NCBI RefSeq assembly: GCF_000372845.1 | Contig: NZ_KB889963.1 | Coordinates: 2,624,304-2,688,303, forward strand | Length of the DNA: 64,000 bases | From: Methylocystis rosea SV97 | GTDB taxonomy: Bacteria > Pseudomonadota > Alphaproteobacteria > Rhizobiales > Beijerinckiaceae | Direction: 5' to 3' | Part shown: positions 1 to 64,000 of the stretch, piece after piece | How the letters are laid out: each line of letters starts with the position of its first letter | How positions within the stretch are numbered: position 1 is the first letter of the stretch | Program-made: the position numbers and the translations under genes | Notes under the pieces: model-generated | Told to the model about the DNA's origin: nothing | Databases searched by the model: none | Seen by the model: only the letters and a program-made list of their open reading frames with translations

Positions 1-229
1 GCATGGACGAAAGAGGCCGCCCGAGGGTGAGATTGAAATGCAGGCCGATGTCCGCGTTTCGGCCGCGGCGAGACAGCTCTAGCCCCATGGCGGACCAGCG
101 GGAACCATTCACCAAAGCCGAAACAGCAGTGAGCCTCCCCGCGTCGAGCGCTTCCAAAATGCCGGCGCTCACCCCATAAGACAGGCTGTAATCGTCCGCG
201 CAAACCGCAACAATTTGGTTATCAACCAT
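1..229 (-). CDS. ChbG/YdjC (HpnK-like) family carbohydrate deacetylase, N-terminal part
   Basis: Reading the minus strand from an ATG at 229 gives 76 codons that run off the left edge. The N-terminus has an ADDYS motif shortly after a hydrophobic strand (family ADDFG, metal-binding aspartates) and a GLHFNLT motif (family GLHLNLT, metal-binding histidine). Family members remove acetyl groups from N-acetylated sugars or act in hopanoid-linked sugar processing. It is divergent from the membrane glycosyltransferase at 321, a common pairing in this family, so a shared envelope-glycolipid role is plausible (inference). The C-terminus is outside the window. Substrate cannot be told. Confidence 0.75.
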   Translation of the reverse strand, partial: MVDNQIVAVCADDYSLSYGVSAGILEALDAGRLTAVSALVNGSRWSAMGLELSRRGRNADIGLHFNLTLGRPLSSM

Positions 230-320
230 CGCCCGCTCCTTTGCGCCGCCCAGGCGACTGCGCCTATGCTGCGCCCGTTAATCCTATGCTCTGCCTATAA
301 ATATTGGTTTAAACGCCGCC

Positions 321-1298
321 ATGAACAGGCCTGATGTATCGATCGTGATCCCCGTCTTCAACGAAGCGCAAAATCTTCGCGCTCTCGCGGCCAGACTCGC
401 CCTCGCCGTTGACGCATGCGACGTCTCCTATGAAGCGATCTTCGTCGACGACGGCTCCAGCGACGAGAGTCTGGAGATATTGCGCGACCTCTGCGCCGAG
501 GAGCCGCGCTTTCGCGCCCTGTCGCTTTCCCGCAACTTCGGCAAGGAAGTGGCGATCGTCGCCGGGCTGGACGCCACGCTCGGAAGCGCGGTCGTCATCA
601 TGGACGCCGACCTGCAGCACCCCCCGGAAGTCATCCCACAATTCATCGAGAAGTGGCGGGAAGGCTACAAGAACGTCTACGGCGAGCGCATAGACCGAGC
701 CACCGACCCCAAGCTGCGCGCAGCGTTCACGCATGTTTTTTACCGTTTGCTGGAGGACTTTGGCGACGTGCGCCTGCCGCCAGGCGCAGGCGACTTCCGC
801 CTTCTCGACCGGCAGGCGGTCGACGCGCTGCTGACGATGCGCGAGCGCGCGCGCTTCAATAAGGGCCTATTCGCCTGGATCGGCTTCAAATCGATCGGCG
901 TGCCCTTCGACGTCGAAGGCCGCGCCGGCGGAACGTCAAAATTCAATTTCCTCCGGCTTGCACGATTTGCGCTCGACGGGCTGATGTCCTTTTCGTCGAT
1001 TCCGCTCAAGGTGTGGACCTATGTAGGCTTAGCGATTTCCGCCTTCGCGATTGCGATGGCCGGCTACTACTGGGCCCGCACCATGGTTTTTGGCGTGGAT
1101 ACGCCGGGCTTTCCCACTCTGGTGGTCTCGATCGCCTTCTTCTCCGGCGTTCAGCTGATTTCGCTTGGCGTGCTCGGCGAGTATGTCGCCCGCATCTTCA
1201 ATGAGGTAAAGGGAAGGCCGCTCTATCTCGTCGCCGAGAAGCTGGGCGAGAACGACGTAACCAACGGCAAAGCGGGCGACTGGGGCGTCGACAACTGA
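321..1298 (+). CDS. Membrane-anchored family 2 glycosyltransferase (GtrB/DPM-like)
   Basis: 325 aa. The N-terminal GT-A domain begins with SIVIPVFNEAQNL and carries DDGSSDES and DADLQHPPE, the nucleotide- and metal-binding motifs of the dolichol/polyprenyl-phosphate glycosyltransferase group. Two membrane segments follow near residues 235-255 and 270-290, as in GtrB and ArnC. Such enzymes load a sugar onto a polyprenyl phosphate at the inner membrane for envelope glycan modification. It is divergent from a ChbG-type deacetylase and followed 65 bp later by a small membrane protein. The exact sugar is unknown. The ATG at 321 begins right before the first beta strand, as expected. Confidence 0.85.
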   Translation: MNRPDVSIVIPVFNEAQNLRALAARLALAVDACDVSYEAIFVDDGSSDESLEILRDLCAEEPRFRALSLSRNFGKEVAIVAGLDATLGSAVVIMDADLQHPPEVIPQFIEKWREGYKNVYGERIDRATDPKLRAAFTHVFYRLLEDFGDVRLPPGAGDFRLLDRQAVDALLTMRERARFNKGLFAWIGFKSIGVPFDVEGRAGGTSKFNFLRLARFALDGLMSFSSIPLKVWTYVGLAISAFAIAMAGYYWARTMVFGVDTPGFPTLVVSIAFFSGVQLISLGVLGEYVARIFNEVKGRPLYLVAEKLGENDVTNGKAGDWGVDN

Positions 1299-1363
1299 AT
1301 GCGGGGGGCTTTCGCAGATGCGTCACGCGCTGCAACGGCACAAAGGGGACGAGGCGTGAATCC

Positions 1364-1777
1364 ATGAACACCGAGCGCCGTTCGCCATTGCGCGGCAGAA
1401 ACCTCTTGATCGCCGCGGCCTTGATTGCGCTATTCGCCGCCTTCGGCGTCCGCATGTGGCGCTTCGTGGCGGCCCCCGCCCTGCCGACCCTGCTCGACGG
1501 CCTCCCCGAATCGAAAACCGAGGCCGATCAGCGGGTCTTCCAAGCGCGGCTCGCCCAACGCTTTCACGTGGGTTCGACAGAAGTCGACGATCTCATTGAT
1601 GAACTGCGCGAAGACGGATTCACGGTCGATGCGGATCAGGATGTCGCCACATACGAGCGCCGAGCCGACATTTCCGACAAATGCCGACGCAGCGCCAACA
1701 TTCGCTGGTCTCGGGGCGAAGGCGACGAGCTCGCCACGATCACTGGCGGATACTCCCTGCACTGCCCGCAGCACTGA
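1364..1777 (+). CDS. Small membrane-anchored hypothetical protein
   Basis: 137 aa. A basic N-terminus is followed by one membrane segment (about residues 14-34), then a soluble periplasmic domain with an acidic helix around residues 50-95 and two cysteines (about 105 and 135) that could form a disulfide. I do not recognise a family. It sits between a glycosyltransferase and murJ on the same strand with short gaps, so envelope biogenesis is a reasonable guess from context only. A GAGGCG purine stretch lies upstream of the ATG. Confidence 0.6.
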   Translation: MNTERRSPLRGRNLLIAAALIALFAAFGVRMWRFVAAPALPTLLDGLPESKTEADQRVFQARLAQRFHVGSTEVDDLIDELREDGFTVDADQDVATYERRADISDKCRRSANIRWSRGEGDELATITGGYSLHCPQH

Positions 1778-1818
1778 CGGGAGCGCAGGCTTAACCGAAT
1801 CCTGCTAGGACGATTGCG

Positions 1819-3348
1819 ATGATTCGCAATCTGCTCTCGGTTGGCGGCTTCACCCTGCTCTCGCGCGTGACGGGCTTTCTGTCGCTCGCCATGCAGTCGG
1901 CGATCATGGGGGCCGGCGCCGTCTCGGACGCCTTCTTCATCGCCCAGCGGCTGCCGAACAGTTTTCGCGCGATCTTTGGCGAAGGCGCGTTCAACGCGGC
2001 GTTCGTTCCATCTTATTCGATGGCGATCGAGCAGAAGGGCGACGCGGCGGCCGAGGAATTCGCCGGAGAAGTTTACACGCTGCTCCTGGCCTCGCAGATC
2101 ATATTGCTCGCCATCGTCTGGACGCTGACGCCGCAATTCGTCTCGCTGCTCGCGCCGGGCCTCGACGACCGGCCGGAAAAATTCGAGCTGGCCGTCAATC
2201 TGACGCGCATCACCTTTCCCTATCTGCTTTTCATCACCCTCTTCGTCTTGCACATGGGGGCGCTGAACGCGCGCGGCCGCTTCGCGCTTCCAGCCTTCGC
2301 ACCCAATCTGATGAATTTCTCCGTGATGGCGGCGCTCGCCGTCGCCTTCCTTTTTCCAAACGCCGGCTATGCGGCGAGTTGGGGCATTACAGTCTCCGGC
2401 GTTCTGGAGCTCGGGCTGTTGATGTGGCAGGCGCGGCGCATCGGCGTCCTGCAACGCTTGCGCAAGCCGCATTGGGCGCGCGTGCGCGATTTCTTCATTC
2501 GCCTGGGGCCCGCGATCATCGGGTCAGCTAGTCCGCAGATCGCCGTGCTCGCCGACACAATTCTCTCGTCGATGCTTCCCGATGGAGGCGTGTCGTCGAT
2601 TTCTTACGCGGAGCGGCTCTATCAGCTTCCGGTCGGCGTGATCGGCATCGCCGCCGGCACGGTGCTGCTGCCGGAAATGAGCCGACGCCTCGCCGCGGGC
2701 GACGAGGCGGGCGCGCTTCACGCGCAGAGCCGAACCATGGCGCTCACCGTCGCGCTGGCGGCTCCCTTTTTTATCGCCTTCGACACAATTCCCGAGTTGA
2801 TCGTCGCGGGGCTTTTCCAGCGCGGCAAATTCTCGGCGGCCGACGCCTACGCCGCCGGGGACGTGCTCGCCGCCTATGGCGCCGGTCTGATGGCGCTCGT
2901 GCTGATCGCCTCGGCGCGCGCGAGTTTTCAGGCGCGCGGCGACACAAGAACGCCGATGCTCATCGCGCTGGCGGCGCTCGCCGCGAATGTCGCGTTGAAG
3001 ATCGTGCTGTTTCGACCGCTCGGGGCGGTCGGGCTCGCGACGGCGACGTCAGTCGGATTGTGGATCAACCTCGCCGCGCTCGTCGGACTCGCGCTCGCCC
3101 AGGAAGGAATGCGATTCGACGCCGTTTTCGTGAAGACGCTCGGCGCGACATTTGTCGCCTGCGCCTTTCTCGCCGCTGTCGCCATTTTCGGGCGTTCATC
3201 CGCCTTGGCGCTCGGCGTGCATTTCGGCGCTCTCGCCAACCTCGTCGCGCTCACCGCGCTCGCGCTCGTCGGCGCGCTCGTCTACGCCGGCGTCCTTCTT
3301 GGGGCGCTGCGCGCGAGCGGGGTGACGATCGCAAGCCTTAGACGATAG
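1819..3348 (+). CDS. murJ: Lipid II flippase MurJ (MviN family)
   Basis: 509 aa, the usual length for alphaproteobacterial MurJ. The protein is hydrophobic throughout with about 14 predicted membrane segments. The N-terminus (LLSVGGFTLLSRVTGFLS) and the loop GAGAVSDAFFIAQRLPN are characteristic MviN/MurJ signatures. Further on are FRAIFGEGAFNAAFVP and ISYAERLYQLPVGVIGIA, also conserved. MurJ moves lipid-linked peptidoglycan precursor across the inner membrane and is essential in most bacteria. The gene follows the small membrane protein by 41 bp and ends four bases before the convergent DUF2267-like gene at 3352. Confidence 0.95.
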   Translation: MIRNLLSVGGFTLLSRVTGFLSLAMQSAIMGAGAVSDAFFIAQRLPNSFRAIFGEGAFNAAFVPSYSMAIEQKGDAAAEEFAGEVYTLLLASQIILLAIVWTLTPQFVSLLAPGLDDRPEKFELAVNLTRITFPYLLFITLFVLHMGALNARGRFALPAFAPNLMNFSVMAALAVAFLFPNAGYAASWGITVSGVLELGLLMWQARRIGVLQRLRKPHWARVRDFFIRLGPAIIGSASPQIAVLADTILSSMLPDGGVSSISYAERLYQLPVGVIGIAAGTVLLPEMSRRLAAGDEAGALHAQSRTMALTVALAAPFFIAFDTIPELIVAGLFQRGKFSAADAYAAGDVLAAYGAGLMALVLIASARASFQARGDTRTPMLIALAALAANVALKIVLFRPLGAVGLATATSVGLWINLAALVGLALAQEGMRFDAVFVKTLGATFVACAFLAAVAIFGRSSALALGVHFGALANLVALTALALVGALVYAGVLLGALRASGVTIASLRR

Positions 3349-3351
3349 GGA

Positions 3352-3735
3352 TCAAACGAACTGCGCGATGCCTGGGATCGAATCGACGATCGCCCGCAGC
3401 TTTTCCGGCCCGACTTTCTCTTCGGCATAGCCGAAAATCTCATGACCCAGTTTTGGAATCTGGCTCATGTCGACGCCGGCGCCGTTCAGCTTGGCGGCAA
3501 GGCCCATAAGCCCGCCCATGCCCCCCATCAAGCCTGCGAGCCCGCCTCCGCCGCCGCCCGCGGATTCGGCGGACTGGATCGCCTCAGGGGCGCCGGGAAC
3601 CTGAGCGAGTAACTCCGAGACGGCGCCGTCGCGCGATTCCTTTTGAAGGAAGCCCAGAACGAGCCCCACCGCCGTCCTGGCGACCTCTGCGTCAACGCCA
3701 AGGGCCGCCGAGACGCGCGCCACCAGTTCATCCAT
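3352..3735 (-). CDS. DUF2267/DUF2780-like protein, copy 1
   Basis: 127 aa when started at the ATG at 3735, preceded at good spacing by GGGGAG. The longer open frame to 3798 lacks such a site. An N-terminal helical domain (about residues 1-45, LVLGFLQKES near 25) is followed by a glycine-rich linker rich in GGM/GGL and a C-terminal helical part ending near EEKVGPEKLRAIVDSIPG. The neighbour at 3866 has the same organisation and the shared LGLVLGFL-type motif, so the two are tandem paralogues. Function of the family is not established. Apparently cytoplasmic: there is no signal peptide. Confidence 0.7.
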   Translation of the reverse strand: MDELVARVSAALGVDAEVARTAVGLVLGFLQKESRDGAVSELLAQVPGAPEAIQSAESAGGGGGGLAGLMGGMGGLMGLAAKLNGAGVDMSQIPKLGHEIFGYAEEKVGPEKLRAIVDSIPGIAQFV

Positions 3736-3865
3736 TGCAGGCTCCCCTTCGCAAACCGAAAGACGCCGGACTGTCGCCGCGACAGGAAGGAAAATCAAGC
3801 GCTCTGATTGCGTTTATACACGCGCCGGATGGCTGACGCGCGCGTCTCGCGCGTCAGCCAAATTG

Positions 3866-4297
3866 TTACGCCGAGTGGCGTAGATCCGTCGGCAGGTCGG
3901 TGCGCTCACGCAACGCGGGCAGAATGCCCTTGATCTTCTCGGCGCCCTCGGCCCCAATAATATTTTCAGCGCGATTGACCACTTGGCGAACCAACGCGTC
4001 GGTCTGCGCTTCACTGATCCCGAGCTTTTCGAGCTGACCAGCGAGAATATTCAGATCTGCGCGGCCGTGGCCAATAAAGCTCGTCATGCCTTCGATGACC
4101 TGCGTGACCCCGCCGTCGCCGGTGTACTGAGCTGTGTCAATCGCCTCTTGCGCGCGCGGCATCTTGGCGATCATTACCTGCATATTGCCGGTCGTATCCT
4201 TGTCGCGAAGAAAACCGAGTACAAGGCCGAGAGCCGCTTTGGCGACCGTCGGATCGAGCTTCGTCTCGGCGACGACGCTATTGGTAAGCTCTTCCAT
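3866..4297 (-). CDS. DUF2267/DUF2780-like protein, copy 2
   Basis: 143 aa from the ATG at 4297, which has a strong GGAGG seven bases upstream. An extended frame to 4378 is open but has no such site. It is a paralogue of the gene at 3352: the N-terminal region (VAKAALGLVLGFLRDKD) matches that gene's VARTAVGLVLGFLQKES, and the C-terminus again has a helical IGAEGAEKIKGILP motif. The glycine-rich linker is replaced by a shorter one. The 130-bp gap between the copies and their common strand suggest co-transcription. Role unknown. Confidence 0.7.
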   Translation of the reverse strand: MEELTNSVVAETKLDPTVAKAALGLVLGFLRDKDTTGNMQVMIAKMPRAQEAIDTAQYTGDGGVTQVIEGMTSFIGHGRADLNILAGQLEKLGISEAQTDALVRQVVNRAENIIGAEGAEKIKGILPALRERTDLPTDLRHSA

Positions 4298-4378
4298 TGG
4301 ACATCCTCCACGCGAACCATTGTGGTTGCGGTAGATGTCGCGGCAACGCTCGCTTTCAAGCGCGGCGATACTGCTCAA

Positions 4379-5611
4379 CTAAGCGGCGTCGAGGCCGTAG
4401 AGTGAGTGAAGCGTGCGAACGGCGAGTTCGGTATAGGCCTCGTCGATCAACACCGAAAATTTGATCTCCGACGTGGTGATGGCGCGGATATTGACGCCCT
4501 TCTGCGACAGGGCGCGAAACGCCTCAGCGGCCACGCCGGCGTGGCTGCGCATGCCGATTCCGATCGCGGAAATCTTAGCGACGTCTTTTTCGCCCGTTAT
4601 GCTCGCGAAGCCGATGGCGTCCTTGACCTTCTCGATGATCGCAAAGGCGCGCTCGTAGTCAGCGGTTCCTACGGTGAAGGTCATGTCGGTCATGCCCTCC
4701 TCGGAGACGACCTGCACAATCATGTCGACGTTGATTCCGGCCTCGGCCAAGGGCATGAACACCGCGGCCGCGACGCCCGGCTTGTCGGCGACGCCGCGAA
4801 GCGTGATCTGCGCTTCGTCGCGCGAGAACGCGATGCCTGTGACGACTTGCGCTTCCACAATGTCCTCCTCGTTGCAGATTAACGTCCCCTGCCCCGGATT
4901 TTCCGGATCGTCGAAGGACGAGCGCACATAGGTCGGCACGCCGTGCACCATGGCGACCTCGACCGAACGCACCTGCAGGACCTTCGCGCCAAGCGACGCC
5001 ATTTCCAGCATCTCTTCAAAAGCGATCTTGTCCATGCGCCGCGCCTTCGGCACGACGCGCGGATCGGTGGTGTAAACGCCGTCAACGTCCGTATAGATGT
5101 CACAGCGGCTGGCCTTGATCGCCGCCGCGATGGCGACGGCGCTTGTATCCGAGCCGCCACGTCCGAGCGTCGTGATCCGCCCGGTTTCTCGGTGCACGCC
5201 CTGAAAGCCGGCGATGACGGCGACTTCGCCGCGGTTGAGGCCTTCGATGATGCCCGCGCCATCGATCGATTCGATCCGCGCCGCGCCATGCGTGCAGTTG
5301 GTGTAGATCGGCGCCTGCCAGCCGAGCCAGGAGCGGGCGGGCACCCCCGCCTTCTGCAGCGCCATCGCCAGAAGCCCGGCCGTCACCTGTTCTCCCGAGG
5401 CGACGACGGCGTCATATTCGCGCTGATCGCAAAGCGGCGCCGCCTCCTTGCACCAGGCGACAAGCTCATTGGTCTTGCCGGCCATCGCCGAGACCACCAC
5501 AGCGACCTCACGCCCAGCATCCACCTCGCGCTTCACATGGCGCGCGACATTGTGGATGCGTTCGACAGTGGCGACCGAGGTGCCGCCGAATTTCATAACC
5601 AGGCGTGACAT
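4379..5611 (-). CDS. lysC: Aspartate kinase
   Basis: 410 aa from the ATG at 5611. Catalyses ATP-dependent phosphorylation of aspartate, the first step to lysine, threonine, methionine and diaminopimelate. The product starts MSRLVMKFGGTSV, the kinase-domain signature, and carries GRGGSDTSAVAIAAA and TDVDGVYTTDPR in the active-site region. Two C-terminal ACT domains (about residues 265-410, with VSEEGMTDMTFTV) give feedback control. The open frame extends to 5779, but the family start is clear at 5611. It is divergent from ubiG, a common alphaproteobacterial arrangement. No strong ribosome-binding site is visible. Confidence 0.96.
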   Translation of the reverse strand: MSRLVMKFGGTSVATVERIHNVARHVKREVDAGREVAVVVSAMAGKTNELVAWCKEAAPLCDQREYDAVVASGEQVTAGLLAMALQKAGVPARSWLGWQAPIYTNCTHGAARIESIDGAGIIEGLNRGEVAVIAGFQGVHRETGRITTLGRGGSDTSAVAIAAAIKASRCDIYTDVDGVYTTDPRVVPKARRMDKIAFEEMLEMASLGAKVLQVRSVEVAMVHGVPTYVRSSFDDPENPGQGTLICNEEDIVEAQVVTGIAFSRDEAQITLRGVADKPGVAAAVFMPLAEAGINVDMIVQVVSEEGMTDMTFTVGTADYERAFAIIEKVKDAIGFASITGEKDVAKISAIGIGMRSHAGVAAEAFRALSQKGVNIRAITTSEIKFSVLIDEAYTELAVRTLHSLYGLDAA

Positions 5612-5807
5612 GGAGACCGAAAATGGGCGAGGCGCTCGCGTCTCGCGGGAAGCGGCGCTATATGTGTCCGCGTCGGCGGACCTGTCAACGGCAGCGCTCC
5701 GCCAAGGGAAACATGCGCAAGCTTCTCGTCCTTCGAGGCGCGCGCTTTGCGCACTCCTCAGGATGAGGAGCGCGCGCATAATTTTCTACATCTTCTCGAG
5801 GTTCCTC

Positions 5808-6578
5808 TTGCCCCAACAGTCCGCTCCCCACTCCGCCAGCGTCGACCCCGAAGACGTCGCGCGTTTCAACCGCCTGGCCGAGCTTTGGTGGGACAAGAAT
5901 GGCAAGATGGGGATTCTCCACGAGATCAATCCCATCCGAGTCGCCTATATCCGCGATCACGTGCGCCGGCTCATCCGACACGACGCCAGCGCATTGAACG
6001 CGCCCGGCGACCGACCGCTGGAGGGCGTGCGCATCGCCGATATCGGCTGCGGCGGCGGCATATTGAGCGAGTCGCTGGCGGAGCTCGGCGCTCAGGTGAC
6101 CGGGGTCGACCCCGCGACCAACAACATCGCCATCGCGAAACGCCACGCCGAAACGTCCGGGCTGGACATCGATTATCGCAATATCACCGCCGAAGACCTC
6201 GCCGCGGCCGGCGAGCAGTTCGACGCGGTGGCGGCGCTCGAAGTCATTGAGCATGTGGAAGGGCCGCGGGAATTCGTCGCCATGCTGGGGCGGCTGCTGA
6301 AGCCCGGCGGGCTCCTCTTTCTGGCGACGATTGACCGGACGACGAAAAGCTATCTGCTGGCCATCGTCGCCGCCGAATATGTGCTCGGCTGGGTGCCGAA
6401 AGGCACCCATAACCATGACAAATTCATCCGCCCGGACGAACTCTCGTCATGGGTGCGTCAGGGCGGCATGCGGGAGATCGATCGTGTCGGGATGAGCTTC
6501 CAGCCGCTGACCAGAAGCTGGCGAAAAAGCCACGATACGGACGTCAATTATCTGATGGCGGCTCGAAAAGAAGGTTAG
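5808..6578 (+). CDS. ubiG: Ubiquinone biosynthesis O-methyltransferase UbiG
   Basis: Class I SAM-dependent methyltransferase performing both O-methylations of ubiquinone synthesis. VDPEDVARFNRLAELWWD is the family N-terminus and IADIGCGGGILSE the SAM-binding motif I; ALEVIEHVEGP and GGLLFLATIDRT follow. The frame is open from 5448, but family members begin roughly ten residues before VDPEDVARF. I therefore chose the TTG at 5808 (256 aa), preceded by GAGG. An in-frame ATG at 5763 is the alternative and would add 15 residues. Upstream of that the frame reads through lysC antisense. Confidence 0.92.
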   Translation: MPQQSAPHSASVDPEDVARFNRLAELWWDKNGKMGILHEINPIRVAYIRDHVRRLIRHDASALNAPGDRPLEGVRIADIGCGGGILSESLAELGAQVTGVDPATNNIAIAKRHAETSGLDIDYRNITAEDLAAAGEQFDAVAALEVIEHVEGPREFVAMLGRLLKPGGLLFLATIDRTTKSYLLAIVAAEYVLGWVPKGTHNHDKFIRPDELSSWVRQGGMREIDRVGMSFQPLTRSWRKSHDTDVNYLMAARKEG

Positions 6579-6652
6579 GCTCCGGTCGGCGGGTAGCGAG
6601 AATGCGCTGAAGCTCTTGTTCGCGCCCCCTGTCCTCGGTAAAATCTGAGCCT

Positions 6653-7306
6653 ATGCTTAGAGATTCTCGCACGCGCTCCCGTCTTCTCGTCGCTGTCGCC
6701 ATCGGACTGGCGATCGCCTTCGCTTTTGACGCTGCCGAGGCGAAGCCCAAGCCGGGCGCGGAAGACGCTCCGGCCGAGGACGCAAGCGGCAAAGCCAACA
6801 AGCGAAAGCCGACCAAAAACGAGAAAGCCGACAAGGCCGAGAAGCCGGCGGCCAAAGGCTCAGACAAGCCGGAACAGCTCGGAAACTTCGGAGAATGGGG
6901 CGCCTACGCCGCCCAAAGCGGGCGCAACAGGACCTGCTATGCGCTTGGGCAACCCAAGGAGCGGACGCCGAAGGCGAAGCTCAAAGACGCGACCGCCTAC
7001 ATCTTTATCTCGACGCGGCCGGCGGAAAATATCCATAATGAGGTCGCGATCAATCTGGGCTATGCGACGAAGGACGGCTCCGCCGCTGTCGCCGATATCG
7101 ATGGCGACAGCTACGAACTGATCACCAAGGGAACGAACGCCTGGGTGAAGGATCAGTCGCGAGAGAAAGAATTTGTCGGCGCGCTGCGCGGCGGCGCCAA
7201 GCTCATCGTGAAGGCCGCTTCGTCTAAAGGGACAAGCACCACCGACAGCTATTCCCTCAAGGGAATGTCGGACGCGCTCGCGCGCGCCCTGCAGGAATGC
7301 AAGTAG
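6653..7306 (+). CDS. Invasion-associated locus B (IalB)-like secreted protein
   Basis: 217 aa. A signal peptide (about residues 1-30) is followed by a strongly charged, lysine-, glutamate- and alanine-rich linker (about 30-75). The globular C-terminal domain starts near GEWGAYAAQSGRNRTCYA and ends in CK, so two cysteines probably pair. That domain resembles the IalB family of periplasmic proteins, named for an invasion locus in Bartonella but widespread in non-pathogenic Alphaproteobacteria. Its molecular role is unclear. It stands alone between ubiG and a convergent cupin gene. Confidence 0.75.
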   Translation: MLRDSRTRSRLLVAVAIGLAIAFAFDAAEAKPKPGAEDAPAEDASGKANKRKPTKNEKADKAEKPAAKGSDKPEQLGNFGEWGAYAAQSGRNRTCYALGQPKERTPKAKLKDATAYIFISTRPAENIHNEVAINLGYATKDGSAAVADIDGDSYELITKGTNAWVKDQSREKEFVGALRGGAKLIVKAASSKGTSTTDSYSLKGMSDALARALQECK

Positions 7307-7309
7307 CTC

Positions 7310-7858
7310 CTACCGCGGCTGGCCTGCCGGTATCGGATCGCTTTTGACCGAAGCCGCGATTGAGCGGATCTCGGCCGCTACGCCAGGATATTTCGACGCC
7401 AGTTGATCGAGATCGCCGATCTCAACGTCCTGCGGCGTGACGCCCGGCCACTCGGTGCTGGCGCCAAAAAACCAGCGTCCGCCGCCCAGAAGCCGCGCCG
7501 TGTGAAATGTGTCGCCGGGAATAAGCAGCTGAACCCTCTGGCCGGCGCGCAGATCCGGTCCGACCACCACGCGCTCGGTTGAGCCGTCGCTATGGAGCAT
7601 GAACAGCCCCAGCGGATCGCCGAGATAATAATGATAGAGCTGATCGTTGCGAATTCGGTGCAGCCGAACCGGCGCGTGCGGCGTCACCAGAAAATAGAGC
7701 GCTGAACCCACTGGCCCGCTGCGCGCGAAGGGCGCCGGCAAGGCGTCCGCACCCAAGGACAGCTTGCTCGTATAGGTGATGCGGACGAAGCCGCACGTCG
7801 CATTGGGCTCGAGCGCGAGCAGATCGACAATCTCTTCATGGCTCAGCGCTTCGGACAT
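7310..7858 (-). CDS. DUF985-type cupin protein
   Basis: 182 aa from the ATG at 7858, with AAGGGG upstream; the open frame reaches 7966 without a better start. The sequence has typical DUF985 cupin features: the N-terminal HEEIVDLLALEPN, SALYFLVTPHAPVRLHRIRNDQLYHYYLGDPL in the barrel, then LIPGDTFHTARLLGGGRWFFGAST and a C-terminal PGVTPQDVEIGD. The metal-site histidines are visible in the barrel strands. Reaction unknown; related proteins are small soluble cupins. It is convergent with the IalB-like gene (3 bp apart). Confidence 0.75.
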   Translation of the reverse strand: MSEALSHEEIVDLLALEPNATCGFVRITYTSKLSLGADALPAPFARSGPVGSALYFLVTPHAPVRLHRIRNDQLYHYYLGDPLGLFMLHSDGSTERVVVGPDLRAGQRVQLLIPGDTFHTARLLGGGRWFFGASTEWPGVTPQDVEIGDLDQLASKYPGVAAEIRSIAASVKSDPIPAGQPR

Positions 7859-8173
7859 GGCGGCCCCTTCGGCTTGAACGAGTGGCGATGGCTGAAAAGT
7901 CGATAACACGCGGGTAAGCCGAACGGCAGGGCTTCCCGCCTCTCGCGTGACGCCTGGATCCAGCAAGTATAAGTTTCATGATACCAAGTATTTGACCAAC
8001 GGAAATACTGTCTGTGGTCCTTGTTTCCGGGGACCGCTTCCGCAGACTACGCCCAGCCATGGAAGTCCCCCTGTAGCTGTCCTGGCGGACGGCGGCGGTT
8101 TTCATCGCTGCATCATCCGCCGCCGTCCCTGTCCTTCCGGCGAAAGCCGAACAACATAGAATGGGAGAGGCAA
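7859..8173. other. Intergenic region without a supported gene
   Basis: About 315 bp between the divergent cupin gene and the 54-codon gene at 8174. The apparent open frames here have no convincing start or family resemblance. It presumably holds promoters for both neighbours, but I see no clear box. Confidence 0.4.
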
Positions 8174-8338
8174 ATGGCCGTTAATGTTCACGACGGCGAA
8201 GTCGGCAAGATCCTCGTGTATCTGATCGGCTTCACCGCTTTCGTCATCGTCGCTCTTACCTGGGTGCCGCATTGGATCTCGCCTGACAGCGCGAATATCA
8301 CGGTTGAAACCGGCAACACGGCGCGCATGATCCAGTGA
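8174..8338 (+). CDS. 54-residue single-pass membrane protein, unknown
   Basis: 54 aa with GGGAGAG before the ATG. A short polar N-terminus (MAVNVHDGEVGK) is followed by one strongly hydrophobic segment (about residues 12-33) ending near a tryptophan/proline pair (TWVPHW), then a polar tail. The arrangement resembles small accessory subunits of membrane complexes, but I do not recognise the family. A strong inverted repeat lies just after the stop, supporting an independent transcript. The good ribosome-binding site and terminator make it more likely real than a chance frame. Confidence 0.6.
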   Translation: MAVNVHDGEVGKILVYLIGFTAFVIVALTWVPHWISPDSANITVETGNTARMIQ

Positions 8339-8343
8339 CGTCG

Positions 8344-8377
8344 CGACGCTCCGGAAGCCGTCCCTTCCGGAGCGTCG
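8344..8377 (+). terminator. Strong hairpin after the 54-codon gene
   Basis: A perfect 13-bp inverted repeat (8344-8356 with 8365-8377) with an 8-nt loop, beginning five bases after the stop codon. There is no T-tract, so it is either a non-canonical terminator or a 3' stabiliser. Confidence 0.55.
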
Positions 8378-8471
8378 ACGCAGGCGCCTCGCGCCAGTTG
8401 CAAAGCAAATTCGTTTCCGGCATAACGACGCCCGCGACGGCTGCGCGACTTGCTTTGCCGGCGCGACGGAT

Positions 8472-8546
8472 GCGGGTGTAGCTCAGGGGTAGAGCACAAC
8501 CTTGCCAAGGTTGGGGTCGAGGGTTCGAATCCCTTCGCCCGCTCCA
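8472..8546 (+). tRNA. tRNA-Gly (GCC)
   Basis: The acceptor stem GCGGGTG pairs with CGCCCGC. The anticodon loop TTGCCAA gives anticodon GCC, the T-arm is GGGTTCGAATCCC, and CCA is encoded. It lies directly upstream of ispE. Confidence 0.95.
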
Positions 8547-8590
8547 ATTCAACGCTCCGCGAATTCCCCACTTGCGGAGACCGGGGTCAG

Positions 8591-9460
8591 ATGCTGACGA
8601 CGCGCGCCCCCGCGAAAATCAATCTTACGCTTCACGTGCTCGGCCGTCGGGAAGACGGCTACCACGCGCTCGAAAGCCTTGTGGCGTTTTCCGGCGCTGG
8701 GGACACATTGTCCTTCACGCCGGACGACGGCGCGCTGTCGCTCGATATTTCGGGCCCCACCTCCTCGGCCGCCGGCGCCGGCGCCGACAATCTCGTGCTG
8801 CGCGCCGCGCGGCGGCTCGCCGAAGAGATAAAGGGGCTGCGGCTCGGCCGGTTTCGACTTGAGAAGCGCCTGCCTGTCGCTGCTGGCATCGGCGGCGGCT
8901 CGTCGGACGCCGCCGCGGCGCTGCGCCTTTTAGCCAAGGCGAATCATCTCGCGCCGGACGACTCGCGCATCCGTGAGATCGCGCGCGCCATTGGCTCGGA
9001 CGTGCCGGTCTGCCTCGACCCGCGAGCGCGGATGATGCGGGGCGCCGGAGAGACTCTTGGCGAACCGATTCGCCTGCCGCTCCTGCCGGCCGTGCTGATC
9101 AACCCCGGGGCGCCGGTCGCAACCGGACCGGTCTTCGCCGCGCTGGGACTGCGACCCGGCGCGTTGCGGGAAGGCGCCGCGCATGCCGACATCGCCGCCC
9201 GGCCAAGCGCGGACGAACTGCTTGCGGCGCTGGCGAAGGGGCGCAACGACCTCGAAGACGCCGCCTGTCTGCAGGCGCCCGTGATCGTCGACGCGCTCGC
9301 CATGTTGCGCGGCGCCCGGGGCTGCAGGCTGGCGCGGATGTCCGGCTCGGGCGCGACATGCTTCGCGCTGTTTTCGGCCCGGCGCGAGGCTGTGCGCGCC
9401 GCCAGCGTCATTCGCGCCCAGCATCCGGGATGGTGGGTCAAGACGGCCGTGCTGAGATGA
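8591..9460 (+). CDS. ispE: 4-diphosphocytidyl-2-C-methyl-D-erythritol kinase
   Basis: 289 aa from the ATG at 8591; the open frame runs further upstream through tRNA-Gly, which is not coding. GHMP kinase of the MEP isoprenoid pathway that phosphorylates CDP-methylerythritol. Visible signatures are [20 protein letters not shown] at the start, the ATP loop [18 protein letters not shown] near residue 100, and [12 protein letters not shown] near residue 255. The stop overlaps the rlmB start as ATGA, so the two are translationally coupled. Confidence 0.95.
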
Positions 9461-10269
9461 CCCGCCGGCCGCCGCCTAAAGACCGCAGCGGGCATGAGCG
9501 GGGCCGCCGCACGACGGTCGCACAGTCCGAGACGCGCAGCCCGTTCCGCTCCGCCTCGCCCGACCTCGTCACGCTTTACGGCGCTCACGCCGTGCGCGCC
9601 GCGCTGACGGCGCGCAAGCGCAAGCTGCTGACGCTTTATGCGACCGACACCGCGCTGCCGCGCATCAACGAGCTTGCGCAGGCGGCGGGACTCGAGCCGC
9701 GCCTCGTCGATTCGCGCGAGCTCGAGCGGCGACTCGGCCCGGAGGCGGTGCATCAGGGCTTGCTGCTCGAAGCGCGCCCGCTGCCGGAAGCGGATATTTC
9801 CGACATCGTCAGCGTCAGCGGCGTCGTGCTCGCGCTCGACCAGATCACCGATCCGCACAATGTCGGCGCGATCCTGCGCACGGCCTGCGCCTTCAACGTT
9901 GACGCGGTAATCGTCACTGAACGGCACAGTCCGGAATTTTCAGGCGTGCTGGCCAAAGCGGCCTCGGGCGCGCTGGAGTTCGTGACGATCGTCTCCGTCG
10001 TCAATCTGGCGCGCGCGCTCGACGACCTCGCCGAGCGCGGCTATGCCCGCGTCGGACTCGATTCGGACGGCGCCGAATCGCTCTCGACGATTCCTCTGTC
10101 CACGCCGCTGGTGCTCGCGCTCGGCGCCGAGGGCAAGGGATTGCGGCGCCTCACGCGCGAACGCTGCGACGCCGTGGCGCGGCTCGATCTTCCGGGGCCG
10201 ATCAAGAGTCTGAATGTGTCGAACGCCTGCGCCGCGGCGTTGAGCGTGGTGACGACCCGGCTCGGGTGA
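9457..10269 (+). CDS. rlmB: 23S rRNA 2'-O-methyltransferase, SpoU/TrmH family (RlmB-like)
   Basis: 270 aa from the ATG at 9457, overlapping the ispE stop by four bases. After a basic disordered N-terminus comes a substrate-binding domain starting near [14 protein letters not shown]. The SPOUT catalytic domain has the three knot motifs: [34 protein letters not shown] and [14 protein letters not shown]. RlmB methylates G2251 of 23S rRNA; assignment to RlmB rather than another TrmH paralogue rests on the N-terminal domain. The gene ends about 100 bp before tRNA-Thr. Confidence 0.88.
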
Positions 10270-10375
10270 GCGTGGGGCTGGGGATGAGGCTCGGGTGAGT
10301 CCCGGCGCGGGATTGACCTCTCCGCCGGCTTGGACGCATAGAGAAGTCGCGCGATGCGCCTCGATGACGCCACGG

Positions 10376-10451
10376 GCCGGTTTAGCTCAGCTGGTAGAGC
10401 AACTGATTTGTAATCAGTAGGTCGCGGGTTCGAATCCTGCAACCGGCACCA
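10376..10451 (+). tRNA. tRNA-Thr (TGT)
   Basis: The acceptor GCCGGTT pairs with AACCGGC. The anticodon loop TTTGTAA gives TGT, the T-arm GGGTTCGAATCC is standard, and CCA is encoded. Accessory DNA begins right after it. Its 3' flank has an AATAAAATCAA motif also found after tRNA-Ser, which suggests past integration. Confidence 0.95.
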
Positions 10452-10810
10452 ATAAAATCAAATAGTTGCGAAAAATTACGGATGAGCTGCCAGCCAATTT
10501 CGAAGTGACGAACAACGCCGTGGACAACAATCGACAAATTTGGCGGTCGGAGTTCTGAATAGTGCTTTTGCCACCTGACAAATGCGGTCCAGGGCAATTC
10601 TCGCAGGGGCGGAACACATGGCATCGGCGGCGACGCTTGGGCTCGTGCGTCCGGGGAACACTCATCGCAGAAGACCTGAGGATCATGCGGCGATTTGCAC
10701 TAGCGAAGTCGCAGCGCTAAGCTTGGGGCGTTCAAGAGCGGAAGCACATTTTTGAAGTGTTCAAACGCTGTTGGCGACGAGCAATAATTGACGCCTTTGT
10801 GAACGGCTTA
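10452..10810 (+). other. AT-richer leader between tRNA-Thr and the first A-B-C operon
   Basis: About 360 bp with no supported gene. Base composition drops compared with the core. It starts with the AATAAAATCAA motif shared with the tRNA-Ser flank. I did not find a second copy of the tRNA-Thr 3' end downstream. Confidence 0.4.
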
Positions 10811-11566
10811 ATGTTCTGGGATGAAAAAAAAGTGCATGCTCAAAAATATAGTCGTCCCCCAATAACCGAGGCTGTCGTTGAGTTTAGATTCAGAGATCCC
10901 CTCGACATTAAGGTTGTAGAAAGAGTATCGAAGAAAATCGGCCGCCGGTTCCCGTTTAACGAGGAGGCGAGCATTTTTAATATTGAAATAAATATTGCAA
11001 ATCCGCAAGTCGGACCTGCGAATAAGGTGATATTTGGGAAAAAGCATAGCAGCGCTGACCGAGCGGACATTACTATTGTAAGGCAAACCGCTCTTGCGGT
11101 TTCGCGTCTCGCACCCTACCTCGGTTGGGTTCAATTTTGCGATCAGGCGAGGACTGCTTGGGACGAGTTTGTCGACGTTTCGAAGGCGAGACCGGCTCTC
11201 AGTCGAATTGGCCTAAGATACATCAATAGAATTGATGCCCCAATGGGTGAACACGAAACCTGGGCGCGCTATGCCAATATACGCCCATCAATTCCTTCTC
11301 TCTTTTCCCAGCCGATAAAAAAATATCTGGTTCAGGTAACCGGTGAACTAAACCACGGACTAAGCGCTACAATAAACACCCAGCCGATCGATTCGCCCGT
11401 ACCCGGCCACGTATCGCTACTTCTCGATATGGATCTGGCGAAAGTCGCGGACATTAAATCGGCCGATAAGGAGCTCTGGGAGTCACTCGAGCAAATGAGG
11501 GTCGAAAAGAATAGACTTTTCGAGGATTTAATCACTAACGAGGCTAGAAGGCTGTTTTCCCAATGA
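10811..11566 (+). CDS. TIGR04255 family protein (module 1, gene A)
   Basis: 251 aa from the ATG at 10811. Alternatives are 10757 or a GTG at 10832 closer to the family start. The N-terminal KYSRPPITEAVVEFRF, the central RIGLRYINRID and the late VSLLLDMDLAKV are hallmark stretches of TIGR04255, a family with no known function. AT-richer codon use than the core genes indicates transfer. Its stop overlaps the ATG of gene B by four bases (ATGA), and gene C follows directly, so the three are one translational unit. No signal peptide or membrane segment: cytoplasmic. Confidence 0.8.
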   Translation: MFWDEKKVHAQKYSRPPITEAVVEFRFRDPLDIKVVERVSKKIGRRFPFNEEASIFNIEINIANPQVGPANKVIFGKKHSSADRADITIVRQTALAVSRLAPYLGWVQFCDQARTAWDEFVDVSKARPALSRIGLRYINRIDAPMGEHETWARYANIRPSIPSLFSQPIKKYLVQVTGELNHGLSATINTQPIDSPVPGHVSLLLDMDLAKVADIKSADKELWESLEQMRVEKNRLFEDLITNEARRLFSQ

Positions 11567-12141
11567 TTGGCACGGAAAGCATGGCGCTTGCTCGTTGCAC
11601 GCCGCCCGGTTCCTTCGGATATACAATCGGGCAGAGTAACGAATCGAAGGTTCTAGAGCAAAGTTTTGCGCCGATCGGGCGGCGCGAGCCGGTTGCTTCA
11701 GAGACCGATAAATCAATTCAAGAGCGCTTGTTCGATGCTCTCGCGTCGTTCAAGGTTTTTGCCTCGCAAGTGGCTATGCATTTCGACCTAGATCGCCGCG
11801 ACCGGCTGTTTCGCCAGTTGGATTTGCTCCTCGACCCGGAAGAGTGGTTGGATGACGATCTCCCGCCCGAATTTGCATCATTTCGAACACTCCTTCGGAC
11901 GTTATTGACGCTTCGACCTACCAAGGGCCCGGGACTGGGTGCGAGTTCCAAAGGACATCTCGTTGCCGCTTGGACATCCGGAAATGATCGGCTGACGATT
12001 GAAGCGCTGAGGGATGACCGAGTCCGGTGGGTATTGTGTGTGGGAGAAGGCGTTGAACGCCGAACTGCAGCTGGAGATACAAACCTCAGACACCTGCAAG
12101 CAGAACTTGCGCCATATGACCCACAACGATGGTTCAGGTGA
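11563..12141 (+). CDS. Unknown protein (module 1, gene B)
   Basis: 192 aa, translationally coupled to gene A (4-bp overlap). I do not recognise the family. Residues about 50-75 form a hydrophobic helix, and an acidic patch EEWLDDDLPPE lies near residue 95. After a helix come GLGASSKGHLVAAW and alternating beta-like strands to the end. That plan (acidic patch, helix, G-x(4)-[AS]-W, then strands) recurs in the B gene of the second module at 19884. The N-terminal 45 residues look disordered. No catalytic motif is obvious. Confidence 0.65.
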   Translation: MIGTESMALARCTPPGSFGYTIGQSNESKVLEQSFAPIGRREPVASETDKSIQERLFDALASFKVFASQVAMHFDLDRRDRLFRQLDLLLDPEEWLDDDLPPEFASFRTLLRTLLTLRPTKGPGLGASSKGHLVAAWTSGNDRLTIEALRDDRVRWVLCVGEGVERRTAAGDTNLRHLQAELAPYDPQRWFR

Positions 12142-12585
12142 ATGCCCCCAAAAAAGCTTTCGGAACATCACTCTCTTCTTCGATATGTACCATGGGGAAA
12201 ACTTCGAAAAAACGAAGACGGAGACGTCTTGGGCGTCCTGAGCATCGCCTTCGAGCTCCGACCCGCCGAAGAGTTTTTGTCCGCTACGTGGATCGACTAT
12301 TTTGAGGACAGTGATGAGCACGGTCCCGCACTGCATCAGGCGGTGCACGCTGTGCGAAATAGCAGTCTCAAGGTGACTGCGAAAAGCGGATTTACGCGCG
12401 GAACCGTTGCTGACATCAGCGGCGCATGCGCGGAAAAAAAGCCTCGAGTGCGATTTCTTCATGAAGAAGAACCAGACAATCGTGCTCACGCCGCCCTACG
12501 TCATTGGCCCCAGGATCAACTACTATATGAACAGCTTGCTGATAGGCACTGGTGCGAACTGCACTTGAACAAAGACATTCCTTAG
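12142..12585 (+). CDS. Unknown protein (module 1, gene C)
   Basis: 147 aa; its ATG follows the gene B stop with no gap. Unrecognised by name, but it looks like a genuine small enzyme-like or binding protein. LLRYVPWGKL near the start, AFELRPAEEFLSATWIDYF in the centre, and NRAHAALRHWPQDQ with several histidines later are well-formed motifs. The region around FLSATWIDYF and the following basic stretch recall the C gene of the second module (20497). No membrane segment. Position as the third gene of a tight operon suggests it acts with A and B. Confidence 0.65.
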   Translation: MPPKKLSEHHSLLRYVPWGKLRKNEDGDVLGVLSIAFELRPAEEFLSATWIDYFEDSDEHGPALHQAVHAVRNSSLKVTAKSGFTRGTVADISGACAEKKPRVRFLHEEEPDNRAHAALRHWPQDQLLYEQLADRHWCELHLNKDIP

Positions 12586-12588
12586 CTT

Positions 12589-12739
12589 GAATGCCGCCCT
12601 GCCACTCCGCATCCGCCATGCCGCCGAGTCCTTCGTTGTTGAGGACGTCGGCGGCTTGGCGCTCGTCTATGTCTATTTCGAGGAAGATCCGAGCTGGCAA
12701 AGGCTCGTCAATCGGCTCTCCGGCGCCGACGCCAAGGTA
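12589..12739 (+). pseudogene. Truncated copy of the small YVYFEEDPS protein
   Basis: The plus-strand frame starting LNAALPLRIRHAAESF reads through LVYVYFEEDPSW to LSGADAKV and a stop. It is clearly homologous to the intact 73-aa gene at 21873-22094 (LPLRIRRSGESF, AYVYFEEDPSR, LSGADAK). It lacks the last 20 or so residues and has no good start codon, so it is a remnant. It follows gene C of module 1 immediately. Confidence 0.6.
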
Positions 12740-12745
12740 TGACGT

Positions 12746-12973
12746 TTACCAGCAAGGACCGCACCAGCAACGCCACCCGTTGCATCGACGGACAAATCCC
12801 GGTCCACATCCATAGCGCCCCCACGTGCCATTGCACGCGGCTTCCTGCTTAGGGGTATAATTGGTTTCCGGAAGAGATCTCGATGGTCCCGGACCGGTCA
12901 TGGCGCTCGCTCCGCTGCTCGTGACAGCGAAGCAAAGAATCGAGGCGGCTAAGGCAATCGTAGTTCTGCGCAT
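12746..12973 (-). CDS. Small secreted cysteine-rich peptide
   Basis: 75 aa from the ATG at 12973 with GGGAG upstream. A signal peptide (about residues 1-24, ending near GASAM) precedes a short mature part. That part ends in a dense GCGPGFVRRCNGWRCWCGPCW segment with six cysteines counting the CNGTW upstream. The pattern suggests a disulfide-bonded periplasmic or secreted peptide. I do not know its function. It is the first of several small secreted proteins between 12.7 and 18.5 kb. Confidence 0.6.
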   Translation of the reverse strand: MRRTTIALAASILCFAVTSSGASAMTGPGPSRSLPETNYTPKQEAACNGTWGRYGCGPGFVRRCNGWRCWCGPCW

Positions 12974-13189
12974 GTCTCCCACCCAGCTTTTATCTGAAGC
13001 AACGAAAGATAAACACCAAAGCCTATGATTGGTTCCCCCTCCGAAATGGATATGGGACTTGCGTGAGAGATGCTGCCTACCCCTCTTGTTCAATCGAAAA
13101 AACGCCTCGCCAGTTCATCCGTGCTCGGGGCATTATCGGGTGCCCCCTCCCTCACGAAAAAGCCCGGTCGTCGTCTATGTTCCCCGGAT

Positions 13190-13429
13190 GCAGCGTCCCG
13201 CCCCGCCGACGATCGCCGACCTTCGCGCCGAGAGCGTCCAAGGCGCGCGGGTATGGTGCTTAATCGCGACTGCCAGCACGATGGTGTCGTGAGCTTCGAG
13301 ACGATCGGCCCGCCCTCGAGCTTCACCTTCATCGACCTTCCGAAGACGCGACGCTTCGTCGCCGGGGAATGCGGCGCCCGTGAGGTGCAGGTCATGCCGG
13401 ACTGGCCGCCGTATCTGGCTTCCAGCTAG
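13190..13429 (+). pseudogene. Frameshifted small CGAREV protein, copy 1
   Basis: MQRPAPPTIADLRAESV runs in one frame to a stop near 13292. The matching second half (GVVSFETIGPP, then AGECGAREVQVMPDWPPYL) lies in another frame, with the shift around 13257-13262. The intact form would be an about 80-residue soluble protein with two cysteine pairs, perhaps metal-binding. A second decayed copy lies at 60196. Both begin at an equivalent CCCCGGATGCA context. Confidence 0.6.
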
Positions 13430-13444
13430 ATTGCGCCAAGCATG

Positions 13445-13545
13445 CGGACGATGGACATCAGCGACATTCCCATGCGGCGCGGCTTCGTGTATCTGGCGGC
13501 GACAATCGACGTGTCCAGTCGGCGGATGCTGGCGCATCGTGTTTC
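13445..13545 (+). pseudogene. Transposase (IS3-type rve domain) scrap
   Basis: A 33-residue frame contains MDISDIPMRRGFVYLAATID and SSRRMLAHRVS, matching the first catalytic-aspartate region of IS3-family OrfB transposases (DITYIPMRRGFVYLAAVVD). Neither end nor terminal repeats are present. It marks past insertion and deletion in this region. Confidence 0.6.
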
Positions 13546-13560
13546 GAGAGAGGAAAATTA

Positions 13561-14031
13561 ATGTTCAATAGTTGTGCACTGCCTTCCGGCGCTGTCCGCT
13601 TCTTTCTAATGTTCGCCTCGGCCTTCGCGCCATTTGGCGCCCCTGCGTCTGCCCAAGATGCTCCCGCTGGAAAGCCGTCCGCCACAGTGACGATCGAGCA
13701 AATCCAGGTCGCGTTTATTGGCTCCGGCTCGCTTGGCGGTGGGACACTAGAATACGCTGGAAAATCCTATCCCATCACTGTTGGGGGATTGGGAATTGGC
13801 GGTATAGGAGCTTCCAAATTGACGGCCTCTGGTGCCGTTTATGGCCTTACGAGGCTTTCGGATTTCCCTGGGGCTTACGTTCAGGTGCGACGAGGTTGGG
13901 CTATTGCTGAGCGCGGGCGAGGGACGATGTGGCTAACGAATGGGAATGGCGTCACCATGAAATTGAGCGCAAGACGCCAAGGATTGCAGACTGCGCTGGG
14001 GGCAGACGGCGTGTTGATTGAATTCAAGTAG
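13561..14031 (+). CDS. Secreted glycine-rich beta protein, unknown (distantly EipA/DUF1134-like)
   Basis: 156 aa. A signal peptide (about residues 1-32, cut near ASAQ) is followed by a beta-strand-rich domain with GSGSLGGGTLEYAGKSY and VGGLGIGGIGASK. Later comes VYGLTRLSDFPGAYVQV, then an NGNGVTMKLSA motif and a C-terminal ADGVLIEFK. The layout vaguely recalls DUF1134/EipA envelope proteins, but I would not assign it. It follows the transposase scrap and is closed by a hairpin at 14046, so it is its own transcription unit. Likely periplasmic. Confidence 0.6.
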   Translation: MFNSCALPSGAVRFFLMFASAFAPFGAPASAQDAPAGKPSATVTIEQIQVAFIGSGSLGGGTLEYAGKSYPITVGGLGIGGIGASKLTASGAVYGLTRLSDFPGAYVQVRRGWAIAERGRGTMWLTNGNGVTMKLSARRQGLQTALGADGVLIEFK

Positions 14032-14045
14032 CCCAAGCAAAACAA

Positions 14046-14081
14046 GAACGCCCCGCAGTTACATCCACGGTCGGGGCGTTC
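14046..14081 (+). terminator. Hairpin after the secreted beta protein
   Basis: A perfect 10-bp inverted repeat (14046-14055 with 14072-14081) around a 16-nt loop, starting 14 bp after the stop. There is no long T-run. Confidence 0.5.
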
Positions 14082-14317
14082 TATGGGCGACGACGATTTG
14101 GAGGCGGTCGTCGCTCAGCGTAATGTAAGGTTTAAAGCCTATGCCGCAAATAGTCCGACTTAAGCGCGCATCGCTCGGCGCTTCGACGATGCGCCGGGAC
14201 ATTTGCATGCGACGCCGTCGGTCGGTCACGCGCGCGAGCCAAAGGAAGAACCGTGCGAGTTTCCGATCTGCGCAGGCGCAGCGACTCGCTGCGCCCACCG
14301 TCACCGGAGTAAGGCGG

Positions 14318-14557
14318 TTAATCGCCGTCCGGCGCTCCTCCCCCTGCCGCGCCCTCAAGCACTATTCGGCCGGTGGGATCCTGCGGCTCGGCATGAGGCA
14401 GCGCATATCCCCAATACGTCATGCCCTCGACGTAGTACGGCGGCGGCGGGCCGCAGCGAGCGCTGACGTAACCTTCAAAACATCTGAGGCTCTTCGCGAG
14501 AGCCGAACCTGAACCAAACAGCACAACCAAAAGTGCGGCCACGATTGTTTTCGACAT
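14318..14557 (-). CDS. Small secreted protein, unknown
   Basis: 79 aa from the ATG at 14557 with GGGAGAG upstream. It has a clear signal peptide (MSKTIVAALLVVLFGSGSALA). The mature part is short, proline- and glycine-rich, with two cysteines near its start (CFEGYVSARC) and a PPPPYYVEGMTYWGY segment. No family recognised. Likely periplasmic. Surroundings are other short exported proteins. Confidence 0.55.
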   Translation of the reverse strand: MSKTIVAALLVVLFGSGSALAKSLRCFEGYVSARCGPPPPYYVEGMTYWGYALPHAEPQDPTGRIVLEGAAGGGAPDGD

Positions 14558-15250
14558 CTTACTCTCCCAGCAGCGCCGGTACGAAGTGAGCGCATGCGGG
14601 GTGTTATATTTCTGTCACTGAGTTGTGGTAGGGGCCGCGCCGCAATTTAAATGACGCCCTGAGCTCGACAATTTCGTCTGAAGCACGTTGACCCCAGCGC
14701 GACCCGACGACTGACAGTCATCGGCTTCACGCGCAGTGTTGAGCGTTGAGCTAGGCGCGCGAGGACTTCTCGGGGCGATCGCCGGCAATGTCCGGCGGCG
14801 CCGCTTCTTCGCGACTGTCTTTACCCTCGCCGACGATTGGCACGAACCGCGGCTCGCAGGGCTCATCTCTGCCGACCCTCAACGGCGGCGATCGAGAGAG
14901 AAAGTCGAGCAACGTCACATAGGCGAGATCGAGCATGAAATATCTCCACACAGACGTAAATGGTCCGCGCGGCGAGAAGGAGAAGCGCCAGAGTGGCTGC
15001 AACATCGGATGATCGTTGAACGTTCGCGCGCTTGGGCGACAGCGATCATGCGAAGACACCTGTCCAGGTGAAGCCCGCGCATTAAATGCGCGCATCCTGA
15101 TCGATCATCCGGGCGCATCCGGACGAGACAAAAAGAGATTGCCGCCGAAAAAAGCTGGAAACTCGACAGCCCTCGAATGAACCCCAACCTGCGCGTTGGC
15201 GGCGGTGGTCATCATAAAACCGCCGCCGCTTAAATGGTGAACCGCTGCTA
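14558..15250. other. Long stretch with at most one small gene
   Basis: About 690 bp. The only candidate is a 61-codon minus-strand frame at 14751-14936 (listed separately). Otherwise I see no convincing coding or RNA feature. Confidence 0.3.
14751..14936 (-). CDS. Possible 61-residue protein
   Basis: Starting at the ATG at 14936, which has GGAG seven bases upstream, the frame gives MLDLAYVTLLDFLSRSPP followed by a polar, acidic and proline-rich tail. A short amphipathic or hydrophobic N-terminus is the only structural feature. No family resemblance. It could equally be a chance frame; the ribosome-binding site is the main support. Confidence 0.3.
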   Translation of the reverse strand: MLDLAYVTLLDFLSRSPPLRVGRDEPCEPRFVPIVGEGKDSREEAAPPDIAGDRPEKSSRA

Positions 15251-15586
15251 TTACCATCCGTAGCCGTCGGGATACCCGTAAGCTGGGTAGCCATAGGCTG
15301 GATAACCATAATAATACGGTTGTTGTGCGTAAGCGCCTGCCGCTGCGGCGGCCCCGAGGACGCCCACGGCGGCTGCAGCCGCTGCAGCTGCGCCCGGATT
15401 ATAGCCAGGCCGATAATAGCCGCCCCGATAGCGCCGATAGTAGATCTGATCCGTTAAAGATGGTGATGCCATGCCCTCGGAACGCACGACGTTCATCGGG
15501 CCTGCCCAAGCATTGGCTGACAAGGTCGTCGCGATCAAGCCGCTGCACAGGGCGCCCGTGACGATCGATTTCAATGTTATACGCAT
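15251..15586 (-). CDS. Secreted Tyr/Gly/Ala-rich small protein
   Basis: 111 aa with GGAGG before the ATG. A signal peptide (about residues 1-28, ending NAWA) precedes a low-complexity mature region. This has YYRRYRGGYYRPGYNPG, an alanine-rich helix of about 20 residues (possibly a membrane or glycine-zipper segment), then repeated YPAYGYPAYGYP units. Such proteins are common in Hyphomicrobiales envelopes, but their role is unknown. The three AYGYP units are DNA-level near-repeats. Confidence 0.6.
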   Translation of the reverse strand: MRITLKSIVTGALCSGLIATTLSANAWAGPMNVVRSEGMASPSLTDQIYYRRYRGGYYRPGYNPGAAAAAAAAVGVLGAAAAAGAYAQQPYYYGYPAYGYPAYGYPDGYGW

Positions 15587-16109
15587 GTCTGCCTCCGCTC
15601 GCCTTTAACCAACTGCGACGCCCCACGCGAGAAGCTGGATCGTCGCCTTATATTTGGGGCTCAAGACGTTTTTGTCGAGGCCAAGGTGCTCGTTCGAGCG
15701 ACGAAGGTCCTGTAGAGCGCTGAAAAAGAAGGGCGAGACGGCCAGCGTCTCGCCCTAGACATACGCCGCGAAATTCGGTCCAATCAATGAGACCAAGCCG
15801 CAGCCCACTGCAACTGTTGTCATTGCCGCAATGTTCAGATCAATGGTTCTTCCTAGCCTTCGGCGCAGCAGTGCTCCACCTGTGGAAAATACCTAGTTGA
15901 TAAAGGGTTAGAGGACATGGAAGACGCGCGCCGGTCTTTCAAGTCCTCAAACCGGTCGCCGCCGCTCCCAAGACGAACTCGGCGCCATGCCGACCGCTCG
16001 GCCGTCATCGCCGTGCTCAGCCTCGGCGCGCTGCCCTCCGCCTTCGCGGCCAGGAGGCTATCGGCTATAAGGCTGGATCGGACCGACACCGAATTTCGAA
16101 AGGCGCATC
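15587..16109. other. Gene-poor stretch with one orphan hairpin
   Basis: About 520 bp; open frames here lack family resemblance and starts. An 11-bp perfect hairpin lies at 15730-15756. It is preceded on the plus strand by an A-rich run, so on the minus strand it would resemble a terminator, although no minus-strand gene ends there. Confidence 0.35.
15730..15756 (-). terminator. Orphan 11-bp hairpin
   Basis: A perfect stem of 11 bp with a 5-nt loop. On the minus strand it is followed by a T-rich tract, as in intrinsic terminators. The gene it would serve is not apparent. Confidence 0.35.
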
Positions 16110-16553
16110 GTGAGGATCTCGTTGAAAAGCACTTGTCTCGCGGTCTCAGCTGTACGCCGCCAGCGAAAACAACATCGAAGCGTGTGCGCCAGGTTCGACA
16201 GAGGAGCCTTTGCTATTGCTGCTTTGGCCGTTGCGCTCTCGAGCGCTGCCGATGCGAAGCAGAAGCATGCGGCTCCTCCGCCAATTTCAGCGGGCGCAGA
16301 GACGGCGCCGCCCATGGATCAATGCGGTCATCCGATCGTCACGGACAACGTCGGAAAACCTTACATCGACCCTGTCTGCATCGCCCTCTCCGATCACCTG
16401 CAACCCCCGCTCTATATTCCCCGGCCCGAATGCAACAGGGGCGTGGAGCCTTATGATTCGAGTTGCTTCTTTGAGCGACTCTATACGGTGATGACAGCTT
16501 CGCCGGGCCCCCGGCCTCTCAATACGCCGCCTGTTCCACATCACTTCAAGTAA
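16110..16553 (+). CDS. Exported proline-rich protein, unknown
   Basis: 147 aa from a GTG at 16110 preceded by AAAGG. A long basic N-region leads into a hydrophobic stretch (FAIAALAVALSSAADA, about residues 34-49), a probable signal peptide cut after ADA. The mature part is short and proline-rich with four cysteines (MDQCGHPIV, DPVCIAL, RPECNRG, SSCFFE), suggesting two disulfides. No family recognised. A shorter start nearer the signal peptide is possible but none has a better ribosome-binding site. Confidence 0.5.
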   Translation: MRISLKSTCLAVSAVRRQRKQHRSVCARFDRGAFAIAALAVALSSAADAKQKHAAPPPISAGAETAPPMDQCGHPIVTDNVGKPYIDPVCIALSDHLQPPLYIPRPECNRGVEPYDSSCFFERLYTVMTASPGPRPLNTPPVPHHFK

Positions 16554-16705
16554 TCCTTCAGCGATTCTCGTCGGGCGACGCTCTCCACTCATGCCTGAAC
16601 TGCCGCAGCATAAGGCGCAGCGGCGCAAAAGAATCGACGCCATTTCGCCGCGATTCAAGCGCATGCAGGAATCCTCCGCCCAATTCCGAAGGTGGGATTC
16701 CACGC

Positions 16706-17524
16706 ATGAACGACCTCATCATTCCGCCGGAGCCGCCACAGCCGAAAAGACACGGCCCGCCAGCAAAACTGCCGGTGGAGATCGTCATTGACCGCCGCGG
16801 CGCTCGGCCGGTCCGCTATGGTCTGATCGCCGCGTTGATCGGTCTTGCCGGACTTGCGGCCACGCATTTTTATACGCCAGACCGTTCAAAGGACGCGGCA
16901 GTTCAAAAGGCTGAGGCGCCGGCGCCCCAGCAAGTCACGATCCCGGTGTTGGACGAAGCGTCGAAGCGTCGGATCGCCGCCCTTCAAGGTGAAGTGCAGG
17001 AGCTGCGCGCAAAACTCGACGCCGTGGCGAAACAACAACAGGCCGACCGCGATCGCGCGCAGGCCGCCAGCGCCCCTCCGCCCGCTGTCGAAAACCAGGC
17101 TGCCGCCGTCGCGGCGAAAGCTGCGCCCGCGACGCGTTTGCCCGAAAAGGGTCAGGCCAAAGTCGCCCGCGCCGTCGGGAACGAAAACGCCAAAGTCGAC
17201 ATGACGCCCGTTCAGACGATTGCGCCGGCTTCGAAAGTCGTTAGCGGCTACAGGGTGCGCGACGTTTATCACGGCGCCGCACTTATTGAATCGGACAGGG
17301 GCATGATCGGCGTCGAGCCCGGCGAAGTCGTGCCGGGCGTTGGTCGTGTGATCGCCATTCAGGAACGCGGCGGTCGTTGGGTGGTCGTCACGGAGAGCGG
17401 AGAAATTCTCGGAAATGCGCGCGGACAGTCGCGCGCCGCGGCTCCGCGTCAGCGCCAATTCGCGCGAGAACTCGACGGCTTTGAGCCCGGCCCCTTCGAA
17501 CCGCCGATGTATCCTCGCTACTGA
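16706..17524 (+). CDS. Single-pass membrane protein with coiled coil and C-terminal beta domain
   Basis: 272 aa. A proline-rich cytoplasmic N-terminus (about residues 1-35) precedes one membrane helix (RYGLIAALIGLAGLAATHF). A coiled-coil helix follows (about 85-125, KRRIAALQGEVQELRAKLDA), then an alanine/proline linker. The compact C-terminal domain has VRDVYHGAALIESDRGMIGV, PGVGRVIAIQERGGRWVVV and a GEILG strand. This resembles periplasmic beta domains of secretion or conjugation accessory proteins, but no definite family is assigned. No other secretion genes are nearby. Confidence 0.6.
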   Translation: MNDLIIPPEPPQPKRHGPPAKLPVEIVIDRRGARPVRYGLIAALIGLAGLAATHFYTPDRSKDAAVQKAEAPAPQQVTIPVLDEASKRRIAALQGEVQELRAKLDAVAKQQQADRDRAQAASAPPPAVENQAAAVAAKAAPATRLPEKGQAKVARAVGNENAKVDMTPVQTIAPASKVVSGYRVRDVYHGAALIESDRGMIGVEPGEVVPGVGRVIAIQERGGRWVVVTESGEILGNARGQSRAAAPRQRQFARELDGFEPGPFEPPMYPRY

Positions 17525-17542
17525 TTATCGACGCGATCGCAA

Positions 17543-17818
17543 TCAGTCGTTGCGGCGCGCCGGCAAGAGGCGAAGCGTTTCGAACGGTCCCCAGGCGAAT
17601 TTGCCATTGTCGACGGCGAAATCGCCGTCAATGACATATTCGACGACGAGTTCGGAAATCCTCCGCCACTCTTCTGGCGTAGGCGCCTCCCAGATCGCTT
17701 CAGGCGTTCGCTCGTTATTGGATAAAGCGAAGATCGCTTGAGTGATTGCAGGATGGGTTTGCCGGTTGACGCTCCATCCGACCGGCGGCGGGATGCAAGA
17801 GCATATTCGATTGTTCAT
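17543..17818 (-). CDS. 91-residue protein, unknown
   Basis: 91 aa, convergent with the gene ending at 17524. Soluble, mixed helical: the N-terminal part has a CSCIPPP stretch, the centre reads THPAITQAIFALSNNERTPEAIWEAPTPEEW, and the end is acidic then basic. The regular composition and the long ERTPEAIWEAPTPEEW stretch look like a conserved small protein rather than a chance frame. I know no family. No signal peptide. Confidence 0.55.
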   Translation of the reverse strand: MNNRICSCIPPPVGWSVNRQTHPAITQAIFALSNNERTPEAIWEAPTPEEWRRISELVVEYVIDGDFAVDNGKFAWGPFETLRLLPARRND

Positions 17819-18272
17819 CGTCGCCTCCTCGGGCTCGTTTCGCCCGGCGCGAGGCGCGCCGTATTGAATGTTAGCATAGAACGCGGCAGGCTGGAGAGAT
17901 CTTCGCCAATAATTTCGCTGGCTCGATCACAGCTGCGCCTTGTCTGATTGGCGCGCAGGCGCGATGTTTAGCCGGGTGATCGGGCCTATTCCTTTCTGCC
18001 GGCGCTGCTTTCGCTTCGCTTGCAACGGAAGTCGAGGCGGCGCGAGCATGCAAGCGAGAGGCGATGCATCCAAGCGAGAGAATGAAGAGCCGCGGCGCGT
18101 CTACTCAAACTCGTCTTGCCGAATTGTCCTAAACCTGATGCTCTGCTGCGGGCGCCAACTGGCTCAGGCGTCACGTCCCGCTGCTTGCCGGCGCCCTCTC
18201 GTCGCGGCGCTCCGCTATTATCGCGGCGATAACCCGAGGCGCCAGCGATGCGCTCGAACGACGGAGGCGACG
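17819..18272. other. Intergenic stretch without a supported gene
   Basis: About 450 bp. An open frame runs through part of it into the small secreted protein at 18273, but that gene has its own good start, so the upstream part is not likely coding. Confidence 0.35.
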
Positions 18273-18533
18273 ATGCGGATATTTCGGCTAGCGGTTCTCC
18301 TGCCCTTTACGCCCGTGTTTGTTTCCCCAGCGTCGGCGCAAGCCACGGCCGCGGACATTGTCGCGGCGCATATTCGGAGCCAGGGATACCCCTGCGATTC
18401 GGCGCAAGCCGCAAAGCGTGACCCGCGTGCTTCCAGACCGGACGAGCAGGTCTGGCTGCTGACCTGCGCGAACGCCCGCTATCGCGTGCGATTGGTCCCC
18501 GACATGGCCGCGGCAGTCGAGCAAATTCATTGA
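18273..18533 (+). CDS. Small secreted protein, unknown
   Basis: 86 aa from the ATG at 18273, with GGAGG at good spacing; the frame is open from 17940, but this start fits a signal peptide. MRIFRLAVLLPFTPVFVSPASAQ is the leader. The mature domain reads ADIVAAHIRSQGYPCDSA, then VWLLTCANARYRVRLVPDMAA, with two cysteines that likely pair. Similar short periplasmic proteins are frequent in Hyphomicrobiales, but their function is not known. It is the last gene before tRNA-Ser. Confidence 0.65.
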   Translation: MRIFRLAVLLPFTPVFVSPASAQATAADIVAAHIRSQGYPCDSAQAAKRDPRASRPDEQVWLLTCANARYRVRLVPDMAAAVEQIH

Positions 18534-18720
18534 GGTGACGCGGATTGCAAGTGGGCGCCGGCCGGAAGAAAAGCCCTTTGGATTTGTGGTCGCCGGAGGG
18601 CGGCTCGCGCGTGATTTTGGCCTCAGGGCTCGGCGCGACGCCCTAAAAGGCGTTCTCTTGCCATTGCGCCGGGGCTTTGGCATATGTCCTTTGCGCTCCG
18701 CGGCATTATTGCGGGCGCAT

Positions 18721-18810
18721 GGAGACGTGGCCGAGAGGCTGAAGGCGACGGTTTGCTAAATCGTTATAGGGGAAACCCTATCGTGGGTTCGAATCCCACC
18801 GTCTCCGCCA
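18721..18810 (+). tRNA. tRNA-Ser (GCT), island attachment site
   Basis: The acceptor GGAGACG pairs with CGTCTCC, the anticodon loop TTGCTAA gives GCT, and the variable arm is long, as in class II tRNAs. CCA is encoded. The last 14 bases recur at 33927-33940 beside an integrase, so this gene is the integration site of the 15-kb island. Confidence 0.95.
18797..18810 (+). repeat. attL core of the tRNA-Ser island
   Basis: The final 14 bases of tRNA-Ser, identical to 33927-33940. Integration keeps the tRNA intact on this side. Confidence 0.6.
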
Positions 18811-19164
18811 TGCCCATAATAAAATCAATAACTTATAAAGAAATTTAGCACGTGGCCTAGCATTTGCCATAACATAAAGCGCCCCGCCGGCGTCGAATTC
18901 GTAGAGCGGAATGGAGGCCCCGGCGTTCGGCTGCGCGAGACTGAGCATTCCGCGCGGAACATCCCATCGAGAATTGAACGCCGAAAACGATGAATCGGCG
19001 GCGTTGATTATTCTCGGGCCCAGACCCGGGATTACGGCCGTCGCATTCGGCTGAGTCGATCTCAAACCTGAATCAGCCGGGGTTTGGTGTATAGGAAGCT
19101 TTTGAGGACCTACGAAAAGCTGGTATGAAAAACGCCCGGGGCAACTGCAACGAGTGGACATTGT
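18811..19164 (+). other. Leader between tRNA-Ser and the second A-B-C operon
   Basis: About 355 bp with no supported gene; a minus-strand open frame here reads backward through the tRNA and is an artefact. It begins with an AT-rich motif (18818-18836) that also follows tRNA-Trp and partly tRNA-Thr. Confidence 0.4.
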
Positions 19165-19875
19165 ATGGTGAAGTGGCAGTTGATGAGTGCAAGGATAACG
19201 TTGTTCCCGGAAAAACCAGGGAACCGGACGGCTGCCCAGATCTATCGAGACCTCTGGTCCGAAGACCCTGAGTCTTTCCAGTCAGGGCAAGCAAACGTGT
19301 TTGGGCAGGCTTCGAACGCCTCGGGCAAGCGTGGTGCTAGTACGTTCACTGTCAGCGCGCAGCCTATTAGAATTGACTTAAATTTCACCGTAATTCCGGA
19401 GCCAGAGTCCCGCGTCCAGTTTTTGAGTGCTGATGAAATACTGCCAAAATTGGAGCGCCTAGCGGAGAGCGTGCCTCTTATTCCATCGAGGAGGATAGCT
19501 TGCTACGTGCAGCTGGGCTACGCTGCGTCTGACACGATCTCGGCTAACGCCGCTCTCTCCGAGGCAATTGACTCGCGGTTTCGCCCCAAGGATCTGCGGG
19601 ATGAGGAGGATTTTGTTCTGCAGGTGAACAGTATCGCTGACTCAAAAACATTACCTGAAGTAAAACATAATCTTTTATTAAAGTATTCCGTAGAAAAATT
19701 GCAAACCATAACACTGCCGGGTCCGGCCTTGGTGCACGAGCAGATTATCTCAATGATACATATGGATTTTAATAACAAACCTGTTGAAAGGGCATTTGAC
19801 GATAGCCAATTGAAAAAGCTCGTCCGCGAGCTGTGCGAACTGGCTGTGGCCAGAGCACGGGTGTATTTGGGTTAG
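19165..19875 (+). CDS. Unknown protein, TIGR04255-like layout (module 2, gene A)
   Basis: 236 aa; an ATG at 19183 is an alternative start. Unnamed, but it shows motifs reminiscent of the module 1 A protein: an early SAQPIRIDLNFTVI, a central RIACYVQLGYAASD, then DFVLQVNS and a late MIHMDFNNKP followed by a helical tail. These sit in the same order as RIGLRYINRID, LVQVTG and LLLDMDL in the 10811 protein. The likeness is weak and by eye. The LFPEKPGNRTAAQIYRDLW N-terminus is distinctive. Cytoplasmic. Gene B follows after eight bases. Confidence 0.65.
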   Translation: MVKWQLMSARITLFPEKPGNRTAAQIYRDLWSEDPESFQSGQANVFGQASNASGKRGASTFTVSAQPIRIDLNFTVIPEPESRVQFLSADEILPKLERLAESVPLIPSRRIACYVQLGYAASDTISANAALSEAIDSRFRPKDLRDEEDFVLQVNSIADSKTLPEVKHNLLLKYSVEKLQTITLPGPALVHEQIISMIHMDFNNKPVERAFDDSQLKKLVRELCELAVARARVYLG

Positions 19876-19883
19876 AATGCGCC

Positions 19884-20507
19884 ATGCCTGACTTTGAACC
19901 TACAAACATGAGCGGTTTAAGCAATGTATCGGCAGATGGTGGACGCCATAGCGGGATGTTTGTTTGCGGCAACCATCCCAGCGTTTTTGGGTGTGCCCCC
20001 GTCGTTATGAGCTATGCTACTGTGCCAGTCGACGCCGGAACTTCGGCCTCGCTGAGCTATGATCCTAGCCTATCGACGGCCTCTGGAGGTGCGATGGCAG
20101 GGTGGAAGCACGCTCTCAGTATAGGTTCAACTGCGTCAACTGACCTTGGCACGATGTGGCTCGATTATTTGGGCCTCACGACCACCCTAACCGCAATGTC
20201 CGAGTCCTGCGATGACGATTTCCATATCGATGACGAAATCGCGGAGTCCGCAAAAGCCGTCGCTGAAGTGCTTCGCAAATCACGGCTTCCGGCACCATCA
20301 ATCCTCAGACATGGCCCTCGCTCCGCGGTTTTCAGCTGGCACAAGAGCGTTTACGCTCTCTATCTGACGATCGGCGCTCAAAAGGCCTCTGTTCTGGCTA
20401 CCGATCATCAAGGTGTGATCGCTAGAGGTAGTTGCACATTAACGAATCCAGTTGCTGCCCATCAGCTTCTTGAAAGGACAAGGGTTCAGGAAGCTGATGT
20501 GCATTAG
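19884..20507 (+). CDS. Unknown protein (module 2, gene B)
   Basis: 207 aa from the ATG at 19884. The first 110 residues are glycine-, serine- and alanine-rich with few charges. An acidic patch SCDDDFHIDDE then precedes a helix, RLPAPSILRHGPRSAVFSW, and alternating strands (YALYLTIGAQKASVLA). The order acidic patch, helix, P-x-G-x(4)-W and strands matches the module 1 B protein (11563). No enzymatic motif is obvious. Its last 11 bases overlap the start of gene C. Confidence 0.6.
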   Translation: MPDFEPTNMSGLSNVSADGGRHSGMFVCGNHPSVFGCAPVVMSYATVPVDAGTSASLSYDPSLSTASGGAMAGWKHALSIGSTASTDLGTMWLDYLGLTTTLTAMSESCDDDFHIDDEIAESAKAVAEVLRKSRLPAPSILRHGPRSAVFSWHKSVYALYLTIGAQKASVLATDHQGVIARGSCTLTNPVAAHQLLERTRVQEADVH

Positions 20508-21126
20508 AATTCCAGACGATCAAGTTGTATTCCGATCCATACATCACCCTTACGCGTTCGCAAGCAAGGGCAAGAAATTTGACAGTTCTAGGTCCTGGAA
20601 TCTGAAGCGCTACGACAACGCGCTGGTAGCGTCCGTCATTTGGCAGCGATTTGCGCCCAACGCATTGATGGTTCATCGCTACGGCTGTCGAAATTCGCAA
20701 AAGCGAAATTCTGCTGGAAACAAAAGAGACGTATACTGCGGATTCTACGCGTTAGATGTTTCCGCAGTTCGACAGATCAAGGCTTCGGAAGGGATTGTAG
20801 CCGCGAACGTGGAGCACAAGATCGAACTTGGCGAAATTGCCCACGCAAATCTATTTGCGACCATCGATGCCCATGTTGATCCCGACGACCTCGAAGCCGC
20901 TAAGACCTATTTTCTTGACAGATTGTGGCGTCTTATGGCCGGCCCATGCCTGTATACTTGCCCAGCAGACAGTGACCTAGCCGATCATCCTCGCTTGCAA
21001 CTACCTGGGGGATACCTTGGGAGCTATATGGACTCTCGTCGACTCCTCCGCCGCATCTCGGATTGGCTGTGGTACCTAATTGGAACACTAAGATGGTCCA
21101 AAACTGCGCGTCAATTGCAGGAATAG
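20497..21126 (+). CDS. Unknown protein (module 2, gene C)
   Basis: 209 aa from the ATG at 20497, inside the end of gene B, so translationally coupled. The frame is open a little further upstream. The first half has RIPDDQVVFRSIHHPY, WNLKRYDNALVASVIWQRF and a basic, cysteine-containing segment. The second half is helical with a possible hydrophobic C-terminal stretch (ISDWLWYLIGTLRW) that could touch membrane. NALVASVIWQRF recalls EFLSATWIDYF of the module 1 C protein. Function unknown. Confidence 0.6.
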   Translation: MCIRIPDDQVVFRSIHHPYAFASKGKKFDSSRSWNLKRYDNALVASVIWQRFAPNALMVHRYGCRNSQKRNSAGNKRDVYCGFYALDVSAVRQIKASEGIVAANVEHKIELGEIAHANLFATIDAHVDPDDLEAAKTYFLDRLWRLMAGPCLYTCPADSDLADHPRLQLPGGYLGSYMDSRRLLRRISDWLWYLIGTLRWSKTARQLQE

Positions 21127-21354
21127 CACTGACAACTCGAATATAGCTAGTCCGGTTCGGTCTTTAAAAAACGACCGATCGAAGACCGGTCTCGGCTGGC
21201 AAGCACTACGTCATGCTTCAGCTACTCAACTCCGACGCGGGAGCAACTTCTCCCTCGGCCGCGTCGCCGTCGGGTGAGCCCCCAAATTTCGTTACGAGCC
21301 CGTTAAAATGCCCCGCTTTCAGCCCTCAGCTAATCTCCCATATTCAAACGGGTG

Positions 21355-21411
21355 CCCGAACTGATTTCCCGAAGTGATTTTCTGCCCGAAGTGATTCTGC
21401 CCGAATTGATT
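21355..21411 (+). repeat. Four-copy 12-bp direct repeat cluster
   Basis: CCCGAANTGATT occurs at 21355, 21368, 21385 and 21400 with one variable position. Spacings are 13, 17 and 15 bp. It may be a protein-binding array. Confidence 0.6.
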
Positions 21412-21413
21412 GA

Positions 21414-21503
21414 AAACTTCGGACGCGCCGAAACGCCATATAAATCATGGCGTTGATCCGAAGTTTCGCCTCGACATGCGCCCGAAGTTTTGAATAACTT
21501 CGG
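21414..21503. repeat. Nested and adjacent inverted repeats
   Basis: A 10-bp perfect inverted repeat (21414-21423 with 21457-21466) encloses a further 7-bp one. Next to it is an 8-bp perfect inverted repeat (21482-21489 with 21496-21503) made of the same CCGAAGTT element. Confidence 0.55.
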
Positions 21504-21872
21504 CAGGCCGAGAAAAAATCTCCGCGTGACACCCCGTCCGGTACAGCGGGCCTAAAAGCCTAGACTTTCGACTCCCCCGCCCCTGGATGATTAAGGGCGG
21601 TTGCGCTGGCGGAGATAGCTTGCGTCAAGCTGGCGCTTCAGTCCCGCCGACGCAGGGACGCCCAGGCCGCGGATGTACCAGCGGGGTGTTTTTGGGATCG
21701 GGCGACGAGGCGCTGCGGCAATCTCGCCGCCCGAGCTGCGCCAAGGCTAGGGGTCGGCGACTGTTAGGCTTGACCACCTTGCCCGGCGGCGATGACCGGG
21801 CTTTTTCGCGCTCCGCGCGCCGTTTCGTGCGGCCGAACATCTCGACAAACCGTATTAACGATTCGAATGCGC

Positions 21873-22094
21873 CTAGTAAGCGTCGGATGCTGTTCCAGCC
21901 GCAGTCAATGCCCGCGCAATCGTCTGAGCGACCGCCTTGGCGTCGGCGCCAGATAGGCGACTGACGAGTCCTCGGCGGCTCGGATCTTCCTCGAAATAGA
22001 CATAGGCGATCGCGACGCCGCTCGCGTCTTCGACGGCGAAGGACTCGCCGCTCCTTCGGATGCGCAGCGGCAAGGTGTAGGGCGCGGGCGTCAT
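21873..22094 (-). CDS. 73-residue YVYFEEDPS protein
   Basis: 73 aa, soluble. The sequence LPLRIRRSGESFAVEDASGVAIAYVYFEEDPSRRGLVSRLSGADAK reads as a small beta-hairpin plus helix protein. A truncated paralogue lies at 12589. The ATG at 22094 lies one base after the stop of a DNA-ligase remnant on the same strand, so it was probably once co-translated with the ligase. No function known; conserved spelling in two copies supports that it is a real family. Confidence 0.6.
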   Translation of the reverse strand: MTPAPYTLPLRIRRSGESFAVEDASGVAIAYVYFEEDPSRRGLVSRLSGADAKAVAQTIARALTAAGTASDAY

Positions 22095-22095
22095 T

Positions 22096-22215
22096 TCAGC
22101 GCCGATATTGCGCGTATTTGATCTTGAGCCAATGCTTCGTTCGGCCGCGAGGATAAGCCTTGTCCACCCGCTTGGATACGATGCCCTTCAGGCCGAGCTT
22201 CTCGAAAAGCCCGCG
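22096..22215 (-). pseudogene. ATP-dependent DNA ligase remnant, C-terminal piece
   Basis: The minus-strand frame reads EKLGLKGIVSKRVDKAYPRGR then KHWLKIKYAQYRR and stop. This matches motifs IV-V of LigD-type ATP-dependent ligases (GIVSKR, then GR and W-K-K). The rest of the catalytic domain lies at 23782-24190, about 1.5 kb away, so the gene is interrupted. Confidence 0.7.
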
Positions 22216-22232
22216 GAAGCGGGCTTTTCGAG
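22201..22232. repeat. Perfect 14-bp hairpin at the ligase break
   Basis: 22201-22214 pairs exactly with 22219-22232 around GGAA. It contains AAAGCCCGC and its complement, the same core as the hairpin at 22964-22986. It lies where the ligase frame is broken. Confidence 0.6.
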
Positions 22233-22258
22233 TTACCCTCGAAGGGCGGAAAAGGCCC

Positions 22259-22798
22259 TCATTCCATCGCTTCCTGAACAGCGGGAAGACCGTAGCGCTG
22301 AATCAATGCGCGGAGATATCCCCGGAGCACCCTTTCAGAATCTTCGCGAAGCTCCTCCGCGCTCCGAAGATCCAAATCCGCCATCTCTGCGATCTCATCG
22401 ACTTCCGCGTTCAGTTGTTCTTCCGCTTCAATTTCGTCTGGCGTCGGCCGCGCGGGCCAGCGCCGCACCGTGCGAATTTGGGTGTTTGTCTTTTTGACCT
22501 CTTCCCCATTGGGTCCCAGAAGTTTGACGCGCAGCCCTCTGCTTGATGGGTCTACCAACAAGGCAGGCAGCAAATAATCGTCAATGAGCTCCCTAACCGT
22601 ATGGTCGTCGGTAACTTTTCCTAGGAAGAGGCGGCGGGTAAAAGTTGTGTCATTTCGCGCCCTACGGGGGCGGCCGCGCGCTGTTGAAGAGCGATGTTTC
22701 TCCAAGACCAGCCTGGTACCGAAGGGCAGTCGATGATGGCGAACAAACTTATCGGACAACACACGCCATTCGTCCCGGACGAGCGGTCTTTTTTTCAT
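22259..22798 (-). CDS. Unknown protein divergent from the protease
   Basis: 179 aa from the ATG at 22798, with GGAGG seven bases upstream. It is basic at the N-terminus (MKKRPLVRDEWRVLSDKFVRHHRL). A central segment RELIDDYLLPALLVDPSSRGLRVKLLGPNGEEV follows, and then a strongly acidic helical C-terminus. I do not recognise the family. It may be a DNA- or protein-binding partner of the divergently encoded trypsin-like protease, with which it forms a 1.5-kb unit inserted into a ligase gene. Confidence 0.6.
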   Translation of the reverse strand: MKKRPLVRDEWRVLSDKFVRHHRLPFGTRLVLEKHRSSTARGRPRRARNDTTFTRRLFLGKVTDDHTVRELIDDYLLPALLVDPSSRGLRVKLLGPNGEEVKKTNTQIRTVRRWPARPTPDEIEAEEQLNAEVDEIAEMADLDLRSAEELREDSERVLRGYLRALIQRYGLPAVQEAME

Positions 22799-22963
22799 CG
22801 GATGACCTCCACATGCAGCCAAATATCTCGACGGGTACTTAAATAAGTCCCCGTGCCGATAATTTCAATGATGGCTGGCTAAAACACTCACTTGAATGCA
22901 AAAATCAACGCCGATCCCGCCCGAAAAATCACCCCCTTTTGAGAGACGCGCCGGAACATGCAA

Positions 22964-22986
22964 AAGCCCGCCGGAGGGGCGGGCTT
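22964..22986 (+). terminator. Terminator-like hairpin before the protease gene
   Basis: AAGCCCGCC pairs with GGCGGGCTT around GGAGG. It lies inside the longest open frame of the protease but upstream of its likely TTG start, which argues for the shorter gene model. Confidence 0.45.
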
Positions 22987-23016
22987 CGACCGTTCGATAT
23001 TGGTAGGAGACTCAAA

Positions 23017-23781
23017 TTGACCGAAGAGGAGAGAAAAGCTCAATGGGACGCGATGTGCAACGTCGTTGCCGACCGCATGAAGGTTTTCACCCGACCTTAT
23101 GTGACTATTCTGGCGGGCGGTGAATCCGGTAAGCCAACCAAAATAGGCACGGGCACGTTTATCGAAAAGGAGGGGGTTCAGCTACTCACATGCGAGCATG
23201 TAGCCCGTTTCAATCCCACCGCCTTTTACATCGATGATCGCGGTAGCACGATACTTTATCCCGGTTCGTGGCGCATGGAGCCTGATCTAAAGAAGGACGT
23301 AGCCCTTGCTCCCGTTGCCGAAAAGGAATGGAGCAACGTCTCCCAAAGCGCACAGCCGCTTGCGATGTCGAAGTTCGCGCAACGCCATGGACCTGTGGAT
23401 CGCGAGCTTCTCTTCTTTCGTGGGATAGCTGGTGAAAACGCCTATATTAGCGATTATGGGGCTGACGCCATTCTCAGCGGATATTGCTCCCAAGAAAAAA
23501 TTGGGACGTGTGACACAGACATATTTGAAATTTTGTGGAATCCCCGCGATACAGCCGTCACGTCCGGCACAAGTAGCGAGGCCAGTGCCCGCGTCAAATA
23601 CGACAATCCCGCTGGTTTTAGCGGCTCACTTGTCTGGAACACAAGGTTCGTGGAACTTGGCTGCGACTTTTCAAAGTGGAGTCCCGCCGACGCAGTTGTC
23701 ACAGGGTTACTACGCCGATTTGACCCCGATACAAATATCCTTCTCGCGTGGCGAGTTGAGCATTTGTACGGGTGGCTCTAA
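23017..23781 (+). CDS. Trypsin-like serine protease
   Basis: 254 aa from a TTG at 23017, with TAGGAGA at good spacing; the frame is open from 22939, but that region holds a hairpin. The catalytic triad is visible: histidine in LLTCEHVARF (about residue 61), aspartate in KKDVALAP, and serine in NPAGFSGSLVW near residue 205. No signal peptide, so it probably acts in the cytoplasm. The inhibitory or substrate partner is unknown. Cytoplasmic trypsin-like proteases occur in anti-phage systems, which fits the island setting (inference). The gene ends against the ligase remnant. Confidence 0.75.
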   Translation: MTEEERKAQWDAMCNVVADRMKVFTRPYVTILAGGESGKPTKIGTGTFIEKEGVQLLTCEHVARFNPTAFYIDDRGSTILYPGSWRMEPDLKKDVALAPVAEKEWSNVSQSAQPLAMSKFAQRHGPVDRELLFFRGIAGENAYISDYGADAILSGYCSQEKIGTCDTDIFEILWNPRDTAVTSGTSSEASARVKYDNPAGFSGSLVWNTRFVELGCDFSKWSPADAVVTGLLRRFDPDTNILLAWRVEHLYGWL

Positions 23782-24190
23782 CAGGATCATGACGCCGGCG
23801 CGCTGTTGTTCGAGCAATTGCTCAAGTCGGCTCTTGCGCTCGGCAAGCGGAAATGGCCGTAGATCCTCGCGATCGATCTGTAGAAGATCGAACGCAATCA
23901 AAGTAGCTTCCCGTGCCACCCGCTGCTCAAGCAATGCGGCAAAATCGCTATAACCGTCGCTGCGCAGCACGACCGCCTCGCCGTCGATCAGCGCGCGCGC
24001 GACCTGCAGCCCAGCGACGGCGTCTCGGATGCGGGAACTCGCGCCGTCAGATCATTTCCGAAACACGACCATAGGCGCAAGCGATCGCCGTCTTTGATCG
24101 CGACAACGAGAAAGCCATCGGGGCGTGCGTAGCGCGCGTCGGCTCCGCGGGCGCGCCAAAGCCAGCTGGACGCCTCTGGCGGTTACGGGC
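23782..24190 (-). pseudogene. ATP-dependent DNA ligase remnant, catalytic piece
   Basis: Two frames on the minus strand together spell the ligase catalytic core. Nearest the 5' end, ADARYARPDGFLVVAIKDGD and RLRLWSCFGND lie in one frame. After a shift near 24050 come RIRDAVAGL, RALIDGEAVVLRSDGYSDF and LIAFDLLQIDREDLRPFPL. The remaining C-terminal part is at 22096. Frameshift plus interruption make it inactive. Confidence 0.7.
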
Positions 24191-24393
24191 GGAAAAGTTT
24201 CGTCATTCCATGCCGGCGATGTTGGGGAGTGGAGCGCGAAGTACAAGCGTCGCCGGAGTGTCCATCGTGCCCTGCGCACCTTCCGGCGCTCCACCGATGC
24301 GCCTAGCTTGCGCGTGGAGATGATTCCAACGGAACCCCAACGCTTTCTAGGGGTTGTCAAGAGCGATTAACAAATTGCAAAGGGGCGAGCGCT

Positions 24394-24621
24394 ATGGTTT
24401 GCTCGAATGATCAAGTCCCGGAGAAACACGTGCCCAAGGCCTTGGAAATTTTGCTAGCCGCAGCTAGGAAAGCGACGCCTTCGCCTGAGCAACAGGAAGA
24501 GCAGCGGCGGAGCTTTGCCTATGGCAATACAGCTTTCGAAAACAAGCTGATCACCCGCGAAATGGTCGATCGTCAAGCGGAGGCCATCGAGCGAGAGAGA
24601 AATGAGCAACGAGGCCAGTGA
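24394..24621 (+). CDS. Small Fic-associated antitoxin candidate
   Basis: 75 aa, overlapping the start of the Fic gene by 20 bp. Helical and charged. The central SFAYGNTAFENKLITREMV includes NTAFEN, which lies where class I Fic antitoxins such as VbhA carry the inhibitory [S/T]xxxE[G/N] motif, here with N in place of S/T. In class I systems this helix inserts its glutamate into the Fic active site and blocks AMP transfer. Size, order and overlap fit that role; the motif match is imperfect. Confidence 0.65.
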   Translation: MVCSNDQVPEKHVPKALEILLAAARKATPSPEQQEEQRRSFAYGNTAFENKLITREMVDRQAEAIERERNEQRGQ

Positions 24622-25288
24622 GCGCCGAGATAGTCGCGCGCTGGAACCGAGGCTAATTACCGATCCATTGAAGCGGGCCGAGGCGGAAGCAGCGAATGGC
24701 CTCCGCCAATTTGATGCCGGCAAAGATGCGGCGCAAGAAGCCATCGACCGGCACGCCTTCAAATTGAGACCGTCTTTGATTTTGAGCCTCCACCGTGAGG
24801 CGTTGGCCGGCATCAGCTTATTTGCTGGTAATTTCCGACCTTCTGCTGTCGAGATCAGCAAGAGCAAACATGAGCCGCCACCGGCGCATTTAGTGCCCGC
24901 TTTAGTCGAAGAACTATGCGATTACGTCAACGACAACTGGGAAACTGAGACGCCACTGCACCTATCGGCGTTTGTCATGTGGAGGCTCAACTGGATTCAT
25001 CCGTTCGCCGATGGCAACGGTCGAACTTCTCGAATCGTCTCATATGTTGTCCTAATGGTCCGCTCCGGCTTTATCCTGCCAGGGACGCCAACCATTCCCG
25101 ATCAAATTGTAAGTGACAGACGAGGATATTTCGACGCCTTGGACAAGGCCGATGACGCGTGGAAAGACGGACGTGTGGATGTGACAGCGATGGAAGAGCT
25201 TCTGGGCGGGATGCTCGCGCGCCAGCTCGCTGCCTTTTACGAAAGCGCTGGCGGTAAAATGCCGTCGATTGGCGACGAGCTTGTTTAA
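24602..25288 (+). CDS. Fic domain protein (AMPylase toxin candidate)
   Basis: 228 aa. The active-site loop HPFADGNGRTSR (about residues 142-153) matches the Fic consensus HPFxDGNGRxxR completely, so it should be able to transfer AMP or another nucleotide moiety to a target protein. Upstream the N-terminal helices contain HREALAGISLFAGNFR, typical of the Fic core. The 20-bp overlap with the 75-aa gene at 24394 supports a toxin-antitoxin pair. Target unknown. It sits among island cargo between the broken ligase and a convergent HicA-like pair. Confidence 0.85.
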   Translation: MSNEASERRDSRALEPRLITDPLKRAEAEAANGLRQFDAGKDAAQEAIDRHAFKLRPSLILSLHREALAGISLFAGNFRPSAVEISKSKHEPPPAHLVPALVEELCDYVNDNWETETPLHLSAFVMWRLNWIHPFADGNGRTSRIVSYVVLMVRSGFILPGTPTIPDQIVSDRRGYFDALDKADDAWKDGRVDVTAMEELLGGMLARQLAAFYESAGGKMPSIGDELV

Positions 25289-25335
25289 GCGGCATTGGCG
25301 ACGCTTTCCCGGCCTGAAGGAGAAGTTGCGGGTAT

Positions 25336-25611
25336 TCACTTCGTGAAGGCTAGCTCCTCGTATTCCGCCCGATCGACGGTGCAGTCGACCATTCGGAGAA
25401 AATCTTTTTTCGTGAGCCCGATCTGTTTAGCCATCTGTCCTAACAGCGGGTCGCCGATTGTTCTATGAGATGAGCCGTGGCTCATCTTTGTTTTCCTTAT
25501 CGTCTTCTTTCCGGCGAGATTCCAATAGATGTAATAGAAATGGTCGCCGGAATCTTTTTCAAAGCCCTTACGCTGCAGCGCGGCGTCGATATGGTCTCTT
25601 TCCCTGGTCAC
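25336..25611 (-). CDS. HicA-like protein
   Basis: 91 aa. The sequence follows the HicA/YcfA small dsRBD-like fold: an N-terminal helix with LQRKGFEKDSGDHFYYIY, a strand, KMSHGSS (the candidate catalytic histidine), then TIGDPLLGQMAKQIGLTKKDF. HicA proteins are mRNA interferases normally paired with HicB. Here the upstream partner is instead a 351-aa protein whose stop overlaps this start (ATGA). So either the small protein has a new partner or it works as a regulatory subunit. Likeness judged by eye. Confidence 0.6.
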   Translation of the reverse strand: MTRERDHIDAALQRKGFEKDSGDHFYYIYWNLAGKKTIRKTKMSHGSSHRTIGDPLLGQMAKQIGLTKKDFLRMVDCTVDRAEYEELAFTK

Positions 25612-26663
25612 GGGCGCACCACTTTGAATCGTGACAGCAGAGCGTGTTTGACCGCCAAAGCTTCAGAGTCCAATTCATCGTCAGAAGCCAAGGCGTAGTG
25701 CCGCCAGAGCACATTCAACTCGGCCATCACGCACTGTCTTAGCTCGTCATAGCTTTGCGAAAACACGTCAATTCCTAACGACTTTTCCTGGACTAAAAAA
25801 ATTCGATCTTGCCAGTCCACCGTCACCGGAATCGACAACGGGCGAACCGTTCCTATTAAATGCTCGTCTGCTCTGAACTGTTCGATTGGCTCTAGTGTCG
25901 GCTCCAGCTCTGTCGCAGTGTGCAGTTCTTTGAACGAACTGACGTCGCCCTTCTGATTGAACTTGGGATGGCCCACCAATTTGATGCGGCGCCGGACATT
26001 CGCCGTTAGCCAACGCTCCAACGGGAGAGGATAGTCGAGACGCAGCGCGGGTTCCTTGCTAGGCTTTATAGTCAAGATCGTCTGGGCGAAGTCGATCGCT
26101 CTCAGCTTCCCTACAATTGTCTCTTGATCTATCTCTGGGGGGCTTCCGGCTTCGTATCGCCGAAGTAGGCCCCGCGCTCGGTCTGCCCTGAAAGCGAATG
26201 GTCCACGGCTTCCCTCTCGTACCGTGATCTCTAGTCCGGTATCTTCCGGCGGAATAAGGCCAAGAGCGGCTTGCGCCATAAACCAACGCTCACGGGCGTT
26301 GGGAAGTGCCTGTTCGACCCTGCGCTCATCTCCACTATCGAACGCCTTCAATGTCTTCAACAGCTTGTTGCGGGCCGCCGCGACTGCAGGCGTGAAGGCG
26401 CCAGATTGCGATGCGATGTTAAACGGTTGGATGTGGCTCCCGGGGATGGGTGTCCGGCAGATGACAGCATATTCTCGCTTCACCTTCGCCGGAGGCTTCA
26501 ATCGCTCACTAATTGAGCGCCCTTCCGATCGCATGCCAATGATGTAAACCATGCGCTGAAGCGCATTGAGGGACGCGATAACAGCATCGGCTGGAGCGCC
26601 GTCCAGCCGTTCCACAGACACACCGCCGAACTTGAGCTGTATATCGTCTGCCCGCTCTGCCAC
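25608..26663 (-). CDS. Unknown 351-residue partner of the HicA-like gene
   Basis: 351 aa from a GTG at 26663; a stop lies just upstream, so this start is forced unless an internal one is used. Soluble. Notable stretches are LNALQRMVYIIGM, KREYAVICRTPIPGSHIQPF, LRAIDFAQTILTIKPS and, near the end, SQSYDELRQCVMAELNVLWRHYALASD. I do not recognise the family. Its stop overlaps the HicA-like start by four bases, so both are made together. It takes HicB's place in gene order but is much larger. Confidence 0.6.
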   Translation of the reverse strand: MAERADDIQLKFGGVSVERLDGAPADAVIASLNALQRMVYIIGMRSEGRSISERLKPPAKVKREYAVICRTPIPGSHIQPFNIASQSGAFTPAVAAARNKLLKTLKAFDSGDERRVEQALPNARERWFMAQAALGLIPPEDTGLEITVREGSRGPFAFRADRARGLLRRYEAGSPPEIDQETIVGKLRAIDFAQTILTIKPSKEPALRLDYPLPLERWLTANVRRRIKLVGHPKFNQKGDVSSFKELHTATELEPTLEPIEQFRADEHLIGTVRPLSIPVTVDWQDRIFLVQEKSLGIDVFSQSYDELRQCVMAELNVLWRHYALASDDELDSEALAVKHALLSRFKVVRP

Positions 26664-26900
26664 TTAGAGCCCGCCCCATCCGTTCGTCGGTCGTTTATAA
26701 CTAGAACTGTGTTAACGCACTGCTTCAGCGCTGGAAAGGCACGGCCAACGAGTGACGCAGATGCCGCGGATCGCCGCCCATCGATGGCGCGCGAGCCTGC
26801 GCACGAGGTCGGGCTGGCGTGCGCCGCGGAGTAAGGCCTATGGCGTGCGCGCCAACATGCAGGGGCTCCCTCATCTTATGGTGAGTTCGATTCTTATGAG
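26664..26900. other. Short non-coding stretch
   Basis: About 240 bp upstream of the HicA-like pair and downstream of a phage gene remnant. It should contain the promoter of the pair. No clear box seen. Confidence 0.3.
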
Positions 26901-27042
26901 TTCGCCGTCGACATAGGGCGCGGGCCGTCAGCTTGACCAGCGCGTCCTCGGATCCGACCAGCGCGTCTAGCGACTTCTTCGCCGCGTCGGCGCCCGACGT
27001 TCGGACGTCGATTTCAATGCGTGAGCGGACGGCTTCGGCCAT
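26901..27042 (-). pseudogene. Phage tail tape-measure-like N-terminal scrap
   Basis: The minus-strand frame begins MAEAVRSRIEIDVRTSGADA and continues AKKSLDALVGSEDALVKL, resembling the N-terminus of phage tape-measure or minor tail proteins. After about 45 residues the composition changes to arginine- and histidine-rich nonsense, so the gene is truncated. It is the most distal phage-type sequence from the integrase. Confidence 0.45.
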
Positions 27043-27135
27043 CGCTTAACCTCTCCTTAAACCCAGAGAAACCCGTCGGGACGTTCCGCGCTTTCGTATG
27101 CGGACGGCCTGCGGTCATCGTTCGACGCAATCTCT

Positions 27136-27831
27136 TCAACTTGGCTCATGCATGGCGACGATTGCGCCAAGCCGGCTAAACATGAAATCCGTTGATGCTT
27201 TCACGTTCTCGAATGCCTGGTCGCAAGCCGCTTTACGCGCCGCATTCGCTGTCACGGCGCCCTTGAAAAGATTACCGCCTCGCAAGTCTTCGCGAAGAGT
27301 TTTTCGGCCGCGTGCGTCGATCAGCCCGCACGACGTTCCCGGGACAGCGCCACGCTTGCAAATAGAGATCTCGCTCAGGTCGCACTCGTCGAGGACATGG
27401 ACCGTCTTTCCCTCGATTGTGACAGTGTGCTCGCGAACGGTTCGGTAGCCTACTACAGACATCTCGGACCATTCACCAATTGCGACTTTACGAGCAAGGT
27501 GTTCTTGATGGTCGTCGCCTTTGCGAAGTTGGACCCGAAAGGCAAGGCCCCATTGATCTTGTATGAGCTCAAGCCGGTCGGCTGTGGTGGCGAACAAGCC
27601 AATTTCTTCGTGTTCCGTATAAGCCGAGATCGCCTTACCGCTCATCAGCGAAGCTGCGAAAGCGCCTGTCGCGAACGCTTCCCAACGCCGTAATCGGGCG
27701 TACCAATGGACCTTGTTCCAGAGACAGGCGTAGCCCTGGAGCGCCGGCGCAGACACGCCCACATCACGAAGGTCAAACCGATCAGCCTCGCGAACAAATT
27801 TAAACTCCATATCGGCGGAGAATCCGCTCAT
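27136..27831 (-). CDS. HK97-type prohead protease
   Basis: 231 aa from the ATG at 27831 with GGAGG upstream. The family layout is clear: LQGYACLWNKVHW, an FATGAFAASL segment, a histidine in SAYTEHEEIGLFA, and the serine region EWSEMSVVGYRTVREH ahead of DECDLSEISICKRGA. Prohead proteases process the scaffold and capsid of tailed phages. No major capsid, portal or terminase gene is present beside it, so it is either a relic or part of a capsid-modifying satellite. It overlaps the upstream gene by four bases. Confidence 0.8.
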   Translation of the reverse strand: MSGFSADMEFKFVREADRFDLRDVGVSAPALQGYACLWNKVHWYARLRRWEAFATGAFAASLMSGKAISAYTEHEEIGLFATTADRLELIQDQWGLAFRVQLRKGDDHQEHLARKVAIGEWSEMSVVGYRTVREHTVTIEGKTVHVLDECDLSEISICKRGAVPGTSCGLIDARGRKTLREDLRGGNLFKGAVTANAARKAACDQAFENVKASTDFMFSRLGAIVAMHEPS

Positions 27832-28481
27832 CGCAACGCCTCCGGAATTTCCTCGGCGCCGATTGCACCCTTCTCCACAGCCTCGCGGAGATAGTAGGCA
27901 ACGCGGCCGCACCGATCGCGCGGGCTATCGAGAAATACCGGCGGATGTGCGAGTTGGCTCCACCAGACGTTCTCTGCGTTCAACATGTCGGCGATCTCGT
28001 CATACGCTCGCTGCGCCTCGCTGGCTGCAATCAAAGATCTAGCGACGGCAGCGATCCGCTCGAGTATCAGCGGCCCGATCTTCTCGCGCACAGCCTCCGA
28101 CGCCTGGCCGTGAAGCACACGAAGCCGCGAGTCGAGGGCATTTATTGCCTGTTTGAGATCGTCCAGGTCGCGTTGCTTGGCGTTGAGCGTTTCTTGCTTC
28201 AGCAGGAAATCGTCGCGCGGCGCGGCGCTGGGTGCAACATCTCCGATAAGGTCAGACACGCGCGCCTCAGCCGCGCGATCAATCGGATTATGCCCGGTCT
28301 CTTCGCTGAGGGAGAGACTGCGCAGCTCGCGAGCGAGTTCGATGGCTTCTCGCTCGGTCGAAACCAGTCTGAGCGATAGCTCGTCGCGGCGCGTGCGCAC
28401 CCGAGCATACTCCTCGCTCGCGCGGTCAAGGGACACCATCTCGGCGATGGTCGTATTCGGGGCCATTTCGGTCTTCGCCAT
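27828..28481 (-). CDS. Coiled-coil phage-island protein
   Basis: 217 aa from the ATG at 28481, preceded by a purine-rich AGGAAGGAAAGA. Almost entirely helical: RTRRDELSLRLVSTEREAIELARELRSL and KQRDLDDLKQAINALDSRLRVL are coiled-coil-like. The C-terminus (GRVAYYLREAVEKGAIGAEEIPEAL) is compact. It is translationally coupled to the prohead protease through ATGA, so a scaffold-like or assembly role is conceivable, but I do not recognise a family. Confidence 0.6.
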   Translation of the reverse strand: MAKTEMAPNTTIAEMVSLDRASEEYARVRTRRDELSLRLVSTEREAIELARELRSLSLSEETGHNPIDRAAEARVSDLIGDVAPSAAPRDDFLLKQETLNAKQRDLDDLKQAINALDSRLRVLHGQASEAVREKIGPLILERIAAVARSLIAASEAQRAYDEIADMLNAENVWWSQLAHPPVFLDSPRDRCGRVAYYLREAVEKGAIGAEEIPEALR

Positions 28482-28568
28482 TCTTTCCTTCCTCGGTGCC
28501 GCCAACATGATCGCCTCCATTCGTAATCACGAAAATAACTCCGCTCACGTCTGACAAAAACTGATGTG

Positions 28569-28876
28569 TCAGACTTTCTCTTTCTCGCGATCGGCGGCTC
28601 TCAACTTCCGAAACATGCGGCGCTCGAATGCAGCTAGAGCATAAGGCGCGCGAGCGCGGCCAACATGAAGGATCGCGGCGCGACATGACAGCCGACCGGC
28701 TGCTATCAGTTGGCGCACTTCCGAAAGCGCCGCGGCGTCGTTGATCGCCTGCCGCCGCCAGCCTGTACGAGGGCCCGAAGTGCTCGCTGAAAAGCCGCCC
28801 GTGAAGTTTCGTCCGCTGCCGTAGCCGATAGCTCCTCGAGCATCGCAGCCATCGTGTCAAAGTCCGGTCCTTGCAT
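28569..28876 (-). pseudogene. Small phage-island gene with apparent frameshift
   Basis: The ATG at 28876 directly follows the stop of the gene at 28883 and gives MQGPDFDTMAAMLEELSATA and further helix for about 40 residues before losing coding character. A second frame continues with AINDAAALSEVRQLIAAGRL and AFERRMFRKLRAADREKEKV to a stop at 28569. Coding-like character switching frames near 28750 suggests a frameshift mutation, a sequencing error, or two overlapping genes. Confidence 0.35.
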
Positions 28877-28882
28877 TGGCGT

Positions 28883-29191
28883 TCACTTTCGCTCGGATCC
28901 GGCGCCGACGTTCTCGGTAACGCCATCGCGAGAATCTTCGATTGCGAGACTCATCTGCGCCGGCGAAGGCGATGTGCGCGAGCCGATCGGACGCTTTGCG
29001 CCCGGGAGCGCTTCCTCAACAGCTGGCGGGCTATCGGCGTCAAGAGGGCGCGAGTAGCCGTGCGCCTGCAGCACATGCTCGAGCGCAACTTCGTCGACTT
29101 CGACGCGCAGCACGCGGCGGCCGCTCGCCCTCCGCACGCGACTGCGGCGCATGCGCTCGGCCGCGGTCATCTTTTCTGTTTCATTTTGCAC
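28883..29191 (-). CDS. Small basic phage-island protein
   Basis: 102 aa (an internal ATG at 29170 is an alternative). The arginine-rich N-terminal MTAAERMRRSRVRRASGRR followed by VLRVEVDEVALEHVLQAHG is a pattern seen in small prophage proteins of Alphaproteobacteria. The remainder looks disordered. It overlaps the end of the upstream gene and abuts the next, so it belongs to the minus-strand operon of the island. Function not known. Confidence 0.5.
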   Translation of the reverse strand: MQNETEKMTAAERMRRSRVRRASGRRVLRVEVDEVALEHVLQAHGYSRPLDADSPPAVEEALPGAKRPIGSRTSPSPAQMSLAIEDSRDGVTENVGAGSERK

Positions 29192-29499
29192 GGGAAAATA
29201 TTTTCTTCCTTAACCGGTCGCGCGCATCCGTTAGCATGGCTTTCATTGCACCCCCCAGGCAGACCTGCGAGCGCATGCGCGCGGCGGCGATTCGCGACAA
29301 GCGACCGAAGCCGCGCCACAATCGCGTCGGCGCTGAAAAACGCTTCAATATCGGTGGTGCCGCCTGCGATGAACTGCGCGATCGTGCGCTCATGAATCGT
29401 CGCGAGCGCACGCTCGAGCCGCGCGTCGTTGAGCACGGCGAGATTTTCGGCCTGCCGAAAGAGTTCAACGAGCGTCGCGGGATCGTCGACGTCGATCAT
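29167..29499 (-). CDS. Small phage-island protein, unknown
   Basis: 110 aa from the ATG at 29499, which overlaps the stop of the preceding gene (ATGA). Helical: VDDPATLVELFRQAENLAVL, then ATIHERTIAQFIAGGTTDIEAF and a basic arginine/alanine helix. The tail contains two cysteines. A GTG three codons upstream could also serve. No family recognised. Same operon as the neighbours. Confidence 0.5.
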   Translation of the reverse strand: MIDVDDPATLVELFRQAENLAVLNDARLERALATIHERTIAQFIAGGTTDIEAFFSADAIVARLRSLVANRRRAHALAGLPGGCNESHANGCARPVKEENIFPCKMKQKR

Positions 29500-29726
29500 C
29501 GGCGCCACCGATCCGCAAGCGCTTGAAGCTGCTCCTTCGTCGCCAGGCGCGGTGTGGAGTCACGCAAAACTTCGAACGGATCGAGTGCGTCTGGCGCGGT
29601 CGGCGGCGCCGCGGCGGGCGGTTGGGGCGTTGTCGCCGTGTGTTCGGGCGTCGCGTCGGGGTTGCGCGGCAAGCGCAATATGCGATTGCCGTTCTGTCCT
29701 CTCCGTTCGTCAAGATTCAAGGCCAT
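29496..29726 (-). CDS. Small proline-rich phage-island protein
   Basis: 76 aa from the ATG at 29726. A charged N-terminus (MALNLDERRGQNGNRILRLP) is followed by a threonine/proline/alanine-rich linker (about residues 25-50) and a helical end (KEQLQALADRWRR). Its stop overlaps the next start. Composition suggests a linker-type adaptor; function unknown. It is the first gene downstream of the iteron-like region. Confidence 0.45.
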   Translation of the reverse strand: MALNLDERRGQNGNRILRLPRNPDATPEHTATTPQPPAAAPPTAPDALDPFEVLRDSTPRLATKEQLQALADRWRR

Positions 29727-29763
29727 CAAGTTCTGTTCGTTTCGGGTTGAATTTGTCGCCTAA

Positions 29764-29864
29764 TTGCTCCGTTGCGTCTGCGTTGCACTTGCGTTGCATG
29801 CAACGCGCCCTGCGACGTGCGTTGCGTTGCACGCACCCTTTTAGGGGTGCAACGTGCAACGCAC
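29764..29864. other. Iteron- and palindrome-rich DNA, candidate replication origin
   Basis: Within 100 bp, GTTGC occurs five times and its complement GCAAC three times, the first three GTTGC copies 11 bp apart. Included are a perfect 16-bp palindrome (29791-29806) and a 9-bp inverted repeat (29824-29832 with 29854-29862) enclosing a smaller GC hairpin. It lies directly at the end of the primase/ATPase gene, where satellite and plasmid origins often lie. A terminator role is possible instead. Confidence 0.5.
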
Positions 29865-32018
29865 TCACGAGGGGATCTGGGGGATTTTCCATATAAGGTC
29901 CTCGTCCTCGGCGAAGACGCCTTTATCCAAGAGCCCGTTCTTCACGCGGCGGAAGTGCGACCGCCCCGTCGCCGAGAGCTGCCCCGTTTCGTTTTTGTCG
30001 AGGATGCCGCGGCTTTTGAGTATGTCGCGCAAGGCGTCGATAGAGACCCTGCGGCGAGCGGGGACGTTGTCCAAGCCCTGCGAAAGCACGGCGGCGCTCG
30101 CCAGCTCCTCGTAGGCGTTGATGAAGCTGCGCCGGACGAAGTCCAATTCGCTGCTCGCTCTGCCCTTCACGCCGGCGGACGCCTCTTCAGCCACGAATCC
30201 CGCGTCAGGATCGGAGCGGACGATTCGAGGCGCGAACTGCTGATAGTTCGCCGGTGAGCGTGTTCGAGCCTTTGTGAATTCGAGTCTGAACTGCGCGGCA
30301 CAGGTATCCTCTTCCGCTCCATCCAGCTTGGAGAGCATGATGACGCTCTCCATCTGCCATTCGCGGGTTTTGGTTCCGAAGCCTTTCGAAGCATCGTGGC
30401 CAGTGTGGTGCATCCATACTTGCGCGATGCGGCGCGCCGAGATTTGCAACGTAAGGTCTTTGACTTGGCCCCACGCCTCTTCGTCACCCATGGCCCCCGC
30501 CAGCAGGGACATGATGTTGTCAAAAAAGATCACGTCCGGCTTTACGATATCGATCTCTCGCCAAAGCCATGCGCGCCCAAGGTCGCTGTTAAGGGGCGCC
30601 ATTTCGTTGGGGCCGAGAACGTCCCGGTTGTAGCCGAATAGAGCAATGCCCTCGCCGTAGAGCCCGGCGACGATCTCTGAGCGTTCTTTGAAAAGGTCTG
30701 CACTCATTTCGCCGTCGAGATACATGACGCGCGCCGCGCGTCGGCCCTGCCAGCCGAGAAAATCCGCGCCTCCTGCGATCGCCGCAGCCCATGCAAGCGA
30801 GAATAGCGTTTTACCGATTCCAGTCGGGCCGATCAGAAGCAGGCGCGACGTGGTAGATAGGACGTCGCCGGAGACGAAGTCCCGTGGCGGCAAGTCGCGC
30901 GTGAGCCAGCTCGATATCCGCAGTTCGTCACGTGCCGTTGGCGGCGCGCCGAGGGCTTCTGTTATGCGCGCCTCGGCGCGCTCTTGAGCTTTCTGACGGT
31001 AGTCATCAATCCTGACGATCTCCGCATTCAAAGCGTTCTCATCGATCGGAAACGCATCAAAGGTCTCCGCGAGCGCCTGCGCCTGCTCGGCCGGCGTGAC
31101 GTTCTCGGCCACCCAGGCGCGCAGGTCGTTCATGTTGCGGCTCTCGCAGTGGCCGTGGTGGCATTGGAAGCCGCCCGAGCCCGGCCGGTAGCCCGCCTCG
31201 TTGCGCGAATCGGAGTGCTCCGCCGCCCAAGGGCAGATGACTGAGACGAAGCCATTATCGTTGGGGGTGGCGTCGAGCAGCATCTCCTTAATATCGAAGA
31301 GCTTCAGAATGGGGTCGGCGCCGAGCTCCTCAGCGGTGGCGCGCCGCGCGCCAGCAATGTCTTTGAACTTCACGAGCGCGTCTTCGCTCAGGTCGACGCC
31401 CAGCCAGAAGGCGAGGTCCTCGACCGAATAGGCGATCTCCGGAGCCCAGACCGCCATTTGGTGCGGCCAGCCGGCGCCGCCGTTCTTCGCCTTGACGCTG
31501 TCCTTGTTGTTCGACCCGACGGGCAGGCGCGCGACGCGCGTGACGCCCTTCATGCCCGGATCTTTGAGCGACGGGTTGATGTCGGGATCATCGACTATGG
31601 CGCAGATCAGCGCGTTGAGCGCGCGGGCGTCGGTCCCGTTGGACAGCCGGTAGCCGTATTGCCAGTTGCCAGGCGATGTCTCCAGCTCGTAGGTCGCGGG
31701 CGGCATGACGGCGCGCACCTCGGCTTCGAGCAGCTTCGTGCCGACGTCGTCGATGACGAAGACAAATTGGCGCTCGAACAGCTCTTTCTTGCGCGCGAAC
31801 TTGCCGTCACCGGCGGGCTTGAAGAGCGACACCGTGAAATAGTTGGAGGTCTCGACGGTTGGCTTGGCGATGTTCTTGCCGGCTTGGCGGACCCACCACG
31901 AATTCTCGCCCCAGGAGATCGGAACGCGGCGCCAGTCGTCGCCTGCGATAGCCTCCAAAAACTCCTGATTTGTAAGCGTGACGGGCGGCGCATTGCTCGC
32001 CTCGGCGTTTCGTGCCAT
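29865..32018 (-). CDS. Primase-like/RepA-type ATPase replication protein
   Basis: 717 aa. The N-terminal third resembles RepB/primase-like domains of mobile elements (RQFVFVIDDVGTKL, then WQYGYRLSNGTDARALNALI and TRVARLPVGSNNK). The middle is a RecA-fold ATPase: Walker A GPTGIGKT, a YLDGEMS strand, Walker B PDVIFFDN. A C-terminal winged-helix-like end follows. Such proteins start replication of phage satellites and integrative elements by binding origin iterons. A repeat cluster lies just past its 3' end. It is the largest gene of the island. Confidence 0.75.
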   Translation of the reverse strand: MARNAEASNAPPVTLTNQEFLEAIAGDDWRRVPISWGENSWWVRQAGKNIAKPTVETSNYFTVSLFKPAGDGKFARKKELFERQFVFVIDDVGTKLLEAEVRAVMPPATYELETSPGNWQYGYRLSNGTDARALNALICAIVDDPDINPSLKDPGMKGVTRVARLPVGSNNKDSVKAKNGGAGWPHQMAVWAPEIAYSVEDLAFWLGVDLSEDALVKFKDIAGARRATAEELGADPILKLFDIKEMLLDATPNDNGFVSVICPWAAEHSDSRNEAGYRPGSGGFQCHHGHCESRNMNDLRAWVAENVTPAEQAQALAETFDAFPIDENALNAEIVRIDDYRQKAQERAEARITEALGAPPTARDELRISSWLTRDLPPRDFVSGDVLSTTSRLLLIGPTGIGKTLFSLAWAAAIAGGADFLGWQGRRAARVMYLDGEMSADLFKERSEIVAGLYGEGIALFGYNRDVLGPNEMAPLNSDLGRAWLWREIDIVKPDVIFFDNIMSLLAGAMGDEEAWGQVKDLTLQISARRIAQVWMHHTGHDASKGFGTKTREWQMESVIMLSKLDGAEEDTCAAQFRLEFTKARTRSPANYQQFAPRIVRSDPDAGFVAEEASAGVKGRASSELDFVRRSFINAYEELASAAVLSQGLDNVPARRRVSIDALRDILKSRGILDKNETGQLSATGRSHFRRVKNGLLDKGVFAEDEDLIWKIPQIPS

Positions 32019-32053
32019 TCTTCCGGCTTCCGTATGTCGTAAGAGAATGTTTT

Positions 32054-32085
32054 GAGGGGCGCGCCGGTCGCAGGGCGCGCCCCTC
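32054..32085 (+). terminator. GC-rich hairpin between AlpA region and replication gene
   Basis: A perfect 12-bp stem (32054-32065 with 32074-32085) with an 8-nt loop, followed on the plus strand by TTTT. Both neighbours are on the minus strand, so it may act as an attenuator or an anti-read-through element. Confidence 0.5.
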
Positions 32086-32100
32086 GTTTTCTAAGCGTCG

Positions 32101-32262
32101 CTAGGATCGTTTATTGACCGGCGCTTTCTTCGCTCCGCGGCGGAGGATTTTAGCGTCACGGCGCCGAAGGCTCCTGCGCGGCCTGCCCTCGTCGCCCGAT
32201 TGCCGGCAAGTCCCGGCCCACGGATTGTAGGGGGCTGGATTTCGCGTTTTAGGACGCCGCAT
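32101..32262 (-). CDS. Possible 53-residue basic protein
   Basis: The ATG at 32262 comes two bases after the stop of the AlpA-like gene. The product is 53 aa, arginine- and lysine-rich (MRRPKTRNPAPYNPWAG, ending APVNKRS), without hydrophobic stretches. Its position in the operon and basic composition are consistent with a small DNA-binding protein. It could also be chance, since GC-rich DNA favours arginine-rich frames. Confidence 0.35.
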   Translation of the reverse strand: MRRPKTRNPAPYNPWAGTCRQSGDEGRPRRSLRRRDAKILRRGAKKAPVNKRS

Positions 32263-32264
32263 GA

Positions 32265-32471
32265 TTATGCAGCCTCCCGCTCGGCGCCGCGCGCAGCAAT
32301 GCGTGCCTCAAGCCACGCGATGACTTCGGCGCGGACGAATCCAATTCGCCGAGAGCCGAGAGACACGGCGACCGGAAAACGGTTTTCGTCGCGCAAGCGA
32401 TTGATCGCCGTGCGTGACAACGACGTTAGCCGCGCGCACTGGTCCAAAGTAATGAGGATGGGGTGCTCCAC
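32265..32471 (-). CDS. AlpA-family helix-turn-helix regulator/excisionase
   Basis: 68 aa. The fold is the short winged helix of AlpA/MerR-like excisionases: LDQCARLTSLSRTAINRLRDENRFPVAVSLG, then RRIGFVRAEVIAWLEARIA. These proteins switch on excision or replication of P4-type elements. It lies between the integrase and the replication gene, the standard place. No second regulator is seen. Confidence 0.85.
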   Translation of the reverse strand: MEHPILITLDQCARLTSLSRTAINRLRDENRFPVAVSLGSRRIGFVRAEVIAWLEARIAARGAEREAA

Positions 32472-32655
32472 TGTGCCGCTCCTTTCAAAATGAGCGGCCG
32501 GGGACGCAAGGGCCGCTTTGGTTAAGCAGCCCTAAACAATCACAAGTATTGATCTAATGGAAGCTAGACAATTCAAGTATTTACGGCGACAAATCCAACC
32601 ATATTATTTGGCTACAAAACTAACCAGGAAGTATTAATTAGGCGACAAAACTAAC

Positions 32656-33822
32656 CTAAATATCGCAGTAAGCCGCCCAAGCCTCCATCAATTCCCGCCG
32701 CTTTTCGAGCGCCGTTGAGCGCCGATAAGCCAATTCGACCTGATTCCCTACAGCATGAGCTAAACAGCCCTCGGCGATTTCGCGCTCGAATCCTGTCTTG
32801 TCGCCGGCCCAATCTCGGAAGCTGCTCCGCAGCCCATGCAGCGTTGCGGCCTTGTCGGGCGAAGCGAGGCGAAGCGCCTTCGTCATCGCTGTGTCGCTAA
32901 TCGGGCGGCTATCGACGCCGCCGCCGAAAACGAGGTCGGAGGTCGCACGCTGGCGCATGGCCTCGACGATCTCCAGCGCGCGGTCGCAGAGCGGCGCAAC
33001 ATGCGCGCGGCCTGCTTTCATGCGCTCAGCCGGAACGGTCCATGTGCGGGCTTCTCTGTCGATTTCTGAAAAGGTCGCCCCGCGCGCCTCGCCGCTGCGC
33101 GCGCACGTCAACGCGAGAAATTCGACGCAGCGCGCCGCCACGCCGCTCGACGTCCGCAAAGCGGCCATCATTTCCGGGACCGCGGCATAAGCAAGCGCCA
33201 CATGGTGGCCGCGCGAGAGCTTCTGGCGCGCCGGCATGACCTTATCGAGCAAGCCGCGCCACACTGCTGGATTGCCCGCCGTACGCCACTGGTGGGCGAT
33301 CGCGTAATCAATAACGGCCTGAATCCGCGACCGCAGCCGGTCGGCCGTTTCCGGCCGTTCCTGCCAATGTGGCGCGAGACAGGCCTTGACGTCGCCGAGC
33401 GCGATGTCCGCGACCGGCATATCGTGAAGTGGCGCCGCATACTCGCGCAAGGTCATTTCCCATTGCTGGCAATGCTTAGCGTTGCGCCACTCCGGCGCCT
33501 TCGCAGATAGCAGTTCGTTCATACAATGTTTGAAGGTGACGACGCGCGGCGGCTTCCGTTCCGCCGCGGGGTCGAAGCCGCGCGCCAGCTTGTCGCGGAT
33601 GGCGTCGGCCTTCTCTCTGGCCAGAGAGAGGGGGACGGGCGCCGTGCCCCGCCCAAAGCCGCCGAGGCCCAACTCTGTGCGCGTCTTGCCGCGCCGAAAG
33701 ATGAAAACAAACTGCTTCGAGCCGCCCTTGCGAACGCGCAGGAAAAGCCCGTCGCCATCGGCGTAAATGCCCGGCTTATCGAGGGTTCGAATCCTCGTTT
33801 CGGAAAGCAACCGTCTCGCCAA
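32656..33822 (-). CDS. P4-type tyrosine integrase
   Basis: 388 aa from a TTG at 33822, preceded by AAAGGG eight bases upstream; the frame is open to 34017 but passes through the attachment site. The N-terminal arm-binding region has LLSETRIRTLDKPGIYADGDGLFLRV. The catalytic domain shows arginine in TCARSGEARGATF, HGLRSSFRDWA (H-x-x-R), a second histidine in CLAHAVGN, and the nucleophile tyrosine in ELAYRRSTALEKRRELMEAW. It catalyses integration at tRNA-Ser; its own attachment-site copy lies about 105 bp upstream. Confidence 0.9.
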   Translation of the reverse strand: MARRLLSETRIRTLDKPGIYADGDGLFLRVRKGGSKQFVFIFRRGKTRTELGLGGFGRGTAPVPLSLAREKADAIRDKLARGFDPAAERKPPRVVTFKHCMNELLSAKAPEWRNAKHCQQWEMTLREYAAPLHDMPVADIALGDVKACLAPHWQERPETADRLRSRIQAVIDYAIAHQWRTAGNPAVWRGLLDKVMPARQKLSRGHHVALAYAAVPEMMAALRTSSGVAARCVEFLALTCARSGEARGATFSEIDREARTWTVPAERMKAGRAHVAPLCDRALEIVEAMRQRATSDLVFGGGVDSRPISDTAMTKALRLASPDKAATLHGLRSSFRDWAGDKTGFEREIAEGCLAHAVGNQVELAYRRSTALEKRRELMEAWAAYCDI

Positions 33823-34182
33823 TTTCGCGTCCCTTTGCCATAACCGCGAAATCGACCATAGCGACCGATGCGTATCAATCAAGCACTTAGAGACGGTAAG
33901 GACGCCAAAAACGGCGGAGAAGCGGACACCGTCTCCGCCAGTCAAAATACGGTTTTGGGCCTGTTGGACGACTCGGTTGACGCGTCGCCGCGGGGCCCTG
34001 CTCCCGTCCGCCCCCAATATGTCAGCCGCGCCCGACGCTCAGGTTCAGGACCTGAAGCGCGTTCTGCGGGTTTTTCCCCCGGCATGTCCAAGGATAAAGC
34101 GGCGAGGCTGGCCCGGTCGACGTGCAACAACTTCCAGGGGTGCTAGGATTGCGCCGCTCCTCCTCTCAACGCCCGGAATCCG
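33823..34182. other. Island right junction and cyclase promoter region
   Basis: About 360 bp with no supported gene. It holds the attachment-site copy (33927-33940), the integrase promoter side, and, beyond the junction, chromosomal DNA upstream of the cyclase gene. Confidence 0.4.
33927..33940 (+). repeat. attR core of the tRNA-Ser island
   Basis: A 14-bp exact copy of the tRNA-Ser 3' end (18797-18810), including CCA, followed by unrelated DNA. The match is short for a tRNA-type attachment site; the longer T-arm is not duplicated here. Confidence 0.6.
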
Positions 34183-35937
34183 ATGTCGCAACGTTTTGCC
34201 GTCCGCGCCTTTTCGCTCTCCATCAGAAGAAAGATTATGGGCATCGCTCTGGCGCTGATCGTTTTGATGGTCCTGACGTCCCTTCTCTCCATGATTATGG
34301 TTCGACGCACCGGCGAGCACTTCGCGCAGCTGTCGTCGAACTACATGCCCGCCTACGGCAATCTGGCGCGCGCCAATATTCGTTCTCTGGAGCGAGCGCT
34401 GACTCTCCGTCGAATGGTGATTGCGCGAACGGTCTCGTCGAATGATCACGGCGAATTTGAAGCTCTGAAGAAGGTGCTCGAAGAGAAGGGCGCCGCTGTT
34501 GAGAGCGAAATCCGCTCCGCGCGCGCCCTGATTGGCGGACTTATCCAGGACCGCAGCACCTTCGGCGACGAGTCGGCGCTGGTGCGCATCGACAGTCGTC
34601 TCGATAGCCTCTTAAGAGATTCACGCCGCCATCTGAACGAAGAGATCGACCGACTGCTCAAGGCGCTCGAAGCCAACGACGCGCGCGCCGTATCGGAAAA
34701 CCTCGTGCGCGTCGACGAGTTCCGTGACGACGTCAATCGAAGCCTGGACGCCGTCCGCAGCGATATGCTCGCCCTGCTGCAAGCCGACAGCGCGGTCACG
34801 GTCGATATGCAACGTCAGGTCATGGTCGTCGCGGCCGCGCTAACCCTGTTCGCCGCGGCGCTGGGCGTTTTGTTCGCCATGTTGGTCAGCAATGGCGTCA
34901 CGGTTCCGGTTCGACGGCTCCTCGAAGGGACGCGCGCTGTCGAGGCGGGCCAACTTGACGAAGTGATCGCCGTAACCACCTTCGACGAGATTGGTCATTT
35001 GACCGCCGCGTTCAACCGCATGGTCGAGCAACTGCGATTGAAAAAGCGCATCCTCGACACTTTCGGCAGATATATCGATCCGCGCGTGGTGAAGGGACTA
35101 ATCGACGCCCCGACGCTGGCGGCCGAAGGTCAGCGCCGAGTCATGACGGTTCTCTTTTGCGACGTCGCCGGCTTCACCACGACGAGCGAACGCATGACGC
35201 CGCAGGGCCTCGTAAAAATCCTCAACCAATATTTCTCGACGATGTCGGCCCCGGTCAGAGAGCACGAGGGGATCATCGATAAATACATCGGCGACGCGAT
35301 TATGGCCTATTGGGGTCCGCCCTTTAACGAGGATAGCGAGCAGACGCGTCTCGCCGCTCTTGCAGCAATCGACATGCTCAATCGCCTTGCAAGATTGCAT
35401 GATTCCTTTCCTGAGATAATCGGCATGCGCAATGCGCCGATATCTTTCGATCTGCGCATTGGCGTTGCGACGGGAGAGGCGCTCGTCGGCAGCATCGGCT
35501 CCGAGCACATGATGAATTATACGGTGATCGGGGACACCGCCAATCTCGCTGCGCGTCTGGAGGGCGCCAATAAGATTTACGGATCGCGGATACTCGCATC
35601 GGAAGCGACTGCGATGGGCGCCGCCGATGTCGTCGAAACGCGCGAGATCGATCTCGTCGCGATGGCCGGTCAGGCCAGGCCTGAGCGGATTTACGAGATC
35701 ATGGCTCGCAAGGGTTGCTTGACCAGCGAGCAGGAGGAGCTGCGCGCGCGCTTCTTAGAGGGCCTTGAGGCCTATCGCGAACGATCCTGGGACGCGGCGC
35801 GGCGCGCATTTTTGCAAGCTCTCGCGATTGCGCCGGAGGACGGGCCCTCGCTCACTTTCATCCGGCGAATCGACGCTCTGATCGCGGCGCCGCCGGAAAA
35901 CGACTGGGACGGGTCCTGGAGGTTGGAGCAAAAGTGA
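34183..35937 (+). CDS. Membrane adenylate/guanylate cyclase with HAMP domain
   Basis: 584 aa. A first membrane helix (about residues 20-42), a long helical periplasmic sensor (43-220), and a second helix (about 212-236) lead into a HAMP domain (VPVRRLLEGTRAVEAGQLDEV). The class III cyclase domain begins RRVMTVLFCDVAGFTTTSE with its metal aspartate, then DKYIGDAIMAYWG with the second. GVATGEALVGSIGS and NYTVIGDTANLAARLE follow. A short helical tail ends the protein. It would make cAMP in response to an envelope signal. It is the first chromosomal gene beyond the island. Confidence 0.88.
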   Translation: MSQRFAVRAFSLSIRRKIMGIALALIVLMVLTSLLSMIMVRRTGEHFAQLSSNYMPAYGNLARANIRSLERALTLRRMVIARTVSSNDHGEFEALKKVLEEKGAAVESEIRSARALIGGLIQDRSTFGDESALVRIDSRLDSLLRDSRRHLNEEIDRLLKALEANDARAVSENLVRVDEFRDDVNRSLDAVRSDMLALLQADSAVTVDMQRQVMVVAAALTLFAAALGVLFAMLVSNGVTVPVRRLLEGTRAVEAGQLDEVIAVTTFDEIGHLTAAFNRMVEQLRLKKRILDTFGRYIDPRVVKGLIDAPTLAAEGQRRVMTVLFCDVAGFTTTSERMTPQGLVKILNQYFSTMSAPVREHEGIIDKYIGDAIMAYWGPPFNEDSEQTRLAALAAIDMLNRLARLHDSFPEIIGMRNAPISFDLRIGVATGEALVGSIGSEHMMNYTVIGDTANLAARLEGANKIYGSRILASEATAMGAADVVETREIDLVAMAGQARPERIYEIMARKGCLTSEQEELRARFLEGLEAYRERSWDAARRAFLQALAIAPEDGPSLTFIRRIDALIAAPPENDWDGSWRLEQK

Positions 35938-35940
35938 AGC

Positions 35941-36324
35941 TCACGCGATCGCGAGATAGGCGCTAAACGCGGCGATCGTGAGCAGCAGCACGGCGAGGAA
36001 ATACAGGCTGACGCTCGTCGCGCGCGCCGTATAGGGCTCGTCGCGCGCGAGCAATCGTGCGGTATGGATAAAACGAATCGTCGAAATGACGATCAGCATC
36101 ACGCCCGCGCCAATGAGCGCCTCGCCGCCGTAACGGCCCGCCGGATGATCCAAACGATGGAGGTGCAGTCGTATGGCGTCGACGCTCACCGCGCCGGCGA
36201 TGGTCAACAGGAAGAGATTGAATCGCTCAATGACGAAGCCAAGAGCGATGACCGCAATGCCTGTCCGCACCCAAGCGAGGAAGGTCCGCTCATTGGCCGC
36301 GATATTGGTGTAATCGCGAATCAT
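35941..36324 (-). CDS. YidH/DUF202 family membrane protein
   Basis: 127 aa. The N-terminus IRDYTNIAANERTFLAWVRTGIAVIALGFVIERFN is the DUF202 signature. Three membrane helices are visible (about residues 22-40, 65-85, 105-125). Members are small inner-membrane proteins of unknown function. It is convergent with the cyclase gene, three bases away, and divergent from hflK. No operon partner. Confidence 0.85.
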   Translation of the reverse strand: MIRDYTNIAANERTFLAWVRTGIAVIALGFVIERFNLFLLTIAGAVSVDAIRLHLHRLDHPAGRYGGEALIGAGVMLIVISTIRFIHTARLLARDEPYTARATSVSLYFLAVLLLTIAAFSAYLAIA

Positions 36325-36440
36325 GCCCTCTCCTCCGCACGAACGCTAATCGGTCGCGTCATTGCCGCAGCGCCGGCGAATGCCTATAACATTGCCAAAC
36401 GCGGCGCGAGCGCCGCCCATTCCTCTTTATGCGAGACGAC

Positions 36441-37580
36441 ATGCCCTGGAGCGATCAAGGCGGGCCGCGCAATCAGAATAACAATCCGTGGGGTCAGCCC
36501 GGAGGTCCCTGGGGACAGGGTTCCGGCGGGCAGCCCCCGGACCTCGAAGAGATGCTGCGCCGTAGCCAGGAAGGCTTGAAAAAGGTTCTGCCGAGCGGAT
36601 TCGGCGGACGCGGGCTCGCGATACTTGTGCTGGTCGCCGTGCTCGCATGGCTGCTCTCCGGGCTTTACACCGTCGGACCCAACGAGATCGGCCTCAACCT
36701 GATCTTCGGCAAATATATGGGAAAGACTCAGGCGGGCCTGAACTACAATCTTCCGGGTCCGATCGGATCCGTTGTCAAGCTAGCGGTTACCGACCGTAAC
36801 ATCACCGACGTCGGTTTCCGCGAAGAGCCGAGCGTCGTCTCAGAAGGGCGTCGCCGGGGGTCGGTCTCCGCGCCTCGAGGCCCCGAAGCGCCCGAAGAAA
36901 GCCTGATGCTGACCGGCGACGAGAACATCGCCGACGTCAAGTTTCGCGTCATCTGGCAAATTGATCCCGCGAAGCCGGAAGATTACGCCTTCAACGTCGC
37001 CAATCAGCCAGGAACAGTGAAGGCCGTGGCCGAAAGCGCCATGCGCGAGATCGTCGGCCAGACGCAAATTCAAAAAATTCTGACCGCCGATCGCAAGTTG
37101 ATCGAGCCCGCCAGTCAGGCGTTGATGCAGAAGGTGCTCGAGGACTATCACGCCGGGGTGCTGGTGCTGCAGGTGCTCTTGCTTTCGGTCGATCCGCCGC
37201 AGCAGGTGATCGCGGCTTTTCGCGACGTGACCGCCGCCCAGCAGGATCTGCAGCGTCTCGGCAACGAGGCCGAAGCATACGCCAATCGAGTTGTTCCGGA
37301 AGCGCGCGGCGGCGCCGCCCGCATTCTGCAGGAGGCCGAGGGCTACCGCGAACAGATCGTCGCAGAGGCCCGCGGCCAGGCGTCGCGTTTTGAGCAAATT
37401 TACGCTCAATATAAAAACGCGCCCGCGATCACCCGCCAGCGTCTCTATCTTGAAACGATGGAGCGCGTGCTGGGCGGCTCAGAGAAAATCATTCTCGACG
37501 ATCCGTCGAAAGCCGGCGGCGGCGTGACGCCCTTCGTGCCCCTGCCCGCCTTTACGCCATTCCAAGGAGGCCGCAAATGA
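36441..37580 (+). CDS. hflK: FtsH protease activity modulator HflK
   Basis: 379 aa from the ATG at 36441; the frame's first ATG is 36429 but MPWSDQGGP is the family start. A glycine/proline-rich cytoplasmic part precedes one membrane helix (LAILVLVAVLAWLLSGLYTV). A stomatin/prohibitin-type domain with GENIADVKFRVIWQI (here DENIADVKFRV), FRDVTAAQQDLQ and a coiled coil follows. HflK and HflC form the cage around FtsH in the periplasm. hflC overlaps by four bases, and degP follows. Confidence 0.93.
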   Translation: MPWSDQGGPRNQNNNPWGQPGGPWGQGSGGQPPDLEEMLRRSQEGLKKVLPSGFGGRGLAILVLVAVLAWLLSGLYTVGPNEIGLNLIFGKYMGKTQAGLNYNLPGPIGSVVKLAVTDRNITDVGFREEPSVVSEGRRRGSVSAPRGPEAPEESLMLTGDENIADVKFRVIWQIDPAKPEDYAFNVANQPGTVKAVAESAMREIVGQTQIQKILTADRKLIEPASQALMQKVLEDYHAGVLVLQVLLLSVDPPQQVIAAFRDVTAAQQDLQRLGNEAEAYANRVVPEARGGAARILQEAEGYREQIVAEARGQASRFEQIYAQYKNAPAITRQRLYLETMERVLGGSEKIILDDPSKAGGGVTPFVPLPAFTPFQGGRK

Positions 37581-38503
37581 GGTCTGGCCTTCTCTTCGCG
37601 CTCGCCGTCGCGCTACTTATCGGCGTCATCGCCGTCGGCGGAGCCCTCTTCACCGTATCGCAAACCGAACAAGCGGTGGTGCTGCGGTTCGGCGAACCCG
37701 TGCCCGGCCGAGGACTTATCACCGAGCCCGGCCTCCACTTCAAATTTCCGCTTGTCGAGAATGTCGTCACCTTCGACAACCGCATTCTCGACGTTGAGAG
37801 CCCGAATCTGGAAGTTCTCGCCGCCGACAATCAGCGACTCGAGGTCGACAGCTTCATCCGCTATCGCATCGTCGACGCGCTGCGGTTCTATCAGACCGTT
37901 AACAGCGTCATGGGCGCGAACAATCAGCTTGGTTCAGTGTTGAACTCCGCCGTCCGACGCGTGCTGAGCGAAGCCAACCAGCAGCAGATCGTGCGCGACG
38001 AGCGCGCCGGATTGATGGTGAAGATCAAGGAGCAGGCGGACCGCGAGGCGCGAAAGTTCGGGGTGCAGGTCGTCGACGCGCGCATTCGCCGCGTCGATCT
38101 CCCGCAGCAGATCTCCGAAAAGGTTTTCGGGCGCATGCAGACCGAGCGCCAGCGCGAGGCCGCCGAATATCGCGCCCAAGGTTCGGAGCAGGCGCAAAAA
38201 ATCACCGCCAGGGCCGACCGCGACGTCGTTGTGCTGAAAGCCGAAGCGCAACAAAAGGCCGACCAGATGAAGGGCGAAGGCGACGCCGAGCGCAACCGCA
38301 TCTTCGCCGAAGCTTTCGGCCGGGATCCCGACTTCTTCGCTTTCTATCGGTCGATGCAAGCCTATGAGAGCGCTTTCAAGCCGGGGGAGACGCGATTCTT
38401 GATCAGTCCACGATCGGAATTCTTCCGTTTTTTCTCAGCTCCGGAGGCGAGCGCCGCGCTGAGCGCGGACCAATTGGAACCGGAGCGAAACCAAAAAAAG
38501 TGA
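37577..38503 (+). CDS. hflC: Protease modulator HflC
   Basis: 308 aa. Starts at the ATGA overlap with hflK. An N-terminal membrane helix (LLFALAVALLIGVIAVGGALF) is followed by the prohibitin domain (TEQAVVLRFGEPVPGRGLI, PGLHFKFPLVENVVTFDNRIL). A coiled-coil stretch has QTERQREAAEYRAQGSEQAQ. The C-terminus includes FFAFYRSMQAYESAF, typical of HflC. It works with HflK on FtsH, whose gene is at 50882, not in this operon. Confidence 0.93.
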   Translation: MRSGLLFALAVALLIGVIAVGGALFTVSQTEQAVVLRFGEPVPGRGLITEPGLHFKFPLVENVVTFDNRILDVESPNLEVLAADNQRLEVDSFIRYRIVDALRFYQTVNSVMGANNQLGSVLNSAVRRVLSEANQQQIVRDERAGLMVKIKEQADREARKFGVQVVDARIRRVDLPQQISEKVFGRMQTERQREAAEYRAQGSEQAQKITARADRDVVVLKAEAQQKADQMKGEGDAERNRIFAEAFGRDPDFFAFYRSMQAYESAFKPGETRFLISPRSEFFRFFSAPEASAALSADQLEPERNQKK

Positions 38504-38566
38504 CCCGCAAGCGCGTGCGTTGAGCCGCGCCCGGGCATATCTTGTCCCTGACAGGAGACATAACGC

Positions 38567-40057
38567 ATGACGCCCGCACTTCGTCGCGCCGCGAGAGCGA
38601 TCCTCGCGACCGCGCCCGTACTCTACCTCGTCGTCGCTCCGGCGCAGGCGAAAGGTCCCGATTCGCTGTCCGAACTCTCCACCCAGGTTTCGGACGCCGT
38701 GGTCAATATTTCCGCCACCACGGTAGATGCGAAACGCAGCTCCCGGAACGAAGGCGGCCCCAACCTGCCGCCCGGAGTCGGACCGGGCGCGCCCTTCGAC
38801 GATCTTTTCGAGGAATTCTTCCGGCGGCGTGGCCAGGGAATGCCGGAACTGCCGCGTCAGCGCAGATCAAGTTCGCTCGGCTCCGGTTTCGTGATCGACC
38901 CCTCCGGCATCGTGATCACTAACAACCATGTCATCGCCGACGCCAATGAGGTGACGGTGATCCTCAACGACGGCCAGAAGCTCAAGGCGGAAGTCCTGGG
39001 CAAGGACCAGAAAGTGGACGTGGCGGTTCTGAAGGTGAAGCCGGAAAAGCCGCTGAAGGCGGTGAAGTTCGGCGACAGCGACAAGGCGAAGGTGGGCGAT
39101 TGGGTGCTCGCCGTCGGCAACCCGTTCGGACTCGGCGGATCGGTGACGGCCGGCATCGTTTCGGCGCGCAACCGCAACATCGATAGCGGTCCATACGACA
39201 ACTACATTCAGACCGACGCCTCCATCAACAAGGGGAATTCCGGCGGACCGCTGTTCAACATGGACGGCGAAGTCATCGGCATCAACACCGCGATCCTGTC
39301 GCCATCCGGCGGCTCGGTCGGCATCGGTTTCGCGACGCCGGCAAATACCGTTGAGCCCGTCATCGTGCAGTTGCAGCAATTCGGCGAGACCCGCCGCGGC
39401 TGGCTCGGCGTCCGGATTCAGAACATCGACGACGCCATCGCCGATACGCTCAATCTCGGCGCGACGCGCGGCGCGCTCGTCGCCGGCGTCGACGACAAGG
39501 GACCCTCCAAGCCGGCGGGGCTGAAGGTGGGCGACGTGATCGTCAAATTCGACGGCAAGCCGATCAAGGAGTCGCGCGATTTGCCGAAACTCGTCGCAGC
39601 GACCCCGGTCGGCAAGGATGTCGAACTCGTCGTCGTGCGCAGCGGCAAGGAGCAGACCAAGACCGTCAAGCTGGGTCGCCTTGAGGACGGGGAGAAGGTC
39701 GCGTCCAAGGACGGCGACGAAAAGGAGAAGTCCGAAAGCGGCGGCGACGGGTCCTCGCAGAGCGTGCTGGGGCTGGAACTGTCGCGTCTCTCGGATGCGT
39801 TGAGGTCGCGCTATCAGATCAAGGACACCGTTAAGGTCGGTGTTGTCATCACCGCCGTCGATCCGCGCTCGGAGGCGGCCGAGAAACGCCTGCAGGCGGG
39901 CGAGGTGCTGCTTGAGGTCAATCAGGAAGCGGTGAGCGACCCGGCGGACGTGCTCAAGAAAATCAAGACCCTGAAAGGCGCGGGCAAGAAGACTGCGCTG
40001 CTGATCGTCGCGAACGGCCAGGGCGACGCGCATTTCGTCGCCTTGCCGGTGGAGTGA
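38567..40057 (+). CDS. degP: Do/DegP-type periplasmic serine protease
   Basis: 496 aa. The signal peptide runs to about residue 28 (APAQA). The trypsin-like domain has histidine in VITNNHVIADA, aspartate in KVDVAVLKV and serine in INKGNSGGPLFNMDGEV. Two PDZ domains follow (about 280-370 and 395-490), with an acidic, lysine-rich linker. HtrA proteases degrade misfolded periplasmic proteins. Placement after hflKC (63 bp) is typical of Hyphomicrobiales. Which DegP paralogue this is cannot be told. Confidence 0.92.
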   Translation: MTPALRRAARAILATAPVLYLVVAPAQAKGPDSLSELSTQVSDAVVNISATTVDAKRSSRNEGGPNLPPGVGPGAPFDDLFEEFFRRRGQGMPELPRQRRSSSLGSGFVIDPSGIVITNNHVIADANEVTVILNDGQKLKAEVLGKDQKVDVAVLKVKPEKPLKAVKFGDSDKAKVGDWVLAVGNPFGLGGSVTAGIVSARNRNIDSGPYDNYIQTDASINKGNSGGPLFNMDGEVIGINTAILSPSGGSVGIGFATPANTVEPVIVQLQQFGETRRGWLGVRIQNIDDAIADTLNLGATRGALVAGVDDKGPSKPAGLKVGDVIVKFDGKPIKESRDLPKLVAATPVGKDVELVVVRSGKEQTKTVKLGRLEDGEKVASKDGDEKEKSESGGDGSSQSVLGLELSRLSDALRSRYQIKDTVKVGVVITAVDPRSEAAEKRLQAGEVLLEVNQEAVSDPADVLKKIKTLKGAGKKTALLIVANGQGDAHFVALPVE

Positions 40058-40122
40058 TTAATCACTCTTCCGCCTCCGGCGGGAGAGGGATTCACGCCGG
40101 GCGAGGCAGAAGGAGGGGGCTG

Positions 40123-41025
40123 TCAGTCGACAAACTCCTCGCGCCTGTACCCCTGCGCGAAGAGCACCGCGGTCAGATCGGCATGGTCGATACGCGCATC
40201 CGCCGCCTGCGCCACTTTCGGCTTGGCGTGAAAGGCGACGCCGAGACCCGCCTCGCGCAGCATGGCAAGATCATTGGCGCCGTCCCCGATCGCCAGCGTC
40301 GCTTCGCGCGACAGCCCTCGCGCCTCGCGCAATCCGATAAGGGACGCGCGCTTGGCTTCGCTTCCCAGGATCGGCGCGACGACCGCGCCTGTCAGCGCGC
40401 CGTCAGCAATTTCGAGGCGATTGGCGCGCGTCTCATGAAAGCCGATGCGCTCGGCGACGGGCTCGGTGAATTGCGTGAAGCCGCCCGACACCAGCGCGGT
40501 ATGGGCGCCATGCGCCCGCATGGTGCGCACAAGCTGCCGCGCGCCGAGCGTCAAAGTGATGCGCGTCAGCAGCGTCTCGATCTGCGTAAGGGTCACGCCC
40601 GCAAGCAGCGCGACCCGCTCCCTCAAGGCGCCCTCGAACGCGACCTCGCCGCGCATTGCGCGCTCGGTGATCGCCGCGACATGCTCGCGCAAGCCGACGA
40701 GGTCAGCGAGCTCGTCGATGCACTCCTGCCCGATCATGGTCGAATCCATGTCGGCGACCAGCAGTTTCTTGCGCCGGCCCGTCGTCGGCTGAACGATGAC
40801 GTCGATCGGATCGTCCGCGATCGCCACCTGCAGCCGCGCGCGCAAGTCGGCAAGGTCATGCCCCGCCCCCGCCAGGAACGCGTCAACGGCATGATCGGGC
40901 GCGAGCCAATCACGCCCTGCGTCGATCAATCCAGAGTCGTATAGCGCGCCCGACACCGCGCGTTCGTTCAGCGCCGCGTCCCGTCCGGCGACGAAGGTCG
41001 CGACGTACTCGATGGGCTTTGACAT
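40123..41025 (-). CDS. serB: Phosphoserine phosphatase
   Basis: 300 aa from the ATG at 41025; a GTG two codons upstream is an alternative. HAD-superfamily enzyme for the last step of serine synthesis. The nucleophile motif is [17 protein letters not shown] (about residue 90), then [16 protein letters not shown] and the metal motif [22 protein letters not shown]. The N-terminal 85 residues are the ACT-like regulatory part. It is convergent with degP and divergent from miaA, with 27 bp between starts. Confidence 0.93.
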
Positions 41026-41052
41026 CTCCACCGTTTCAGCGGCAATAGCGCC

Positions 41053-41994
41053 ATGCGCGCACGCGCCATTCTCATTGCAGGTCCAACCGCTTCGGGCAAG
41101 TCCGCGCTAGCGCTCGAATTCGCGCGCCGCCGGCGCGGCGCGGTGGTCAACGCCGATTCGATGCAGGTCTATCGCGACCTGCGGATCGTCACCGCGCGCC
41201 CGACGATCGAGGAGGAAGCCGCCGCGCCGCATCTTCTCTTTGGCCACGTCGATGCGGCGACGAACTATTCCGTCGGACGCTGGCTCGAGGATCTCGCACG
41301 CGTTCTACGCGACCTCGATGCGCGCGAATTGACGCCGATTCTCGTCGGCGGCACGGGAATGTATTTCCGGGCGGTGCTTTACGGACTTTCGGACATTCCC
41401 GCCGTTCCCGGCGACGTGCGCGATGCGATGCGCGCCTGGGCGCAGGACAAGACCCCGCAGCAGCTTCATGCCGAACTTGCCGCGCGCGACCCCGCAACGG
41501 CCGCCGTGCTGCGCAAGACCGATCCACAGCGGCTGTTGCGGGCTTTGGAAGTCCTGGAGGCGACAGGCAAGCCGCTCGTTTCCTTTCAGGGTCCGCGCAG
41601 CCCGCCGATTCTGAAGGCGTCGGAATGCGCCGCCTTTTTCCTGGCGCCCGAGCGGGAGACGCTTTACGCGCGCATCGACGCGCGCTTCGAGAGAATGACG
41701 CAAGCGGGCGCGCTCGACGAGGTCGCGGCGCTCAAGGCGCGGGGACTCGATCCGTCGCTGCCGGCGATGCGTGCGCATGGCGTGCCCCACCTCATCGCTT
41801 ATCTCGACGGACGACTAACGCTTGCGGAAGCGATTTTGCGCAGTCAGCTCGATACGCGCCGCTACGCCAAGCGTCAGTTCACCTTCGCGCGACACCAGCT
41901 TCCGAATTTCGAATGGATTGCTGGCGAAACGCCGCTGCGCGACGTCGAAGAAGCGCTCAGCTCATGCGCGCGACCCACATCTGGAACAGGGTGA
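41053..41994 (+). CDS. miaA: tRNA dimethylallyltransferase
   Basis: 313 aa. Walker [13 protein letters not shown] is followed by [18 protein letters not shown] and [16 protein letters not shown]. The C-terminal [21 protein letters not shown] is the tRNA-binding signature. MiaA adds a dimethylallyl group to A37 of tRNAs reading UNN codons. Its last 38 bases overlap the end of the convergent RMD1-family gene. Confidence 0.95.
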
Positions 41995-42781
41995 GGACGA
42001 TCTCCATCGCGATCAATATGATGATCGTCCACTCCAGCCGAACCGAGCGCGCCGCGTCGATGAGATCGGTCAGCGCGCGGGCGGTCTCGCCAATCACATC
42101 GATCTTGGCGTTGAGCGTGCGGGCCCGCGGCGTAAGTTCGTACTCATCCTCGAGACGCGCATAGAGCCTTTCGAGGTCAGGCCGATCCCAAAGCACATCC
42201 GGCTTGTCGTCGACGGCGACGCGGCCTGAAACGCGGTGCCGCACGAGCAGTGTCTGGCCCATGAGCTCCAACATGGATTTGCGCTTCCATGGCGGGCTGC
42301 CCCTCGCCGCAAGTTCCGCGGCGAAGGGCTCGATCGTGTCGAAAACGGCGTTGACGCGCCGCTCGTCACGCCCCAGGGCGACGCTTTTCGCCAAGACGTC
42401 GGCGATCACCAGCAACCGCGCTTCGGAAAGGTCCTTTACCGCGAGGCGTCCGTCCGGCAGCGCCTTCTCCTCGCCGTCGGGAGTCGCTTCGATGATCAAC
42501 GTCTCGTCGTCGCCCCGCGACGCGCCCGCAACGCGAAGGCCGATCTTTTGGACGATCTCATCCTCCTCCAACGGAGAAAGGCCGAAGAGAACGGCGACCC
42601 CGAAGCGGTAGAGCACGGCGAATCCGCTCTGCCCGGCGTGAAACGCGAGAGGCGCCGTGGAAACGAGATCAGCCCGTTCGAGCCCGTCGGTGTCGATCCG
42701 CTCGCCAAGCAGCAGGGCGCGCGCCGTCAGCGCCTGCCGGCTGATCGCGGTCGTCGCGGGCGAATTTATCGTTTCGACCAT
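41957..42781 (-). CDS. RMD1/DUF155 family protein
   Basis: 274 aa from the ATG at 42781 with AAGGTC upstream; the longer frame to 42898 has a poor start. Soluble N-terminal domain with [19 protein letters not shown] and [18 protein letters not shown]. The tail has [27 protein letters not shown] and a C-terminal membrane anchor ([19 protein letters not shown]). This layout matches the RMD1/YDR282c-like family found in mitochondria and bacteria. Role unclear. It converges with miaA. Confidence 0.85.
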
Positions 42782-42902
42782 TTGCTGACCTTGTAGGTTG
42801 CAAGCGCAATTATATCTCTGACGCGCGCCCTCGTTCTGCTCGCCTTGCGTGACGCTGGCAAAAAAGCTAGCAAGCGGCAAGGTCGCGGGAGAGATCACCC
42901 TT

Positions 42903-43241
42903 ATGACTTATGTCGTCACGGAAAACTGCATCAAGTGCAAGTATATGGACTGCGTTGAAGTGTGTCCGGTGGACTGTTTCTACGAAGGCGAAAATATGCT
43001 GGTGATCCACCCGGACGAGTGCATCGACTGCGGCGTGTGCGAACCCGAGTGCCCGGCTAACGCCATCAAGCCTGATACGGAAGAGAATTTGGAGCAGTGG
43101 CTGCAGCTTAACGCCGAGATGGCGCAGAACTGGCCCAACATCACCCTCAAGCGGGAGCCGCCCTCCGACGCCAAGGAATGGGACGGCAAGCCGGGCAAAT
43201 TCGAGCAGTTCTTTTCGCCGGAGGCCGGCGAGGGAGACTGA
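42903..43241 (+). CDS. fdxA: Seven-iron ferredoxin FdxA
   Basis: 112 aa from the ATG at 42903. The N-terminus has [18 protein letters not shown], the 3Fe-4S ligand set typical of Fdx[13 protein letters not shown] ligates the 4Fe-4S cluster. The helical C-terminal extension ([19 protein letters not shown]) is also family-typical. It carries electrons in the cytoplasm. It is divergent from the RMD1-family gene, and CarD follows downstream on the same strand after a 430-bp gap. Confidence 0.95.
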
Positions 43242-43675
43242 ACTGCGTTCAGAGCGAGTCTGGCGCCCAACTTGCGAATCCTGGCGCGCAAGTTGCCCGT
43301 GATGAGTTTCCACATCCTTAATTAATCTAAAATGTAAGGCATGATAATAAGTTAGCGTAGTTTGCGGTCTCAGCGCAGGCGCCGCTCGCGCGCATATGCC
43401 TTTGATTTTCACGTGTGGGCGTGTTATAAATCACACACTAAATGCACGCCTTGTCGAAGGGGCGATGCGGCGCCAGTCACCGTCTCGCGACAAATTCGAA
43501 AGCCTCTCTTCTCGAGGGCCGGCTGGTTGGTCGGCTGTTGGGTATGCGGCGCTAGCAAGGTTTCCACTAGCTGCCTTCGCGGCGCCTCCGTGGCTTTTTC
43601 GCCGGCGGTATGCGCGAGTCGTCAGGCAGCGATGGTCCCGTCTCCACAGCGGGACAGCATAGGAGTAGCCCGCGT
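43242..43675 (+). other. carD upstream region
   Basis: 434 bp without a gene. An AT-rich block at about 43311-43360 and a TTATAAATCACAC stretch near 43430 suggest promoters for carD. Confidence 0.35.
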
Positions 43676-45103
43676 ATGCCCTCCAACAAAACCGAGAAAA
43701 AGTCGCCTGCGACTGCCTCCTCCGCAGCAGCACGCGGCAAGGGCTCGGCCGCTCGCTCCAAGACGCTCGCTAAGCGAGCCACCAAGAGCGGCGCGACGAA
43801 AACCGCCGCAGCGAAGAATTCGACATCGAAGAAGCCGGCCAGCCGCTCCGCCTCGGCAGCAAAGCCCGCGCGCGCCGCCGCCGCTTCGAGCCGGAAAGCA
43901 AGCGCAAAAACCTCCGCAAAAGCCGCGAGAACGATGACAGCCAAAACAACGACGACGAAATCGAAATCAACGGCAAAAGACAAGACCGCCAAGACCCCGG
44001 CGCGCGCCACGGCGACGCGGCGGACTGCGAGCGCTCGCAGCGTTGCCCGCGCCTCCGCAGCTAAGCCGGCGGCGAAGTCGACGAGCGCCAAGACTGCGGC
44101 CGCAGGCAAGACTGCGGTCGCCGGTAAGAGCGCGACGAAGCGCGCCGTGGCCGCGAAGGCGGCCAAAACGGCGGTGGAAAAGGTGAGCGCCAGCGCAAAG
44201 ACGCCGGCGGCGAACCCAGTCACGCCCAAGACCGCGGCGGCGAAGCCCGCCGAAGCGGCGACGCCGACGGCAGCGGTCAAGCAGCCGGTGGCCAAGCAGC
44301 CGGTGGCCAAGCAGCCGGTGGCCAAGCAGCCGGTGGCGAAGCCCATCGAGCAGAAGCCGGCGGCGCCAGTCGCGCCTGCGGCGGCAAAGCCGCGTCCCCT
44401 CGTGGAGGCGGAGCCGAAACCCGTTGGAGAGACGGTCGAGCCCCCGCCCCTAGCGACTTCTCAGGAGCCCTCGGCGGCGCCCGGCGTCGGCGCACGACCG
44501 GGCATGCCCGCCAAGCCGAAGCCGGCGACGCCCTCCGCCAAGCCTGGTTTCAAGCTCAACGAATACATCGTCTATCCCGCGCACGGCGTCGGACAGATCG
44601 TCGGTGTGGAGACGCAAGAGGTCGCGGGCTTCAGCCTGGAGCTCTTTGTCGTGAGCTTCATCAAGGACAAGATGACCCTCAAAGTGCCCACCAGCAAAGT
44701 CGTCAGCGTCGGTATGCGCAAGCTCGCCGATACGGCCATCGTTGACAGGGCGCTGCAAACGCTGAGCGGTCGCGCGCGCGTCAAGCGCACCATGTGGTCG
44801 CGCCGCGCTCAAGAATATGAGGCGAAAATCAACTCGGGCGATCTCATCACCATCGCCGAGGTGGTTCGCGACCTGTACCGGTCCGATACTCAGCCCGAGC
44901 AGTCATACTCGGAACGCCAGCTTTACGAGGCCGCCTTGGACCGTATGGCGCGTGAAGTCGCCGCCGTGCGCAAGCTCATCGATTCGGAATCGCTGAAGTT
45001 GATCGAATCTTTTCTGCTGAAAGGCCCTCGCCGCGGGCCGAAGGCGGAGGGGGACGTGGGCGATGACGGCGGGGATGAGGCTGACGTGGACCGGGCCGCC
45101 TAA
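43676..45103 (+). CDS. carD: CarD-family regulator with long histone-H1-like N-terminal tail
   Basis: 475 aa from the ATG at 43676 with AGGAG upstream. The C-terminal about 180 residues are a CarD domain (FKLNEYIVYPAHGVGQIVGV, then KMTLKVPTSK and a helical DNA-binding part), which binds RNA polymerase and promoter DNA. The first about 290 residues are lysine/alanine/threonine-rich, like histone H1 or bacterial Hc-type tails. They include four KQPVA units encoded by a 15-bp tandem repeat near 44279-44340. Ordinary CarD proteins are about 170-200 aa. rpoH is convergent. Confidence 0.88.
   Translation: MPSNKTEKKSPATASSAAARGKGSAARSKTLAKRATKSGATKTAAAKNSTSKKPASRSASAAKPARAAAASSRKASAKTSAKAARTMTAKTTTTKSKSTAKDKTAKTPARATATRRTASARSVARASAAKPAAKSTSAKTAAAGKTAVAGKSATKRAVAAKAAKTAVEKVSASAKTPAANPVTPKTAAAKPAEAATPTAAVKQPVAKQPVAKQPVAKQPVAKPIEQKPAAPVAPAAAKPRPLVEAEPKPVGETVEPPPLATSQEPSAAPGVGARPGMPAKPKPATPSAKPGFKLNEYIVYPAHGVGQIVGVETQEVAGFSLELFVVSFIKDKMTLKVPTSKVVSVGMRKLADTAIVDRALQTLSGRARVKRTMWSRRAQEYEAKINSGDLITIAEVVRDLYRSDTQPEQSYSERQLYEAALDRMAREVAAVRKLIDSESLKLIESFLLKGPRRGPKAEGDVGDDGGDEADVDRAA
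44279..44340 (+). repeat. 15-bp tandem repeat inside carD
   Basis: Four near-perfect copies of AAGCAGCCGGTGGCC encode repeated KQPVA in the H1-like tail. Confidence 0.85.
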
Positions 45104-45111
45104 TCAGCAAT

Positions 45112-45144
45112 AAAAAACCCCGGAAGCGACTTCCGGGGTTTTTT
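45112..45144. terminator. Bidirectional terminator between carD and rpoH
   Basis: A perfect 15-bp stem (45112-45126 with 45130-45144) with a 3-nt loop, A-run on one side and T-run on the other, between convergent genes. Confidence 0.9.
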
Positions 45145-45146
45145 TC

Positions 45147-46028
45147 TTACACTCGTGCCGGCTCATCTGGCGTCGCCGACTCTTGCATCCGCGACAGCGC
45201 GCGCCTCAACTTGATAAGTGCGCGACTTTCGATCTGCCGCACCCTCTCCTTGGAAATGCCAAGGCGGTCGCCCAGCGTCTCAAGCGTCACCAGATTTTCC
45301 GCCAGCCGACGCTCGCGCACGATGCGCAGCTCGCGTTCGGAGAGAATCGCCAGAGCATCCTTGAGCCAGCGCGCGCGCCGATCCGAATCGAGAGTCTCTT
45401 CGACGACCTCGTCGGGGAGCGGCTTCTGGTCGACAAGAAAATCCATCCTCTGCGCGGAGCCGGACGTGTCGTCGTCGACGAGCTGGGCGTTCAGCGACAC
45501 GTCGGAACCCGATAGACGCGAATCCATCATCTCCACGTCAGCCCGCGAAACGCCGATCGCGTTTGCGATCGTCTGATAGGTGTCGACTGAACTCGCGCCG
45601 TGATTTTCGCGCGCCAACCGCGCACGCAAGCGACGCAAATTGAAGAATAGCGCCTTTTGCGACGAGCTGGTTCCACCCCGCACGATCGACCAATTGCGCA
45701 ACACGTAATCCTGGATCGACGCTCTGATCCACCATGTCGCGTAGGTGGAGAAGCGTACGTCTCGCTCCGGCGCGAACCGCGCCGCGGCCTCCAAGAGTCC
45801 GACATGGCCTTCCTGGACAAGATCCGAGAGCGGCAATCCGTAATGTCTGAACTTGGCCGAAAGCGCGATGACGAGACGCATATGTGCGGCGGCGAGCTTA
45901 TGAAGCGCTTTAGCGTCACCCCTCTCGCGCCACGCGATGGCAAGCTGCTTTTCTTCGTCGCGTTCCAAAAAGGGCGCCTCGGCCGCAGCCTTAATTAATT
46001 CGCGCCCCAATCCAGGCATATAAGCCAT
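45147..46028 (-). CDS. rpoH: RNA polymerase heat-shock sigma factor (RpoH)
   Basis: 293 aa from the ATG at 46028, preceded by GGAGG; the longer ATG at 46040 is unlikely. Region 2 is FRHYGLPLSDLVQEGHVGLLEAAARF and FSTYATWWIRASIQDYVLRNWSIV. The RpoH box is SSSQKALFFNLRRLR. Region 4 ends LETLGDRLGISKERVRQIESRAL. It directs transcription of heat-shock and stress genes. Alphaproteobacteria often carry two rpoH genes; which one this is I cannot say, though the sequence has RpoH2-like traits. Confidence 0.92.
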   Translation of the reverse strand: MAYMPGLGRELIKAAAEAPFLERDEEKQLAIAWRERGDAKALHKLAAAHMRLVIALSAKFRHYGLPLSDLVQEGHVGLLEAAARFAPERDVRFSTYATWWIRASIQDYVLRNWSIVRGGTSSSQKALFFNLRRLRARLARENHGASSVDTYQTIANAIGVSRADVEMMDSRLSGSDVSLNAQLVDDDTSGSAQRMDFLVDQKPLPDEVVEETLDSDRRARWLKDALAILSERELRIVRERRLAENLVTLETLGDRLGISKERVRQIESRALIKLRRALSRMQESATPDEPARV

Positions 46029-46146
46029 GACGCCCTCCATACGCGGCTATCCGCCACTAATGGTGGGAGTCCGCGCGCCAAGATTTGCCTTGTTGAGATA
46101 ACCGTCAGGCGCGGCAGTTGTTCCCAAAGCGAGCAAAAACCGGGCG

Positions 46147-47667
46147 TCACTCGGTTACGATTTTGTAATGTTCGCCGGCGGTGAGGGCGTCGCCGGCGGA
46201 CAGCCCGTTGAGCAGCAAAAAATGTTCGGCCGGCCGGTTAGGAACCACCATCCGTGCGGCCATTGTTTCGATCGTGTCGCCCGGCGCGGCGACGGCCACC
46301 GCAATCCTCAACGGCCGTGCGTCGGTGGTTTCATCGGGGCCGAGCCGGCGGAAGGATCTGATCGACTCCTTGAAGAGCGCGTCGGCCTGGTCGGTCAATG
46401 TGCGCGCTGCAAAAATCAGGCGGTAGAGAAACTCACCCGACCGGATCACCGCCAGCCGGAAATTCCACTCCCCCGCCCGAGCGACAGCGATGACGGCGGG
46501 TAGCCCATTGATGTCCATCTTGCGCACGGAGGAAGGAAGCAGGCCGTCGACCCAGCCCGAGCCGACATAGGCTTCGAGATTCTCGTCGGACGGCGGGCGC
46601 ACGCTGTCGAGCCGCAGGGCTTCATTGTCGGCTTCGCGCACCCCGAATACCGCTTCGTTGGAATTCTCCAGAAGAAAGCCCTCGGGCGCGATGAAGGCGA
46701 AGCGCAGTCGCGGATGGATGAATTTGCGGTCGCGGACGTAGCCTTCCATTGGATCGTCGCCGAATGCGACGCCCTTGATAGCCTCGAGATAGCCACTGCG
46801 GTCCGCGACGCCGATCCCTGGCGCTCCGATTTGTCGCGCCGCAGCAACAGCCTTTGTGATGCGGTCGGGAGTGGAAGGATGCGTTGAGGTAATGTCGAAG
46901 TCGAGCGACTTCTTCTTTCCGTAAAGCGCCGCGCGCAAATCCGAGGACCGACCCAGCGCCGTCAGGAAGCGCGAAGCGCCATACGGGTCGAAGCCGGCTC
47001 TGGCGATGACGCGGACTCCGGCGGCGTCGGCGTCGAGTTCCTGCTGACGGGAGAAACTCGCGACGGAGAGCCGCTGACTGGAACGCACCTCGTCGCCTTT
47101 CTGGCGGTTCTGAATCACCGCCGCGGCCTGCGAGATGATCGCGGCCTCACGCTCGCGTTCGGCGCGGAGCGCGCTGTGACGCAGCGAGACGTGGGCGATT
47201 TCATGCGCCATCACCGCCGCCGCCTCCGAAGCGTCGCCGGCAAGAGCCAGCAGTCCGCGCGTGACGTAAAGATTGCCGGAGGGGAGCGCGAAGGCGTTGA
47301 CGACCGGGGTATTGAGAATTGTCACCTTGTAGGTTGGCTGGCCGGGCGTTTCGCTGACGCTGGCGAGCTTTGCGAGAATGCCATCAAGGTAATGCTCTGC
47401 GCCCGGAGCCTCATATTCGCCGCCGAATTGGGCGACGAGCTCCTTATGCTGAACCGTGCTGCGATTATCGGTTCGCGGACCAGCCGGCCGCGTCGGCGGC
47501 AATGGAGCGGTAAAGATCTGACCTTGCCGCTCGAGCTCCGCGCAGCCTCCGATCGCCAAGCCGACGATGGCCAGCAGGGAGAGCGCCGTCCGCCTAACGA
47601 GAGGGGACGCCGTCAACAAACTCGATCTCGGCTGGCGTAGCGATTTCGATGCGAGCCCCGGTCTCAA
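46147..47667 (-). CDS. M48-family metalloprotease lipoprotein with C-terminal LysM-like end
   Basis: 506 aa. A lipoprotein-type leader (LSLLAIVGLAIGGCAE, lipobox cysteine near residue 42) is followed by the M48 zinc site MAHEIAHVSLRH, then FSRQQELDADAAGVRV with the third ligand. The second half has an unknown domain and ends in a LysM-like GDTIETMAARMVVPNR stretch. The layout matches BepA/YfgC-type envelope proteases. Its start overlaps the thermonuclease-like gene by 74 bp; a later start near residue 19 would shorten the overlap. Confidence 0.85.
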   Translation of the reverse strand: MRPGLASKSLRQPRSSLLTASPLVRRTALSLLAIVGLAIGGCAELERQGQIFTAPLPPTRPAGPRTDNRSTVQHKELVAQFGGEYEAPGAEHYLDGILAKLASVSETPGQPTYKVTILNTPVVNAFALPSGNLYVTRGLLALAGDASEAAAVMAHEIAHVSLRHSALRAEREREAAIISQAAAVIQNRQKGDEVRSSQRLSVASFSRQQELDADAAGVRVIARAGFDPYGASRFLTALGRSSDLRAALYGKKKSLDFDITSTHPSTPDRITKAVAAARQIGAPGIGVADRSGYLEAIKGVAFGDDPMEGYVRDRKFIHPRLRFAFIAPEGFLLENSNEAVFGVREADNEALRLDSVRPPSDENLEAYVGSGWVDGLLPSSVRKMDINGLPAVIAVARAGEWNFRLAVIRSGEFLYRLIFAARTLTDQADALFKESIRSFRRLGPDETTDARPLRIAVAVAAPGDTIETMAARMVVPNRPAEHFLLLNGLSAGDALTAGEHYKIVTE

Positions 47668-48436
47668 TAAGCCCTCGTACGCGCGCTCGCCGCCCGACGA
47701 GCGAGCGGGGCTCGATTTGCCCGAATACAGCCAAATTGCGTCGCAGAATCACGACGGTGAAGCTATCGCGCCATTTGTCGCCAAAATTAAGGTAAAAGGC
47801 GCGCCGCGACTCGCCGACCGAGCGGATGGCGCCGAGAACGACAATCATCCCCTTGCGGCGCTTCAAATCCTCCACTGCGCCGGGCGCGGAGACGTCGATC
47901 GGGCGGAACTCCGGCCGTGACCAAAGTCCGACGCCCGCATCGCGCGCCGGGGCTTCGGCGGCCAGATACGCCTTGGCGCAGGCGGCGGCCGTCGGATCCG
48001 GACGAAAGCGCGCCTCGCCAGCCGAGAGCAGCGCGGCCGCCACAGAGGTGAGGGGCACCGCATCGCCTCCGTCGGCCGGACTTGCGTAAATTCTCGCCGG
48101 CGCCCTGCCCCAGCGGTCCAGTGTCGAAGCAAAAGCGCCCAGGAATATGTCTCGGCCGACGAGCCACGACGACAGGCGGCTGCGGATGGCGGCGCGCAGC
48201 TCCGCCATTTCCCGCGGCGGAAAGTCGAGTCCCGCGAGAGCGGCGCGGCGGCCGTCATCGAGCAGCAGTTCGAAATCCTCATCGACGGCGGCGACGGTCG
48301 CCGGAACCGCGCCTTCGAGCGAGCACTCTCCGGTTTCGGCGGCAGGGGGAAGCGGCTCGGCGCGCGACGGCGACGCCGCGGCGACAAACGAGGCCATCGC
48401 CACTCTTTGAACCCAAATGAGACCAAACGACCGCAT
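47594..48436 (-). CDS. Thermonuclease (SNase-like) family protein
   Basis: 280 aa. The signal peptide ends near ASPSRA. The SNase-like core has FELLLDDGRRAALAGLDFP (usually with an arginine in RLAGID), then GRDIFLGAFASTLDRWGRAPARIY, and LLSAGEARFRP. The extra C-terminal part (about residues 185-280) is beta-rich. Catalytic residues are only partly evident, so activity is not certain. Exported. It overlaps the M48 gene on the same strand. Confidence 0.75.
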   Translation of the reverse strand: MRSFGLIWVQRVAMASFVAAASPSRAEPLPPAAETGECSLEGAVPATVAAVDEDFELLLDDGRRAALAGLDFPPREMAELRAAIRSRLSSWLVGRDIFLGAFASTLDRWGRAPARIYASPADGGDAVPLTSVAAALLSAGEARFRPDPTAAACAKAYLAAEAPARDAGVGLWSRPEFRPIDVSAPGAVEDLKRRKGMIVVLGAIRSVGESRRAFYLNFGDKWRDSFTVVILRRNLAVFGQIEPRSLVGRRARVRGLIETGARIEIATPAEIEFVDGVPSR

Positions 48437-48506
48437 CGCCTAATTTTAGCCGAATGGGCGCCTATGGTAAGGCGCTGTCACGCCGCGTCGAATCGAGCGG
48501 CGCCTT

Positions 48507-48621
48507 AGAGCGCTTCCCGATCACATGGAATCATGGGATCGATAAGGAATCGCTCAACATCAGAATGTTGGAGCAGGTTCCCACCGAAAAAGTCTGTCAC
48601 CTTTTTCGGAGCCTGCTCTAG
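48507..48621. repeat. Intergenic palindromic repeat element (REP-like)
   Basis: A two-hairpin block: an imperfect palindrome around GATCACATGGAATCATG, then GAGCAGG/CCTGCTC enclosing CCGAAAAAG/CTTTTTCGG. This build is common among repeated intergenic elements in Hyphomicrobiales. It fills the gap before cpoB. Confidence 0.6.
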
Positions 48622-48644
48622 CGCAAGTCTCGGCCTTCGCGACC

Positions 48645-49631
48645 ATGTTCACACGCTACGCCCTCATCTTCGCCCTTCCCTTATTTGCGGCGGGCGCCGC
48701 TCAGGCGTTCGACGTCTATGGGGATCCTCGACCCGAGGCCGACCTCCGTCACGCTCAAACCTACAATGTTCCGCCGTCGGATATTTATGAAAGTCCCGAG
48801 GCCGGACCGGGGCCGGGTGCGGCGGCGATGCGGATCGATCGGTTGGAGCGCGAGCTACGCCGATTGACCGGACAGAACGAGGAGCTGCAGCATAGGGTGC
48901 AGCTTTTGGAAGAGCAGCTGCGCGCCGCAAAGCCCGAGCCGCACTCGGAGGCTGCGCCGCACGGGCCGACGGTTCCTTCAACCGTGGCGCAGACGGCGCC
49001 CGAGACGAGCGCCAACGCCGGCAAGCGCGGCGACGCCTTTGATCCCTCGATACAGCCGTCTGCGCCGGGCGCGCCGCGGCCGCTCGGCACAACCACTCCG
49101 TCAGCGCCGCTGGAAAGCGCTGCGCGAACCACGGGCTCGGTGACGACGGCCCCTGTGCGCGAAGCAGGCCAGCCGCTGGATATCGCCCACGGCCGCCTTG
49201 TTGGCGACCAGCCGGCGCCCGCGGAGATCGCCGCCGCGCCGCCAGTCGCCGGCCCCAAGGAGCAGTATGATGAGGCGGTGGGCGCGTTGCGCGCCGGCAA
49301 ATATGAAGAAGCCGAGAGGTCGCTCTCGACGTTTTTATCGAAGAACGGCAAGAGCAAGCTCGCCGCCGCCGCGACATTCAACCTGGGCGAGAGCTTCTTT
49401 TTGCGCGGACGGCACCGGGAGGCGGCCGAAAGATATTTAGAAATCTCGACGAAATACGGCGACTCGGCGCAGGCGCCGGAAGCGCTGTTGCGGCTCGGCC
49501 AATCGCTGAGCGCCATGGGCGCGAAGGAGCAGGCGTGCGCCTCCTATTCCGAGATCAACGTTAAATTTCCCAAGGCGGCGACGCGAGTTCGCGAAGCGGC
49601 TCAACGCGAAAGCAAAAAAATTCAATGCTAG
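48645..49631 (+). CDS. cpoB: Tol-Pal associated protein CpoB (YbgF)
   Basis: 328 aa. A signal peptide (about residues 1-22, AQAF) precedes a trimerising coiled coil (RIDRLERELRRLTGQNEELQHRVQLLEEQLRA). A long alanine/proline/threonine-rich linker leads to TPR repeats (KEQYDEAVGALRAGKYEEAERSLS, then AAAATFNLGESFFLRGRHREAAERYL). CpoB links Tol-Pal with peptidoglycan synthesis in the periplasm. tilS and ftsH follow as in other Alphaproteobacteria, but the usually adjacent pal is missing here and lies at 59166. Confidence 0.92.
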   Translation: MFTRYALIFALPLFAAGAAQAFDVYGDPRPEADLRHAQTYNVPPSDIYESPEAGPGPGAAAMRIDRLERELRRLTGQNEELQHRVQLLEEQLRAAKPEPHSEAAPHGPTVPSTVAQTAPETSANAGKRGDAFDPSIQPSAPGAPRPLGTTTPSAPLESAARTTGSVTTAPVREAGQPLDIAHGRLVGDQPAPAEIAAAPPVAGPKEQYDEAVGALRAGKYEEAERSLSTFLSKNGKSKLAAAATFNLGESFFLRGRHREAAERYLEISTKYGDSAQAPEALLRLGQSLSAMGAKEQACASYSEINVKFPKAATRVREAAQRESKKIQC

Positions 49632-49669
49632 CCGTCCGCGCTGCGGTCGGCGCCCTTACGGCCTAGGGC

Positions 49670-50704
49670 ATGCCGCGCACGGAGACGGAAGACCTCGCCG
49701 CCATCGACGACGACTCGCGCGAGGGAAATCGTGAAAACGCGCTCGATCTCCTCGCGCCCTACCCCTCGTTGCTGCTCGCGGTTTCAGGAGGACCCGACTC
49801 CGTCGCCTTGATGCTGCTTTGCGCGGCGTGGTCTTTGCGGTCGTCGCGCCACATCGCCGTGGCGACGGTCGATCATGGCTTGCGCAAAGAAGCGCGCGCG
49901 GAGGCTGAAGAGGTCGGCCGCTGGGCGCGCGCTTTGGGCTACGATCACCATTTGTTGACGTGGGAGGGAGAGAAGCCCTCGACGCGCCTCCAGGAGCGCG
50001 CGCGGCGCGCGCGATACGCGCTGCTTCACGCCTGCGCGCAGCGCATCGGCGCATCGGCCATCGTGCTTGCGCATCACTCGGAAGACCAGGCCGAAACAAT
50101 CCTGTTTCGTCTCACGCGCGGCTCCGGCGTCGCCGGGCTTGCCGGCATGGCGCGCGTCGCACGTTGCGCGGACGTCGCGCTCCTGCGGCCGCTGCTCGAC
50201 TTTCGCAAAGAGGAGTTGGAGGCGGTCTGCGCCCGCGCAGATCAACCGTTCTTTCGCGACCCGTCCAATGAAGACGAAAGCTTCGCGCGCGTGCGGCTGC
50301 GAAGGCTTTCTCCCATGCTCGCCGCGCAGGGGCTCGATCGAGACGCGCTTCTGCGGCTTGGATCGCGTGCGGCGCGCGCCGATGCCGCGTTGGCGCATTG
50401 CGCCGCCGAAATGCTGACGCGCGCGCTGCAGCGGAACGAAGCGTCATGTATTGAGCTCGACGCTGCGACGCTGTGCAAAGCGCCGCTGGAAATTCTTCAA
50501 CGCGTGCTCGCAAGCGCGATCCTGAGTGTCGCGCCCGCGGCTGTGCTTCGTCTCGAACGCTTGGAGCGCGCCAGCGCGCGAGTGGCCGCTGCGCTGGCTG
50601 CGCACGGGTCGGTCCGCCTGACCCTTGCGGATGTTTCAATTGAAGCGAACGGCGGACGGATTCGGCTGCGTCCGGCGCCGCCTCGCCGCTCAAGCTTGAC
50701 CTAG
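49670..50704 (+). CDS. tilS: tRNA(Ile)-lysidine synthetase
   Basis: 344 aa. The PP-loop motif LLAVSGGPDSVALML is near residue 40, then VATVDHGLRKEARAEAEEVGRWA and VLAHHSEDQAETILFRLTRGSG, all TilS signatures. The enzyme modifies C34 of tRNA-Ile(CAU) with lysine so that it reads AUA, and it is essential. The C-terminal domain is shorter than in E. coli, as usual in Alphaproteobacteria. It lies 38 bp after cpoB. Confidence 0.93.
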   Translation: MPRTETEDLAAIDDDSREGNRENALDLLAPYPSLLLAVSGGPDSVALMLLCAAWSLRSSRHIAVATVDHGLRKEARAEAEEVGRWARALGYDHHLLTWEGEKPSTRLQERARRARYALLHACAQRIGASAIVLAHHSEDQAETILFRLTRGSGVAGLAGMARVARCADVALLRPLLDFRKEELEAVCARADQPFFRDPSNEDESFARVRLRRLSPMLAAQGLDRDALLRLGSRAARADAALAHCAAEMLTRALQRNEASCIELDAATLCKAPLEILQRVLASAILSVAPAAVLRLERLERASARVAAALAAHGSVRLTLADVSIEANGGRIRLRPAPPRRSSLT

Positions 50705-50881
50705 CAAATTTAGCTTTCGCGGGAAGAACTTGTCGAAACGGCCAAGTCGCCGCGCCACGACGCTTGGATTCACGGGCTTTTCCGAGACTTGGCAACGCGT
50801 CCTGGTGCGCCTAAATTAAGCACATGACCGGAGCGCTTCGGGGGATAAGCCCGACCGAGCGGCTCCCGACAGGCTTCCCAC

Positions 50882-52795
<1,914 letters not shown>

Positions 52796-52797
52796 CG

Positions 52798-52831
52798 AAA
52801 AAACCCAGCGGTCCCGGCCGCTGGGTTTTTT
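52798..52831. terminator. Bidirectional terminator between ftsH and arsC-like gene
   Basis: A perfect 14-bp stem (52798-52811 with 52818-52831), 6-nt loop, A-run and T-run on either side, between convergent genes. Confidence 0.9.
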
Positions 52832-52868
52832 GCATCCGGTACCGAGAACGCCTCTAAGCCTTGGACCG

Positions 52869-53231
52869 CTAAGTCTTGGACCGCGCCATCAAATCCTTGA
52901 CCGTCTCGGCGGGTCGGCAGAGCGCGGCATTGTCACCCATCGAAACGATTGGCCGCTCGATCAGAATCGGATGCTTTTCGATGGCGGCGAAAATCTCGAC
53001 GTCTGACAGGGTGGGATCGTCGAGTTTCAGTTCTTCGTAGGGTGTCCCGCGCTTGCGCAGGACGTCGCGCACGTTCTTGCCCATGCGACGCAGAAGCTCC
53101 TTCAAAGTCGCCCGATCGGGCGGGTTTTTGAGATATTCGATCACTTGCGGCTCGTAGCCGGCTTCTCTCAGCGCGGCGAGCACGTTGCGCGAGGTGCCGC
53201 AGGCCGGATTATGGTAGATTTTGACTTCCAT
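52869..53231 (-). CDS. arsC: ArsC-family glutaredoxin-dependent arsenate reductase
   Basis: 120 aa, thioredoxin-like fold. The N-terminus VKIYHNPACGTSRNVLAALREAG has the catalytic cysteine in CGTSR. The C-terminal HPILIERPIV carries the substrate-contacting arginine of ArsC. The enzyme reduces arsenate to arsenite with glutaredoxin. No ars operon is beside it, so it may also be a Spx/YffB-type relative; the ERPIV motif favours ArsC. Confidence 0.88.
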   Translation of the reverse strand: MEVKIYHNPACGTSRNVLAALREAGYEPQVIEYLKNPPDRATLKELLRRMGKNVRDVLRKRGTPYEELKLDDPTLSDVEIFAAIEKHPILIERPIVSMGDNAALCRPAETVKDLMARSKT

Positions 53232-53390
53232 GTGGACTTCCGTTCAGACGATGTGCGACTGTTCTTACCCGTTCGTAAGGCTGGCGAAAACGCGCATTTG
53301 GCCTTATGGCCATAGATGCGCCGACTTGGTGTGACAGATAGCGTGAAGGATGCGCCGATTTGGCGCCGAGGCGCTCGCTGAGGATCTTGA

Positions 53391-54737
<1,347 letters not shown>

Positions 54738-54905
54738 GCCACGAGAAGGTCGCGGCGCGACGCGGATACGCTTTGCAGGCGCGCGCTGGGTTAAGGAATT
54801 TGGTTAAGCAATAGGGTTAACCTTCCCTTAACCGTTATCGCCCATGCTTCCTTTTCGGCGCTGCGCCATTCGACCGCAATGTCGCGCGCGAAATAGGAGC
54901 ACATC

Positions 54906-55142
54906 ATGCGCCGCTCCATCGCCCTCCTGTCGTTCATCTTGATTGCTGGCGCTGTAAACGCGCGCGCCGAAAATCTGCCGTCGCCACCGCCTCTTGATGT
55001 GAGCGGCTGGTATCTTCGCGGCAATGTCGACGCGCCCGAGCAGTTGACGGAAGGGCAGTCGCAGCTCCCGCCGAACCTTCTCTTCGACCTGGCGAATGGC
55101 CCGGCCCGACCGACGCATTATTCGATGAGCGAAATTCGATGA
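54906..55142 (+). CDS. Short exported protein, possibly truncated outer-membrane protein
   Basis: 78 aa with AGGAG before the ATG. A signal peptide (MRRSIALLSFILIAGAVNARA) is followed by LPSPPPLDVSGWYLRGNVDAPEQ, which resembles the first strand of Omp25/Omp31-like beta-barrel proteins (SGWYLRGDIG), but then the frame ends. A 14-bp direct duplication (55120-55133 and 55134-55147) overlaps the stop codon, hinting at rearrangement. It is either a genuine short protein or a remnant of an outer-membrane gene. Confidence 0.5.
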   Translation: MRRSIALLSFILIAGAVNARAENLPSPPPLDVSGWYLRGNVDAPEQLTEGQSQLPPNLLFDLANGPARPTHYSMSEIR

Positions 55143-55162
55143 GCGAATTGCGCCAGATCATG

Positions 55163-55192
55163 CTGCATTTGGGCGGAATCGCCCAAATGCAG
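55163..55192 (+). terminator. Perfect 13-bp hairpin downstream of the short exported gene
   Basis: A perfect stem (55163-55175 with 55180-55192) with GAAT loop, about 20 bp after the stop. There is no T-run. Confidence 0.5.
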
Positions 55193-55310
55193 ATAAATTG
55201 ATCGATTTCCAAAGTTTAGAGCGCCTCTAGCGTTCAAATACGCGGGCCAAAACAATTTCATGTTCAGCAATGCGCGAGGGCGGACCGTTCTGCGCGCGTG
55301 TTAAAGCGCC

Positions 55311-56531
55311 TTAGGCGACCATGGCGATGAGCGTTGCGCCAAATGCGCCGAGGATGACGACCAGCCACGGCGGCGTCCGCCAGAGCACGAGCAAGAGGAA
55401 AGCAAGAAGGCCTAGCGCGAAATCCGCTGCGCCAAGGATGGCGTTCGTCCAAACAGGGGTATAGAGCGCCCCGAGCAGAATTCCGACGACCGTCGCATTG
55501 ATCCCCTTGAGCGCCGATTGCGCCGCCGTTCGATGACGTAGAGCGTCCCAAAAAGGCAGCGCGCCGACGACGAGAAGGAAAGACGGCAGGAAAATCGCGG
55601 TGAGACAGATCAGACCGCCCGCCCAGCCGTTTGGCTCAGACTTCATCGCTGCGCCGAGATAGGCCGCGAAAGTGAATAGTGGGCCGGGCGCCGCTTGCGC
55701 CGCGCCATAGCCGGCAAGAAATGCGTCACGGTCGATCCAGCCTGGAGATACGAAGGCTTGCTGCAGCAGCGGCAGCACGACGTGCCCGCCGCCAAAAACC
55801 AGCGACCCTGACCGATAAAAGCCGCTGATAAGCTCGATCGTAGGATTGGGGATTGCCTTCGCCAGAATGGGCAACCCCACAAGCAAGACGGCAAACAGCG
55901 CGAGCGAGGCGATGGCTATGGGCCGGGTGATGGGGATCGATAGAGGCGTCGTGGCGCCTTTGTTTTCCCCCGAAAGGAACAGCCAGCCAATGACGCCTCC
56001 CGCCGCAATCGCGCCAATCTGACCGCTGGCGGTGGGGACCGCCAAAGTCAGCAGCGTCGCCGCCACGGCGATGGTCGCGCGGGCCCGATCAGGACAAAGG
56101 TTTCGCGCCATCCCCCACACCGCTTGCGCGACGACAGCGACAGCGACGACTTTGAGGCCGTGCAGCCAAGCGACCTGCGAGAGGTCGCCGAGGCGACCGA
56201 CTCCATAGGCGAAGCCGATCATCGCAAGCGCTGATGGCATGGTGAACCCGATCCATGCCGCCAATCCGCCGGCGAGGCCGGCCCGCAACATGCCGATGAT
56301 GATGCCGACCTGACTGCTCGCGGGGCCGGGAAGGAACTGGCAGAGCGCGACGATATCCGAGTAGGCGGCCTCATCGAGCCATTTGCGGCGCGTGACGAAC
56401 TCAGCGTGGAAATAGCCAAGATGGGCGATCGGCCCGCCGAAGCTCGTCACCCCGAGGCGCAGAAAGACCCCAAGCACTTCCACGATGGAGCCAAATCCCT
56501 TGTTGAGCGTCGTCCCGCAATCCGCGCTCAT
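55311..56531 (-). CDS. chrA: Chromate transporter ChrA
   Basis: 406 aa, two homologous halves with about 10-12 membrane segments. The first half starts FLRLGVTSFGGPIAHLGYFHAEFV and has CQFLPGPASSQVGIIIGML; the second has SGSLVFGGGHVVLPLLQQ and GAAQAAPGPLFTFAAYLG. Both are the conserved CHR motifs. The long-chain form exports chromate using the proton gradient, lowering chromium toxicity. It stands alone, with no chrB regulator in the window. Confidence 0.93.
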   Translation of the reverse strand: MSADCGTTLNKGFGSIVEVLGVFLRLGVTSFGGPIAHLGYFHAEFVTRRKWLDEAAYSDIVALCQFLPGPASSQVGIIIGMLRAGLAGGLAAWIGFTMPSALAMIGFAYGVGRLGDLSQVAWLHGLKVVAVAVVAQAVWGMARNLCPDRARATIAVAATLLTLAVPTASGQIGAIAAGGVIGWLFLSGENKGATTPLSIPITRPIAIASLALFAVLLVGLPILAKAIPNPTIELISGFYRSGSLVFGGGHVVLPLLQQAFVSPGWIDRDAFLAGYGAAQAAPGPLFTFAAYLGAAMKSEPNGWAGGLICLTAIFLPSFLLVVGALPFWDALRHRTAAQSALKGINATVVGILLGALYTPVWTNAILGAADFALGLLAFLLLVLWRTPPWLVVILGAFGATLIAMVA

Positions 56532-56773
56532 GGCGAACTCGGCGCTTCAGAATTTCCATAGGCTGCGCCGAACAGCCGCTCACACAGCGACCACCGTCGC
56601 GAAGCTCTGAGCGGCATAAATGGGGGCGCTGTTTTCTTGCTGGCTTTGGGCATTTACATGATGATGTTGGGGGTCATTCGCGCCTCGCGTATCGTGCTGC
56701 TAGACCACCGCGCGGACAGTTCAATGTTTGCGTGAGGATGAAGCAAGAAGCAAAGCGTGAGCATATCTCATCC

Positions 56774-58315
56774 ATGTCGGACCTGACCGAAATCGGCGGA
56801 GACACGCCGCAGACCAATACGCCTGAGATCAGCGTCTCCGAACTCGCGAACGCGCTGAAGCAGACGATCGAGGATCGCTTCGGGCGCGTGCGCGTGCGCG
56901 GCGAGATCTCCAACTATCGCGGCCCGCACGCCTCCGGACACGCCTATTTCTGTCTCAAGGATCAGAATGCGCGTCTCGACGCGGTGATCTGGCGGTCGAC
57001 TTTTCTGCGCCTGCGCACGCGGCCGCAGGAGGGATTGGAAGTCGTCGCGACCGGCCGCGTCACAACCTTCCCCGGCAAGTCCTCCTATCAGATCATCATC
57101 GAGTCGCTGGAGCCGGCCGGCGTCGGCGCGCTGATGGCGCTGCTCGACGCGCGCCGCAAGGCGCTCGCGGCCGAGGGCCTCTTCGACGAAGCGCGCAAGC
57201 GACCCCTACCCTTTTTGCCGCGAGTCGTCGGCGTGGTCACCTCGCCGACCGGCGCCGTGATCCGCGACATCCTGCACCGTCTCAACGACCGCTTTCCGCG
57301 CCGCGTGCTGGTCTGGCCCGTGCGGGTGCAGGGCGAGAGTTGCGCTGAGGAGGTCGCGGCGGGCATTCGCGGCTTCAACGCGCTGCCTGCCGGGGGCGCC
57401 ATTCCCCGCCCCGACGTGCTGATCGTCGCGCGCGGCGGCGGCTCGCTCGAGGATTTGTGGGGCTTCAATGAGGAGGTCGTCGTTCGCGCGGCGGCGGAGA
57501 GCGCCATTCCGCTTATTTCGGCGATCGGTCATGAGACCGATACGACGCTCATCGATTTCGTCGCCGACCTTCGAGCGCCGACGCCGACGGGCGCGGCGGA
57601 GAAAGCCGTTCCGGTGCGCGTCGAGCTGTTCGAACATCTCGCCATCCGCACAAGCCGGCTGGAGGGCGCGCGCCGCCGCGCCATGGATCAGCGTCGCGTC
57701 CAGCTTTCAACCTACGCGCGCCTGCTGCCGGCTGGCGACGCCCTGCTCGCCAATCCGCGCCAGCGTTTTGACCGGGCGGCGGAGCGGCTGCGCGCCGGCG
57801 CCCGCGCCGCCCGAGACGGACGGCGTCTGCGGCTGTCGCGCGCCGCAACGCTGCTCGCCCGCCACTCGCCGCAGGCGGAGCTGGCGCGCGTGCGCGAGCA
57901 GCTGCGCGGTCTCGGCGCGCGGCTGCAACAGGGCTATCGCGCCCGGCGCGTTCTCGCGGGTCAGGAGAACGCCGCCGCCAGGCAGCGCCTCGCCGGGGCG
58001 GCGCAGCGTCTCGACCGCGCCGTCGCTGGCTTGATCGGCGGTCATCAGGACAGGATCGACCGACTGGCGCGGCTGCAGGAGTCGCTCAGCCATCGCTCGG
58101 CGTTGGCGCGCGGCTTTGCGCTGGTGCACGACGATAGCGGCGCGCTGGTGCGCAGCGTCGCGCAGGCTCCTCCTGGAACGGGTCTCGATATCGAGATCGC
58201 CGACGGCAGAATCCAGGCGCGCGCTGGCATCGCGATTCCAGATCCGCCGGCGCGCCCGCGCCCGCGGCGCCGCCTGAGACGAGCCGACAGCGACGATCAG
58301 GGATCGCTGTTCTGA
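56774..58315 (+). CDS. xseA: Exodeoxyribonuclease VII large subunit
   Basis: 513 aa from the ATG at 56774; the frame also has ATGs at 56732 and 56738. An OB-fold N-terminus (ISVSELANALKQTIEDRFGRVRVRGEISNY) is followed by the catalytic domain (LPFLPRVVGVVTSPTGAVIRDI, then PDVLIVARGGGSLEDLWGFNEE and PLISAIGHETDTTLIDFVAD). A long coiled coil and a C-terminal regular segment (HRSALARGFALVHD) complete it. With XseB it degrades single-stranded DNA. The small subunit gene is not in the window. Confidence 0.94.
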   Translation: MSDLTEIGGDTPQTNTPEISVSELANALKQTIEDRFGRVRVRGEISNYRGPHASGHAYFCLKDQNARLDAVIWRSTFLRLRTRPQEGLEVVATGRVTTFPGKSSYQIIIESLEPAGVGALMALLDARRKALAAEGLFDEARKRPLPFLPRVVGVVTSPTGAVIRDILHRLNDRFPRRVLVWPVRVQGESCAEEVAAGIRGFNALPAGGAIPRPDVLIVARGGGSLEDLWGFNEEVVVRAAAESAIPLISAIGHETDTTLIDFVADLRAPTPTGAAEKAVPVRVELFEHLAIRTSRLEGARRRAMDQRRVQLSTYARLLPAGDALLANPRQRFDRAAERLRAGARAARDGRRLRLSRAATLLARHSPQAELARVREQLRGLGARLQQGYRARRVLAGQENAAARQRLAGAAQRLDRAVAGLIGGHQDRIDRLARLQESLSHRSALARGFALVHDDSGALVRSVAQAPPGTGLDIEIADGRIQARAGIAIPDPPARPRPRRRLRRADSDDQGSLF

Positions 58316-58316
58316 C

Positions 58317-58766
58317 CTATTCGAATCGCATCTGCCACGCGACGATGCTGCGCTGCATGGCGGCCCGCGGCAGATAGCAGAAGACATTGGTGGAGATCGG
58401 CGCCTCTACGCAGTGATAGTGCTCCCTGCTCCAGTCGTAGCCGAGCGTATCCATGCAGGCGACGATCTTGTCGTGAATGAGCTTCGGGTTGGATCGCCGC
58501 TCCGCCGGAAAATCCCGCTCCGTCTGATATTCACAGTCGGTGACGTCCATCTTCTGGCCTTCGAAATAGCGGCCGCTGGCGCCGCTCGTGACGAACATCG
58601 CCTCTGTCGCGAGAATGAAGACGAGGCCGACCGCCAGCGCCAACTTGCCCTGCCACTTGGTCTTGAAGAAGTGAAGATCGAGTAGCGACAGCAATCCTAT
58701 CGCCAGAAGGCCGCCGCCCAGAAGCAGCGTCAACGGCGACAAAAAAGGCGCGATGCCTTCATTCAT
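58317..58766 (-). CDS. Membrane protein with two helices, unknown
   Basis: 149 aa from the ATG at 58766, preceded by AGGAGCG; the longer frame to 58859 is less likely. Two membrane segments (about residues 10-30 and 40-60) are followed by a periplasmic or cytoplasmic domain with several cysteines (VTDCEYQTE, KIVACMDTL, YHCVEAP, NVFCYLP). The even number of cysteines suggests two disulfides and hence periplasmic location. No family recognised. It converges with xseA, one base apart. Confidence 0.6.
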   Translation of the reverse strand: MNEGIAPFLSPLTLLLGGGLLAIGLLSLLDLHFFKTKWQGKLALAVGLVFILATEAMFVTSGASGRYFEGQKMDVTDCEYQTERDFPAERRSNPKLIHDKIVACMDTLGYDWSREHYHCVEAPISTNVFCYLPRAAMQRSIVAWQMRFE

Positions 58767-59165
58767 GTCACGCTCCTGACCGCGCGCGCCGCCGCATCGC
58801 GCGTCATTGATCAATATTAAGAGCGGGAGTCTCTGCAAAGCAACCGCGCGCCGCCGCATGACGGCCTGCGCATGTTCTTTTCTGCGATGCGAAATCGATG
58901 GACCCGGCGCGGGTCATCAATCCACGCAATACGCATGTGCTATATGCCGCATGGCGCGCAGACGCGCGGCGCTCAGAAGGTCGTCAATCTGCGGCGAAAC
59001 AGCGTGTTAAGCTTCTGTTAACCAATTAACCTGTTATTAACGAAGGGACGAAATTGCTCAAATGCAACAGGCCGAAGATACCTGCGATCAAGGTTGACGG
59101 AACCTTCGCTTAACCCTGGAGGCCTAGGACTATCGCCCAGTCGGTCGTCGTAACAGGAGTTCTTC
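58767..59165 (+). other. Region upstream of pal
   Basis: About 400 bp with no gene. An AT-rich block near 59010-59045 (TTAACCAATTAACC, TTATTAAC) probably includes the pal promoter. Confidence 0.4.
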
Positions 59166-59693
59166 ATGCTGCTTTCGAAACGCGCCTTCGGCGCCAAACT
59201 CGTCGTCGCGCTGACGGCGTTCATGGCGGTCCTGGCGCTCTCGGCCTGCGCCAAGAACACTGCGGATGAAGCCGCGAATGATCTGGCGGGCGGAGGCTAT
59301 GGACGCGGCGGCGGCGTAGCGAGTCCCGGCAGCCATCAGGATTTCGTGGTCAATGTCGGAGATCGCATCTTCTTCGAGACCGATTCCACGGATCTGACGT
59401 CCACCGCGCAGGCCACGCTCGATAAGCAGGCCGAATGGCTCAACCGGTACTCACGCTATAGCTTCACGATGGAAGGCCACGCCGACGAACGCGGCACCCG
59501 CGAATATAATTTCGCGCTCGGCGCGCGACGCGCCGAAGTGGCCAAGAATTACCTCGTCGCGCGCGGAGTCCAGGGATCGCGCATCCGCACGGTGAGCTAT
59601 GGCAAGGAGCGTCCTGTCGCCGTCTGCGACGACATCTCCTGCTGGTCGCAGAATCGTCGCGCCGTCACGGTGCTTTCCGGCGGCAATTCCTGA
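59166..59693 (+). CDS. pal: Peptidoglycan-associated lipoprotein Pal
   Basis: 175 aa. A lipoprotein leader ends in the lipobox LSACAKN. The OmpA-like domain has VNVGDRIFFETDSTDLTSTAQ, EGHADERGTREYNFALGARRA and a C-terminal SQNRRAVTVLS, which bind the diaminopimelate of peptidoglycan. Pal anchors the outer membrane to the wall with the Tol complex. Unlike the usual order tolB-pal-ybgF-tilS-ftsH, it is separate from cpoB-tilS-ftsH (9.5 kb away), with no tol genes in the window; a second pal elsewhere is possible. Confidence 0.93.
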   Translation: MLLSKRAFGAKLVVALTAFMAVLALSACAKNTADEAANDLAGGGYGRGGGVASPGSHQDFVVNVGDRIFFETDSTDLTSTAQATLDKQAEWLNRYSRYSFTMEGHADERGTREYNFALGARRAEVAKNYLVARGVQGSRIRTVSYGKERPVAVCDDISCWSQNRRAVTVLSGGNS

Positions 59694-59768
59694 TAGGAGG
59701 CCCGCCGCGCCCCCTTGCGTCCGGGGCGTCGTTGCGGCAATGAAGACGCGCGCCTTTTGGGCGCCCGC

Positions 59769-59844
59769 AGGAGTGTAGCTCAACTGGTAGAGCACCGGTC
59801 TCCAAAACCGGGGGTTGTCGGTTCGATCCCGGCCACTCCTGCCA
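59769..59844 (+). tRNA. tRNA-Trp (CCA)
   Basis: The acceptor AGGAGTG pairs with CACTCCT, the anticodon loop CTCCAAA gives CCA, and the 3' CCA is encoded. The 3' flank (59848-59864) matches the tRNA-Ser flank at 16 of 17 bases, suggesting a past element insertion. Confidence 0.95.
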
Positions 59845-59904
59845 CTTTAAAATCAATAGCTTATCGCTGTTTTACTCCAACACAATTTGTGGCAGAACTT
59901 CTCT

Positions 59905-59923
59905 GGGGTAATCGCTGGGGTAA
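59905..59923 (+). repeat. Paired CTGGGGTAA direct repeats after tRNA-Trp
   Basis: Two CTGGGGTAA copies separated by about three bases. Direct repeats of this kind are found as integrase arm-type sites beside tRNA genes. No integrase remains here. Confidence 0.45.
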
Positions 59924-59952
59924 CCCGCAAAAGATCAATCATGGGGAGCGAT

Positions 59953-60147
59953 ATGGCGAAAAAGACTCTGGCCGCCTACGTCCAGCAAACATTCGAAGAG
60001 TCTCGCCGGAATCTTTCCTTGGCCGCGATCGACTTTTCGATTCCTGACGAGAAAATCCTCGAGCTCCGAGAGTCAGTCCGTCGAGAATCCGCGGACGTTC
60101 AACGCCTCAAAAAGAAAAAGGGCTTTCTGGGGTTCTTGGGGCTCTGA
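59953..60147 (+). CDS. 64-residue helical protein in the tRNA-Trp scar
   Basis: 64 aa from the ATG at 59953, preceded by GGGGAG; the frame is open from 59887. Helical and charged: MAKKTLAAYVQQTFEESRRN, then ESVRRESADVQRLKKKKG and a short glycine/leucine/phenylalanine end (GFLGFLGL) that could touch membrane. No family recognised. Position directly after tRNA-Trp and arm-site-like repeats suggests it is left over from a mobile element. Confidence 0.5.
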   Translation: MAKKTLAAYVQQTFEESRRNLSLAAIDFSIPDEKILELRESVRRESADVQRLKKKKGFLGFLGL

Positions 60148-60742
60148 TCGTAGCAGCGACGAGCGCCGCCTGCCGCCGCTATCTTCCCCGGATGCATGCA
60201 GCACCCCGCCCCTCCGACGATAGCCGATCTTCGCGCTGAGGGCGTCGCTGGCGCCTGGGTCTGGTGCACCGGACTTCGTTGCACCCATCACGGCAAGGTC
60301 GCCTTCGACGCCAGGCTCCAGGGACGCCGTTCATCACTTTGGCGCGGTCGCGGCGCTTCGCTCGGCGTGCGGCTCCCGGGACGTGCACCTGATGCCGGAT
60401 TGGCCGCCCTATCTGGCGCAGGGGTGATGGCCGGATGGCCGGCGAACGAAAGCTCTCCCGGCGCTCGCTCGAGCCGAAGATCCATCGGTACAGCGCGCCA
60501 TCGGCTGGATGATCGGGGCAAGTCAGGCGCGCGCCGAGTTGGGCTGGACCGGCGCCAAGGCGCTCTGGAGAGATCTCGAGCAGACTCGCCCGTTCTGGAA
60601 ATGATGAAGCCCTCGCGGAGACGGCGACGCCGTCCTCCGCGCTTGCGCCGGCTTCGACAAAGAAGGTGAAGCTTCGCGATCGAGCGGCGAGAGGCGGTAA
60701 TAAAATCAGCCGTCTTGCGAAGCGTCGAAGACGCTGAGCAAA
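60148..60742. other. Decayed stretch between the tRNA-Trp scar and ackA
   Basis: About 595 bp. It holds a frameshifted copy of the small CGAREV-type gene (60196-60427) and further nonsense. No intact gene seen. Confidence 0.4.
60196..60427 (+). pseudogene. Frameshifted small CGAREV protein, copy 2
   Basis: MQHPAPPTIADLRAEGVAG and WVWCTGLRCTHHGKVAFDA run in one frame. The C-terminal CGSRDVHLMPDWPPYLAQG lies in another, before a TGA at 60427. It is homologous to the decayed copy at 13190. The shift lies somewhere around 60310-60370. Confidence 0.6.
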
Positions 60743-61945
60743 TCAGGCCAACGCATCCGCACTTGTATCCGCTAGGTGAAGCGCGTGGCGCGCGATGATC
60801 TGTTCTTCGTTGGTCGGAATGACAAACACCCGCACTGAAGACTTCGCAGATGAGATGACTTCCTTCTGCTGCTCATTCGCGTGGCGATCGAGCTCGACGC
60901 CGAGCCATTCCATGCCTTCAAGGACCCGCTCGCGCACCCGCCACGCGTTCTCACCGATGCCGCCGCAAAAGACGACAGCGTCAATTCCCTGCAGAACAGC
61001 CGTTAGTCCGCCGAGTTCGCGCCGAATGCGAAATACAAAATAATCGATCGCTTCAAGCGCTTCGGAGGCATCCGAAGCTTCGAGTTCACGCATATCATGA
61101 GAGATCCCGGATAGGCCTTTCAGACCCGACTCCTTATAGAGGAGGTTCGATATCTCCTCGGCTCCCAGCTTTTTCTCCTGCATCAAATAGAGAACGACGC
61201 CCGGGTCGAGTTGGCCGCAACGTGTGCCCATGGGGAGCCCGTCGAGCGCCGTGAACCCCATAGAACTCGCCACCGATCGGCCGTTCTGCATCGCGCACAT
61301 CGACGCACCGTTCCCCAGATGTGCGACCACGACCCGTCCTTTGGCGTGAGACGGCGAGACCTCCCTGAGCTTTGTTGACACATACTCGTACGACAATCCA
61401 TGAAATCCGTAGCGTCGAACCCCTTCAGCATAATATTGCCGCGGTAGCGCGAAGACGTCATTGACAAAGGGATGACTGCGGTGAAACGCCGTATCGAAAC
61501 ACGCCACTTGAATAGATTCGGGCCAAGCTTCACGCGCTGCTTTGATCCCGGCGATGTTGTGGGGCTCATGCAGGGGAGCAAGCGGGACGAGCTTCTCGAG
61601 CCGATCGATCACCTCGCCGGTAATGATCACCGGCGCGTCGTAATGGACGCCCCCATGAACGACACGGTGGCCGACCGCGTCTATGCGCGCGCTGGGAAAT
61701 GCTTCGTCCTGCCACGAGAGGATTCGCCTCAAAGCTTCCTCATGGAAAGCCGCACCGTCCGTCTGCGACCAGACGTCGTCGTAAAGCGTCGCGCCAGAGT
61801 TATCTCGTACTCTTATCCGCCGCTCTTCTCCCGTCATCTCCGCAAGGCCCAGGGCGAGCGGCGACGCCTCGTCATCCTCAGCCGCAAACAAAGCGAATTT
61901 GATCGACGAGGAGCCGGCGTTCAAGGTGACGACATGGCGTCTCAC
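60743..61945 (-). CDS. ackA: Acetate kinase
   Basis: 400 aa from a GTG at 61945, which overlaps the stop of the upstream gene (GTGA); the longer frame to 62005 would overlap by 60 bp. VVTLNAGSSSIKFALF is the family N-terminus, then VGHRVVHGGVHY, VAHLGNGASMCAMQNGRSV and a C-terminal VFCGGIGENAWRVRERV. It interconverts acetyl phosphate and acetate with ATP. It is coupled to a phosphate acetyltransferase gene, so acetyl-CoA overflow or a phosphoketolase route is plausible. Confidence 0.95.
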   Translation of the reverse strand: MRRHVVTLNAGSSSIKFALFAAEDDEASPLALGLAEMTGEERRIRVRDNSGATLYDDVWSQTDGAAFHEEALRRILSWQDEAFPSARIDAVGHRVVHGGVHYDAPVIITGEVIDRLEKLVPLAPLHEPHNIAGIKAAREAWPESIQVACFDTAFHRSHPFVNDVFALPRQYYAEGVRRYGFHGLSYEYVSTKLREVSPSHAKGRVVVAHLGNGASMCAMQNGRSVASSMGFTALDGLPMGTRCGQLDPGVVLYLMQEKKLGAEEISNLLYKESGLKGLSGISHDMRELEASDASEALEAIDYFVFRIRRELGGLTAVLQGIDAVVFCGGIGENAWRVRERVLEGMEWLGVELDRHANEQQKEVISSAKSSVRVFVIPTNEEQIIARHALHLADTSADALA

Positions 61946-63354
61946 TGTGCGGCTTCCCGCAGGGCTTCTTCCGTCTCGACTGCGCTTTGCCCGGTCGACA
62001 GCCAATGGGCGTATAGGGCCGCAACGGCGCAGGAGAACAAACGGGATTGTTCGTCATCCGCGCGACTTGTCAATAGGATCGGAACCTTCGCGCCGATGAT
62101 CAGGCCGGCGCCTTCGGCCTGAGCCGCGTAGGTCAGCTCTTTCGCCAATATGTTGCCCGATTCGAGGTTGGGAACGACGAGAATATCCGCCCTACCGGCA
62201 ACCAGCGAATGGATGCCTTTGCTGCGAGCGGCGGTGAGGCTGAGGGCGTTGTCCATCGCCAACGGCCCGTCGACGTCGCCGCCCCGGATTTGATTGCGCT
62301 CAGCCATTTTCGACAAAGCCGCCGCATCAAGAGTCGACTGAATTTTCGGATTGACCGTCTCGACCGCGGAGAGAACGCCAACCTTGGGTCGTTCGATCCC
62401 TAAGGCGATGCCGAGATCGATCGCATTCTGAACGATGTCGACCTTTTCTTCGAGCGTCGGCGCGATATTCACCGCTGCGTCGGTCACCAGCACAAGCTGT
62501 TTCAGCGTCGGCGCATCCATGATGAAGACGTGGCTGATGCGGCGGCCAATGCGCAGGCCGCCCTGTGATTTCACCACATGTTTCAGCAGTTCGTCGGTGT
62601 GAAGATGCCCTTTCATCACTGCAGCCACCGCGCCTTGATGCACAAGTTCGACGGCTCGCGCCGCAGCAGCATCATGACTGCATGCGTTCTCGATGGCGAT
62701 GCCCGCAAGATCCGCGTCGCAAGACGCGGCGACGCTACGAATTATCTTCTCGTCGCCGATGAGGATTGGCACGATCAGTTTTTCGCGGGCGCCGGCCAGC
62801 GCGCCGAGCAACGCATTTGCCTCCTCCGGAGCGACGACGGCGGTTGGCAGAGCCGCCAGCGAAGCGCAGGCGGCAAGCAGCCGATCCATATGGACATGGA
62901 GCTGCAGCGTCAGTCCGGGGAGCGCCTCTTCATCGATTGTCTGCCGGATGGTCGGGGCGAGCACCTCGGCCATACCGTCGACAACGAGTTCGGAACCACG
63001 ATGGACCTGGGTGCGCAGCATAACGGTCGAGGGCGGTCGCAATTCCTCCACGCGCACCGAGACGAGGAGCGAGTCGCCGATATGGGCTCTGACGTTGAAC
63101 CGAAGGGTCTGCGACAGATAGCTCGTTCCGGCGCCCGGCAGCAAATTGCCGAGAACTGCGGAAAAAAGCGAACCGACCCACATCGCGGGGGCCACCGCTT
63201 CCGAACCTCGATCATTTTTCTCGTCCGGAAGGTGGGCGGGATTGAGATTGCCGCTGGCGTGGGCAAAGACGATGAAGTCCTCAGGCGCGACGACTCGGGC
63301 GATCGACGCTTCCTGCCCCACCGCCAATTCATTAAAGAGCTTGTTCGAGCGCAT
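61942..63354 (-). CDS. Bifunctional MaoC-like hydratase / phosphate acetyltransferase
   Basis: 470 aa from the ATG at 63354; the frame is open further. The first about 150 residues are a MaoC hot-dog domain (VAPEDFIVFAHASGNLNPAH). The rest is a phosphate acetyl/butyryltransferase domain: AAVMKGHLHTDELLKHVV, VFIMDAPTLKQLVLVTDAAVNI, and DGPLAMDNALS. This fusion is common beside ackA in Hyphomicrobiales. The transferase exchanges acyl-CoA and acyl phosphate; the hydratase half may be structural. Stop overlaps ackA start. Confidence 0.9.
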   Translation of the reverse strand: MRSNKLFNELAVGQEASIARVVAPEDFIVFAHASGNLNPAHLPDEKNDRGSEAVAPAMWVGSLFSAVLGNLLPGAGTSYLSQTLRFNVRAHIGDSLLVSVRVEELRPPSTVMLRTQVHRGSELVVDGMAEVLAPTIRQTIDEEALPGLTLQLHVHMDRLLAACASLAALPTAVVAPEEANALLGALAGAREKLIVPILIGDEKIIRSVAASCDADLAGIAIENACSHDAAAARAVELVHQGAVAAVMKGHLHTDELLKHVVKSQGGLRIGRRISHVFIMDAPTLKQLVLVTDAAVNIAPTLEEKVDIVQNAIDLGIALGIERPKVGVLSAVETVNPKIQSTLDAAALSKMAERNQIRGGDVDGPLAMDNALSLTAARSKGIHSLVAGRADILVVPNLESGNILAKELTYAAQAEGAGLIIGAKVPILLTSRADDEQSRLFSCAVAALYAHWLSTGQSAVETEEALREAAQ

Positions 63355-63370
63355 ATCTCTAACTCTTGTT

Positions 63371-64000
63371 TCAAGCTTGCAGGGACTTCTCTCGCGGTTC
63401 GACAGGCGCTTGAGTTTGCAGCGTCTCGCGCAGAACAGTGAGTAGCCTTGCCGTTGCTTCGGCCATCTCCAATGGATCGCCGGCGATTTCTTCAACGAGC
63501 GCGATCGCGCGCTGGCGTTCGTCCAATGTCGGCAACATCTTGGGCAAAACCGCAATCGCGGCCTCGGGCTCGAAGTCGATGATGAGCGTCTGCTCATGAA
63601 TTATGGCTGAGCGGAGTTCGTCCCCGAGGCTCTTGAACGGCTCCGTCGATCGGAGGATGAGGTTGGATCGCTCAAGCCTGCTTTGGCGCACCGCGCCGCG
63701 CGAGCGGGCCATCAGGATCAGCATGCGGACGACCGCCTCGGCGAAGCCACCCTGCTCGATTTTCGCGAGCGCAGCCTCCACCTCTGGCAATTCGCGCAGC
63801 GTTTCGCCGAGCTTGGCGTCCGTCTCGGGCGTGTATCCCTCATTCATCCGCATCAGGAACGGGTTTGCGTAGAGGCTGATAAACATCAGTTCCTTGGCGG
63901 CGGCGCCGACGTCGCTCCAGAACTTCAATGTTTGCTCGATCAAGCCGGCGGCCAACGCCTCGCTCTTCAGGAAGGGGTTGGACGGATCCGCGGGCTTGCG
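63371..64000 (-). CDS. DUF3141 protein, C-terminal part
   Basis: The frame enters from the right edge (PADPSNPFLKSEALAAG) and runs 209 codons to a stop at 63371. FLKSEALAAGLIEQTLKFWSDVGAAAKELMFISLYANPFL and then IEQGGFAEAVVRMLILMARSRG followed by a FEPEAAIAVLPKML segment match the C-terminal half of DUF3141 proteins. These resemble PHA-synthase-like alpha/beta hydrolases and are found with Pta and AckA genes. It belongs to the same operon as the next two genes (16-bp gap). The catalytic part lies outside the window. Confidence 0.8.
   Translation of the reverse strand, partial: RKPADPSNPFLKSEALAAGLIEQTLKFWSDVGAAAKELMFISLYANPFLMRMNEGYTPETDAKLGETLRELPEVEAALAKIEQGGFAEAVVRMLILMARSRGAVRQSRLERSNLILRSTEPFKSLGDELRSAIIHEQTLIIDFEPEAAIAVLPKMLPTLDERQRAIALVEEIAGDPLEMAEATARLLTVLRETLQTQAPVEPREKSLQA

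Follow-up and report, generated by a model that had tools for sequence, protein, structure and literature searches.

The frame of 475 codons at the centre of this study lies in a stretch of 64,000 nucleotides from Methylocystis rosea SV97 (the window), and it raises two questions: whether the long sequence in front of its CarD core is really translated, and what such a tail would do on a protein of this family. Stand-alone CdnL proteins are reported to have 160-200 residues (PMC4374960), and the product, with its 475 aa, is outside this range. The features of the locus are as follows.

43635..43655, + strand: leader hairpin GTCCCG-TCTCCACAG-CGGGAC, its loop beginning 35 nt ahead of the start codon
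43661..43665, + strand: Shine-Dalgarno-like AGGAG, read from the sequence
43676..45103, + strand: cdnL/CarD gene with tail, 475 aa plus stop (translation, Pfam)
43676..44320, + strand: basic tail residues 1-215, net charge +45, without secondary structure in the AlphaFold model
44278..44342, + strand: 15-bp tandem array reading KQPVA four times (TRF, 4.3 copies)
44321..44542, + strand: linker, tail residues 216-289, Pro-containing and nearly neutral (net +4)
44549..44725, + strand: CarD_TRCF_RID, residues 292-350 (Pfam PF02559), RNA polymerase beta binding expected
44750..45004, + strand: CarD_C, residues 359-443 (Pfam PF21095), containing the invariant W374
45026..45100, + strand: acidic C-terminal 25 residues, net -4, ending in AA

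Domain layout and genomic setting

In the Pfam scan of the 475-aa protein CarD_TRCF_RID (E 5.3e-12) and CarD_C (E 8.1e-23) were both above the curated cut-off and stood in the domain order of CdnL and CarD-like proteins, and a PDB search matched residues 290-446 to solved CarD family proteins; in NCBIfam no family was listed for the full-length product. The preliminary description of this DNA, made from the letters alone, had placed a CarD domain behind a low-complexity, Lys/Ala-rich tail of about 60% of the product, and this layout was confirmed: the tail measures 289 aa ahead of the core, 61% of the protein. Trp374 was invariant in 37/37 aligned proteins and, by motif rather than structure, corresponds to W86, which is reported to be needed for CarD function (PMC8407463). 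The norm of 170-200 aa that had been assumed for CarD proteins agrees with the range reported in PMC4374960 and with the short-form relatives, where the start mostly stands 8-17 codons ahead of the core. Since this size is typical but not defining, the membership of the core in the CdnL group stands despite the 475 aa.

A profile search of the genome returned one CarD_C match, the 475-aa gene itself. The second RID match, the only other one, lies inside a 1182-aa frame, which is presumably Mfd, given its size and that Mfd proteins share this domain. The sole CarD_C match makes the 475-aa protein the only CdnL of the organism, and it presumably has a housekeeping role. CarD/CdnL has been proposed to support many alphaproteobacterial housekeeping promoters (PMC8407463).

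The gene is preceded by a ferredoxin gene and followed by a convergent sigma-32 gene. Between the two convergent genes an inverted repeat with a T run was read by eye at 45116-45141; it looks like a bidirectional terminator and is absent from the pattern-scan list. On the - strand a 259-aa antisense open frame (43567-44346) runs across the tail, probably as a shadow of the tail codon bias. The three PF02461 (methane/ammonia monooxygenase subunit) matches of the genome suggest a type II methanotroph.

Translation of the tail

The tail could be an artefact of the start site, with translation beginning near the core (e.g. at M277, window position 44504) and the upstream part forming an untranslated leader. 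An in-frame ATG is indeed present 13 codons ahead of the core, and alphaproteobacterial cdnL genes are reported to have often a long 5' leader (PMC5324124). We have therefore examined the locus across the genus, where a match was found in 37/39 genomes; of these loci, four (L004, L028, L063, L066) run into a contig end and 33 are complete.

An ATG with a Shine-Dalgarno-like motif stands at the beginning of the tail in 33/33 complete genus loci, with tails of 187-380 aa; start calls were made mechanically (the first ATG with such a motif, otherwise the first ATG), and in L024, which has a further ATG 35 codons upstream, the orthologous ATG was used for the tail length. The GGAG starts 14 nt before the ATG in 27/33 loci, 12 nt in 5 and 15 nt in 1. 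Near the core the situation is different: within 45 codons of it there is no ATG, GTG or TTG in 10/33 genus loci, an ATG is found in 11/33, and a start preceded by a Shine-Dalgarno-like motif in 8/33.

The pattern of change within the tail is that of coding sequence. The window was compared with 14 complete genus loci out of the remaining 32: dN/dS was 0.27-0.41 in the tail and 0.03-0.08 in the core. In part of the most divergent pairs dS was above 1, and these alignments were guided by the protein, a procedure biased towards the frame. The counts of indels and codon positions had no such guide. When the tail with 60 nt of leader was aligned as nucleotides, pair by pair, among the window and its seven nearest genomes, 196/202 indels were multiples of 3 (the same indel may enter several pairs), and third codon positions had more substitutions than first or second ones in 7/7 comparisons.

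The start downstream of the tail, which the preliminary description had named as the point against its own reading, is thus contradicted by the tail dN/dS, by indels that keep the frame, by the codon positions of the substitutions and by the Shine-Dalgarno-like motif, ATG and hairpin, all kept at the distal start; we reject the start-site artefact as very improbable. Taken together, dN/dS, in-frame indels and start conservation mean that the tail is almost certainly translated, and from these comparisons we put the probability that the 475-aa protein is a translated, tailed CdnL at about 0.95. The same comparisons show purifying selection on the tail despite its fast change in sequence and length.

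Composition and predicted structure of the tail

Residues 1-289 consist of 29.1% A, 15.2% K, 11.4% T, 11.4% P, 10.0% S and 5.2% R, with 3.4% D+E and no F, W, Y or H. In the tail K/(K+R) reaches 0.75, whereas the other open reading frames of the window have 0.26; D+E is 0.03 and 0.12, respectively, so the bias of the tail goes beyond regional usage. The AlphaFold model gives the tail a pLDDT of 42-52 without secondary structure, and the core is folded (blocks of 79-90 over 291-450, one block at 69); the tail is accordingly predicted to be disordered. The basic character ascribed to the tail holds for residues 1-215, and the last 74 residues proved to be nearly neutral.

The label "histone-H1-like" that the tail had received fits only in part. 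The Lys/Ala/Pro-rich, disordered composition of H1/HC2-like proteins is found here, with just 15.2% K, but the tail had no match in Pfam up to E 1 or among PDB chains up to E 0.01, the tail contains no RGRP AT-hook, [ST]PxK is not in excess, and no HC2-type gene was matched anywhere in the organism's own genome. These Pfam, PDB and RGRP searches thus gave no homology of the tail to H1, HC2 or AT-hook proteins. An origin of the tail by copying from another gene of its own genome was rejected on a search that returned the tail alone with E up to 10 (150/506 candidates scored).

Repeat growth and turnover of the tail

The 15-bp unit (4.3 copies, 98% matches) has a TRF score of 123, the highest of the 17 rows of the window, and the KQPVA repeats that the preliminary description had derived from four such units were recovered as described. 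Exact KQPVA, present 4 times here, is missing from all 32 further complete genus loci. At the position of the array, KQP-type units number two in L064 (KQPAAKQPTA), one in L067, L031, L065, L027 and L029, and none in L032; the alignment of the window tail with that of L067 has a 15-residue gap. Four units here against 2, 1 or 0 in seven near relatives indicate that the repeat has grown in frame recently in this lineage. The expectation that the unit number varies between strains is borne out as variation, and the variation seen is between species.

Similarity to the window tail beyond composition was high in three close relatives (z 33-69) and fell to z 1.1-7.6 in six other genus members. The 33 genus tails have K/(K+R) of 0.66-0.98 and net charges of +10 to +62, the low end being L009 with +10 over 187 aa. 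Further long tails of low net charge are those of L107 and L108 (K+R 0.17, D+E 0.13-0.14) and of L072 (K+R 0.11, D+E 0.12); these four count against a uniform charge requirement. The comparisons show that the tail sequence turns over fast while its composition mostly persists.

Distribution in Alphaproteobacteria

Comparing CarD lengths across related genomes, as had been proposed at the outset, showed the tail in every complete locus of the genus and again elsewhere in the class. The family survey gave a match in 148/149 genomes; 56/149 family rows, by a manual count, have a frame of 320 aa or more, which is a proxy and no tail call (L057, with 330 aa, is a short form). Among the fetched family loci many genera have long tails and many others, including many close members, have short forms. 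The order survey gave a match in at least 214/219 genomes and the class survey in 129/144. Tails of about 60-85 aa are found in Bradyrhizobium and its relatives, and longer ones in several other groups. Thirteen class-level loci outside the order were chosen for frames above 300 aa: 10 have a basic tail of more than 100 aa (four with an ATG lacking a Shine-Dalgarno-like motif, one with GTG alone), and the remaining three (L232, L234, L237) are short or have an ambiguous start. Among the best 20 further loci of the class score list, Lys/Ala/Pro-rich upstream frames occur in two: in L258 an ATG opens the tail, and in L275 there is no such ATG in the stretch fetched.

Tail labels were given by a rule of composition and start, after which manual revision assigned 24 loci to the tailed class and L217 to the short one; 12 loci with ambiguous starts were left unlabelled (L147, L148, L149, L153, L155, L156, L157, L161, L174, L202, L232, L237). 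Nine loci were dropped from the final tree of the core for being edge-cut, long-branched or duplicate, identical cores were entered once, and of the own genus seven rows were retained; this gave 198 rows, 99 tailed and 99 short. On it the tail trait changed at least 13 times, four of these within the family of the window; the tree is built on about 165 protein columns and many of its branches are weak, gains are not separable from losses on it, and its order- and class-level loci were largely chosen for long open frames. The 20 class-list loci had been entered as short without a start call, and relabelling L258 and L275 lowered the number of changes from 14 to 13; with a threshold of 100 aa for the tail it is 14. 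Labels shuffled on a nearly identical set of 199 rows gave a mean of 66.9 changes and a minimum of 58. Thirteen changes against this mean indicate that the tail follows lineage, yet has changed many times. The survey thus shows, at the level of sequence, a tail that is fixed in the genus (33/33 complete loci) and recurrent in several alphaproteobacterial families.

Several single loci deserve mention. One genome (G150) has two CarD proteins, one with a 357-aa tail and one divergent and short (L070 and L071), the short one identical to the window core at 63/159 core positions. In L147, L149, L153, L155 and similar loci a start at the usual place, about 10 codons from the core, is accompanied by an in-frame ATG further upstream, which opens a basic stretch of 55-56 aa; either of the two may be the start in use. 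A record titled Candidatus Hydrogenedentota (L173) has a CdnL like that of the Bradyrhizobium group, and its contig is probably mis-binned.

A hairpin in the cdnL leader

The loop motif T[CT]TCC was found 20-42 nt ahead of the start in 29/33 complete genus loci (missing in L005, L007, L013 and L069), and in 58/139 tail-labelled loci against 3/89 short-labelled ones. For the covariation analysis tailed loci were picked by the loop motif alone, giving 41 distinct sequences. The cells of the 6-bp stem had standard pairs in 96.3% of cases, against 84.2% in shuffles and 31-52% when the stem was slid; the shuffle test is inflated by relatedness, which the slid control retains. Stem cells changed on both sides numbered 31 against 8.3 in shuffles (0/500 shuffles as high), and stem pairs with a two-sided change 4 against 2.6 (reached in 52/500). 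An earlier scan had looked for this type of loop on a stem of 6 bp or more. It recovered 57/240 loci, some of which are one place fetched twice; the hairpin was at -21 to -37 in 53 tailed loci, at -32 in the short L197, and far upstream in the other three.

A generic folding test just upstream of the Shine-Dalgarno motif gave no separation (mean z -0.70 in tailed, n=124, vs -0.87 in short, n=87), so the case for the hairpin rests on covariation. Rfam searches with gene and leader gave only matches far below the gathering scores. In its own genome the 15-base hairpin motif occurs exactly once, and with up to 2 mismatches 17 times against 14 in the reversed control. The CUCC of the UCUCC-containing loop is complementary to the GGAG of the Shine-Dalgarno motif, and our guess is that the hairpin might act in translation through this pairing. 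In 25 aligned genus leaders conservation peaks around the hairpin, the Shine-Dalgarno motif and the ATG (0.82-0.89 per 20 nt). Two further conserved blocks were seen in these leaders, at 43306-43325 (about -370, 0.81) and 43546-43565 (about -130, 0.85), both on the + strand.

Possible function of the tail

In the mechanism that we propose the core, as in the CarD family, would bind RNA polymerase beta and stabilize the open promoter complex, residues 1-215 (+45) would form an arm that is disordered and binds DNA non-specifically, and residues 216-289 would be a spacer between this arm and the core. The preliminary interpretation, in which the tail adds non-specific DNA binding or compaction to open-complex control, is supported in part, through translation and composition. 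The arm would hold CdnL near the nucleoid and promoter DNA, which could give a higher local concentration or an extra DNA contact, like the HMGA-/H1-like domain of myxobacterial CarD, and selection would keep tail length and charge rather than the exact sequence. That DNA tethering is the main role of the tail we regard, on analogy, as an evenly balanced proposition: the preference for lysine over arginine beyond regional usage speaks for it, and the nearly uncharged long tails (L009, L107, L108, L072), the lack of H1, HC2 or AT-hook homology and the tail-less close relatives speak against it.

The nearly uncharged tails would suit another role, in which the tail serves chiefly as a spacer (entropic or for solubility) or gives a hold for CdnL turnover or control, its charge being incidental. 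The fast turnover of the tail, its local tandem arrays and a likeness to tails from other genera that barely goes beyond what composition gives (18 loci, z -0.3 to 5.9) point the same way, but purifying selection on the tail and the preference for lysine in a GC-rich setting argue against it, and we consider such a role rather doubtful. Instead of DNA, the basic tail might bind a different polyanion, be it RNA, polyphosphate or a storage granule, and take CdnL as partner into storage or stress control: the KPAA-repeat protein AlgP is reported to be associated with granules of polyphosphate, and PhaF has a similar domain that is believed to anchor PHA granules on DNA (PMC9239181). For a tail on an RNA polymerase factor, however, DNA is the nearest polyanion, and the Pfam scan of the 475-aa protein revealed no granule domain; this explanation seems unlikely. 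An N-terminally FLAG-tagged CdnL was reportedly unable to replace the native protein in Caulobacter (PMC5324124). N-terminal additions can thus harm CdnL in that organism, which makes a natural addition of 289 residues notable and an inhibitory role of the tail possible.

Starting from DNA tethering, one may speculate that Alphaproteobacteria repeatedly made CdnL nucleoid-tethered through a basic arm, that slippage-tuned length and charge set the coupling between transcription and DNA, and that the hairpin controls supply in a part of the tailed lineage; as a whole this picture is rather doubtful. An arm that is fixed in the genus, evolves fast and has often been altered across the class would be a series of natural experiments on the non-specific DNA affinity of a general transcription factor. 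The locus is also a warning that cdnL start codons are open to mis-calling.

Comparison with known systems

The closest known arrangement is that of myxobacterial CarD, which, like the tailed CdnL, is reported to join an RNA polymerase-binding domain to a disordered, Lys/Ala/Pro-rich basic domain (PMC4374960, PMC9304148). The HMGA-like domain of M. xanthus CarD binds DNA and maximizes CarD activity (PMC4374960), and H1-like domains are reported in two other myxobacterial CarDs (A. dehalogenans, V. incomptus) (PMC9304148). RGRP AT-hooks mark the HMGA type and are absent from the window tail, as they are from the H1-like type. Garcia-Heras et al. (2009) reportedly found, according to their title, HMGA- and H1-like domains to be functionally equivalent. 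The basic domain is C-terminal in myxobacterial CarD, whereas it is N-terminal here and the C-terminus is acidic. Myxobacteria, moreover, have a CdnL besides CarD, and their CarD acts together with CarG, while here the tail is on the only CdnL; CarD and CarG have been reported in Cystobacterineae alone (PMC9304148). A search of the organism's own genome for PF07998 (archaemetzincin), a profile that may not detect CarG, gave no match.

With Caulobacter crescentus CdnL the protein shares the alphaproteobacterial core. All 33 genus proteins end in AA, with a net charge of -11 to -3 over the last 25 residues, and this C-terminal AA matches the degradation signal reported for Caulobacter (PMC5324124). 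Like the tail, AlgP and PhaF of Pseudomonas are Lys/Ala/Pro-rich and disordered, with short tandem repeats. Variation of the algP repeats was reportedly described by Deretic and Konyecsni (1990), to judge from the title. AlgP differs in that its domain, made of KPAA units, is C-terminal to a different, helical domain and stands outside the CarD-family polymerase factors; peptides of its KPAA repeat are reported to bind DNA (PMC9239181). The C-terminal domain of eukaryotic histone H1 is, like the tail, basic, Ala- and Pro-containing and disordered, but there is no sequence match between them in Pfam or PDB. That domain is also richer in lysine than the tail.

No description of an N-terminally tailed CdnL was found in the literature searched, which excluded most subscription papers, and the section of PMC5324124 on CdnL conservation in Alphaproteobacteria makes no mention of an N-terminal tail. 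A CarD joined to a histone-like tail is known; what is new here is the reversed order, the position on the genome's only CdnL and the recurrence in Alphaproteobacteria. An open-complex factor joined to a histone-like tail in the opposite order to that of myxobacterial CarD points to convergent evolution of the combination.
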